Shown here one piece after another: positions 1-64,000 of a stretch of 64,000 nucleotides of DNA. Both the position numbers and the translations under genes were made by a program. The first letter of the stretch is position 1. Every line of letters begins with the position of its first letter. Under the pieces are notes generated by a model. The model saw only the letters and a list, made by a program, of their open reading frames with translations, searched no databases and was not told the DNA's origin. This DNA is from Crossaster papposus (taxonomy: Eukaryota > Echinodermata > Asteroidea > Velatida > Solasteridae), in contig JBAIAA010000653.1 of the NCBI GenBank assembly GCA_037893245.1, positions 1 to 64,000 of the forward strand, written 5' to 3'.

Positions 1-1839
1 TAGGGATATGCCGATTGTAGACCAAATCTTAAATATATAGTAGTAGGGATATGCCGATTGTAGACCAAATCTTAAATATGTAGTAGTAGGGATATGCCGA
101 TTGTAGACAAAAATTTTAATATGTAGTAGTTGGGTTATGCCGATTGTAGACCAAATCTTAAATATGTAGTAGTAGGGATATGCCGATTGTAGACCAAATC
201 CTAAATATGTAGTAGTAGGGATATGCCGATTGTAGACCAAATCTTAAATATGTAGTAGTAGGGATATGCCGATTGTAGACCAAATCTTAAATATGTAGTA
301 GTAGGGATATGCCGATTGTAGACCAAATCTTAAATATGTAGTAGTAGGGATATGCCGATTGTAGACCAAATCTTAAATATGTAGTAGTATGGAAATGCCG
401 ATTGTAGACCAAATCTTAAATATGTAGTAGTAGGGATATGCCGATTGTAGACCAAATCTTAAATATGTAGTAGTAGGGATATGCCGATTGTATACCAAAT
501 CTTAAATATGTAGTAGTAGGGATATGCCGATTGTAGACCAAATCTTAAATATGTAGTAGTAGGGATATGCCGATTGTAGACCAAATCTTAAATATGTAGT
601 AGTAGGGATATGCCGATTATAGACCAAATCTTAAATATGTAGTAGTAGGGATATGCCGATTGTAGACAAAATTTGTAATATGTAGTAGTTGGGTTATGCC
701 GATTGTAGACCAAATCTTAAATATGTAGTAGTAGGGATATGCCGATTGTAGACCAAATCTTAAATATGTAGTAGTAGGGATATGCCGATTGTAGACCAAA
801 TCTTAAATATGTAGTAGTAGGGATATGCCGATTGTAGACCAAATCTTAAATATGTAGTAGTAGGGATATGACGATTGTAGACCAAATCTTAAATATGTAG
901 TAGTAGGGATATGCCGATTGTAGACCAAATCTTAAATATGTAGTAGTGGGGATATGCCGATTGTAGACCAAATCTTAAATATGTAGTAGTAGGGATATGC
1001 CGATTGTAGACCAAATCTTAAATATGTAGTAGTAGGGATATGCCGATTGTAGACCAAATCTTAAATATGTAGTAGTAGGGATATGCCGATTGTAGACCAA
1101 ATCTTAAATATGTAGTAGTAGGGATATGCCGATTGTAGACCAAATCTTAAATATGTAGTAGTAGGGATATGCCGATTGTAGACCAAATCTTAAATATGTA
1201 GTAGTAGGGATATGCCGATTGTAGACCAAATCTTAAATATGTAGTAGTAGGGATATGCCGATTGTATACGAAATCTTAAATATGTAGTAGTAGGGATATG
1301 CCGATTGTAGACCAAATCTTAAATATGTAGTAGTAGGGATATGCCGATTGTAGACCAAATCTTAAATATGTAGTAGTAGGGATATGCCGATTGTAGACCA
1401 AATCTTAAATATGTAGTAGTAGGGATATGCCGATTGTAGACAAAATTTTTAATATGTAGTAGTTGGGTTATGCCGATTGTAGACCAAATCTTAAATATGT
1501 AGTAGTAGGGATATGCCGATTGTAGACCAAATCTTAAATATGTAGTAGTAGGGATATGCCGATTGTAGACCAAATCTTAAATATGTAGTAGTAGGGATAT
1601 GCCGATTGTAGACCAAATCTTAAATATGTAGTAGTAGGGATATGCCGATTGTAGACCAAATCTTAAATATGTAGTAGTAGGGATATGCCGATTGTAGACC
1701 AAATCTTAAATATGTAGTAGTAGGGATATGCCGATTGTAGACCAAATCTTAAATATGTAGTAGTAGGGATATGCCGATTGTAGACCAAATCTTAAATATG
1801 TAGTAGTAGTAGGGATATGCCGATTGTAGACAAATCTTA

Positions 1840-1956
1840 AAAAACTCAATTTGATCTGATAACAAAACAAACGCACATTTATTATTATGTAAAGGGAAAG
1901 AAGTGTGCAGTAGAAATAAACACCTGATGTGGGAACAAGCGCTCGAGTTAAATATG
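1840..1956. repeat. Single-unit cassette (exemplar)
   Basis: The cassette replaces the normal monomer after AAATCTTAAA. A head of about 48 bp (ACTCAATTTGATCTGATAAC, then an A-rich tract ending in ATTATTATG) is followed by one 67-bp unit starting TAAAGGGAAAGAAGTGTGCA and ending CGAGTTAAATATG, which flows into the next TAGTAGTAGGG. In this class the upstream monomer usually reads GTAGACAAATC (one C lost), the head usually has AAACGCAC, and the unit usually ends AGCGCTCGAG. I count about 15 such cassettes. Confidence 0.92.
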
Positions 1957-2121
1957 TAGTAGTAGGGATATGCCGATTGTAGACCAAATCTTAAATATGT
2001 AGTAGTAGGGATATGCCGATTGTAGACCAAATATTAAATATGTAGTAGTAGGGATATGCCGATTGTAGACCAAATCTTAAATATGTAGTAGTAGGGATAT
2101 GCCGATTGTAGACCAAATCTT

Positions 2122-2306
2122 AAAAAACTCAATTTGATCTGATAACAAAACAAACTCACATTTATTATTATGTAAAGGGAAAGAAGTGTGCAGTAGAAAT
2201 AAACACCTGATGTGGGAACAAGCCCTCGAGTTAAATATGTAAAGGGAAAGAAGTGTGCAGTAGAAATAAACACCTGATGTGGGAACAAGCCCTCGAGTTA
2301 AATATG
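2122..2306. repeat. Double-unit cassette (exemplar)
   Basis: Same head as the single-unit form but with AAACTCAC, followed by two tandem 67-bp units, both ending AGCCCTCGAG. This is the commonest form (about 29 in the window) and dominates 10-18 kb and 36-61 kb. In many right-arm copies the second unit reads GGGAAATAAG instead of GGGAAAGAAG. Confidence 0.92.
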
Positions 2307-5300
2307 TAGTAGTAGTAGGGATATGCCGATTTTAGACCAAATCTTAAATATGTAGTAGTAGGGATATGGCGATTGTAGACCAAATCTTAAATATGTAGTA
2401 GAAGGGATATGCCGATTGTAGACCAAATCTTAAATATGTAGTAGTAGGGATATGCCGATTGTAGACCAAATCTTAAATATGTAGTAGTAGGGATATGCCG
2501 ATTGTAGACCAAATCTTAAATATGTAGTAGTAGGGATATGCCGATTGTAGACCAAATCTTAAATATGTAGTAGTATGGATATGCCGATTGTAGACCAAAT
2601 CTTAAATATGTAGTAGTAGGGATATGCCGATTGTATACCAAATCTTAAATATGTAGTAGTAGGGATATGCCGATTGTAGACCAAATCTTAAATATGTAGT
2701 AGTAGGGATATGCCGATTGTAGACCAAATCTTAAATATGTAGTAGTAGGGATATGCCGATTGTAGACAAAATCTTAAATATGTAGTAGTAGGGATATGCC
2801 AATTGTAGACCAAATCTTAAATATGTAGTAGTAGGGATATGCCGATTATAGACCAAATCTTAAATATGTAGTAGTAGGGATATGCCGATTGTAGACAAAA
2901 TTTTTAATATGTAGTAGTTGGGTTATGCCGATTGTAGACCAAATCTTAAATATGTAGTAGTAGGGATATGCCGATTGTAGACCAAATCTTAAATATGTAG
3001 TAGTAGGGATATGCCGATTGTAGACCAAATCTTAAATATGTAGTAGTAGGGATATGCCGATTGTAGACCAAATCTTAAATATGTAGTAGTAGGGATATGC
3101 CGATTGTAGACCAAATCTTAAATATGTAGTAGTAGGGATATGCCGATTGTAGACCAAATCTTAAATATGTAGTAGTGGGGATATGCCGATTGTAGACCAA
3201 ATCTTAAATATGTAGTAGTAGGGATATGCCGATTGTAGACCAAATCTTAAATATGTAGTAGTAGGGATATGCCGATTGTAGACCAAATCTTAAATATGTA
3301 GTAGTAGGGATATGCCGATTGTAGACCAAATCTTAAATATGTAGTAGTAGGGATATGCCGATTGTAGACCAAATCTTAAATATGTAGTAGTATGGATATG
3401 CCGATTGTAGACCAAATCTTAAATATGTAGTAGTAGGGATATGCCGATTGTAGACCAAATCTTAAATATGTAGTAGTAGGGATATGCCGATTGTATACCA
3501 AATCTTAAATATGTAGTAGTAGGGATATGCCGATTGTAGACCAAATCTTAAATATGTAGTAGTAGGGATATGCCGATTGTAGACCAAATCTTAAATATGT
3601 AGTAGTAGGGATATGCCGATTGTAGACCAAATCTTAAATATGTAGTAGTAGGGATATGCCGATTGTAGACAAATTTTTTAATATGTAGTAGTTGGGTTAT
3701 GCCGATTGTAGACCAAATCTTAAATATGTAGTAGTAGGGATATGCCGATTGTAGACCAAATCTTAAATATGTAGTAGTAGGGATATGCCGATTGTAGACC
3801 AAATCTTAAATATGTAGTAGTAGGGATATGCCGATTGTAGACCAAATCTTAAATATGTAGTAGTAGGGATATGCCGATTGTAGACCAAATCTTAAATATG
3901 TAGTAGTAGGGATATGCCGATTGTAGACCAAATCTTAAATATGTAGTAGTAGGGATATGCCGATTGTAGACCAAATCTTAAATATGTAGTAGTAGGGATA
4001 TGCCGATTGTAGACCAAATCTTAAATATGTAGTAGTAGGGATATGCCGATTGTAGACAAATCTTAAAAAACTCAATTTGATCTGATAACAAAACAAACGC
4101 ACATTTATTATTATGTAAAGGAAAAGAAGTGTGCAGTAGAAATAAACACCTGATGTGGGAACAAGCGCTCGAGTTAAATATGTAGTAGTAGGGATATGCC
4201 GATTGTAGACCAAATCTTAAATATGTAGTAGTAGGGATATGCCGATTGTAGACTAAATCTTAAATATGTAGTAGTAGGGATATGCCGATTGTAGACCAAA
4301 TCTTAAATATGTAGTAGTGGGGATATGCCGATTGTAGACCAAATCTTAAATATGTAGTAGTAGGGATATGCCGATTGTAGACCAAATCTTAAATATGTAG
4401 TAGTAGGGATATGCCGATTGTAGACCAAATCTTAAATATGTAGTAGTAGGGATATGCCGATTGTAGACCAAATCTTAAATATGTAGTAGTAGGGATATGC
4501 CGATTGTAGACCAAATCTTAAATATGTAGTAGTATGGATATGCCGATTGTAGACCAAATCTTAAATATGTAGTAGTAGGGATATGCCGATTGTAGACCAA
4601 ATCTTAAATATGTAGTAGTAGGGATATGCCGATTGTATACCAAATCTTAAATATGTAGTAGTAGGGATATGCCGATTGTAGACCAAATCTTAAATATGTA
4701 GTAGTAGGGATATGCCGATTGTAGACCAAATCTTAAATATGTAGTAGTAGGGATATGCCGATTGTAGACCAAATCTTAAATATGTAGTAGTAGGGATATG
4801 CCGATTGTAGACAAAATTTTTAATATGTAGTAGTTGGGTTATGCCGATTGTAGACCAAATCTTAAATATGTAGTAGTAGGGATATGCCGATTGTAGACCA
4901 AATCTTAAATATGTAGTAGTAGGGATATGCCGATTGTAGACCAAATCTTAAATATGTAGTAGTAGGGATATGCCGATTGTAGACTAAATCTTAAATATGT
5001 AGTAGTAGGGATATGCCGATTGTAGACCAAATCTTAAATATGTAGTAGTGGGGATATGCCGATTGTAGACCAAATCTTAAATATGTAGTAGTAGGGATAT
5101 GCCGATTGTAGACCAAATCTTAAATATGTAGTAGTAGGGATATGCCGATTGTAGACCAAATCTTAAATATGTAGTAGTAGGGATATGCCGATTGTAGACC
5201 AAATCTTAAATATGTAGTAGTAGGGATATGCCGATTGTAGACCAAATCTTAAATATGTAGTAGTATGGATATGCCGATTGTAGACCAAATCTTAAATATG

Positions 5301-6260
5301 TAGTAGTAGGGATATGCCGATTGTAGACCAAATCTTAAATATGTAGTAGTAGGGATATGCCGATTGTATACCAAATCTTAAATATGTAGTAGTAGGGATA
5401 TGCCGATTGTAGACCAAATCTTAAATATGTAGTAGTAGGGATATGCCGATTGTAGACCAAATCTTAAATATGTAGTAGTAGGGATATGCCGATTGTAGAC
5501 CAAATCTTAAATATGTAGTAGTAGGGATATGCCGATTGTAGACAAAATTTTTAATATGTAGTAGTTGGGTTATGCCGATTGTAGACCAAATCTTAAATAT
5601 GTAGTAGTAGGGATATGCCGATTGTAGACCAAATCTTAAATATGTAGTAGTAGGGATATGCCGATTGTAGACCAAATCTTAAATATGTAGTAGTAGGGAT
5701 ATGCCGATTGTAGACCAAATCTTAAATATGTAGTAGTAGGGATATGCCGATTGTAGACCAAATCTTAAATATGTAGTAGTAGGGATATGCCGATTGTAGA
5801 CCAAATCTTAAATATGTAGTAGTAGGGATATGCCGATTGTAGACCAAATCTTAAATATGTAGTAGTAGGGATATGCCGATTGTAGACCAAATCTTAAATA
5901 TGTAGTAGTAGGGATATGCCGATTGTAGACAAATCTTAAAAAACTCAATTTGATCTGATAACAAAACAAACGCACATTTATTATTATGTAAAGGGAAAGA
6001 AGTGTGCAGTAGAAATAAACACCTGATGTGGGAACAAGCGCTCGGGTTAAATATGTAGTAGTAGGGATATGCCGATTTTAGACCAAATCTTAAATATGTA
6101 GTAGTAGGGATATGCCGATTGTAGACTAAATCTTAAATATGTAGTAGTAGGGATATGCCGATTGTAGACCAAATCTTAAATATGTAGTAGTAGGGATATG
6201 CCGATTGTAGACTAAATCTTAAATATGTAGTAGTAGGGATATGCCGATTGTAGACCAAAT

Positions 6261-6516
6261 CTAAAAAAAACTCAATTTGATCTGATAACATAACAAACTC
6301 ACATTTATTATTATGTAAAGGGAAAGAAGTGTGCAGTATAAATAAACACCTGATGTGGGAACAAGCCATCGAGTTAAATATGTAAAGGGAAAGAAGTGTG
6401 CAGTAGAAATAAACACCTGATGTGGGAACAATCTCTCGAGTTAAATATGTAAAGGGAAAGAAGTGTGCAGTAGAAATAAACACCTGATGTGGGAACAAGC
6501 GCTCGAGTTAAATATG
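6261..6516. repeat. Triple-unit cassette (exemplar)
   Basis: The head is preceded by CTAAAAAAAACTC and carries AACATAAC. Three tandem 67-bp units follow: the first with GTATAAATAA, the second ending CAATCTCTCGAG, the third ending AGCGCTCGAG or AGCCCTCGAG. I count ten such cassettes. The constant order of the three unit variants shows that all triple cassettes descend from one ancestor copied with the array, not from repeated independent expansion. Confidence 0.92.
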
Positions 6517-9500
6517 TAGTAGTAGGGATATGCCGATTGTAGACCAAATCTTAAATATGTAGTAGTAGGGATATGCCGATTGTAGACTAAATCTTAAATA
6601 TGTAGTAGTAGGGATATGCCGATTGTAGACCAAATCTTAAATATGTAGTAGTGGGGATATGCCGATTGTAGACCAAATCTTAAATATGTAGTAGTAGGGA
6701 TATGCCGATTGTAGACCAAATCTTAAATATGTAGTAGTAGGGATATGCCGATTGTAGACCAAATCTTAAATATGTAGTAGTAGGGATATGCCGATTGTAG
6801 ACCAAATCTTAAATATGTAGTAGTAGGGATATGCCGATTGTAGACCAAATCTTAAATATGTAGTAGTATGGATATGCCGATTGTAGACCAAATCTTAAAT
6901 ATGTAGTAGTAGGGATATGCCGATTGTAGACCAAATCTTAAATATGTAGTAGTAGGGATATGCCGATTGTATACCAAATATTAAATATGTAGTAGTAGGG
7001 ATATGCCGATTGTAGACCAAATCTTAAATATGTAGTAGTAGGGATATGCCGATTGTAGACCAAATCTTAAATATGTAGTAGTAGGGATATGCCGATTGTA
7101 GACCAAATCTTAAATATGTAGTAGTAGGGATATGCCGATTGTAGACAAAATTTTTAATATGTAGTAGTTGGGTTATGCCGATTGTAGACCAAATCTTAAA
7201 TATGTAGTAGTAGGGATATGCCGATTGTAGACCAAATCTTAAATATGTAGTAGTAGGGATATGCCGATTGTAGACCAAATCTTAAATATGTAGTAGTAGG
7301 GATATGCCGATTGTAGACCAAATCTTAAATATGTAGTAGTAGGGATATGCCGATTGTAGACCAAATCTTAAATATGTAGTAGTAGGGATATGCCGATTGT
7401 AGACCAAATCTTAAATATGTAGTAGTAGGGATATGCCGATTGTAGACCAAATCTTAAATATGTAGTAGTAGGGATATGCCGATTGTAGACCAAATCTTAA
7501 ATATGTAGTAGTAGGGATATGCCGATTGTAGACAAATCTTAAAAAACTCAATTTGATCTGATAACAAAACAAACGCACATTTATTATTATGTAAAGGGAA
7601 AGAAGTGTGCAGTAGAAATAAACACCTGATGTGGGAACAAGCGCTCGAGTTAAATATGTAGTAGTAGGGATATGCCGATTGTAGACCAAATCTTAAATAT
7701 GTAGTAGTAGGGATATGCCGATTGTAGACCAAATCTTAAATATGTAGTAGTAGGGATATGCCGATTGTAGACTAAATCTTAAATATGTAGTAGTAGGGAT
7801 ATGCCGATTGTAGACCAAATCTAAAAAAAACTCAATTTGATCTGATAACATAACAAACTCACATTTATTATTATGTAAAGGGAAAGAAGTGTGCAGTATA
7901 AATAAACACCTGATGTGGGAACAAGCCCTCGAGTTAAATATGTAAAGGGAAAGAAGTGTGCAGTAGAAATAAACACCTGATGTGGGAACAATCTCTCGAG
8001 TTAAATATGTAAAGGGAAAGAAGTGTGCAGTAGAAATAAACACCTGATGTGGGAACAAGCCCTCGAGTTAAATATGTAGTAGTAGGGATATGCCGATTGT
8101 AGACCAAATCTTAAATATGTAGTAGTAGGGATATGCCGATTGTAGACCAAATCTTAAATATGTAGTAGTAGGGATATGCCGATTGTAGACCAAATCTTAA
8201 ATATGTAGTAGTAGGAATATGCCGATTGTAGACCAAATCTTAAATATGTAGTAGTAGGGATATGCCGATTGTAGACCAAATCTTAAATATGTAGTAGTAG
8301 GGATATGCCGATTGTATACCAAATCTTAAATATGTAGTAGTAAGGATATGCCGATTGTAGACCAAATCTTAAATATGTAGTAGTAGGGATATGCCGATTG
8401 TAGACCAAATCTTAAATATGTAGTAGTAGGGATATGCCGATTGTAGACCAAATCTTAAATATGTAGTAGTAGGGATATGCCGATTGTAGACCAAATCTTA
8501 AATATGTAGTTGTAGGGATATGCCGATTGTAGACCAAATCTTAAATATGTAGTAGTAGGGATATGCCGATTGTAGACCAAATCTTAAATATGTAGTAGTA
8601 GGGATATGCCGATTGTAGACCAAATCTTAAATATGTAGTAGTAGGGATATGCCGATTGTAGACCAAATCTTAAATATGTAGTAGTAGGGATATGCCGATT
8701 GTAGACCAAATCTTAAATATGTAGTAGTAGGGATATGCCGATTGTAGACCAAATCTTAAATATGTAGTAGTAGGGATATGCCGATTGTAGACCAAATCTT
8801 AAATATGTAGTAGTAGGGATATGCCGATTGTAGACCAAAACTTAAATATGTAGTAGTAGGGATATGCCGATTGTAGACCAAATCTTAAATATGTAGTAGT
8901 AGGGATATGCCGATTGTAGACCAAATCTTAAATATGTAGTAGTAGGGATATGCCGATTGTAGACCAAATCTTAAATATGTAGTAGTAGGGATATGCCGAT
9001 TGTAGACAAATCTTAAAAAACTCAATTTGATCTGATAACAAAACAAACTCACATTTATTATTATGTAAAGGGAAAGAAGTGTGCAGTAGAAATAAACACC
9101 TGATGTGGGAACAAGCGCTCGAGTTAAATATGTAGTAGTAGGGATATGCCGATTGTAGACCAAATCTTAAATATGTAGTAGTAGGGATATGCCGATTGTA
9201 GACTAAATCTTAAATATGTAGTAGTAGGGATATGCCGATTGTAGACCAAATCTTAAATATGTAGTAGTAGGGATATGCCGATTGTAGACTAAATCTTAAA
9301 TATGTAGTAGTAGGGATATGCCGATTGTAGACCAAATCTAAAAAAAACTCAATTTGATCTGATAACATAACAAACTCACATTTATTATTATGTAAAGGGA
9401 AAGAAGTGTGCAGTATAAATAAACACCTGATGTGGGAACAAGCCCTCGAGTTAAATATGTAAAGGGAAAGAAGTGTGCAGTAGAAATAAACACCTGATGT

Positions 9501-10521
9501 GGGAACAATCTCTCGAGTTAAATATGTAAAGGGAAAGAAGTGTGCAGTAGAAATAAACACCTGATGTGGGAACAAGCCCTCGAGTTAAATATGTAGTAGT
9601 AGGGATATGCCGATTGTAGACCAAATCTTAAATATGTAGTAGTAGGGATATGCCGATTGTAGACCAAATCTTAAATATGTAGTAGTAGGGATATGCCGAT
9701 TGTAGACCAAATCTTAAATATGTAGTAGTAGGAATATGCCGATTGTAGACCAAATCTTAAATATGTAGTAGTAGGGATATGCCGATTGTAGACCAAATCT
9801 TAAATATGTAGTAGTAGGGATATGCCGATTGTATACCAAATCTTAAATATGTAGTAGTAAGGATATGCCGATTGTAGACCAAATCTTAAATATGTAGTAG
9901 TAGGGATATGCCGATTGTAGACCAAATCTTAAATATGTAGTAGTAGGGATATGCCGATTGTAGACCAAATCTTAAATATGTAGTAGTAGGGATATGCCGA
10001 TTGTAGACCAAATCTTAAATATGTAGTTGTAGGGATATGCCGATTGTAGACCAAATCTTAAATATGTAGTAGTAGGGATATGCCGATTGTAGACCAAATC
10101 TTAAATATGTAGTAGTAGGGATATGCCGATTGTAGACCAAATCTTAAATATGTAGTAGTAGGGATATGCCGATTGTAGACCAAATCTTAAATATGTAGTA
10201 GTAGGGATATGCCGATTGTAGACCAAATCTTAAATATGTAGTATTAGGGATATGCCGATTGTAGACCAAATCTTAAATATGTAGTAGTAGGGATATGCCG
10301 ATTGTAGACCAAATCTTAAATATGTAGTAGTAGGGATATGCCGATTGTAGACCAAATCTTAAATATGTAGTAGTAGGGATATGCCGATTGTAGACCAAAT
10401 CTTAAATATGTAGTAGTAGGGATATGCCGATTGTAGACCAAATCTTAAATATGTAGTAGTAGGGATATGCCGATTGTAGACCAAATCTTAAATATGTAGT
10501 AGTAGGGATATGCCGATTGTA

Positions 10522-13500
10522 GACCAAATCTTAAATATGTAGTATTAGGGATATGCCGATTGTAGACCAAATCTTAAATATGTAGTAGTAGGGATATGCC
10601 GATTGTAGACCAAATCTTAAATATGTAGTAGTAGGGATATGCCGATTGTAGACCAAATCTTAAATATGTAGTAGTAGTGATATGCCGATTGTAGACCAAA
10701 TCTTAAATATGTAGTAGTAGGGATATGCCGATTGTAGACCAAATCTTTAAAAACTCAATTTGATCTGATAACAAAACAAACTCACATTTATTATTATATA
10801 AAGGGAAAGAAGTGTGCAGTAGAAATAAACACCTGATGTGGGAACAAGCCCTCGAGTTAAATATGTAGTAGTAGGGATATGCCGATTGTAGACCAAATCT
10901 TAAATATGTAGTATTAGGGATATGCCGATTGTAGACCAAATCTTAAATATGTAGTAGTAGGGATATGCCGATTGTAGACCAAATCTTAAATATGTAGTAG
11001 TAGGGATATGCCGATTGTAGACCAAATCTTAAATATGTAGTAGTAGTAGGGATATGCCGATTGTAGACCAAATCTTAAATATGTAGTAGTAGTAGGGATA
11101 TGCCGATTGTAGACCAAATCTTAAATATGTAGTAGTAGGGATATGCCGATTGTAGACCAAATCTTAAATATGTAGTAGTAGGGATATGCCGATTGTATAC
11201 CAAATCTTAAATATGTAGTAGTAGGGATATGCCGATTGTAGACCAAATCTTAAATATGTAGTAGTAGGGATATGCCGATTGTAGACCAAATCTTAAATAT
11301 GTAGTAGTAGGGATATGCCGATTGTAGACCAAATCTTAAATATGTAGTAGTAGGGATATGCCGATTGTAGACCAAATCTTAAATATGTAGTAGTAGGGAT
11401 ATGCCGATTGTAGACCAAATCTTAAATATGTAGTAGTAGGGATATGCCGATTGTAGACCAAATCTTAAATATGTAGTAGTAGGGATATGCCGATTGTAGA
11501 CCAAATCTTAAATATGTAGTAGTAGGGATATGCCGATTGTAGACCAAATCTTAAAAAACTCAATTTGATCTGATAACAAAACAAACTCACATTTATTATT
11601 ATGTAAAGGGAAAGAAGTGTGCAGTAGAAATAAACACCTGATGTGGGAACAAGCCCTCGAGTTAAATATGTAAAGGGAAAGAAGTGTGCAGTAGAAATAA
11701 ACACCTGATGTGGGAACAAGCCCTCGAGTTAAATATGTAGTAGTAGGGATATGCCGATTGTAGACCAAATCTTAAATATGTAGTAGTAGGGATATGCCGA
11801 TTGTAGACCAAATCTTAAATATGTAGTAGTAGGGATATGCCGATTGTATACCAAATCTTAAATATGTAGTAGTAGGGATATGCCGATTGTAGACCAAATC
11901 TTAAATATGTAGTAGTAGGGATATGCCGATTGTAGACCAAATATTAAATATGTAGTAGTAGGGATATGCCGATTGTAGACCAAATCTTAAATATGTAGTA
12001 GTAGGGATATGCCGATTGTAGACCAAATCTTAAATATGTAGTAGTAGGGATATGCCGATTGTAGACCAAATCTTAAATATGTAGTAGTAGGGATATGCCG
12101 ATTGTAGACCAAATCTTAAATATGTAGTAGTAGGGATATGCCGATTGTAGACCAAATCTTAAATATGTAGTAGTAGGGATATGCCGATTGTAGACCAAAT
12201 CTTAAATATGTAGTAGTAGGGATATGCCGATTGTAGACCAAATCTTAAATATGTAGTAGTAGGGATATGCCGATTGTAGACCAAATCTTAAATATGTAGT
12301 AGTAGGGATATGCCGATTGAAGACCAAATCTTAAATATGTAGTAGTAGGGATATGCCGATTGTAGACCAAATCTTAAATATGTAGTAGTAGGGATATGCC
12401 GATTGTAGACCAAATCTTAAATATGTAGTAGTAGGGATATGCCGATTGTAGACCAAATATTAAATATGTAGTAGTAGGGATATGCCGATTGTAGACCAAA
12501 TCTTAAATATGTAGTAGTAGGGATATGCCGATTGTAGACCAAATCTTAAAAAACTCAATTTGATCTGATAATAAAACAAACTCACATTTATTATTATGTA
12601 AAGGGAAAGAAGTGTGCAGTCGAAATAAACACCTGATGTGGGAACAAGCCCTCGAGTTAAATATGTAAAGGGAAAGAAGTGTGCAGTAGAAATAAACACC
12701 TGATGTGGGAACAAGCCCTCGAGTTAAATATGTAGTAGTAGGGATATGCCGATTGTAGACCAAATCTTAAATATGTAGTAGTAGGGATATGCCGATTGTA
12801 GACCAAATCTTAAATATGTAGTAGAAGGGATATGCCGATTGTAGACCAAATCTTAAATATGTAGTAGTAGGGATATGCCGATTGTAGACCAAATCTTAAA
12901 TATGTAGTAGTAGGGATATGCCGATTGTAGACCAAATCTTAAATATGTAGTAGTAGGGATATGCCGATTGTAGACCAAATCTTAAATATGTAGTAGTAGG
13001 GATATGCCGATTGTAGACCAAATCTTAAATATGTAGTAGTAGGGATATGCCGATTGTAGACCAAATCTTAAATATGTAGTAGTAGGGATATGCCGATTGT
13101 ATACCAAATCTTAAATATGTAGTAGTAGGGATATGCCGATTGTAGACCAAATCTTAAATATGTAGTAGTAGGGATATGCCGATTGTAGACCAAATCTTAA
13201 ATATGTAGTAGTAGGGATATGCCGATTGTAGACCAAATCTTAAATATGTAGTAGTAGGGATATGCCGATTGTAGACCAAATCTTAAATATGTAGTAGTAG
13301 GGATATGCCGATTGTAGACCAAATCTTAAATATGTAGTAGTAGGGATATGCCGATTGTAGACCAAATCTTAAATATGTAGTTGTAGGGATATGCCGATTG
13401 TAGACCAAATCTTAAATATGTAGTAGTAGGGATATGCCGATTGTAGACCAAATCTTAAATATGTAGTAGTAGGGATATGTCGATTGTAGACCAAATATTA

Positions 13501-15118
13501 AATATGTAGTAGTAGTGATATGCCGATTGTAGACCAAATCTTAAATATGTAGTAGTAGGGATATGCCGATTGTAGACCAAATCTTAAATATGTAGTAGTA
13601 GGGATATGCCGATTGTAGACCAAATCTTAAATATGTAGTAGTAGGGATATGCCGATTGTAGACCAAATCTTAAATATGTAGTAGTAGGGATATGCCGATT
13701 GTAGACCAAATCTTAAATATGTAGTAGTATGGATATGCCGATTGTAGACCAAATCTTAAATATGTAGTAGTAGGGATATGCCGATTGTAGACCAAATCTT
13801 AAATATGTAGTAGTAGGGATATGCCGATTGTAGACCAAATATTAAATATGTAGTAGTAGGGATATGCCGATTGTAGACCAAATCTTAAATATGTAGTAGT
13901 AGGGATATGCCGATTGTAGACCAAATCTTAAAAAACTCAATTTGATCTGATAACAAAACAAACTCACATTTATTATTATGTAAAGGGAAAGAAGTGTGCA
14001 GTAGAAATAAACACCTGATGTGGGAACAAGCCCTCGAGTTAAATATGTAAAGGGAAAGAAGTGTGCAGTAGAAATAAACACCTGATGTGGGAACAAGCCC
14101 TCGAGTTAAATATGTAGTAGTAGGGATATGCCGATTGTAGACCAAATCTTAAATATGTAGTAGTAGGGATATGCCGATTGTAGACCAAATCTTAAATATG
14201 TAGTAGTAGGGATATGCCGATTGTAGACCAAATCTTAAATATGTAGTAGTAGGGATATGCCGATTGTAGACCAAATCTTAAATATGTAGTAGTAGGGATA
14301 TGCCGATTGTAGACCAAATCTTAAATATGTAGTAGTAGTAGGGATATGCCGATTGTAGACCAAATCTTAAATATGTAGTAGTAGGGATATGCCGATTGTA
14401 GACCAAATCTTAAATATGTAGTAGTAGGGATATGCCGATTGTAGACCAAATCTTAAATATGTAGTTGTAGGGATATGCCGATTGTAGACCAAATCTTAAA
14501 TATGTAGTAGTAGGGATATGCCGATTGTAGACCAAATCTTAAATATGTAGTAGTAGGGATATGCCGATTGTAGACCAAATATTAAATATGTAGTAGTAGG
14601 GATATGCCGATTGTAGACCAAATCTTAAATATGTAGTAGTAGGGATATGCCGATTGTAGACCAAATCTTAAAAAACTCAATTTGATCTGATAACAAAACA
14701 AACTCACATTTATTATTATGTAAAGGGAAAGAAGTGTGCAGTAGAAATAAACACCTGATGTGGGAACAAGCCCTCGAGTTAAATATGTAAAGGGAAAGAA
14801 GTGTGCAGTAGAAATAAACACCTGATGTGGGAACAAGCCCTCGAGTTAAATATGTAGTAGTAGTAGGGATATGCCGATTGTAGACCAAATCTTAAATATG
14901 TAGTAGTAGGGATATGGCGATTGTAGACCAAATCTTAAATATGTAGTAGAAGGGATATGCCGATTGTAGACCAAATCTTAAATATGTAGTAGTAGGGATA
15001 TGCCGATTGTAGACCAAATCTTAAATATGTAGTAGTAGGGATATGCCGATTGTAGACCAAATCTTAAATATGTAGTAGTAGGGATATGCCGATTGTAGAC
15101 CAAATCTTAAATATGTAG
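10522..15118. repeat. Satellite block A2
   Basis: Plain 43-bp monomers with one single-unit cassette (10747-10865, with ATTATATAAAG at the head/unit junction) and four double-unit cassettes (11552-11737, 12547-12732, 13929-14114, 14669-14854). Cassette neighbourhoods repeat at steps of 995 bp (11465 to 12460) and 740 bp (13842 to 14582). The stretch 14582-15118 recurs at 17988-18524, an offset of 3,406 bp. Confidence 0.9.
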
Positions 15119-18100
15119 TAGTATGGATATGCCGATTGTAGACCAGATCTTAAATATGTAGTAGTAGGGATATGCCGATTGTATACCAAATCTTAAATAT
15201 GTAGTAGTAGGGATATGCCGATTGTAGACCAAATCTTAAATATGTAGTAGTAGGGATATGCCGATTGTAGACCAAATCTTAAATATGTAGTAGTAGGGAT
15301 ATGCCGATTGTAGACCAAATCTTAAATATGTAGTAGTAGGGATATGCCGATTGTAGACCAAATCTTAAATATGTAGTAGTAGGGATATGCCGATTGTAGA
15401 CCAAATCTTAAATATGTAGTTGTAGGGATATGCCGATTGTATACCAAATCTTAAATATGTAGTAGTAGGGATATGCCGATTGTAGACCAAATCTTAAATA
15501 TGTAGTAGTAGGGATATGCCGATTGTAGACCAAATCTTAAATATATAGTAGTAGGGATATGCCGATTGTAGACCAAATCTTAAATATGTAGTAGTAGGGA
15601 TATGCCGATTGTAGACAAAATTTTTAATATGTAGTAGTTGGGTTATGCCGATTGTAGACCAAATCTTAAATATGTAGTAGTAGGGATATGCCGATTGTAG
15701 ACCAAATCTTAAATATGTAGTAGTAGGGATATGCCGATTGTAGACCAAATCTTAAATATGTAGTAGTAGGGATATGCCGATTGTAGACCAAATCTTAAAT
15801 ATGTAGTAGTAGGGATATGCCGATTGTAGACCAAATCTTAAATATGTAGTAGTAGGGATATGCCGATTGTAGACCAAATCTTAAATATGTAGTAGTATGG
15901 ATATGCCGATTGTAGACCAAATCTTAAATATGTAGTAGTAGGGATATGCCGATTGTAGACCAAATCTTAAATATGTAGTAGTAGGGATATGCCGATTGTA
16001 GACCAAATCTTAAATATGTAGTAGTAGGGATATGCCGATTGTATACCAAATCTTAAATATGTAGTAGTAGGGATATGCCGATTGTAGACCAAATCTTAAA
16101 TATGTAGTAGTAGGGATATGCCGATTGTAGACCAAATCTTAAATATGTAGTAGTAGGGATATGCCGATTATAGACCAAATCTTAAATATGTAGTAGTAGG
16201 GATATGCCGATTGTAGACAAAATTTTTAATATGTAGTAGTTGGGTTATGCCGATTGTAGACCAAATCTTAAATATGTAGTAGTAGGGATATGCCGATTGT
16301 AGACCAAATCTTAAATATGTAGTAGTAGGGATATGCCGATTGTAGACCAAATCTTAAATATGTAGTAGTAGGGATATGCCGATTGTAGACCAAATCTTAA
16401 ATATGTAGTAGTAGGGATATGACGATTGTAGACCAAATCTTAAATATGTAGTAGTAGGGATATGCCGATTGTAGACCAAATCTTAAATATGTAGTAGTGG
16501 GGATATGCCGATTGTAGACCAAATCTTAAATATGTAGTAGTAGGGATATGCCGATTGTAGACCAAATCTTAAATATGTAGTAGTAGGGATATGCCGATTG
16601 TAGACCAAATCTTAAATATGTAGTAGTAGGGATATGCCGATTGTAAACCAAATCTTAAATATGTAGTAGTAGGGATATGCCGATTGTAGACCAAATCTTA
16701 AATATGTAGTAGTATGGATATGCCGATTGTAGACCAAATCTTAAATATGTAGTAGTAGGGATATGCCGATTGTAGACCAAATCTTAAATATGTAGTAGTA
16801 GGGATATGCCGATTGTATACCAAATCTTAAATATGTAGTAGTAGGGATATGCCGATTGTAGACCAAATCTTAAATATGTAGTAGTAGGGATATGCCGATT
16901 GTAGACCAAATCTTAAATATGTAGTAGTAGGGATATGCCGATTGTAGACCAAATCTTAAATATGTAGTAGTAGGGATATGCCGATTGTAGACAAAATTTT
17001 TAATATGTAGTAGTTGGGTTATGCCGATTGTAGACCAAATCTTAAATATGTAGTAGTAGGGATATGCCGATTGTAGACCAAATCTTAAATATGTAGTAGT
17101 AGGGATATGCCGATTGTAGACCAAATCTTAAATATGTAGTAGTAGGGATATGCCGATTGTAGACCAAATCTTAAATATGTAGTAGTAGGGATATGCCGAT
17201 TGTAGACCAAATCTTAAATATGTAGTAGTAGGGATATGCCGATTGTAGACCAAATCTTAAATATGTAGTAGTAGGGATATGCCGATTGTAGACCAAATCT
17301 TAAATATGTAGTAGTAGGGATATGCCGATTGTAGACCAAATCTTAAATATGTAGTAGTAGGGATATGCCGATTGTAGACCAAATCTTAAATATGTAGTAG
17401 TAGGGATATGCCGATTGTAGACCAAATCTTAAATATGTAGTAGTAGGGATATGCCGATTGTAGACCAAATCTTAAATATGTAGTAGTAGGGATATGCCGA
17501 TTGTAGACCAAATCTTAAATATGTAGTAGTAGGGATATGCCGATTGTAGACCAAATCTTAAATATGTAGTAGTATGGATATGCCGATTGTAGACCAAATC
17601 TTAAATATGTAGTAGTAGGGATATGCCGATTGTAGACCAAATCTTAAATATGTAGTAGTAGGGATATGCCGATTGTATACCAAATCTTAAATATGTAGTA
17701 GTAGGGATATGCCGATTGTAGACCAAATCTTAAATATGTAGTAGTAGGGATATGCCGATTGTAGACCAAATCTTAAATATGTAGTAGTAGGGATATGCCG
17801 ATTGTAGACCAAATCTTAAATATGTAGTAGTAGGGATATGCCGATTGTAGACCAAATCTTAAATATGTAGTTGTATGGATATGCCGATTGTAGACCAAAT
17901 CTTAAATATGTAGTAGTAGGGATATGCCGATTGTAGACCAAATCTTAAATATGTAGTAGTAGGGATATGCCGATTGTAGACCAAATATTAAATATGTAGT
18001 AGTAGGGATATGCCGATTGTAGACCAAATCTTAAATATGTAGTAGTAGGGATATGCCGATTGTAGACCAAATCTTAAAAAACTCAATTTGATCTGATAAC

Positions 18101-18528
18101 AAAACAAACTCACATTTATTATTATGTAAAGGGAAAGAAGTGTGCAGTAGAAATAAACACCTGATGTGGGAACAAGCCCTCGAGTTAAATATGTAAAGGG
18201 AAAGAAGTGTGCAGTAGAAATAAACACCTGATGTGGGAACAAGCCCTCGAGTTAAATATGTAGTAGTAGTAGGGATATGCCGATTGTAGACCAAATCTTA
18301 AATATGTAGTAGTAGGGATATGGCGATTGTAGACCAAATCTTAAATATGTAGTAGAAGGGATATGCCGATTGTAGACCAAATCTTAAATATGTAGTAGTA
18401 GGGATATGCCGATTGTAGACCAAATCTTAAATATGTAGTAGTAGGGATATGCCGATTGTAGACCAAATCTTAAATATGTAGTAGTAGGGATATGCCGATT
18501 GTAGACCAAATCTTAAATATGTAGTAGT
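15119..18528. repeat. Satellite block A3, with a third copy of the left family
   Basis: From 15119 to about 17124 this matches 22279 to about 24241 (offset 7,160 bp, changing to 7,117 after one extra monomer) and therefore also block A1. It carries the TTGGGTTATG marker monomers near 15612, 16215 and 16990. The later part, about 17860-18528, repeats 14460-15122 and holds one double-unit cassette at 18075-18260. The block ends at the transposon boundary. Confidence 0.85.
18525..18528. repeat. Target-site duplication TAGT, left
   Basis: These are the last four satellite bases before CACGGC. The related uninterrupted satellite reads GTAGTAGTATGG at 15115-15126. The left flank covers it through 15122 and the right flank starts again at 15119, so 15119-15122 (TAGT) is present twice around the island. 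A 5-bp reading (GTAGT) is possible if the right element end is placed one base earlier. Confidence 0.75.
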
Positions 18529-18567
18529 CACGGCTGTTTCACACGTTAATAAAGTGCGCCCTCTGTC
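18529..18567 (+). repeat. Left terminal inverted repeat (imperfect)
   Basis: Starts CACGGCTGTTTCACACG, then TAATAAAGT and GCGCCCTC (18547-18563). The same three blocks occur in the same order on the opposite strand at the right end, where they are spaced wider (40 bp from the tip to TAATAAAGT, against 18 bp here). The match is too patchy to be a young identical terminal repeat. Confidence 0.65.
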
Positions 18568-18591
18568 GTCAAAACTTTCCCGCGGCGTATA

Positions 18592-18599
18592 TGACGTCA
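18592..18599. promoter_or_regulatory. CRE palindrome TGACGTCA
   Basis: A perfect 8-bp CREB/ATF site within the CpG-rich left end of the transposon, 64 bp from the tip. It may be chance, or may serve the plus strand. No gene starts near it. Confidence 0.3.
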
Positions 18600-19497
18600 T
18601 TGTGTTTATGCACGCGCGTTGTTTACGCGATAACCTTTGACCAAATACACAGCCATTCATAAAAACACCTATTGCAGGATCTTACAGGCATGTCATACAT
18701 ATTCATTGGGGTCACCATCATAAATAATAATTTATCTGACCCCACAAAGAATTTTCTAGACTGGTGCACTCCGTGAACTCCCCTTTGTGCTGATTCAATT
18801 GCGTGATCACATGGCTTTTAGAGGCGCGATAAAATTAACGGCTGTCGGAGAGACGGTTATTTTTATAAATGAAAATGTATTACAAAGTCCTTCAAATTCT
18901 CAGTGAGGACACTTCAGATGTTGCTTTCTACAATAACACCAGTGGTAAGTGCAGGACATTTTGATTTGGTTGAGGACAAGTTGGGGTGAAAATGAGCAAG
19001 AAATTCCGTTGCTCGCGTGTACGTTTGCCCCCAAATCATAAACACGCACACCGTGTATGTACGTAACATGTACATGTGTTTGGGGCGAGATTGCACCGCG
19101 CGCGGTACGTGCACACAACGGTTATAATTTAAAGGTCCAAACGCATGGCGTTCGTACTGCTGGGTATTACTACTGGGCCTAAAATACGTTGTTGCATGGA
19201 CATGGTTCATCTATAAAATTCATTTCGTGGTCTGTAAACGTTAGGCCTATTCTGTATTCAGCACGAAAGATCAATAACATTAAAAATAACATGTTAAACT
19301 TTCAAGAATACACATTGGCCATTGCATTTAAAATTGTTAAAATGTTACTGTTAATACTAGTAAAAACTAAAATGAAATGGGTCAACTTGTGTACGAGTTT
19401 ATCTAGTCTACGAGTACGACTAGGAGTACGGGAATAGGGACATCATGTATGTAGTTAACTTTTATCATAAATACCCGAGTTTAACTACCATACTAGT

Positions 19498-19550
19498 TTT
19501 GAGAATTGAGATCATCTTATCAATTTTATGAGATGATCTCAATTCTCAAA
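19498..19550. repeat. Perfect 20-bp inverted repeat (hairpin)
   Basis: The left arm 19498-19517 (TTTGAGAATTGAGATCATCT) is exactly complementary to 19531-19550, with a 13-base AT-rich loop. No T-run follows it as in a bacterial terminator, and none is expected in an animal. Possible readings: a foldback remnant, a nested tiny inverted-repeat element, or an RNA hairpin in the 3' region of the N-RAG transcript. Confidence 0.85.
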
Positions 19551-19702
19551 TCGTAAACAAATAAAAAAACTGTAGGCCTAAGGCTAAGCCTTGTACTTTT
19601 GTACAGTACAGGCCAAATGTACGACATTGTAAAAACAACAACAATTGCAAGTGAGAAAGGAATTGTTTATACATTGTACAATAAATGTACATGTATATTT
19701 TT

Positions 19703-19708
19703 TTTATT
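19703..19708 (-). terminator. Candidate polyadenylation signal AATAAA
   Basis: First AATAAA on the minus strand downstream of the N-RAG stop that I noted, about 220 bp beyond it, in an AT-rich tract. Only the hexamer supports it. Confidence 0.3.
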
Positions 19709-19928
19709 TATGATGTCATGGTTGCAACACATAACTTATTAACTTAACTCATAAGCAAGAAGTAAAGAATTGTCATCCTGGTCATGCTACCTTAAACTGC
19801 GGAAGCGTATTAAATACACTTGCAGAGTACAGATACATGTACATGATGAAAAAAGTACATTTGCATAGTCATGACTTGCATGTAAAAGGGCTCAAGCAAG
19901 ATAATGGCTTTATATTTTGTTTGCCGAA

Positions 19929-20195
19929 TTATATTAATTTCCTCATTTGGTTCCAACCCAGGTGGCAGTCTTGCATCATGGCTAAAGCACCATCAGCAGT
20001 TGAAGTTGTGTGGTGGTTGGTCTGTGACGAACTGGATGGCAGACACTGGTTTTCATCGTCCTGCTGGATTTCGGGAGCTACTTTGCTGATATTTTGCCGG
20101 AAAGCTGCTATTGCAACAGTTCGTTGTCTCTTGTATGAGGTGGAGATATTTTTACTTGACTTTGATGGCTTAGTCACCTTTTGAATATGAGCAGG
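19929..20195 (-). CDS. N-RAG exon 2 (C-terminal tail)
   Basis: Starts in phase 0 after the acceptor with PAHIQKVTKPSKSSKN. It then carries a basic SYKRQRTVAIAAFRQNI stretch, a polar low-complexity tract (SSSSQTNHHTTSTADG), and ends ALAMMQDCHLGWNQMRKLI before TAA at 19931-19929. The closing ALxxM...LxxxQMRKL resembles the short helix that leads into the transposase core in N-RAG-type transposon proteins (from memory of the family). Here it stops at once, so the catalytic part is missing or was removed. I see no strong donor before the stop. Confidence 0.6.
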   Translation of the reverse strand, partial: PAHIQKVTKPSKSSKNISTSYKRQRTVAIAAFRQNISKVAPEIQQDDENQCLPSSSSQTNHHTTSTADGALAMMQDCHLGWNQMRKLI

Positions 20196-20491
20196 CTGGG
20201 AGAAAAATGATGCATTAAAAAAACAATTGGTTTTTTTAAACGACACAGACCTGATCCTTCCTCGATCACTCTAAATGTCATGTGTTTTGAAATTTTAAAA
20301 TGGAATGAACTCGACTAAAGTCTAAAGTAAACAGAAGGAAAAAAAGTGAAATGAAATAATATTCATAAAATAAAATATTAATGAAATTTAATATTTACGA
20401 AATAAAATGGTATGCGATATTGTGTTACCTTATACAGTATCTTGAAATCATGTTAATTTATGTGTAAGGTAATGCCCATGTGTGTACTTAC
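20196..20491 (-). other. Phase-0 intron of the N-RAG gene
   Basis: Runs from donor GTAAGT (20491-20486) to an acceptor AG at 20197-20196 preceded by a pyrimidine run (TTTTTCTCCCAG). Length 296 bp, AT-rich. Both sides are phase 0, so the frame is kept across the splice, which supports the model. An unspliced reading meets stops quickly. Confidence 0.7.
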
Positions 20492-20950
20492 TCGACCTCC
20501 AGTTCGTATGGGTGTGGCCATTCCTGGCTGGGCATTTTGAAGCTTGAGCCACACCCACTTGTCAGTGGCCTCTTCGATTTCAGTGGGAATCGGTTTGCCA
20601 GATTCGTGCGTTTGAGCCAGACGTTTGAGTAAACGGGCCGCATTGGTTGGGTTTAGAATTTCAGGCTGCTCTTTCATTGGGCTTACTGGCCATTGTGATG
20701 AAGAGGCAACGGATGAGTGTTTAGCGAACTTAACTTGACAGTCGTGATGCAGTAATCGTTGAACTTTGCCAATATCGTTACACCTGGTACAGATTACATT
20801 CAGGTTTTCCAGCTGAAACCTGAGAACCCTGGGACTTTCAGTTACATCTTGAAATCTGATTTTTTGATTGCATATGGGGCAGTTTATTACTTCATTTGTT
20901 GCATACCTGTAACACAGTGTCAAACATCTTGCACAGTAATTGTGTTTGTA
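20492..20950 (-). CDS. N-RAG exon 1, second part (RING end and following finger)
   Basis: A second frame on the same strand, overlapping the first. It holds the rest of the RING (His-x2-Cys-x2-Cys in KHNYCARC, then NCPICNQK) and a following finger with ICTRCN and HHDC, in the position of the RAG1 finger next to the RING. After it comes a linker with NAARLLKRLAQTHESGKPIP and WVWLKLQNAQP. The exon ends at a consensus splice donor: GTAAGT on the minus strand at 20491-20486, after a complete Arg codon (phase 0). Confidence 0.72.
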
Positions 20951-21527
20951 CACAAGGTTGTCCAATGATGCAAAGGCAAATTCCACATGTGATGTCAAAT
21001 TCGACGGGGTATTCAATTTCAAAAGTGTCCGTTTTCACAGTTACATGCTGGAAGATGTTTCCTTCAATCAGTGAAAAGGGGAGAGGAGGAGAGGGGCTGC
21101 GACTTTGTGAAGCTTTTGGTCTGCCACGCTTAGGTTTGCACTGTACATGTGATCCTGCTGAAATTTGTTCATTGTACAAATCACAGACGAAACAGTGGCC
21201 AGTTCTTGTATGCTTTGGCCAAGTTCTTTGAATAGGCTGCGTTCTACTCAAAGTGCTCAGAGTGTAACACCTCGTATCACTTCTACAGTGCCTTAATTTT
21301 CTGCAGCACTTTTCGCACAAATTTGATGGATGCTGATCCACACTGTCCTCCCAGGTACTTATTTCATAGATGCTAAACAACTCCTTTCTGTACTCGCGCA
21401 CTAATGATATTTTACTCCTGCTTCCACGAAGAGTAATTTTAATTCTGTTCGCACAAACTCTGCAGATCTTTCCGAGTGCGTCTTGGTGGAATTTAAAACT
21501 CATGACACTGATAAAACTTTGAATCAT
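20941..21527 (-). CDS. N-RAG exon 1, first part (zinc module, basic patch, RING start)
   Basis: The open frame from the ATG at 21527 encodes about 195 residues up to the frame change. Cys22 and Cys25 (KICRVCANR), then His66-Pro67 with Cys71 and Cys74 (HPSNLCEKC), form the RAG1-type first zinc module. Cys112 and Cys115 (HCFVCD) follow after WPKHTRTG. A basic KRGRPK lies at 133-138, then a Ser/Pro-rich linker, then the first RING pair Cys181 and Cys184 (ITCGICL). A second in-frame ATG at 21503 (MSFKFHQDALGK) may be the true start: a TATATAAAG at 21535-21543 would place transcription between the two ATGs, and family members commonly begin shortly before the CRxC motif. Beyond 20940 this frame reads on to a stop at 20892 without RING sequence. 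Confidence 0.72.
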
Positions 21528-21534
21528 CCATGTA

Positions 21535-21543
21535 CTTTATATA
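21535..21543 (-). promoter_or_regulatory. TATA-like box TATATAAAG
   Basis: Lies 8 bp upstream of the first ATG (21527) and about 31 bp upstream of the second (21503). If used, transcription would start near 21512 and the second ATG would be the start codon. It could equally be chance in AT-rich DNA. Confidence 0.35.
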
Positions 21544-22175
21544 ACGCTTACTAAAACTTAAGAATAACCCTCTTGAGAGAGAACAAAAAATTTCGCCTAG
21601 TGTGGTTTTTGGGAGCAACCGGTGAGACAACTCGACCGCGCGACACGCAATACCGCACACTACACGCTGTACACAGTCGAGTTGTCCCACATTGCGTTGT
21701 TTTGTATTGCCCGCCGTTTCCGATTGTATCGCTGGTATCCGCCAACGAGCGCGCTAACTTAATGCGTCGATGGGAGCCAACACGGGACGACGTGTGAACG
21801 TCCGCGCGAATTTGGATTTGCGGGGTTCCGGGGCACATTTAACAAGGCTAAACAAACTATTTAACAAAATGTCCCACATTTTTATATATTATAAACGTAT
21901 AGTAAATGTCATTAACTTTACTGGTATGAATTTATACCGAAGGATTGAACTTTGTTTTGTTTTTACGAGTCATTTTCAAGAGCCGATAATTATTTAACGA
22001 ACGTTACGACCGATGCAATAATGCATCCAAAAGTCCTCAAAATCTGTTCTGTGTAAATATTATGCATATGCACGAGTGAAAAGTCTGTTCATTGTTAAGC
22101 TTTTATAATTTAAACTGTTTTTTAAAGTCCTTGTTACGTTTTTTATCAATTTTTACATTGTAATTAGGCGACCCT
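21544..22175. other. Transposon right part, upstream of the N-RAG gene
   Basis: No supported coding sequence. It contains the CpG-rich tract 21610-21830 and then AT-rich DNA. Frames such as 21573-21797 plus and 21551-21838 minus overlap each other on opposite strands without motifs. Probably 5' leader or promoter DNA of the minus-strand gene. Confidence 0.5.
21626..21686. repeat. 11-bp inverted repeat in a CpG-rich stretch
   Basis: GACAACTCGAC at 21626-21636 pairs exactly with GTCGAGTTGTC at 21676-21686, separated by 39 bp. The surrounding 21610-21830 is clearly richer in CpG than the rest of the island and lies upstream of the N-RAG start, so it could be a small promoter island. Confidence 0.5.
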
Positions 22176-22200
22176 GGGCGCCGCCATCTTTGATTGGATT
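22176..22200 (-). promoter_or_regulatory. CCAAT box next to a YY1-type motif
   Basis: On the minus strand AATCCAATC is followed at once by AAAGATGGCGGCGCCC. AAGATGGCGGC is the well-known YY1/initiator-linked motif of animal TATA-less promoters, and CCAAT is the NF-Y core. The pair sits just inside the right terminal repeat, about 650 bp upstream of the N-RAG start and reading toward it, so it is a plausible transposon promoter with a long 5' leader. No transcript evidence is available. Confidence 0.4.
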
Positions 22201-22213
22201 TTAAAAAACTATT

Positions 22214-22278
22214 GAGGGCGCTGCAGCGAGCGCTCTTTACTTTATTAGCACACATCCTATGCGCGCGGATATGCCGTG
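22214..22278 (-). repeat. Right terminal inverted repeat (imperfect)
   Basis: Read on the minus strand from 22278: CACGGC, a GCGCGC-rich spacer, TAATAAAGT (complement of 22239-22247), a spacer holding GAGCGCTCGCTGCAGC, then GCGCCCTC (complement of 22214-22221). The spacer contains its own short palindromes (GAGCGCTC, CTGCAG), which could be transposase sub-terminal sites. Confidence 0.62.
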
Positions 22279-22282
22279 TAGT
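22279..22282. repeat. Target-site duplication TAGT, right
   Basis: These are the first four bases after GCCGTG. They continue directly into TAGTATGGATATGCCG, the same variant monomer found at 15119 onward. Confidence 0.75.
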
Positions 22283-22668
22283 ATGGATATGCCGATTGTA
22301 GACCAAATCTTAAATATGTAGTAGTAGGGATATGCCGATTGTATACCAAATCTTAAATATGTAGTAGTAGGGATATGCCGATTGTAGACCAAATCTTAAA
22401 TATGTAGTAGTAGGGATATGCCGATTGTAGACCAAATCTTAAATATGTAGTAGTAGGGATATGCCGATTGTAGACCAAATCTTAAATATGTAGTAGTAGG
22501 GATATGCCGATTGTAGACCAAATCTTAAATATGTAGTAGTAGGGATATGCCGATTGTAGACCAAATCTTAAATATGTAGTTGTAGGGATATGCCGATTGT
22601 ATACCAAATCTTAAATATGTAGTAGTAGGGATATGCCGATTGTAGACCAAATCTTAAATATGTAGTAG

Positions 22669-25600
22669 TAGGGATATGCCGATTGTAGACCAAATCTTAA
22701 ATATATAGTAGTAGGGATATGCCGATTGTAGACCAAATCTTAAATATGTAGTAGTAGGGATATGCCGATTGTAGACAAAAATTTTAATATGTAGTAGTTG
22801 GGTTATGCCGATTGTAGACCAAATCTTAAATATGTAGTAGTAGGGATATGCCGATTGTAGACCAAATCCTAAATATGTAGTAGTAGGGATATGCCGATTG
22901 TAGACCAAATCTTAAATATGTAGTAGTAGGGATATGCCGATTGTAGACCAAATCTTAAATATGTAGTAGTAGGGATATGCCGATTGTAGACCAAATCTTA
23001 AATATGTAGTAGTAGGGATATGCCGATTGTAGACCAAATCTTAAATATGTAGTAGTATGGAAATGCCGATTGTAGACCAAATCTTAAATATGTAGTAGTA
23101 GGGATATGCCGATTGTAGACCAAATCTTAAATATGTAGTAGTAGGGATATGCCGATTGTATACCAAATCTTAAATATGTAGTAGTAGGGATATGCCGATT
23201 GTAGACCAAATCTTAAATATGTAGTAGTAGGGATATGCCGATTGTAGACCAAATCTTAAATATGTAGTAGTAGGGATATGCCGATTATAGACCAAATCTT
23301 AAATATGTAGTAGTAGGGATATGCCGATTGTAGACAAAATTTTTAATATGTAGTAGTTGGGTTATGCCGATTGTAGACCAAATCTTAAATATGTAGTAGT
23401 AGGGATATGCCGATTGTAGACCAAATCTTAAATATGTAGTAGTAGGGATATGCCGATTGTAGACCAAATCTTAAATATGTAGTAGTAGGGATATGCCGAT
23501 TGTAGACCAAATCTTAAATATGTAGTAGTAGGGATATGACGATTGTAGACCAAATCTTAAATATGTAGTAGTAGGGATATGCCGATTGTAGACCAAATCT
23601 TAAATATGTAGTAGTGGGGATATGCCGATTGTAGACCAAATCTTAAATATGTAGTAGTAGGGATATGCCGATTGTAGACCAAATCTTAAATATGTAGTAG
23701 TAGGGATATGCCGATTGTAGACCAAATCTTAAATATGTAGTAGTAGGGATATGCCGATTGTAGACCAAATCTTAAATATGTAGTAGTAGGGATATGCCGA
23801 TTGTAGACCAAATCTTAAATATGTAGTAGTAGGGATATGCCGATTGTAGACCAAATCTTAAATATGTAGTAGTAGGGATATGCCGATTGTAGACCAAATC
23901 TTAAATATGTAGTAGTAGGGATATGCCGATTGTATACGAAATCTTAAATATGTAGTAGTAGGGATATGCCGATTGTAGACCAAATCTTAAATATGTAGTA
24001 GTAGGGATATGCCGATTGTAGACCAAATCTTAAATATGTAGTAGTAGGGATATGCCGATTGTAGACCAAATCTTAAATATGTAGTAGTAGGGATATGCCG
24101 ATTGTAGACAAAATTTTTAATATGTAGTAGTTGGGTTATGCCGATTGTAGACCAAATCTTAAATATGTAGTAGTAGGGATATGCCGATTGTAGACCAAAT
24201 CTTAAATATGTAGTAGTAGGGATATGCCGATTGTAGACCAAATCTTAAATATGTAGTAGTAGGGATATGCCGATTGTAGACCAAATCTTAAATATGTAGT
24301 AGTAGGGATATGCCGATTGTAGACCAAATCTTAAATATGTAGTAGTAGGGATATGCCGATTGTAGACCAAATCTTAAATATGTAGTAGTAGGGATATGCC
24401 GATTGTAGACCAAATCTTAAATATGTAGTAGTAGGGATATGCCGATTGTAGACCAAATCTTAAATATGTAGTAGTAGTAGGGATATGCCGATTGTAGACA
24501 AATCTTAAAAAACTCAATTTGATCTGATAACAAAACAAACGCACATTTATTATTATGTAAAGGGAAAGAAGTGTGCAGTAGAAATAAACACCTGATGTGG
24601 GAACAAGCGCTCGAGTTAAATATGTAGTAGTAGGGATATGCCGATTGTAGACCAAATCTTAAATATGTAGTAGTAGGGATATGCCGATTGTAGACCAAAT
24701 ATTAAATATGTAGTAGTAGGGATATGCCGATTGTAGACCAAATCTTAAATATGTAGTAGTAGGGATATGCCGATTGTAGACCAAATCTTAAAAAACTCAA
24801 TTTGATCTGATAACAAAACAAACTCACATTTATTATTATGTAAAGGGAAAGAAGTGTGCAGTAGAAATAAACACCTGATGTGGGAACAAGCCCTCGAGTT
24901 AAATATGTAAAGGGAAAGAAGTGTGCAGTAGAAATAAACACCTGATGTGGGAACAAGCCCTCGAGTTAAATATGTAGTAGTAGTAGGGATATGCCGATTT
25001 TAGACCAAATCTTAAATATGTAGTAGTAGGGATATGGCGATTGTAGACCAAATCTTAAATATGTAGTAGAAGGGATATGCCGATTGTAGACCAAATCTTA
25101 AATATGTAGTAGTAGGGATATGCCGATTGTAGACCAAATCTTAAATATGTAGTAGTAGGGATATGCCGATTGTAGACCAAATCTTAAATATGTAGTAGTA
25201 GGGATATGCCGATTGTAGACCAAATCTTAAATATGTAGTAGTATGGATATGCCGATTGTAGACCAAATCTTAAATATGTAGTAGTAGGGATATGCCGATT
25301 GTATACCAAATCTTAAATATGTAGTAGTAGGGATATGCCGATTGTAGACCAAATCTTAAATATGTAGTAGTAGGGATATGCCGATTGTAGACCAAATCTT
25401 AAATATGTAGTAGTAGGGATATGCCGATTGTAGACAAAATCTTAAATATGTAGTAGTAGGGATATGCCAATTGTAGACCAAATCTTAAATATGTAGTAGT
25501 AGGGATATGCCGATTATAGACCAAATCTTAAATATGTAGTAGTAGGGATATGCCGATTGTAGACAAAATTTTTAATATGTAGTAGTTGGGTTATGCCGAT

Positions 25601-28600
25601 TGTAGACCAAATCTTAAATATGTAGTAGTAGGGATATGCCGATTGTAGACCAAATCTTAAATATGTAGTAGTAGGGATATGCCGATTGTAGACCAAATCT
25701 TAAATATGTAGTAGTAGGGATATGCCGATTGTAGACCAAATCTTAAATATGTAGTAGTAGGGATATGCCGATTGTAGACCAAATCTTAAATATGTAGTAG
25801 TAGGGATATGCCGATTGTAGACCAAATCTTAAATATGTAGTAGTGGGGATATGCCGATTGTAGACCAAATCTTAAATATGTAGTAGTAGGGATATGCCGA
25901 TTGTAGACCAAATCTTAAATATGTAGTAGTAGGGATATGCCGATTGTAGACCAAATCTTAAATATGTAGTAGTAGGGATATGCCGATTGTAGACCAAATC
26001 TTAAATATGTAGTAGTAGGGATATGCCGATTGTAGACCAAATCTTAAATATGTAGTAGTATGGATATGCCGATTGTAGACCAAATCTTAAATATGTAGTA
26101 GTAGGGATATGCCGATTGTAGACCAAATCTTAAATATGTAGTAGTAGGGATATGCCGATTGTATACCAAATCTTAAATATGTAGTAGTAGGGATATGCCG
26201 ATTGTAGACCAAATCTTAAATATGTAGTAGTAGGGATATGCCGATTGTAGACCAAATCTTAAATATGTAGTAGTAGGGATATGCCGATTGTAGACCAAAT
26301 CTTAAATATGTAGTAGTAGGGATATGCCGATTGTAGACAAATTTTTTAATATGTAGTAGTTGGGTTATGCCGATTGTAGACCAAATCTTAAATATGTAGT
26401 AGTAGGGATATGCCGATTGTAGACCAAATCTTAAATATGTAGTAGTAGGGATATGCCGATTGTAGACCAAATCTTAAATATGTAGTAGTAGGGATATGCC
26501 GATTGTAGACCAAATCTTAAATATGTAGTAGTAGGGATATGCCGATTGTAGACCAAATCTTAAATATGTAGTAGTAGGGATATGCCGATTGTAGACCAAA
26601 TCTTAAATATGTAGTAGTAGGGATATGCCGATTGTAGACCAAATCTTAAATATGTAGTAGTAGGGATATGCCGATTGTAGACCAAATCTTAAATATGTAG
26701 TAGTAGGGATATGCCGATTGTAGACAAATCTTAAAAAACTCAATTTGATCTGATAACAAAACAAACGCACATTTATTATTATGTAAAGGAAAAGAAGTGT
26801 GCAGTAGAAATAAACACCTGATGTGGGAACAAGCGCTCGAGTTAAATATGTAGTAGTAGGGATATGCCGATTGTAGACCAAATCTTAAATATGTAGTAGT
26901 AGGGATATGCCGATTGTAGACTAAATCTTAAATATGTAGTAGTAGGGATATGCCGATTGTAGACCAAATCTTAAATATGTAGTAGTGGGGATATGCCGAT
27001 TGTAGACCAAATCTTAAATATGTAGTAGTAGGGATATGCCGATTGTAGACCAAATCTTAAATATGTAGTAGTAGGGATATGCCGATTGTAGACCAAATCT
27101 TAAATATGTAGTAGTAGGGATATGCCGATTGTAGACCAAATCTTAAATATGTAGTAGTAGGGATATGCCGATTGTAGACCAAATCTTAAATATGTAGTAG
27201 TATGGATATGCCGATTGTAGACCAAATCTTAAATATGTAGTAGTAGGGATATGCCGATTGTAGACCAAATCTTAAATATGTAGTAGTAGGGATATGCCGA
27301 TTGTATACCAAATCTTAAATATGTAGTAGTAGGGATATGCCGATTGTAGACCAAATCTTAAATATGTAGTAGTAGGGATATGCCGATTGTAGACCAAATC
27401 TTAAATATGTAGTAGTAGGGATATGCCGATTGTAGACCAAATCTTAAATATGTAGTAGTAGGGATATGCCGATTGTAGACAAAATTTTTAATATGTAGTA
27501 GTTGGGTTATGCCGATTGTAGACCAAATCTTAAATATGTAGTAGTAGGGATATGCCGATTGTAGACCAAATCTTAAATATGTAGTAGTAGGGATATGCCG
27601 ATTGTAGACCAAATCTTAAATATGTAGTAGTAGGGATATGCCGATTGTAGACTAAATCTTAAATATGTAGTAGTAGGGATATGCCGATTGTAGACCAAAT
27701 CTTAAATATGTAGTAGTGGGGATATGCCGATTGTAGACCAAATCTTAAATATGTAGTAGTAGGGATATGCCGATTGTAGACCAAATCTTAAATATGTAGT
27801 AGTAGGGATATGCCGATTGTAGACCAAATCTTAAATATGTAGTAGTAGGGATATGCCGATTGTAGACCAAATCTTAAATATGTAGTAGTAGGGATATGCC
27901 GATTGTAGACCAAATCTTAAATATGTAGTAGTATGGATATGCCGATTGTAGACCAAATCTTAAATATGTAGTAGTAGGGATATGCCGATTGTAGACCAAA
28001 TCTTAAATATGTAGTAGTAGGGATATGCCGATTGTATACCAAATCTTAAATATGTAGTAGTAGGGATATGCCGATTGTAGACCAAATCTTAAATATGTAG
28101 TAGTAGGGATATGCCGATTGTAGACCAAATCTTAAATATGTAGTAGTAGGGATATGCCGATTGTAGACCAAATCTTAAATATGTAGTAGTAGGGATATGC
28201 CGATTGTAGACAAAATTTTTAATATGTAGTAGTTGGGTTATGCCGATTGTAGACCAAATCTTAAATATGTAGTAGTAGGGATATGCCGATTGTAGACCAA
28301 ATCTTAAATATGTAGTAGTAGGGATATGCCGATTGTAGACCAAATCTTAAATATGTAGTAGTAGGGATATGCCGATTGTAGACCAAATCTTAAATATGTA
28401 GTAGTAGGGATATGCCGATTGTAGACCAAATCTTAAATATGTAGTAGTAGGGATATGCCGATTGTAGACCAAATCTTAAATATGTAGTAGTAGGGATATG
28501 CCGATTGTAGACCAAATCTTAAATATGTAGTAGTAGGGATATGCCGATTGTAGACCAAATCTTAAATATGTAGTAGTAGGGATATGCCGATTGTAGACAA

Positions 28601-31600
28601 ATCTTAAAAAACTCAATTTGATCTGATAACAAAACAAACGCACATTTATTATTATGTAAAGGGAAAGAAGTGTGCAGTAGAAATAAACACCTGATGTGGG
28701 AACAAGCGCTCGGGTTAAATATGTAGTAGTAGGGATATGCCGATTTTAGACCAAATCTTAAATATGTAGTAGTAGGGATATGCCGATTGTAGACTAAATC
28801 TTAAATATGTAGTAGTAGGGATATGCCGATTGTAGACCAAATCTTAAATATGTAGTAGTAGGGATATGCCGATTGTAGACTAAATCTTAAATATGTAGTA
28901 GTAGGGATATGCCGATTGTAGACCAAATCTAAAAAAAACTCAATTTGATCTGATAACATAACAAACTCACATTTATTATTATGTAAAGGGAAAGAAGTGT
29001 GCAGTATAAATAAACACCTGATGTGGGAACAAGCCATCGAGTTAAATATGTAAAGGGAAAGAAGTGTGCAGTAGAAATAAACACCTGATGTGGGAACAAT
29101 CTCTCGAGTTAAATATGTAAAGGGAAAGAAGTGTGCAGTAGAAATAAACACCTGATGTGGGAACAAGCGCTCGAGTTAAATATGTAGTAGTAGGGATATG
29201 CCGATTGTAGACCAAATCTTAAATATGTAGTAGTAGGGATATGCCGATTGTAGACTAAATCTTAAATATGTAGTAGTAGGGATATGCCGATTGTAGACCA
29301 AATCTTAAATATGTAGTAGTGGGGATATGCCGATTGTAGACCAAATCTTAAATATGTAGTAGTAGGGATATGCCGATTGTAGACCAAATCTTAAATATGT
29401 AGTAGTAGGGATATGCCGATTGTAGACCAAATCTTAAATATGTAGTAGTAGGGATATGCCGATTGTAGACCAAATCTTAAATATGTAGTAGTAGGGATAT
29501 GCCGATTGTAGACCAAATCTTAAATATGTAGTAGTATGGATATGCCGATTGTAGACCAAATCTTAAATATGTAGTAGTAGGGATATGCCGATTGTAGACC
29601 AAATCTTAAATATGTAGTAGTAGGGATATGCCGATTGTATACCAAATATTAAATATGTAGTAGTAGGGATATGCCGATTGTAGACCAAATCTTAAATATG
29701 TAGTAGTAGGGATATGCCGATTGTAGACCAAATCTTAAATATGTAGTAGTAGGGATATGCCGATTGTAGACCAAATCTTAAATATGTAGTAGTAGGGATA
29801 TGCCGATTGTAGACAAAATTTTTAATATGTAGTAGTTGGGTTATGCCGATTGTAGACCAAATCTTAAATATGTAGTAGTAGGGATATGCCGATTGTAGAC
29901 CAAATCTTAAATATGTAGTAGTAGGGATATGCCGATTGTAGACCAAATCTTAAATATGTAGTAGTAGGGATATGCCGATTGTAGACCAAATCTTAAATAT
30001 GTAGTAGTAGGGATATGCCGATTGTAGACCAAATCTTAAATATGTAGTAGTAGGGATATGCCGATTGTAGACCAAATCTTAAATATGTAGTAGTAGGGAT
30101 ATGCCGATTGTAGACCAAATCTTAAATATGTAGTAGTAGGGATATGCCGATTGTAGACCAAATCTTAAATATGTAGTAGTAGGGATATGCCGATTGTAGA
30201 CAAATCTTAAAAAACTCAATTTGATCTGATAACAAAACAAACGCACATTTATTATTATGTAAAGGGAAAGAAGTGTGCAGTAGAAATAAACACCTGATGT
30301 GGGAACAAGCGCTCGAGTTAAATATGTAGTAGTAGGGATATGCCGATTGTAGACCAAATCTTAAATATGTAGTAGTAGGGATATGCCGATTGTAGACCAA
30401 ATCTTAAATATGTAGTAGTAGGGATATGCCGATTGTAGACTAAATCTTAAATATGTAGTAGTAGGGATATGCCGATTGTAGACCAAATCTAAAAAAAACT
30501 CAATTTGATCTGATAACATAACAAACTCACATTTATTATTATGTAAAGGGAAAGAAGTGTGCAGTATAAATAAACACCTGATGTGGGAACAAGCCCTCGA
30601 GTTAAATATGTAAAGGGAAAGAAGTGTGCAGTAGAAATAAACACCTGATGTGGGAACAATCTCTCGAGTTAAATATGTAAAGGGAAAGAAGTGTGCAGTA
30701 GAAATAAACACCTGATGTGGGAACAAGCCCTCGAGTTAAATATGTAGTAGTAGGGATATGCCGATTGTAGACCAAATCTTAAATATGTAGTAGTAGGGAT
30801 ATGCCGATTGTAGACCAAATCTTAAATATGTAGTAGTAGGGATATGCCGATTGTAGACCAAATCTTAAATATGTAGTAGTAGGAATATGCCGATTGTAGA
30901 CCAAATCTTAAATATGTAGTAGTAGGGATATGCCGATTGTAGACCAAATCTTAAATATGTAGTAGTAGGGATATGCCGATTGTATACCAAATCTTAAATA
31001 TGTAGTAGTAAGGATATGCCGATTGTAGACCAAATCTTAAATATGTAGTAGTAGGGATATGCCGATTGTAGACCAAATCTTAAATATGTAGTAGTAGGGA
31101 TATGCCGATTGTAGACCAAATCTTAAATATGTAGTAGTAGGGATATGCCGATTGTAGACCAAATCTTAAATATGTAGTTGTAGGGATATGCCGATTGTAG
31201 ACCAAATCTTAAATATGTAGTAGTAGGGATATGCCGATTGTAGACCAAATCTTAAATATGTAGTAGTAGGGATATGCCGATTGTAGACCAAATCTTAAAT
31301 ATGTAGTAGTAGGGATATGCCGATTGTAGACCAAATCTTAAATATGTAGTAGTAGGGATATGCCGATTGTAGACCAAATCTTAAATATGTAGTAGTAGGG
31401 ATATGCCGATTGTAGACCAAATCTTAAATATGTAGTAGTAGGGATATGCCGATTGTAGACCAAATCTTAAATATGTAGTAGTAGGGATATGCCGATTGTA
31501 GACCAAAACTTAAATATGTAGTAGTAGGGATATGCCGATTGTAGACCAAATCTTAAATATGTAGTAGTAGGGATATGCCGATTGTAGACCAAATCTTAAA

Positions 31601-33189
31601 TATGTAGTAGTAGGGATATGCCGATTGTAGACCAAATCTTAAATATGTAGTAGTAGGGATATGCCGATTGTAGACAAATCTTAAAAAACTCAATTTGATC
31701 TGATAACAAAACAAACTCACATTTATTATTATGTAAAGGGAAAGAAGTGTGCAGTAGAAATAAACACCTGATGTGGGAACAAGCGCTCGAGTTAAATATG
31801 TAGTAGTAGGGATATGCCGATTGTAGACCAAATCTTAAATATGTAGTAGTAGGGATATGCCGATTGTAGACTAAATCTTAAATATGTAGTAGTAGGGATA
31901 TGCCGATTGTAGACCAAATCTTAAATATGTAGTAGTAGGGATATGCCGATTGTAGACTAAATCTTAAATATGTAGTAGTAGGGATATGCCGATTGTAGAC
32001 CAAATCTAAAAAAAACTCAATTTGATCTGATAACATAACAAACTCACATTTATTATTATGTAAAGGGAAAGAAGTGTGCAGTATAAATAAACACCTGATG
32101 TGGGAACAAGCCCTCGAGTTAAATATGTAAAGGGAAAGAAGTGTGCAGTAGAAATAAACACCTGATGTGGGAACAATCTCTCGAGTTAAATATGTAAAGG
32201 GAAAGAAGTGTGCAGTAGAAATAAACACCTGATGTGGGAACAAGCCCTCGAGTTAAATATGTAGTAGTAGGGATATGCCGATTGTAGACCAAATCTTAAA
32301 TATGTAGTAGTAGGGATATGCCGATTGTAGACCAAATCTTAAATATGTAGTAGTAGGGATATGCCGATTGTAGACCAAATCTTAAATATGTAGTAGTAGG
32401 AATATGCCGATTGTAGACCAAATCTTAAATATGTAGTAGTAGGGATATGCCGATTGTAGACCAAATCTTAAATATGTAGTAGTAGGGATATGCCGATTGT
32501 ATACCAAATCTTAAATATGTAGTAGTAAGGATATGCCGATTGTAGACCAAATCTTAAATATGTAGTAGTAGGGATATGCCGATTGTAGACCAAATCTTAA
32601 ATATGTAGTAGTAGGGATATGCCGATTGTAGACCAAATCTTAAATATGTAGTAGTAGGGATATGCCGATTGTAGACCAAATCTTAAATATGTAGTTGTAG
32701 GGATATGCCGATTGTAGACCAAATCTTAAATATGTAGTAGTAGGGATATGCCGATTGTAGACCAAATCTTAAATATGTAGTAGTAGGGATATGCCGATTG
32801 TAGACCAAATCTTAAATATGTAGTAGTAGGGATATGCCGATTGTAGACCAAATCTTAAATATGTAGTAGTAGGGATATGCCGATTGTAGACCAAATCTTA
32901 AATATGTAGTATTAGGGATATGCCGATTGTAGACCAAATCTTAAATATGTAGTAGTAGGGATATGCCGATTGTAGACCAAATCTTAAATATGTAGTAGTA
33001 GGGATATGCCGATTGTAGACCAAATCTTAAATATGTAGTAGTAGGGATATGCCGATTGTAGACCAAATCTTAAATATGTAGTAGTAGGGATATGCCGATT
33101 GTAGACCAAATCTTAAATATGTAGTAGTAGGGATATGCCGATTGTAGACCAAATCTTAAATATGTAGTAGTAGGGATATGCCGATTGTA
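22669..33189. repeat. Satellite block B1 (copy 2 of the long duplication)
   Basis: Near-identical to 1-10521. Cassettes with one unit: 24508-24624, 26731-26850, 28604-28723, 30207-30326, 31681-31800. With two: 24790-24974. With three: 28929-29184, 30489-30744, 32006-32261. The stretch 22279-22668 just before it belongs to the same family and also matches 15119 onward, so homology probably extends left of the window for copy 1. Confidence 0.9.
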
Positions 33190-35620
33190 GACAAATCTTA
33201 AAAAACTCAATTTGATCTGATAACAAAACAAACTCACATTTATTATTATGTAAAGGGAAAGAAGTGTGCAGTAGAAATAAACACCTGATGTGGGAACAAG
33301 CGCTCGAGTTAAATATGTAGTAGTAGGGATATGCCGATTGTAGACCAAATCTTAAATATGTAGTAGTAGGGATATGCCGATTGTAGACTAAATCTTAAAT
33401 ATGTAGTAGTAGGGATATGCCGATTGTAGACCAAATCTTAAATATGTAGTAGTAGGGATATGCCGATTGTAGACTAAATCTTAAATATGTAGTAGTAGGG
33501 ATATGCCGATTGTAGACCAAATCTTAAATATGTAGTAGTAGGGATATGCCGATTGTAGACAAATCTTAAAAAACTCAATTTGATCTGATAACAAAACAAA
33601 CGCACATTTATTATTATGTAAAGGGAAAGAAGTGTGCAGTAGAAATAAACACCTGATGTGGGAACAAGCGCTCGAGTTAAATATGTAGTAGTAGGGATAT
33701 GCCGATTGTAGACCAAATCTTAAATATGTAGTAGTAGGGATATGCCGATTGTAGACTAAATCTTAAATATGTAGTAGTAGGGATATGCCGATTGTAGACC
33801 AAATCTTAAATATGTAGTAGTAGGGATATGCCGATTGTAGACTAAATCTTAAATATGTAGTAGTAGGGATATGCCGATTGTAGACCAAATCTAAAAAAAA
33901 CTCAATTTGATCTGATAACATAACAAACTCACATTTATTATTATGTAAAGGGAAAGAAGTGTGCAGTATAAATAAACACCTGATGCGGGAACAAGCCCTC
34001 GAGTTAAATATGTAAAGGGAAAGAAGTGTGCAGTAGAAATAAACACCTGATGTGGGAACAATCTCTCGAGTTAAATATGTAAAGGGAAAGAAGTGTGCAG
34101 TAGAAATAAACACCTGATGTGGGAACAAGCCCTCGAGTTAAATATGTAGTAGTAGGGATATGCCGATTGTAGACCAAATCTTAAATATGTAGTAGTAGGG
34201 ATATGCCGATTGTAGACCAAATCTTAAATATGTAGTAGTAGGGATATGCCGATTGTAGACCAAATCTTAAATATGTAGTAGTAGGAATATGCCGATTGTA
34301 GACCAAATCTTAAATATGTAGTAGTAGGGATATGCCGATTGTAGACCAAATCTTAAATATGTAGTAGTAGGGATATGCCGATTGTATACCAAATCTTAAA
34401 TATGTAGTAGTAAGGATATGCCGATTGTAGACCAAATCTTAAATATGTAGTAGTAGGGATATGCCGATTGTAGACCAAATCTTAAATATGTAGTAGTAGG
34501 GATATGCCGATTGTAGACCAAATCTTAAATATGTAGTAGTAGGGATATGCCGATTGTAGACCAAATCTTAAATATGTAGTTGTAGGGATATGCCGATTGT
34601 AGACCAAATCTTAAATATGTAGTAGTAGGGATATGCCGATTGTAGACCAAATCTTAAATATGTAGTAGTAGGGATATGCCGATTGTAGACCAAATCTTAA
34701 ATATGTAGTAGTAGGGATATGCCGATTGTAGACCAAATCTTAAATATGTAGTAGTAGGGATATGCCGATTGTAGACCAAATCTTAAATATGTAGTAGTAG
34801 GGATATGCCGATTGTAGACCAAATCTTAAATATGTAGTAGTAGGGATATGCCGATTGTAGACCAAATCTTAAATATGTAGTAGTAGGGATATGCCGATTG
34901 TAGACCAAATCTTAAATATGTAGTAGTAGGGATATGCCGATTGTAGACCAAATCTTAAATATGTAGTAGTAGGGATATGCCGATTGTAGACCAAATCTTA
35001 AATATGTAGTAGTAGGGATATGCCGATTGTAGACCAAATCTTAAATATGTAGTAGTAGGGATATGCCGATTGTAGACAAATCTTAAAAAACTCAATTTGA
35101 TCTGATAACAAAACAAACTCACATTTATTATTATGTAAAGGGAAAGAAGTGTGCAGTAGAAATAAACACCTGATGTGGGAACAAGCGCTCGAGTTAAATA
35201 TGTAGTAGTAGGGATATGCCGATTGTAGACCAAATCTTAAATATGTAGTAGTAGGGATATGCCGATTGTAGACCAAATCTTAAATATGTAGTAGTAGGGA
35301 TATGCCGATTGTAGACTAAATCTTAAATATGTAGTAGTAGGGATATGCCGATTGTAGACCAAATCTAAAAAAAACTCAATTTGATCTGATAACATAACAA
35401 ACTCACATTTATTATTATGTAAAGGGAAAGAAGTGTGCAGTATAAATAAACACCTGATGTGGGAACAAGCCCTCGAGTTAAATATGTAAAGGGAAAGAAG
35501 TGTGCAGTAGAAATAAACACCTGATGTGGGAACAATCTCTCGAGTTAAATATGTAAAGGGAAAGAAGTGTGCAGTAGAAATAAACACCTGATGTGGGAAC
35601 AAGGCCTCGAGTTAAATATG
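33190..35620. repeat. Satellite block B2
   Basis: Continues the single/triple cassette alternation after the long duplication ends: single units at 33197-33317, 33566-33685 and 35084-35202; triple at 33891-34146 and 35365-35620. Neighbourhoods repeat at 1,474 bp (33763 to 35237) and at 1,885 bp from the previous triple cassette (31878 to 33763), which is 1,517 plus one 368-bp local duplication. Confidence 0.88.
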
Positions 35621-38275
35621 TAGTAGTAGGGATATGCCGATTGTAGACCAAATCTTAAATATGTAGTAGTAGGGATATTCCGATTGTAGACCAAATCTTA
35701 AATATGTAGTAGTAGGGATATGCCGATTGTAGACCAAATCTTAAATATGTAGTAGTAGGGATATGCCGATTGTAGACCAACTCTTAAATATGTAGTAGTA
35801 AGGATATGCCGATTGTAGACCAAATCTTAAATATGTAGTAGTAGGGATATGCCGATTGTAGACCAAATCTTAAATATGTAGTAGTAGGGATATGCCGATT
35901 GTAGACCAAATCTTAAATATGTAGTTGTAGGGATATGCCGATTGTAGACCAAATCTTAAATATGTAGTAGTAGGGATATGCCGATTGTAGACCAAATCTT
36001 AAATATGTAGTAGTAGGGATATGCCGATTGTATACCAAATCTTAAATATGTAGTAGTAAGGATATGCCGATTGTAGACCAAATCTTAAATATGTAGTAGT
36101 AGGGATATGCCGATTGTAGACCAAATCTTAAATATGTAGTAGTAGGGATATGCCGATTGTAGACCAAATCTTAAATATGTAGTAGTAGGGATATGCCGAT
36201 TGTAGACCAAATCTTAAATATGTAGTTGTAGGGATATGCCGATTGTAGACCAAATCTTAAATATGTAGTAGTAGGGATATGCTGATTGTAGACCAAATCT
36301 TAAATATGTAGTAGTAGGGATATGCCGATTGTAGACGAAATCTTAATATGTAGTAGTAGGGATATGCCGATTGTAGACCAAATCTTAAATATGTAGTAGT
36401 AGGGATATGCCGATTGTAGACCAAATCTTAAATATGTAGTAGTAGGGATATGCCGATTGTAGACCAAATCTTAAATATGTAGTAGTAGGGATATGCCGAT
36501 TGTAGACCAAATCTTAAAAAACTCAATTTGATCTGATAACAAAACAAACTCACATTTATTATTATGTAAAGGGAAAGAAGTGTGCAGTAGAAATAAACAC
36601 CTGATGTGGGAACAAGCCCTCGAGTTAAATATGTATAGGGAAATAAGTGTGCAGTAGAAATAAACACCTGATGTGGGAACAAGCCCTCGAGTTAAATATG
36701 TAGTAGTAGGGATATGCCGATTGTAGACCAAATCTTAATTATGTAGTAGTAGGGATATGCCGATTGTAGACCAAATCTTAAATATGTAGTAGTAGGGATA
36801 TGACGATTGTAGACCAAATCTTAAATATGTAGTAGTAGGGATATGTCGATTGTAGACCAAATCTTAAATATGTAGTAGTAGGGATATGCCGATTGTAGAC
36901 CAAATCTTAAATATGTAGTAGTAGGGATATGCCGATTGTAGACCAAATCTTAAATATGTAGTAGTAGGGATATGCCGATTGTAGACCAAATCTTAAATAT
37001 GTAGTAGTAGGGATATGCCGATTGTAGACCAAATCTTAAATATGTAGTAGTAGGGATATGCCGATTGTAGACCAAATCTTAAATATGTAGTAGTAGGGAT
37101 ATGCCGATTGTAGACCAAATCTTAAATATGTAGTAGTAAGGATATGCCGATTGTAGACCAAATCTTAAATATGTAGTAGTAGGGATATGCCGATTGTAGA
37201 CCAAATCTTAAATATGTAGTAGTAGGGATATGCCGATTGTAGACCAAATCTTAAATATGTAGTTGTAGGGATATGCCGATTGTAGACCAAATCTTAAATA
37301 TGTAGTAGTAGGGATATGCCGATTGTAGACCAAATCTTAAATATGTAGTAGTAGGGATATGCCGATTGTATACCAAATCTTAAATATGTAGTAGTAAGGA
37401 TATGCCGATTGTAGACCAAATCTTAAATATGTAGTAGTAGGGATATGCCGATTGTAGACCAAATCTTAAATATGTAGTAGTAGGGATATGCCGATTGTAG
37501 ACCAAATCTTAAATATGTAGTAGTAGGGATATGCCGATTGTAGACCAAATCTTAAATATGTAGTTGTAGGGATATGCCGATTGTAGACCAAATCTTAAAT
37601 ATGTAGTAGTAGGGATATGCTGATTGTAGACCAAATCTTAAATATGTAGTAGTAGGGATATGCCGATTGTAGACGAAATCTTAATATGTAGTAGTAGGGA
37701 TATGCCGATTGTAGACCAAATCTTAAATATGTAGTAGTAGGGATATGCCGATTGTAGACCAAATCTTAAATATGTAGTAGTAGGGATATGCCGATTGTAG
37801 ACCAAATCTTAAATATGTAGTAGTAGGGATATGCCGATTGTAGACCAAATCTTAAAAAACTCAATTTGATCTGATAACAAAACAAACTCACATTTATTAT
37901 TATGTAAAGGGAAAGAAGTGTGCAGTAGAAATAAACACCTGATGTGGGAACAAGCCCTCGAGTTAAATATGTATAGGGAAATAAGTGTGCAGTAGAAATA
38001 AACACCTGATGTGGGAACAAGCCCTCGAGTTAAATATGTAGTAGTAGGGATATGCCGATTGTAGACCAAATCTTAATTATGTAGTAGTAGGGATATGCCG
38101 ATTGTAGACCAAATCTTAAATATGTAGTAGTAGGGATATGACGATTGTAGACCAAATCTTAAATATGTAGTAGTAGGGATATGTCGATTGTAGACCAAAT
38201 CTTAAATATGTAGTAGTAGGGATATGCCGATTGTAGACCAAATCTTAAATATGTAGTAGTAGGGATATGCCGATT
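35621..38275. repeat. Satellite block B3, 1,338-bp tandem pair
   Basis: Two copies in tandem (about 35600-36937 and 36938-38275) share rare variants at a 1,338-bp offset: GACGAAATCTTAATATG (36335 region and 37673 region), GATATGTCG, GATATGACG and GCTGATTG. Each contains a double-unit cassette whose second unit begins TATAGGGAAATAAG (36513-36700 and 37852-38038). Confidence 0.85.
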
Positions 38276-41200
38276 GTAGACCAAATCTTAAATATGTAGT
38301 AGTACGGATATGCCGATTGTAGACCAAATCTTAAATATGTAGTAGTAGGGATATGCCGATTGTAGACCAAATCTTAAATATGTAGTAGTAGGGATATGCC
38401 GATTGTAGACCAAATCTTAAATATGTAGTAGTAGGGATATGCCGATTGTAGACCAAATCTTAAATATGTAGTAGTAGGGATATGCCGATTGTAGACCAAA
38501 TCTTAAATATGTAGTAGTAGGGATATGCCGATTGTAGACCAAATCTTAAATATGTAGTAGTAGGGATATGCCGATTGTAGACCAAATCTTAAATATGTAG
38601 TAGTAGGGATATGCCGATTGTAGACCAAATCTTAAATATGTAGTAGTAGGGATATGCCGATTGTATACCAAATCTTAAATATGTAGTAGTAGGGATATGC
38701 CGATTGTAGACCAAATCTTAAAAAACTCAATTTGATCCGATAACAAAACAAACTCACATTTATTATTATGTAAAGGGAAAGAAGTGTGCAGTAGAAATAA
38801 ACACCTGATGTGGGAACAAGCCCTCGAGTTAAATATGCAAAGGGAAATAAGTGTGCAGTAGAAATAAACACCTGATGTGGGAACAAGCCCTCGAGTTAAA
38901 TATGTAGTAGTAGGGATATGCCGATTGTAGACCAAAACTTAATTATGTAGTAGTAGGGATATGCCGATTGTAGACCAAATCTTAAATATGTAGTATTAGG
39001 GATATGACGATTGTAAACCAAATCTTAAATATGTAGTAGTAGGGATATGCCGATTGTAGACCAAATCTTAAATATGTAGTAGTAGGGATATGCCGATTGT
39101 AGACCAAATCTTAAATATGTAGTAGTAGGGATATGCCGATTGTAGACCAAATCTTAAATATGTAGTAGTAGGGATATGCCGATTGTAGACCAAATCTTAA
39201 ATATGTAGTAGTAGGGATATGCCGATTGTAGACCAAATCTTAAATATGTAGTAGTAGGGATATGCCGATTGTAGACCAAATCTTAAATATGTAGTAGTAG
39301 GGATATGCCGATTGTAGACCAAATCTTAAATATGTAGTAGTAGGGATATGCCGATTGTAGACCAAATCTTAAATATGTAGTAGTAGGGATATGCCGATTG
39401 TAGACCAAATCTTAAATATGTAGTAGTAGGGATATGCCGATTGTAGACCAAATCTTAAATATGTAGTAGTAGGGATATGCCGATTGTAGACCAAATCTTA
39501 AATATGTAGTAGTAGGGATATGCCGATTGTAGACCAAATCTTAAATATGTAGTAGTAGGGATATGCCGATTGTAGACCAAATCTTAAATATGTAGTAGTA
39601 GGGATATGCCGATTGTAGACCAAATCTTAAATATGTAGTAGTAGGGATATGCCGATTGTAGACCAAATCTTAAATATGTAGTAGTAGGGATATGCCGATT
39701 GTAGACCAAATCTTAAATATGTAGTAGTAGGGATATGCCGATTGTAGACCAAATCTTAAATATGTAGTAGTAGGGATATGCCGATTGTAGACCAAATCTT
39801 AAAAAACTCAATTTGATCTGATAACAAAACAAACTCACATTTATTATTATGTAAAGGGAAAGAAGTGTGCAGTAGAAATAAACACCTGATGTGGGAACAA
39901 GCCCTCGAGTTAAATATGCAAAGGGAAATAAGTGTGCAGTAGAAATAAACACCTGATGTGGGAACAAGCCCTCGAGTTAAATATGTAGTAGTAGGGATAT
40001 GCCGATTGTAGACCAAAACTTAATTATGTAGTAGTAGGGATATGCCGATTGTAGACCAAATCTTAAATATGTAGTATTAGGGATATGACGATTGTAAACC
40101 AAATCTTAAATATGTAGTAGTAGGGATATGCCGATTGTAGACCAAATCTTAAATATGTAGTAGTAGGGATATGCCGATTGTAGACCAAATCTTAAATATG
40201 TAGTAGTATGGATATGCCGATTGTAGACCAAATCTTAAATATGTAGTAGTAGGGATATGCCGATTGTAGACCAAATCTTAAATATGTAGTAGTAGGGATA
40301 TGCCGATTGTAGACCAAATCTTAAATATGTAGTAGTAGGGATATGCCGATTGTAGACCAAATCTTAAATATGTAGTAGTAGGGATATGCCGATTGTAGAC
40401 CAAATCTTAAATATGTAGTAGTAGGGATATGCCGATTGTAGACCAAATCTGAAATATGTAGTAGTAGGGATATGACGATTGTAGACCAAATCTTAAATAT
40501 GTAGTAGTAGGGATATGACGATTGTAGACCCAATCTTAAATATGTAGTAGTAGGGATATGCCGATTGTAGACCAAATCTTAAATATGTAGTAGTAGGGAT
40601 ATGCCGATTGTAGACCAAATCTTAAATATGCAGTAGTAGGGATATGCCGATTGTAGACCAAATCTTAAAAAAACTCAATTTGATCTGATAACAAAACAAA
40701 CTCACATTTATTATTATGTAAAGGGAAAGAAGTGTGCAGTAGAAATAAACACCTGATGTGGGAACAAGCCCTCGAGTTAAATATGTAAAGGGAAATAAGT
40801 GTGCAGTAGAAATAAACACCTGATGTGGGAACAAGCCCTCGAGTTAAATATGTAGTAGTAGGGATATGCCGATTGTAGACCAAATCTTAAATATGTAGTA
40901 GTAGGGATATGCCGATTGTAGACCAAATCTTAAATATGTAGTAGTAGGGATATGCCGATTGTAGACCAAATCTTAAATATGTAGTAGTAGGGATATGCCG
41001 ATTGTAGACCAAATCTTAAATATGTAGTAGTAGGGATATGCCGATTGTAGACCAAATCTTAAATATGTAGTAGTAGGGATATGCCGATTGTAGACCAAAT
41101 CTTAAATATGTAGTAGTAGGGATATGCCGATTGTAGACCAAATCTTAAATATGTAGTAGTAGGGATATGCCGATTGTAGACCAAATCTTAAATATGTAGT

Positions 41201-41920
41201 AGTAGGGATATGACGATTGTAGACCAAATCTTAAATATGTAGTAGTAGGGATATGACGATTGTAGACCCAATCTTAAATATGTAGTAGTAGGGATATGCC
41301 GATTGTAGACCAAATCTTAAATATGTAGTAGTAGGGATATGCCGATTGTAGACCAAATCTTAAATATGTAGTAGTAGGGATATGCCGATTGTAGACCAAA
41401 TCTTAAAAAAACTCAATTTGATCTGATAACAAAACAAACTCACATTTATTATTATGTAAAGGGAAAGAAGTGTGCAGTAGAAATAAACACCTGATGTGGG
41501 AACAAGCCCTCGAGTTAAATATGTAAAGGGAAATAAGTGTGCAGTAGAAATAAACACCTGATGTGGGAACAAGCCCTCGAGTTAAATATGTAGTAGTAGG
41601 GATATGCCGATTGTAGACCAAATCTTAAATATGTAGTAGTAGGGATATGCCGATTGTAGACCAAATCTTAAATATGTAGTAGTAGGGATATGACGATTGT
41701 AGACCAAATCTTAAATATGTAGTAGTAGGGATATGCCGATTGTAGACCAAATCTTAAATATGTAGTAGTAGGGATATGCCGATTGTAGACCAAATCTTAA
41801 AAATGTAGTAGTAGGGATATGCCGATTGTAAACCAAATCTTAAATATGTAGTAGTAGGGATATGCCGATTGTAGACCAAATCTTAAATATGTAGTAGTAG
41901 GGATATGCCGATTGTAGACC
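38276..41920. repeat. Satellite block B4, 1,081-bp and 738-bp steps
   Basis: Double-unit cassettes at 38719-38904, 39799-39985, 40666-40852 and 41404-41590. The first two are linked by a 1,081-bp step and share second units beginning ATGCAAAGGG and a following GTATTAGGG/GTAAACC monomer. The last two are linked by 738 bp and share GACCCAATC near 40530 and 41268. Confidence 0.85.
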
Positions 41921-44900
41921 AAATCTTAAATATGTAGTAGAAGGGATATGCCGATTGTAGACCAAATCTTAAATATGTAGTAGTAGGGATATGCCGATTG
42001 TAGACCAAATCTTAAATATGTAGTAGTAGGGATATGCCGATTGTAGACCAAATCTTAAATATGTAGTAGTAGGGATATGCCGATTGTAGACCAAATCTTA
42101 AATATGTAGTAGTAGGGATATGCCGATTGTAGACCAAATCTTAAATATGTAGTAGTAGGGATATGCCGATTGTAGACCAAATCTTAAATATGTAGTAGTA
42201 GGGATATGCCGATTGTAGACCAAATCTTAAAAAACTCAATTTGATCTGATAACAAAACAAACTCACATTTATTATTATGTAAAGGGAAAGAAGTGTGCAG
42301 TAGAAATAAACACCTGATGTGGGAACAAGCCCTCGAGTTAAATATGTAAAGGGAAATAAGTGTGCAGTAGAAATAAACACCTGATGTGGGAACAAGCCCT
42401 CGAGTTAAATATGTAGTAGTAGGGATATGCCGATTGTAGACCAAATCTTAAATATGTAGTAGTAGGGATATGCCGATTGTAGACCAAATCTTAAATATGT
42501 AGTAGTAGGGATATGACGATTGTAGACCAAATCTTAAATATGTAGTAGTAGGGATATGCCGATTGTAGACCAAATCTTAAATATGTAGTAGTAGGGATAT
42601 GCCGATTGTAGACGAAATCTTAAATATGTAGTAGTAGGGATATGCCGATTGTAGACCAAATCTTAAATATGTAGTAGTAGGGATATGCCGATTGTAGACC
42701 AAATCTTAATTATGTAGTAGTAGGGATATGCCGATTGTAGACCAAATCTTAAATATGTAGTAGTAGGGATATGCCGATTGTAGACCAAATCTTAAATATG
42801 TAGTAGTAGGGATATGCCGATTGTAGACCAAATCTTAAATATGTAGTAGTAGGGATATGCCGATTGTAGACCAAATCTTAAATATGTAGTAGTAGGGATA
42901 TGCCGATTGTAGACCAAATCTTAAATATGTAGTAGTAGGGATATGCCGATTGTAGACCAAATCTTAAATATGTAGTAGTAGGGATATGCCGATTGTAGAC
43001 CAAATCTTAAAAAAACTCAATTGTATCTGATAACAAAACAAACTCACATGTATTATTATGTAAAGGGAAAGAAGTGTGCAGTAGAAATAAACACCTGATG
43101 TGGGAACAAGCCCTCGAGTTAATTATGTAAAGGGAAATAAGTGTGCAGTAGAAATAAACACCTGATGTGGGAACAAGCCCTCGAGTTAAATATGTAGTAG
43201 TAGGGATATGCCGATTGTAGACCAAATCTTAAATATGTAGTAGTAGGGATATGCCGATTGTAGACCAAATCTTAAATATGTAGTAGTAGGGATATGCCGA
43301 TTGTAGACCAAATCTTAAATATGTAGTAGTAGGGATATGCCGATTGTAGACCAAATCTTAAATATGTAGTAGTAGGGATATGCCGATTGTAGACCAAATC
43401 TTAAATATGTAGTAGTAGGGATATGCCGATTGTAGACCAAATCTTAAATATGTAGTAGTAGGGATATGCCGATTGTAGACCAAATCTTAAAAAACTCAAT
43501 TTGATCTGATAACAAAACAAACTCACATTTATTATTATGTAAAGGGAAAGAAGTGTGCAGTAGAAATAAACACCTGATGTGGGAACAAGCCCTCGAGTTA
43601 AATATGTAAAGGGAAATAAGTGTGCAGTAGAAATAAACACCTGATGTGGGAACAAGCCCTCGAGTTAAATATGTAGTAGTAGGGATATGCCGATTGTAGA
43701 CCAAATCTTAAATATGTAGTAGTAGGGATATGCCGATTGTAGACCAAATCTTAAATATGTAGTAGTAGGGATATGACGATTGTAGACCAAATCTTAAATA
43801 TGTAGTAGTAGGGATATGCCGATTGTAGACGAAATCTTAAATATGTAGTAGTAGGGATATGCCGATTGTAGACGAAATCTTAAATATGTAGTAGTAGGGA
43901 TATGCCGATTGTAGACCAAATCTTAAATATGTAGTAGTAGGGATATGCCGATTGTAGACCAAATCTTAATTATGTAGTAGTAGGGATATGCCGATTGTAG
44001 ACCAAATCTTAAATATGTAGTAGTAGGGATATGCCGATTGTAGACCAAATCTTAAATATGTAGTAGTAGGGATATGCCGATTGTAGACCAAATCTTAAAT
44101 ATGTAGTAGTAGGGATATGCCGATTGTAGACCAAATCTTAAATATGTAGTAGTAGGGATATGCCGATTGTAGACCAAATCTTAAATATGTAGTAGTAGGG
44201 ATATGCCGATTGTAGACCAAATCTTAAATATGTAGTAGTAGTAGGGATATGCCGATTGTAGACCAAATCTTAAAAAAACTCAATTTTATCTGATAACAAA
44301 ACAAACTCACATGTATTATTATGTAAAGGGAAAGAAGTGTGCAGTAGAAATAAACACCTGATGTGGGAACAAGCCCTCGAGTTAATTATGTAAAGGGAAA
44401 TAAGTGTGCAGTAGAAATAAACACCTGATGTGGGAACAAGCCCTCGAGTTAAATATGTAGTAGTAGGGATATGCCGATTGTAGACCAAATCTTAAATATG
44501 TAGTAGTAGGGATATGCCGATTGTAGACCAAATCTTAAATATGTAGTAGTAGGGATATGACGATTGTAGACCAAATCTTAAATATGTAGTAGTAGGGATA
44601 TGCCGATTGTAGACCAAATCTTAAATATGTAGTAGTAGGGATATGCCGATTGTAGACCAAATCTTAAAAATGTAGTAGTAGGGATATGCCGATTGTAAAC
44701 CAAATCTTAAATATGTAGTAGTAGGGATATGCCGATTGTAGACCAAATCTTAAATATGTAGTAGTAGGGATATGCCGATTGCAGACCAAATCTTAAATAT
44801 GTAGTAGTAGGGATATGCCGATTGTAGACCAAATCTTAAATATGTAGTAGTTGGGATATGCCGATTGTATACCAAATCTTAAATATGTAGTAGTAGGGAT

Positions 44901-47130
44901 ATGCCGATTGTAGACCAAATCTTAAATATGTAGTAGTAGGGATATGCCGATTGTAGACCAAATCTTAAATATGTAGTAGTAGGGATATGCCGATTGTAGA
45001 CCAAATCTTAAATATGTAGTAGAAGGGATATGCCGATTGTAGACCAAATCTTAAATATGTAGTAGTAGGGATATGCCGATTGTAGACCAAATCTTAAATA
45101 TGTAGTAGTAGGGATATGCCGATTGTAGACCAAATCTTAAATATGTAGTAGTAGGGATATGCCGATTGTAGACCAAATCTTAAATATGTAGTAGTAGGGA
45201 TATGCCGATTGTAGACCAAATCTTAAATATGTAGTAGTAGGGATATGCCGATTGTAGACCAATTCTTAAATATGTAGTAGTAGGGATATGCCGATTGTAG
45301 ACCAAATCTTAAATATGTAGTAGTAGGGATATGCCGATTGTAGACCAAATCTTAAATATGTAGTAGTAGGGATATGCCGATTGTAGACCAAATCTTAAAT
45401 ATGTAGTAGTAGGGATATGCCGACTGTAGACCAAATCTTAAATATGTAGTAGTAGGGATATGCCGATTGTAGACCAAATCTTAAATATGTAGTAGTAGGA
45501 ATATGCCGATTGTAGACCAAATCTTAAATATGTAGTAGTAGGGATATGCCGATTGTAGACCAAATCTTAAATATGTAGTAGTAGGGATATGCCGATTGTA
45601 GACGAAATCTTAAATATGTAGTAGTAGGGATATGCCGATTGTAGACGAAATCTTAAATATGTAGTAGTAGGGAAATGCCGATTGTAGACCAAATCTTAAA
45701 TATGTAGTAGTAGGGATATGCCGATTGTAGACCAAATCTTAAATATGTAGTAGTAGGGATATGCCGATTGTAGACCAAATCTTAAATATGTAGTAGTAGG
45801 GATATGCCGATTGTAGACCAAATCTTAAAAAACTCAATTTGATCTGATAACAAAACAAACTCACATTTATTATTATGTAAAGGGAAAGAAGTGTGCAGTA
45901 GAAATAAACACCTGATGTGGGAACAAGCCCTCGAGTTAAATATGTAAAGGGAAATAAGTGTGCAGTAGAAATAAACACCTGATGTGGGAACAAGCCCTCG
46001 AGTTAAATATGTAGTAGTAGGGATATGACGATTGTAGACCAAATCTTAAATATGTAGTAGTAGGGATATGCCGATTGTAGACCAAATCTTAAATATGTAG
46101 TAGTAGGGATATGCCGATTGTAGACCAAATCTTAAATATGTAGTAGTGGGGATATGCCGATTGTAGACCACATCTTAAATATGTAGTAGTAGGGATATGC
46201 CGATTGTAGACCAAATCTTAAATATGTAGTAGTAGGGATATGCCGATTGTAGACCAAATCTTAAATATGTAGTAGTAGGGATATGCCGATTGTAGACCAA
46301 ATCTTAAATATGTAGTAGTAGGGATATGCCGATTGTAGACCAAATCTTAAATATGTAGTAGTAGGGATATGCCGATTGTAGACCAAATCTTAAATATGTA
46401 GTAGTAGGGATATGCCGATTGTAGACCAAATCTTAAATATGTAGTAGTAGGGATATGCCGATTGTATACCAAATCTTAAATATGTAGTAGTAGGGATATG
46501 CCGATTGTAGACCAAATCTTAAATATGTAGTAGTAGGGATATGCCGATTGTAGACCAAATCTTAAATATGTAGTAGTAGGGATATGCCGATTGTAGACCA
46601 AATCTTAAATATGTAGTAGTAGTAGGGATATGCCGATTGTAGACCAAATCTTAAATATGTAGTAGTAGGGATATGCCGATTGTAGACCAAATCTTAAATA
46701 TGTAGTAGTAGGGATATGCCGATTGTAGACCAAATCTTAAATATGTAGTAGTAGGGATATGCCGATTGTAGACCAAATCTTAAATATGTAGTAGTAGGGA
46801 TATGCCGATTGTAGACCAAATCTTAAATATGTAGTAGTAGGGATATGCCGATTGTAGACCAAATCTTAAATATGTAGTAGTAGGGATATGCCGATTGTAG
46901 ACCAAATCTTAAATATGTAGTAGTAGGGATATGCCGATTGTAGACAAATCTTAAAAAACTCAATTTGATCTGATAACAAAACAAACGCACATTTATTATT
47001 ATGTAAAGGGAAAGAAGTGTGCAGTAGAAATAAACACCTGATGTGGGAACAAGCGCTCGAGTTAAATATGTAGTAGTAGGGATATGCCGATTGTAGACCA
47101 AATCTTAAATATGTAGTAGTAGGGATATGC
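41921..47130. repeat. Satellite block B5, 1,260-bp step
   Basis: Double-unit cassettes at 42228-42413, 43008-43194, 43488-43673, 44271-44457 and 45826-46011, and one single-unit cassette at 46951-47070. The pair 42228/43008 is repeated as 43488/44271 at about 1,260 bp, with shared TTAATTATG and GACGAAATC monomers. The second member of each pair has ACATGTATTATT and a cassette-internal TTAATTATG. Between 44458 and 45825 there are about 1.4 kb of uninterrupted 43-bp monomers. Confidence 0.85.
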
Positions 47131-50100
47131 CGATTGTAGACTAAATCTTAAATATGTAGTAGTAGGGATATGCCGATTGTAGACCAAATCTTAAATATGT
47201 AGTAGTAGGGATATGCCGATTGTAGACTAAATCTTAAATATGTAGTAGTAGGGATATGCCGATTGTAGACCAAATCTAAAAAAAACTCAATTTGATCTGA
47301 TAACATAACAAACTCACATTTATTATTATGTAAAGGGAAAGAAGTGTGCAGTATAAATAAACACCTGATGTGGGAACAAGCCCTCGAGTTAAATATGTAA
47401 AGGGAAAGAAGTGTGCAGTAGAAATAAACACCTGATGTGGGAACAATCTCTCGAGTTAAATATGTAAAGGGAAAGAAGTGTGCAGTAGAAATAAACACCT
47501 GATGTGGGAACAAGCCCTCGAGTTAAATATGTAGTAGTAGGGATATGCCGATTGTAGACCAAATCTTAAATATGTAGTAGTAGGGATATGCCGATTGTAG
47601 ACCAAATCTTAAATATGTAGTAGTAGGGATATGCCGATTGTAGACCAAATCTTAAATATGTAGTAGTAGGGATATGCCGATTGTAGACCAAATCTTAAAT
47701 ATGTAGTAGTAGGGATATGCCGATTGTAGACCAAATCTTAAATATGTAGTAGTAGGGATATGCCGATTGTATACCAAATCTTAAATATGTAGTAGTAAGG
47801 ATATGCCGATTGTAGACCAAATCTTAAATATGTAGTAGTAGGGATATGCCGATTGTAGACCAAATCTTAAATATGTAGTAGTAGGGATATGCCGATTGTA
47901 GACCAAATCTTAAATATGTAGTAGTAGGGATATGCCGATTGTAGACCAAATCTTAAATATGTAGTTGTAGGGATATGCCGATTGTAGACCAAATCTTAAA
48001 TATGTAGTAGTAGGGATATGCCGATTGTAGACCAAATCTTAAATATGTAGTAGTAGGGATATGCCGATTGTAGACCAAATCTTAAATATGTAGTAGTAGG
48101 GATATGCCGATTGTAGACCAAATCTTAAATATGTAGTAGTAGGGATATGCCGATTGTAGACGAAATTTTAAATATGTAGTAGTAGGGATATGCCGATTGT
48201 AGACCAAATCTTAAATATGTAGTAGTAGGGATATGCCGATTGTAGACGAAATCTTAAATATGTAGTAGTAGGGATATGCCGATTGTAGACCAAATCTTAA
48301 ATATGTAGTAGTAGGGATATGCCGATTGTAGACCAAATCTTAAATATGTAGTAGTAGGGATATGCCGACTGTAGACCAAATCTTAAATATGTAGTAGTAG
48401 GGATATGCCGACTGTAGACCAAATCTTAAATATGTAGTAGTAGGGATATGCCGATTGTAGACCAAATCTTAAATATGTAGTAGTAGGGATATGCCGATTG
48501 TAGACGAAATCTTAAATATGTAGTAGTAGGGATATGCCGATTGTAGACCAAATCTTAAATATGTAGTAGTAGGGATATGCCGATTGTAGACCAAATCTTA
48601 AATATGTAGTAGTAGGGATATGCCGACTGTAGACCAAATCTTAAATATGTAGTAGTAGGGATATGCCGACTGTAGACCAAATCTTAAATATGTAGTAGTA
48701 GGGATATGCCGATTGTAGACCAAATCTTAAATATGTAGTAGTAGGGATATGCCGATTGTAGACCAAATCTTAAATATGTAGTAGTAGGGATATGCCGATT
48801 GTAGACCAAATCTTAAATATGTAGTAGTAGGGATATGCCGATTGTAGACCAAATCTTAAATATGTAGTAGTAGGGATATGCCGATTGTAGACGAAATCTT
48901 AAATATGTAGTAGTAGGGATATGCCGATTGTAGACCAAATCTTAAATATGTAGTAGTAGGGATATGCCGATTGTAGACCAAATCTTAAATATGTAGTAGT
49001 AGGGATATGCCGATTGTAGACCAAATCTTAAATATGTAGTAGTAGGGATATGCCGATTGTAGACCAAATCTTAAATATGTAGTAGTAGGGATATGCCGAT
49101 TGTAGACCAAATCTTAAATATGTAGTAGTAGGGATATGCCGATTGTAGACCAAATCTTAAATATGTAGTAGTAGGAATATGCCGATTGTAGACCAAATCT
49201 TAAATATGTAGTAGTAGGGATATGCCGATTGTAGACGAAATCTTAAATATGTAGTAGTAGGGATATGCCGATTGTAGACCAAATCTTAAATATGTAGTAG
49301 TAGGGATATGCCGATTGTAGACCAAATCTTAAATATGTAGTAGTAGGGATATGCCGATTGTAGACCAAATCTTAAATATGTAGTAGTAGGGATATGCCGA
49401 TTGTAGACCAAATCTTAAATATGTAATAGTAGGGATATGCCGATTGTAGACCAAATCTTAAATATGTAGTAGTAGGGATATGCCGATTGTAGACCAAATC
49501 TTAAATATGTAGTAGTAGGGATATGCCGATTGTAGACCAAATCTTAAATATGTAGTAGTAGGGATATGCCGATTGTAGAACAAATCTTAAATATGTAGTA
49601 GTAGGGATATGCCGATTGTAGACCAAATCTTAAATATGTAGTAGTAGGGATATGCCGATTGTAGACCAAATCTTAAATATGTAGTAGTAGGGATATGCCG
49701 ATTGTAGACCAAATCTTAAATATGTAGTAGTAGGGATATGCCGATTGTAGACCAAATCTTAAATATGTAGTAGTAGGGATATGCCGATTGTAGACCAAAT
49801 CTTAAAAAAACTCAATTTGATCTGATAACAAAACAAACTCACATGTATTATTATGTAAAGGGAAAGAAGTGTGCAGTAGAAATAAACACCTGATGTGGGA
49901 ACAAGCCCTCGAGTTAAATATGTAAAGGGAAATAAGTGTGCAGTAGAAATAAACACCTGATGTGGGAACAAGCCCTCGAGTTAAATATGTAGTAGTAGGG
50001 ATATGCCGATTGTAGACCAAATCTTAAATATGTAGTAGTAGGGATATACCGATTGTAGACCAAATCTTAAAAAAACTCAATTTGATCTGATAACAAAACA

Positions 50101-53100
50101 AACTCACATGTATTATTATGTAAAGGGAAAGAAGTGTGCAGTAGAAATAAACACCTGATGTGGGAACAAGCCCTCGAGTTAAATATGTAAAGGGAAATAA
50201 GTGTGCAGTAGAAATAAACACCTGATGTGGGAACAAGCCCTCGAGTTAAATATGTAGTAGTAGGGATATGCCGATTGTAGACCAAATCTTAAATATGTAG
50301 TAGTAGGGATATGCCGATTGTAGACCAAATCTTAAATATGTAGTAGTAGGGATATGCCGATTGTAGACCAAATCTTAAATATGTAGAAGTAGGGATATGC
50401 CGATTGTAGACCAAATCTTAAACATGTAGTAGTAGGGATATGCCGATTGTAGACTAAATCTTAAATATGTAGTAGTAGGGATATGCCGATTGTAGACCAA
50501 ATCTTAAATATGTAGTAGTAGGGATATGCCGATTGTAGACTAAATCTTAAATATGTAGTAGTAGGGATATGCCGATTGTAGACCAAATCTAAAAAAAACT
50601 CAATTTGATCTGATAACATAACAAACTCACATTTATTATTATGTAAAGGGAAAGAAGTGTGCAGTATAAATAAACACCTGATGTGGGAACAAGCCCTCGA
50701 GTTAAATATGTAAAGGGAAAGAAGTGTGCAGTAGAAATAAACACCTGATGTGGGAACAATCTCTCGAGTTAAATATGTAAAGGGAAAGAAGTGTGCAGTA
50801 GAAATAAACACCTGATGTGGGAACAAGCCCTCGAGTTAAATATGTAGTAGTAGGGATATGCCGATTGTAGACCAAATCTTAAATATGTAGTAGTAGGGAT
50901 ATGCCGATTGTAGACCAAATCTTAAATATGTAGTAGTAGGGATATGCCGATTGTAGACCAAATCTTAAATATGTAGTAGTAGGGATATGCCGATTGTAGA
51001 CCAAATCTTAAATATGTAGTAGTAGGGATATGCCGATTGTAGACCAAATCTTAAATATGTAGTAGTAGGGATATGCCGATTGTATACCAAATCGTAAATA
51101 TGTAGTAGTAAGGATATGCCGATTGTAGACCAAATCTTAAATATGTAGTAGTAGGGATATGCCGATTGTAGACCAAATCTTAAATATGTAGTAGTAGGGA
51201 TATGCCGATTGTAGACCAAATCTTAAATATGTAGTAGTAGGGATATGCCGATTGTAGACCAAATCTTAAATATGTAGTTGTAGGGATATGCCGATTGTAG
51301 ACCAAATCTTAAATATGTAGTAGTAGGGATATGCCGATTGTAGACCAAATCTTAAATATGTAGTAGTAGGGATATGCCGATTGTAGACCAAATCTTAAAT
51401 ATGTAGTAGTAGGGATATGCCGATTGTAGACCAAATCTTAAATATGTAGTAGTAGGGATATGCCGATTGTAGACGAAATTTTAAATATGTAGTAGTAGGG
51501 ATATGCCGATTGTAGACCAAATCTTAAATATGTAGTAGTAGGGATATGCCGATTGTAGACGAAATCTTAAATATGTAGTAGTAGGGATATGCCGATTGTA
51601 GACCAAATCTTAAATATGTAGTAGTAGGGATATGCCGATTGTAGACCAAATCTTAAATATGTAGTAGTAGGGATATGCCGACTGTAGACCAAATCTTAAA
51701 TATGTAGTAGTAGGGATATGCCGACTGTAGACCAAATCTTAAATATGTAGTAGTAGGGATATGCCGATTGTAGACCAAATCTTAAATATGTAGTAGTAGG
51801 GATATGCCGATTGTAGACGAAATCTTAAATATGTAGTAGTAGGGATATGCCGATTGTAGACCAAATCTTAAATATGTAGTAGTAGGGATATGCCGATTGT
51901 AGACCAAATCTTAAATATGTAGTAGTAGGGATATGCCGACTGTAGACCAAATCTTAAATATGTAGTAGTAGGGATATGCCGACTGTAGACCAAATCTTAA
52001 ATATGTAGTAGTAGGGATATGACGATTGTAGACCAAATCTTAAATATGTAGTAGTAGGGATATGCCGATTGTAGACCAAATCTTAAATATGTAGTAGTAG
52101 GGATATGCCGATTGTAGACCAAATCTTAAATATGTAGTAGTAGGGATATGCCGATTGTAGACCAAATCTTAAATATGTAGTAGTAGGGATATGCCGATTG
52201 TAGACGAAATCTTAAATATGTAGTAGTAGGGATATGCCGATTGTAGACCAAATCTTAAATATGTAGTAGTAGGGATATGCCGATTGTAGACCAAATCTTA
52301 AATATGTAGTAGTAGGGATATGCCGATTGTAGACCAAATCTTAAATATGTAGTAGTAGGGATATGCCGATTGTAGACCAAATCTTAAATATGTAGTAGTA
52401 GGGATATGCCGATTGTAGACCAAATCTTAAATATGTAGTAGTAGGGATATGCCGATTGTAGACCAAATCTTAAATATGTAGTAGTAGGAATATGCCGATT
52501 GTAGACCAAATCTTAAATATGTAGTAGTAGGGATATGCCGATTGTAGACGAAATCTTAAATATGTAGTAGTAGGGATATGCCGATTGTAGACCAAATCTT
52601 AAATATGTAGTAGTAGGGATATGCCGATTGTAGACCAAATCTTAAATATGTAGTAGTAGGGATATGCCGATTGTAGACCAAATCTTAAATATGTAGTAGT
52701 AGGGATATGCCGATTGTAGACCAAATCTTAAATATGTAGTAGTAGGGATATGCCGATTGTAGACCAAATCTTAAATATGTAGTAGTAGGGATATGCCGAT
52801 TGTAGACCAAATCTTAAATATGTAGTAGTAGGGATATGCCGATTGTAGACCAAATCTTAAATATGTAGTAGTAGGGATATGCCGATTGTAGACCAAATCT
52901 TAAATATGTAGTAGTAGGGATATGCCGATTGTAGACCAAATCTTAAATATGTAGTAGTAGGGATATGCCGATTGTAGACCAAATCTTAAATATGTAGTAG
53001 TAGGGATATGCCGATTGTAGACCAAATCTTAAATATGTAGTAGTAGGGATATGCCGATTGTAGACCAAATCTTAAATATGTAGTAGTAGGGATATGCCGA

Positions 53101-53755
53101 TTGTAGACCAAATCTTAAAAAAACTCAATTTGATCTGATAACAAAACAAACTCACATGTATTATTATGTAAAGGGAAAGAAGTGTGCAGTAGAAATAAAC
53201 ACCTGATGTGGGAACAAGCCCTCGAGTTAAATATGTAAAGGGAAATAAGTGTGCAGTAGAAATAAACACCTGATGTGGGAACAAGCCCTCGAGTTAAATA
53301 TGTAGTAGTAGGGATATGCCGATTGTAGACCAAATCTTAAATATGTAGTAGTAGGGATATACCGATTGTAGACCAAATCTTAAAAAAACTCAATTTGATC
53401 TGATAACAAAACAAACTCACATGTATTATTATGTAAAGGGAAAGAAGTGTGCAGTAGAAATAAACACCTGATGTGGGAACAAGCCCTCGAGTTAAATATG
53501 TAAAGGGAAATAAGTGTGCAGTAGAAATAAACACCTGATGTGGGAACAAGCCCTCGAGTTAAATATGTAGTAGTAGGGATATGCCGATTGTAGACCAAAT
53601 CTTAAATATGTAGTAGTAGGGATATGCCGATTGTAGACCAAATCTTAAATATGTAGTAGTAGGGATATGCCGATTGTAGACCAAATCTTAAATATGTAGA
53701 AGTAGGGATATGCCGATTGTAGACCAAATCTTAAACATGTAGTAGTAGGGATATG
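47131..53755. repeat. Satellite block B6, 3,313-bp tandem duplication
   Basis: About 47131-50442 and 50443-53755 are tandem copies at an offset of 3,313 bp. Each holds a triple cassette (47276-47531; 50589-50844), about 2.3 kb of plain monomers with paired CGACTGTAG and GACGAAATC variants, then two double cassettes about 265 bp apart (49804-49989 and 50067-50254; 53117-53302 and 53380-53567), followed by GTAGAAGTAGGG and TTAAACATG monomers. The copies differ at scattered bases (for example AAATCGTAAAT near 51093, and GATATGACG at 52016-52024 in copy 2 only). Confidence 0.9.
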
Positions 53756-56700
53756 CCGATTGTAGACCAAATCTTAAATATGTAGTAGTAGGGATATGCC
53801 GATTGTATACGAAATCTTAAATATGTAGTAGTAGGGATATGCCGATTGTAGACCAAATCTTAAATATGTAGTAGTAGGGATATGCCGATTGTAGACGAAA
53901 TCTTAAATATGTAGTAGTAGGGATATGCCGATTGTAGACCAAATCTTAAATATGTAGTAGTAGGGATATGCCGATTGTAGACCAAATCTTAAATATGTAG
54001 TAGTAGGGATATGCCGATTGTAGACCAAATCTTAAATATGTAGTAGTAGGGATATGCCGACTGTAGACCAAATCTTAAAAAACTCAATTTGATCTGATAA
54101 CAAAACAAACTCACATTTATTATTATGTAAAGGGAAAGAAGTGTGCAGTAGAAATAAACACCTGATGTGGGAACAAGCCCTCGAGTTAAATATGTAAAGG
54201 GAAAGAAGTGTGCAGTAGAAATAAACACCTGATGTGGGAACAAGCCCTCGAGTTAAATATGTAGTAGTAGGGATATGCCGATTGTAGACCAAATCTTAAA
54301 TATGTAGTAGTAGGGATATGCCGATAGTAGACCAAATCTTAAATATGTAGTAGTAGGGATATGCCGATTGTAGACCAAATCTTAAATATGTAGTAGTAGG
54401 GATATGCCGATTGTATACCAAATCTTAAATATGTAGTAGTAGGGATATGCCGATTGTAGACCAAATCTTAAAAAACTCAATTTGATCTGATAACAAAACA
54501 AACTCACATTTATTATTATGTAAAGGGAAAGAAGTGTGCAGTAGAAATAAACACCTGATGTGGGAACAAGCCCTCGAGTTAAATATGTAAAGGGAAATAA
54601 GTGTGCAGTAGAAATAAACACCTATGTGGGAACAAGCCCTCGAGTTAAATATGTAGTAGTAGGGATATGACGATTGTAGACCAAATCTTAAATATGTAGT
54701 AGTAGGGATATGCCGATTGTAGACCAAATCTTAAATATGTAGTAGTAGGGATATGCCGATTGTAGACCAAATCTTAAATATGTAGTAGTAGTAGGGATAT
54801 GCCGATTGTAGACCAAATCTTAAATATGTAGTAGTAGGGATATGCCGATTGTAGACCAAATCTTAAATATGTAGTAGTAGGGATATGCCGATTGTAGACC
54901 AAATCTTAAATATGTAGTAGTAGGGATATGCCGATTGTAGACCAAATCTTAAATATGTAGTAGTAGGGATATGCCGATTGTAGACCAAATCTTAAATATG
55001 TAGTAGTAGGGATATGCCGATTGTAGACCAAATCTTAAATATGTAGTAGTAGTAGGGATATGCCGATTGTAGACCAAATCTTAAATATGTAGTAGTAGGG
55101 ATATGCCGATTGTAGACCAAATCTTAAATATGTAGTAGTAGGGATATGCCGATAGTAGACCAAATCTTAAATATGTAGTAGTAGGGATATGCCGATTGTA
55201 GACCAAATCTTAAATATGTAGTAGTAGGGATATGCCGATTGTAGACCAAATCTTAAATATGTAGTAGTAGGGATATGCCGATTGTAGACCAAATCTTAAA
55301 TATGTAGTAGTAGGGATATGCCGATTGTAGACCAAATCTTAAATATGTAGTAGTAGGGATATGCCGATTGTAGACCAAATCTTAAATATGTAGTAGTAGG
55401 GATATGCCGATTGTAGACCAAATCTTAAATATGTAGTAGTAGGGATATGCCGATTGTAGACCAAATCTTAAATATGTAGTAGTAGGGATATGCCGATTGT
55501 AGACCAAATCTTAAATATGTAGTAGTAGGGATATGCCGATTGTAGACCAAATCTTAAATATGTAGTAGTAGGGATATGCCGATTGTAGACCAAATCTTAA
55601 ATATGTAGTAGTAGGGATATGCCGATTGTAGACCAAATCTTAAATATGTAGTAGTAGGGATATGCCGATTGTAGACCAAATCTTAAATATGTAGTAGTAG
55701 GGATATGCCGATTGTAGACCAAATCTTAAATATGTAGTAGTAGGGATATGCCGATTGTAGACCAAATCTTAAATATGTAGTAGTAGGGATATGCCGATTG
55801 TAGACCAAATCTTAAATATGTAGTAGTAGGGATATGCCGATTGTAGACCAAATCTTAAATATGTAGTAGTAGGGATATGCCGATTGTAGACCAAATCTTA
55901 AATATGTAGTAGTAGGGATATGCCGATTGTAGACCAAATCTTAAATATGTAGTAGTAGTAGGGATATGCCGATTGTAGACCAAATCTTAAAAAACTCAAT
56001 TTGATCTGATAACAAAACAAACTCACATTTATTATTATGTAAAGGGAAAGAAGTGTGCAGTAGAAATAAACACCTGATGTGGGAACAAGCCCTCGAGTTA
56101 AATATGTAAAGGGAAATAAGTGTGCAGTAGAAATAAACACCTATGTGGGAACAAGCCCTCGAGTTAAATATGTAGTAGTAGGGATATGACGATTGTAGAC
56201 CAAATCTTAAATATGTAGTAGTAGGGATATGCCGATTGTAGACCAAATCTTAAATATGTAGTAGTAGGGATATGCCGATTGTAGACCAAATCTTAAATAT
56301 GTAGTAGTAGTAGGGATATGCCGATTGTAGACCAAATCTTAAATATGTAGTAGTAGGGATATGCCGATTGTAGACCAAATCTTAAATATGTAGTAGTAGG
56401 GATATGCCGATTGTAGACCAAATCTTAAATATGTAGTAGTAGGGATATGCCGATTGTAGACCAAATCTTAAATATGTAGTAGTAGGGATATGCCGATTGT
56501 AGACCAAATCTTAAATATGTAGTAGTAGGGATATGCCGATTGTAGACCAAATCTTAAATATGTAGTAGTAGTAGGGATATGCCGATTGTAGACCAAATCT
56601 TAAATATGTAGTAGTAGGGATATGCCGATTGTAGACCAAATCTTAAATATGTAGTAGTAGGGATATGCCGATTGTAGACCAAATCTTAAATATGTAGTAG

Positions 56701-59700
56701 TAGGGATATGCCGATTGTAGACCAAATCTTAAATATGTAGTAGTAGGGATATGCCGATTGTAGACCAAATCTTAAATATGTAGTAGTAGGGATATGCCGA
56801 TTGTAGACCAAATCTTAAATATGTAGTAGTAGGGATATGCCGATTGTAGACCAAATCTTAAATATGTAGTAGTAGGGATATGCCGATTGTAGACCAAATC
56901 TTAAATATGTAGTAGTAGGGATATGCCGATTGTAGACCAAATCTTAAATATGTAGTAGTAGGGATATGCCGATTGTAGACCAAATCTTAAATATGTAGTA
57001 GTAGGGATATGCCGATTGTAGACCAAATCTTAAATGTGTAGTAGTAGGGATATGCCGATTGTAGACCAAATCTTAAATATGTAGTAGTAGGGATATGCCG
57101 ATTGTAGACCAAATCTTAAATATGTAGTAGTAGGGATATGCCGATTGTAGACCAAATCTTAAATATGTAGTAGTAGGGATATGCCGATTGTAGACCAAAT
57201 CTTAAATATGTAGTAGTAGGGATATGCCGATTGTAGACCAAAATCTTAAATATGTAGTAGTAGGGATATGCCGATTGTAGACCAAATCTTAAATATGTAG
57301 TAGTAGGGATATGCCGATTGTAGACCAAATCTTAAATATGTAGTAGTAGGGATATGCCGATTGTAGACCAAATCTTAAATATGTAGTAGTAGTAGGGATA
57401 TGCCGATTGTAGACCAAATCTTAAAAAACTCAATTTGATCTGATAACAAAACAAACTCACATTTATTATTATGTAAAGGGAAAGAAGTGTGCAGTAGAAA
57501 TAAACACCTGATGTGGGAACAAGCCCTCGAGTTAAATATGTAAAGGGAAATAAGTGTGCAGTAGAAATAAACACCTATGTGGGAACAAGCCCTCGAGTTA
57601 AATATGTAGTAGTAGGGATATGACGATTGTAGACCAAATCTTAAATATGTAGTAGTAGGGATATGCCGATTGTAGACCAAATCTTAAATATGTAGTAGTA
57701 GGGATATGCCGATTGTAGACCAAATCTTAAATATGTAGTAGTAGTAGGGATATGCCGATTGTAGACCAAATCTTAAATATGTAGTAGTAGGGATATGACG
57801 ATTGTAGACCAAATCTTAAATATGTAGTAGTAGGGATATGCCGATTGTAGACCAAATCTTAAATATGTAGTAGTAGGGATATGCCGATTGTAGACCAAAT
57901 CTTAAATATGTAGTAGTAGGGATATGCCGATTGTAGACCAAATCTTAAATATGTAGTAGTAGGGATATGCCGATTGTAGACCAAATCTTAAATATGTAGT
58001 AGTAGTAGGGATATGCCGATTGTAGACCAAATCTGAAATATGTAGTAGTAGGGATATGCCGATTGTAGACCAAATCTTAAATATGTAGTAGTAGGGATAT
58101 GCCGATAGTAGACCAAATCTTAAATATGTAGTAGTAGGGATATGCCGATTGTAGACCAAATCTTAAATATGTAGTAGTAGGGATATGCCGATTGTAGACC
58201 AAATCTTAAATATGTAGTAGTAGGGATATGCCGATTGTAGACCAAATCTTAAATATGTAGTAGTAGGGATATGCCGATTGTAGACCAAATCTTAAATATG
58301 TAGTAGTAGGGATATGCCGATTGTAGACCAAATCTTAAATATGTAGTAGTAGGGATATGCCGATTGTAGACCAAATCTTAAATATGTAGTAGTAGGGATA
58401 TGCCGATTGTAGACCAAATCTTAAATATGTAGTAGTAGGGATATGCCGATTGTAGACCAAATCTTAAATATGTAGTAGTAGGGATATGCCGATTGTAGAC
58501 CAAATCTTAAATATGTAGTAGTAGGGATATGCCGATTGTAGACCAAATCTTAAATATGTAGTAGTAGGGATATGCCGATTGTAGACCAAATTTTAAATAT
58601 GTAGTAGTAGGGATATGCCGATTGTAGACCAAATCTTAAATATGTAGTAGTAGGGATATGCCGATTGTAGACCAAATCTTAAATATGTAGTAGTAGGGAT
58701 ATGCCGATTGTAGACCAAATCTTAAATATGTAGTAGTAGGGATATGCCGATTGTAGACCAAATCTTAAATATGTAGTAGTAGGGATATGCCGATTGTAGA
58801 CCACAATCTTAAATATGTAGTAGTAGGGATATGCCGATTGTAGACCAAATCTTAAATATGTAGTAGTAGGGATATGCCGATTGTAGACCAAATCTTAAAT
58901 ATGTAGTAGTAGGGATATGCCGATTGTAGACCAAATCTTAAATATGTAGTAGTAGTAGGGATATGCCGATTGTAGACCAAATCTTAAAAAACTCAATTTG
59001 ATCTGATAACAAAACAAACTCACATTTATTATTATGTAAAGGGAAAGAAGTGTGCAGTAGAAATAAACACCTGATGTGGGAACAAGCCCTCGAGTTAAAT
59101 ATGTAAAGGGAAATAAGTGTGCAGTAGAAATAAACACCTATGTGGGAACAAGCCCTCGAGTTAAATATGTAGTAGTAGGGATATGACGATTGTAGACCAA
59201 ATCTTAAATATGTAGTAGTAGGGATATGCCGATTGTAGACCAAATCTTAAATATGTAGTAGTAGGGATATGCCGATTGTAGACCAAATCTTAAATATGTA
59301 GTAGTAGTAGGGATATGCCGATTGTAGACCAAATCTTAAATATGTAGTAGTAGGGATATGCCGATTGTAGACCAAATCTTAAATATGTAGTAGTAGGGAT
59401 ATGCCGATTGTAGACCAAATCTTAAATATGTAGTAGTAGGGATATGCCGATTGTAGACCAAATCTTAAATATGTAGTAGTAGGGATATGCCGATTGTAGA
59501 CCAAATCTTAAATATGTAGTAGTAGGGATATGCCGATTGTAGACCAAATCTTAAATATGTAGTAGTAGTAGGGATATGCCGATTGTAGACCAAATCTTAA
59601 ATATGTAGTAGTAGGGATATGCCGATTGTAGACCAAATCTTAAATATGTAGTAGTAGGGATATGCCGATAGTAGACCAAATCTTAAATATGTAGTAGTAG

Positions 59701-60909
59701 GGATATGCCGATTGTAGACCAAATCTTAAATATGTAGTAGTAGGGATATGCCGATTGTAGACCAAATCTTAAATATGTAGTAGTAGGGATATGCCGATTG
59801 TAGACCAAATCTTAAATATGTAGTAGTAGGGATATGCCGATTGTAGACCAAATCTTAAATATGTAGTAGTAGGGATATGCCGATTGTAGACCAAATCTTA
59901 AATATGTAGTAGTAGGGATATGCCGATTGTAGACCAAATCTTAAATATGTAGTAGTAGGGATATGCCGATTGTAGACCAAATCTTAAATATGTAGTAGTA
60001 GGGATATGCCGATTGTAGACCAAATCTTAAATATGTAGTAGTAGGGATATGCCGATTGTAGACCAAATCTTAAATATGTAGTAGTAGGGATATGCCGATT
60101 GTAGACCAAATCTTAAATATGTAGTAGTAGGGATATGCCGATTGTAGACCAAATCTTAAATATGTAGTAGTAGGGATATGCCGATTGTAGACCAAATCTT
60201 AAATATGTAGTAGTAGGGATATGCCGATTGTAGACCAAATCTTAAAAAAAACTCAATTTGATCTGATAACAAAACAAACTCACATTTATTATTATGTAAA
60301 GGGAAAGAAGTGTGCAGTAGAAATAAACACCTGATGTGGGAACAAGCCCTCGAGTTAAATATGTAAAGGGAAATAAGTGTGAAGTAGAAATAAACACCTG
60401 ATGTGGGAACAAGCCCTCGAGTTAAATATGTAGTAGTAGGGATATGCCGATTGTAGACCAAATCTTAAATATGTAGTAGTAGGGATATGCCGATTGTAGA
60501 CCAAATCTTAAATATGTAGTAGTAGGGATATGCCGATTGTAGACCAAATCTTAAATATGTAGTAGTAGGGATATGCCGATTGTAGACCAAATCTTAAATA
60601 TGTAGTAGTAGGGATATGCCGATTGTAGACCAAATCTTAAATATGTAGTAGTAGGGATATGCCGATTGTAGACCAAATCTTAAATATGTAGTAGTAGGGA
60701 TATGCCGATTGTAGACCAAATCTTAAAAAACTCAATTTGATCTGATAACAAAACAAACTCACATTTATTATTATGTAAAGGGAAAGAAGTGTGCAGTAGA
60801 AATAAACACCTGATGTGGGAACAAGCCCTCGAGTTAAATATGTAAAGGGAAATAAGTGTGCAGTAGAAATAAACACCTGATGTGGGAACAAGCCCTCGAG
60901 TTAAATATG
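53756..60909. repeat. Satellite block B7, 1.43-1.56-kb higher-order repeats
   Basis: Double-unit cassettes at 54076-54261, 54469-54653, 55989-56172, 57423-57606, 58983-59169, 60244-60430 and 60724-60909. The four from 54469 to 59169 form a higher-order repeat with steps of 1,516, 1,434 and 1,563 bp. Each has a second unit reading CACCTATGTGGG (one base lost), a GATATGACG monomer just after it, GATAGTAGACC monomers in most intervals, and 46-bp monomers with an extra TAG at fixed positions. Confidence 0.88.
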
Positions 60910-63900
60910 TAGTAGTAGGGATATGCCGATTGTAGACCAAATCTTAAATATGTAGTAGTAGGGATATGCCGATTGTAGACCAAATCTTAAATATGTAGTA
61001 GTAGGGATATGACGATTGTAGACCAAATCTTAAATATGTAGTAGTAGGGATATGCCGATTGTAGACCAAATCTTAAATATGTAGTAGTAGGGATATGCCG
61101 ATTGTAGACCAAATCTTAAATATGTAGTAGTAGGGATATGCCGATTGTAGACCAAATCTTAAATATGTAGTAGTAGGGATATGCCGATTGTAGACCAAAT
61201 CTTAAATATGTAGTAGTAGGGATATGCCGATTGTAGACCAAATCTTAAATATGTAGTAGTAGGGATATGCCGATTGTAGACCAAATCTTAAATATGTAGT
61301 AGTAGGGATATGCCGATTGTAGACCAAATCTTAAATATGTAGTAGTAGGGATATGCCGATTGTAGACCAAATCCTAAATATGTAGTAGTATGGATATGCC
61401 GATTGTAGACCAAATCTTAAATATGTAGTAGTAGGGATATGCCGATTGTAGACCAAATCTTAAATATGTAGTAGTAGGGATATGACGATTGTAGACCAAA
61501 TCTTAAATATGTTGTAGTAGGGATATGCCGATTGTAGACCAAATCTTAAATATGTAGTAGTAGGGATATGCCGATTGTAGACCAAATCTTAAATATGTAG
61601 TAGTAGGGATATGCCGATTGTAGACCAAATCTTAAATATGTAGTAGTAGGGATATGCCGATTGTAGACCAAATCTTAAATATGTAGTAGTAGGGATATGC
61701 CGATTGTAGACCAAATCTTAAATATGTAGTAGTAGGGATATGTCGATTGTAGACCAAATCTTAAATATGTAGTAGTAGGGATATGCCGATTGTAGACCAA
61801 ATCTTAAATATGTAGTAGTAGGGATATGCCGATTGTAGACCAAATCTTAAATATGTAGTAGTAGGGATATGCCGATTGTAGACCAAATCTTAAATATGTA
61901 GTAGTAGGGATATGCCGATTGTAGACCAAATCTTAAATATGTAGTAGTAGGGATATGCCGATTGTAGACCAAATCTTAAATATGTAGTAGTAGGGATATG
62001 CCGATTGTAGACCAAATCTTAAATATGTAGTAGTAGGGATATGCCGATTGTAGACCACATCTTAAATATGTAGTAGTAGGGATATGCCGATTGTAGACCA
62101 AATCTTAAATATGTAGTAGTAGGGATATGCCGATTGTAGACCAAATCTTAAATATGTAGTAGTAGGGATATGCCGATTGTAGACCAAATCTTAAATATGT
62201 AGTAGTAGGGATATGCCGATTGTAGACCAAATCTTAAATATGTAGTAGTAGGGATATGACGATTGTAGACCAAATCTTAAATATGTAGTAGTAGGGATAT
62301 GCCGATTGTAGACCAAATCTTAAATATGTAGTAGTAGGGATATGCCTATTGTAGACCAAATCTTAAATATGTAGTAGTAGGGATATGCCGATTGTAGACC
62401 AAATCTTAAATATGTAGTAGTAGGGATATGCCGATTGTAGACCAAATCTTAAATATGTAGTAGTAGGGATATGCCGATTGTAGACCAAATCTTAAATATG
62501 TAGTAGTAGGGATATGCCGATTGTAGACCAAATCTTAAATATGTAGTAGTAGGGATATGCCGATTGTAGACCAAATCTTAAATATGTAGTAGTAGGGATA
62601 TGCCGATTGTAGACCAAATCTTAAATATGTAGTAGTAGGGATATGCCGATTGTAGACCAAATCTTAAATATGTAGTAGTAGGGATATGCCGATTGTAGAC
62701 CACATCTTAAATATGTAGTAGTAGGGATATGCCGATTGTAGACCAAATCTTAAATATGTAGTAGTAGGGATATGCCGATTGTAGACCAAATCTTAAATAT
62801 GTAGTAGTAGGGATATGCCGATTGTAGACCAAATCTTAAATATGTAGTAGTAGGGATATGCCGATTGTAGACCAAATCTTAAATATGTAGTAGTAGGGAT
62901 ATGACGATTGTAGACCAAATCTTAAATATGTAGTAGTAGGGATATGCCGATTGTAGACCAAATCTTAAATATGTAGTAGTAGGGATATGCCTATTGTAGA
63001 CCAAATCTTAAATATGTAGTAGTAGGGATATGCCGATTGTAGACCAAATCTTAAATATGTAGTAGTAGGGATATGCCGATTGTAGACCAAATCTTAAATA
63101 TGTAGTAGTAGGGATATGCCGATTGTAGACCAAATCTTAAATATGTAGTAGTAGGGATATGCCGATTGTAGACCAAATCTTAAATATGTAGTAGTAGGGA
63201 TATGCCGATTGTAGACCAAATCTTAAATATGTAGTAGTAGGGATATGCCGATTGTAGACCAAATCTTAAATATGTAGTAGTAGGGATATGCCGATTGTAG
63301 ACCAAATCTTAAATATGTAGTAGTAGGGATATGCCGATTGTAGACCAAATCTTAAATATGTAGTAGTAGGGATATGCCGATTGTAGACCAAATCTTAAAT
63401 ATGTAGTAGTAGGGATATGCCGATTGTAGACCAAATCTTAAATATGTAGTAGTAGGGATATGCCGATTGTAGACCAAATCTTAAATATGTAGTAGTAGGG
63501 ATATGCCGATTGTAGACCAAATCTTAAATATGTAGTAGTAGGGATATGCCGATTGTAGACCAAATCTTAAATATGTAGTAGTAGGGATATGCCGATTGTA
63601 GACCAAATCTTAAATATGTAGTAGTAGGGATATGCCGATTGTAGACCAAATCTTAAATATGTAGTAGTAGGGATATGCCGATTGTAGACCAAATCTTAAA
63701 TATGTAGTAGTAGGGATATGCCGATTGTAGACCAATTCTTAAATATGTAGTAGTAGGGGTATGCCGATTGTAAACCAAATCTTAAATATGTAGTAGTAGG
63801 GATATGCCGATTGTAGACCAAATCTTAAATATGTAGTAGTAGGGATATGCCGATTGTAGACCAAATCTTAAATATGTAGTAGTAGGGATATGCCGATTGT

Positions 63901-64000
63901 AGACCAAATCTTAAATATGTAGTAGTAGGGATATGCCGATTGTAGACCAAATCTTAAATATGTAGTAGTAGGGATATGCCGATTGTAGACCAAATCTTAA
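60910..64000. repeat. Satellite block B8, pure 43-bp monomers with a 645-bp step
   Basis: No cassettes. The variants GACCACATC, GATATGACG and GCCTATTG recur in the same order at an offset of 645 bp (for example 62345 region and 62990 region), which is 15 monomers. The rest is very uniform and runs off the right edge. Confidence 0.9.

Follow-up and report, generated by a model that had tools for sequence, protein, structure and literature searches.

A 64-kb stretch of Crossaster papposus DNA (64,000 nucleotides, analysed whole and called the window here) raises the question of whether the N-terminal part of RAG1 can travel in a mobile element on its own, separated from a catalytic core. A sequence-only reading of this locus had proposed that positions 19929–21527 belong to a transposon carrying a RAG1 N-terminal protein and mobilised with that module alone. 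We set the limits of the element where copies at unrelated sites stop and inspected its ends and flanks, and found that the region lies within a larger element of 3,750 bp (18529–22278), with its gene on the minus strand and with the terminal sequences CACGGC...GCCGTG. Copies elsewhere in the 1.02-Gb genome match 18529–22278 and all stop at its ends except the one on contig C1255, which is the window copy repeated together with its satellite flanks and may be its other haplotype. The element is bordered by a TAGT target site duplication (left copy, 18525–18528; right copy, 22279–22282), and removal of the element and one TAGT restores the 43-bp satellite at 119 of 120 bases; the N-terminal protein is indeed carried by a mobile element, as had been claimed. 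Matching 4-bp flanks were found in all ten insertions of this subfamily (family 1) that have both ends in view, namely eight short copies (L001–L008), the C152 element and C117:1190338. This set includes C1255, and since C1255 repeats the window copy with its flanks, nine of the ten insertions are independent.

The 3,750-bp element is the sole long unique island of the window, nearly all of which (1–18528 and 22283–64000) is occupied by the 43-bp satellite with intermixed 67-bp sub-repeats; the satellite also dominated a repeat search across 16–26 kb. A copy of a second subfamily (L033, contig C707, ~2766–3591) directly abuts this 43-bp satellite with its GCCGTG end, which brings the insertions into the satellite to at least two. 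Two other family-1 copies have unusual surroundings: the left flank of L005 resembles the element's own end (TTTCACACGTTA), which suggests insertion beside or into another copy, and on contig C293 (~388157–429182) the terminal 200 bp are split by ~34 kb, apparently through a later insertion.

The RAG1 N-terminal motifs and the RING reported earlier are present on minus-strand frames of the island. One frame (20892–21536, 214 aa) contains CRVC, HPSNLCEKC, CFVC, KRGRP and the first half of the RING, a second (20453–21034, 193 aa) contains the other half of the RING and the CxxC-HxxxC motif, and a third (19929–20270) contains exon 2. In our gene model, exon 1 (20492–21503, minus strand; ATG at 21503, predicted donor GGTCGA/gtaagt) covers the Chapa zinc-binding domain, the RING and a zinc finger and has a broken frame in this copy, and exon 2 (19936–20195, minus strand) has had its last bases cut by a large deletion. 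Taken singly, the window frames match profiles weakly: RAG1_imp_bd of Pfam was reached at E 0.05, below the cut-off, and the best PDB match was LD15650p (E 0.012), with RING proteins at E 0.6 or worse. The expected likeness to RAG1 emerged at the level of the family, from N-terminal profiles built from four subfamilies of the same genome (family 1, C67, C808 and C648). Among the best 60 of 119 PDB matches at E≤1, the whole N-terminus matched RAG1 (3jbw) first, at E 3.5e-8 over the RING and zinc finger, followed by the BRCA1 RING (6.9e-8) and by many other RING proteins lower down. With the Chapa part alone, the sole PDB match at E≤1 was RAG1 (21wb), with E 9.8e-5 over the whole chain and 0.004 in its best stretch. 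All four N-terminal profiles matched Pfam RAG1_imp_bd (best 1.1e-5) and likewise zf-AD (best 1.6e-4), and the RING is present in all four subfamilies. Judged from these RAG1 N-terminal profiles, the family has the predicted Chapa zinc-finger domain and RING of Chapaev transposons. The order CRxC, HPxxLCxxC, CxxC, RING, CxxC-H is conserved across the four subfamilies; C67, C808 and C648 are 37–45% identical over the first 200 residues. In exon 1 of C67 (L039, 3424–4638), a 56-residue segment that follows the zinc finger is duplicated internally in direct orientation.

The copy in the window has no catalytic core, as the sequence-only reading had stated: of ten exon translations, only those of exons 1 and 2 match the island at E≤0.01. 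The missing part is found in a full-length sibling, C152. This element is 6,755 bp long, has the ends of the window copy and is flanked by a different target duplication, GTTA; the two sequences disagree at 9 of 3,730 shared sites (99.76% identity). The two copies diverge left of window position 19936, where C152 has 2,961 further bases. Exons 3–10 of C152 (2543–5257) lie inside this stretch without a window counterpart (2378–5338); these eight further exons encode a DDE-type core (Pfam DUF1280) and carry GGDKGG, GDYELL, RYCCIYC, LPSLHISLGV, YHGKSFVGNHVHKCC, TPKLHLLEDH and NEQGGE. The junction of the deletion in the window lies at 19935–19936 on the minus strand; the loss starts within the final bases of exon 2 and has a microhomology of one base, and comparison with C152 together with the exon translation search leaves 18529–19935 (minus strand) as the retained 3' non-coding end. 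Within that end, a 26-bp inverted repeat occupies 19498–19550, with 1 base between its arms.

All eight short copies aligned (L001–L008), which are located at different sites, have the same 2,961-bp deletion at the same junction. Six of them, the window copy included, have two further losses on the minus strand: 30 bp just before the RING (window 20990–20992, relative to C152) and 11 bp causing a frameshift within the RING (window 20945–20946, an approximate position worked out by hand from the alignment). The other two, L007 and L008, retain the RING region and have open frames of 374 aa. Since the 2,961-bp deletion is in all eight copies and the RING-region losses are in six, the large deletion came first. 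The six frameshifted copies are 99.8–100% identical, yet they occupy distinct sites with distinct duplications; from such differences in site and duplication, both short forms moved after the large deletion. This movement would have needed transposase supplied in trans.

Most N-terminal loci of the genome also have core exons. An N-terminal query gave 74 matches at 71 loci genome-wide, and two core exons (the last exon and the exon with the first aspartate, first-D) were searched for downstream on the same strand within a distance limit. With the best 73 of 88 last-exon matches counted, both core exons were found at at least 52 of the 71 loci and one or more at at least 56, single exons being the last exon at three loci and the first-D exon at one; neither was found at 15 loci, of which twelve belong to family 1 (eleven short copies and the C209 fragment) and three (C117:1532968, C430 and C599) do not. 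At C117:1532968, core exons lie 21–23 kb downstream, past the limit used. These counts and the collinear sibling bear on a reading in which the island is an N-RAG-TP-type element, that is, a member of a separate class composed of a RAG1 N-terminal module only and moved by an unrelated transposase. The window copy and at least ten other family-1 copies do have exon 1 without the core exons searched, coreless family-1 copies have moved, and the cited passages on Aplysia describe an element composed of RAG1 N-terminal-like sequence (PMC8355894). However, the missing stretch is collinear in C152 between the same ends, both core exons accompany most N-terminal loci at the counts just given, and the short copies agree with C152 at 99.4–99.8% of sites. 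We therefore regard a separate N-terminus-only class as very improbable. The likeness to N-RAG-TP, a mobile element with RAG1 N-terminal-like sequence and no core in those passages, extends to the window copy and not to its family, whose core is preserved in C152; the coreless form here is the deletion product of a core-bearing sibling. The core-bearing sibling and the core exons at most N-terminal loci instead make the window element a non-autonomous Chapaev derivative.

Chapaev DNA transposons were reportedly introduced by Kapitonov and Jurka in 2007, and a 4-bp target duplication is a hallmark of the group. All four cores assembled from exon translations matched Pfam DUF1280 (best E 2.5e-19); this assignment holds for the family, the core being absent from the window copy itself. 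In a survey of RNase H-like enzymes, DUF1280 corresponds to Chapaev transposases and is placed in one small clade with RAG1 (PMC3985635). The ends agree with this placement: CA..TG termini and a duplication of 2–5 bp, given for the CMCT group in a further source (PMC12730594), were found in ten of ten family-1 insertions, and also in C469 and C697, where the boundaries were set by the drop in homology. Chapaev proteins, as described, combine a Chapa domain, a RING (in two subgroups) and a DDE transposase in one protein (PMC4411706). Our family shows this same succession together with a DUF1280 core and CAC ends; it differs in that the window copy is without the core, and the family was placed by such descriptions rather than by reference sequences. 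We consider it almost certain that the island derives by internal deletion from a cut-and-paste DNA transposon of the Chapaev type and is non-autonomous.

Another very improbable reading is a RAG-like transposon (RAGL, ProtoRAG or Transib), directly related to the V(D)J recombinase, in which the core was lost. It would account for the RAG1 matches of the N-terminal profiles and for ends that begin with CAC, and the join of exon 1 and exon 2 is modelled to read GGRP in two of the four subfamilies, which we take to resemble the nonamer-binding motif of RAG1. The duplications argue against it, at 4 bp in ten of ten family-1 insertions; the literature gives invariably 5 bp for protostome RAGL and predominantly 5 bp for ProtoRAG, Transib and RAG (PMC7204232). 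The core also argues against it, being of the DUF1280 type: at E≤1 the four cores had no match to Pfam RAG1 (PF12940). No RAG1 chain was among the PDB matches of the core at E≤10, and a direct hhalign comparison with RAG1 reached a non-significant E of 0.4 over 91 columns in the region of the second aspartate and C-x2-C. Since this direct comparison is not significant, the case for kinship between the core and RAG1 is made by DUF1280, by shared motifs and by published work, in which C-x2-C and H-x(3-4)-H are common to EnSpm, Mirage, Chapaev, Transib and RAG1 (PMC12730594). In the genome, PF12940 gave no match, with controls that were equally silent, and a RAG1-core protein query, which recovers RAG1L (6b40) at 5.4e-68, gave a single match, to a distant element at E 0.004. 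That element (L065, contig C669) has CVLC and an H-x4-H...E stretch and may likewise belong to the EnSpm/Transib/RAG1 group. The Chapaev-type family shares with RAGL and ProtoRAG a RAG1-type N-terminus, CAC ends and asymmetric paired ends (PMC7204232, PMC8289069), and differs from them in its 4-bp rather than 5-bp duplication, its DUF1280 core and A/T runs that end at ~25 and 38. Among other loci retrieved from this assembly, mitochondrial COX1 (L064, contig C1841) has AAA at asparagine and ATA at isoleucine positions; these positions are expected in COX1, and such a reading of AAA and ATA is the codon use of echinoderm mitochondria.

Full-length elements were found in all four subfamilies (C152 for family 1, and C67, C808 and C648), in answer to the earlier proposal that relatives with a DDE core be sought in the host genome, and they span 6.4 to 7.7 kb. 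The divergent C67, C808 and C648 have the same exon order, with the N-terminus and core exons on one strand. The splice model places GT-AG joins at 33 of the 36 junctions, four of the 33 scoring below zero, and has none for e4–e5 and e8–e9 in C67 or for e9–e10 in C152. The common phases of the model are 0,2,2,2,1,0,0,0,1, an agreement that is partly built in since a common phase was selected for the four elements together.

The two ends of the element are unlike each other. At the 5' end (22240–22278, minus strand), CACGGCA is followed by a 24-nt spacer and the A/T run TAATAAA at bases 32–38 from the end; at the 3' end (18529–18554, plus strand), CACGGCT is followed by the A/T run TTAATAAA at bases 18–25. 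Both ends could be resolved in seven subfamilies (family 1, C67, C808, C648, C60, C854 and C469). In all seven, the far edge of the longest A/T run lies at base 38 counted from the 5' end and at bases 24–26 counted from the 3' end, a difference of 12 to 14 (sign test over the seven pairs, 0.016); the shuffle tests of the ends treat these related subfamilies as unrelated. C469 has the terminal letters CACGTAT and boundaries taken from the drop in homology, yet the same layout. In C584/C137, the 5' end starts with CACG and its A/T run ends at 37, and the 3' homology edge shows no such end. In a survey of eight further loci, ends with matching flanks were obtained at C60, C117:1917 and C854 and at none of C1024, C584 and C424:819; the ends of C117:1917 repeat those of C808, which also yielded a weaker second candidate pair. 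Since matching flanks partly guided the choice of ends, these eight loci included, such duplications are weaker evidence than those of family 1, C469 and C697. One subfamily, C678/C1318, has CACGGC at both sides with unlike flanks, and these candidate ends depart from the 25/38 layout, their longest A/T runs ending at 31 and 35.

The layout recalls vertebrate recombination signals, which consist of a heptamer, a 12- or 23-bp spacer and the nonamer ACAAAAACC, and whose A-run edges fall by our count at ~26 and ~37; the source of this description also gives symmetric ends for most Transib families and spacers of 27/31 bp for ProtoRAG (PMC8289069). That the Chapaev elements here carry paired unlike recombination signals, with a CAC heptamer-like end and an A/T-run edge at 24–26 (3') against 38 (5'), is a tentative reading that we hold to be rather unlikely, and slightly less likely in view of C678/C1318, whose candidate ends, if true, count against it. 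The 5' A/T run could alternatively be a TATA-like promoter box. Asymmetric paired ends in seven of seven resolved subfamilies are apparently new, as the literature searched (Repbase Reports aside) yielded no description of asymmetric Chapaev ends with fixed A/T-run positions. They raise the testable idea of paired unlike ends outside the RAG lineage: were a Chapaev transposase to accept only pairs of unlike ends, a rule like 12/23 would either predate the RAG/Transib branch or have arisen twice, and it would be a property of proteins in which Chapa, RING and core are already united.

These features are consistent with the following course of events. The full-length element would encode one multi-exon transposase with a RAG1-like N-terminus (Chapa zinc fingers and RING) followed by a DDE-type core bearing C-x2-C and H-x4-H motifs, and this transposase probably binds the 5' and the 3' end, which are unlike, cleaves at CAC and joins the element to target DNA cut with a 4-bp stagger. 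Excision of a copy by the transposase of a full-length relative, followed by incomplete gap repair, may have removed the 2,961 bp with exons 3–10. The lineage of the window copy would later have lost the 30 bp before the RING and the 11 bp in it, and the deleted copies, which moved repeatedly to new sites, were presumably mobilised in trans by transposase from full-length relatives.

The island had been thought useful for understanding how the two halves of RAG1 were joined. Its relatives keep the N-terminus and the core in one order and on one strand, the core of the window copy was lost through an internal deletion, and C152 has both halves. As complete core-bearing relatives exist in the same genome, the island is no evidence of a front half travelling alone, and that Chapaev proteins unite Chapa, RING and core had already been published (PMC4411706). 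For the origin of RAG1, a misleading data point is thereby withdrawn: an element that has the N-terminus and no core may simply be what a deletion left of one with both halves, and the same question of derivation applies to N-RAG-TP of Aplysia. What the locus points to instead is a genome where Chapaev loci with a core are numerous and keep the module order of RAG1 intact.
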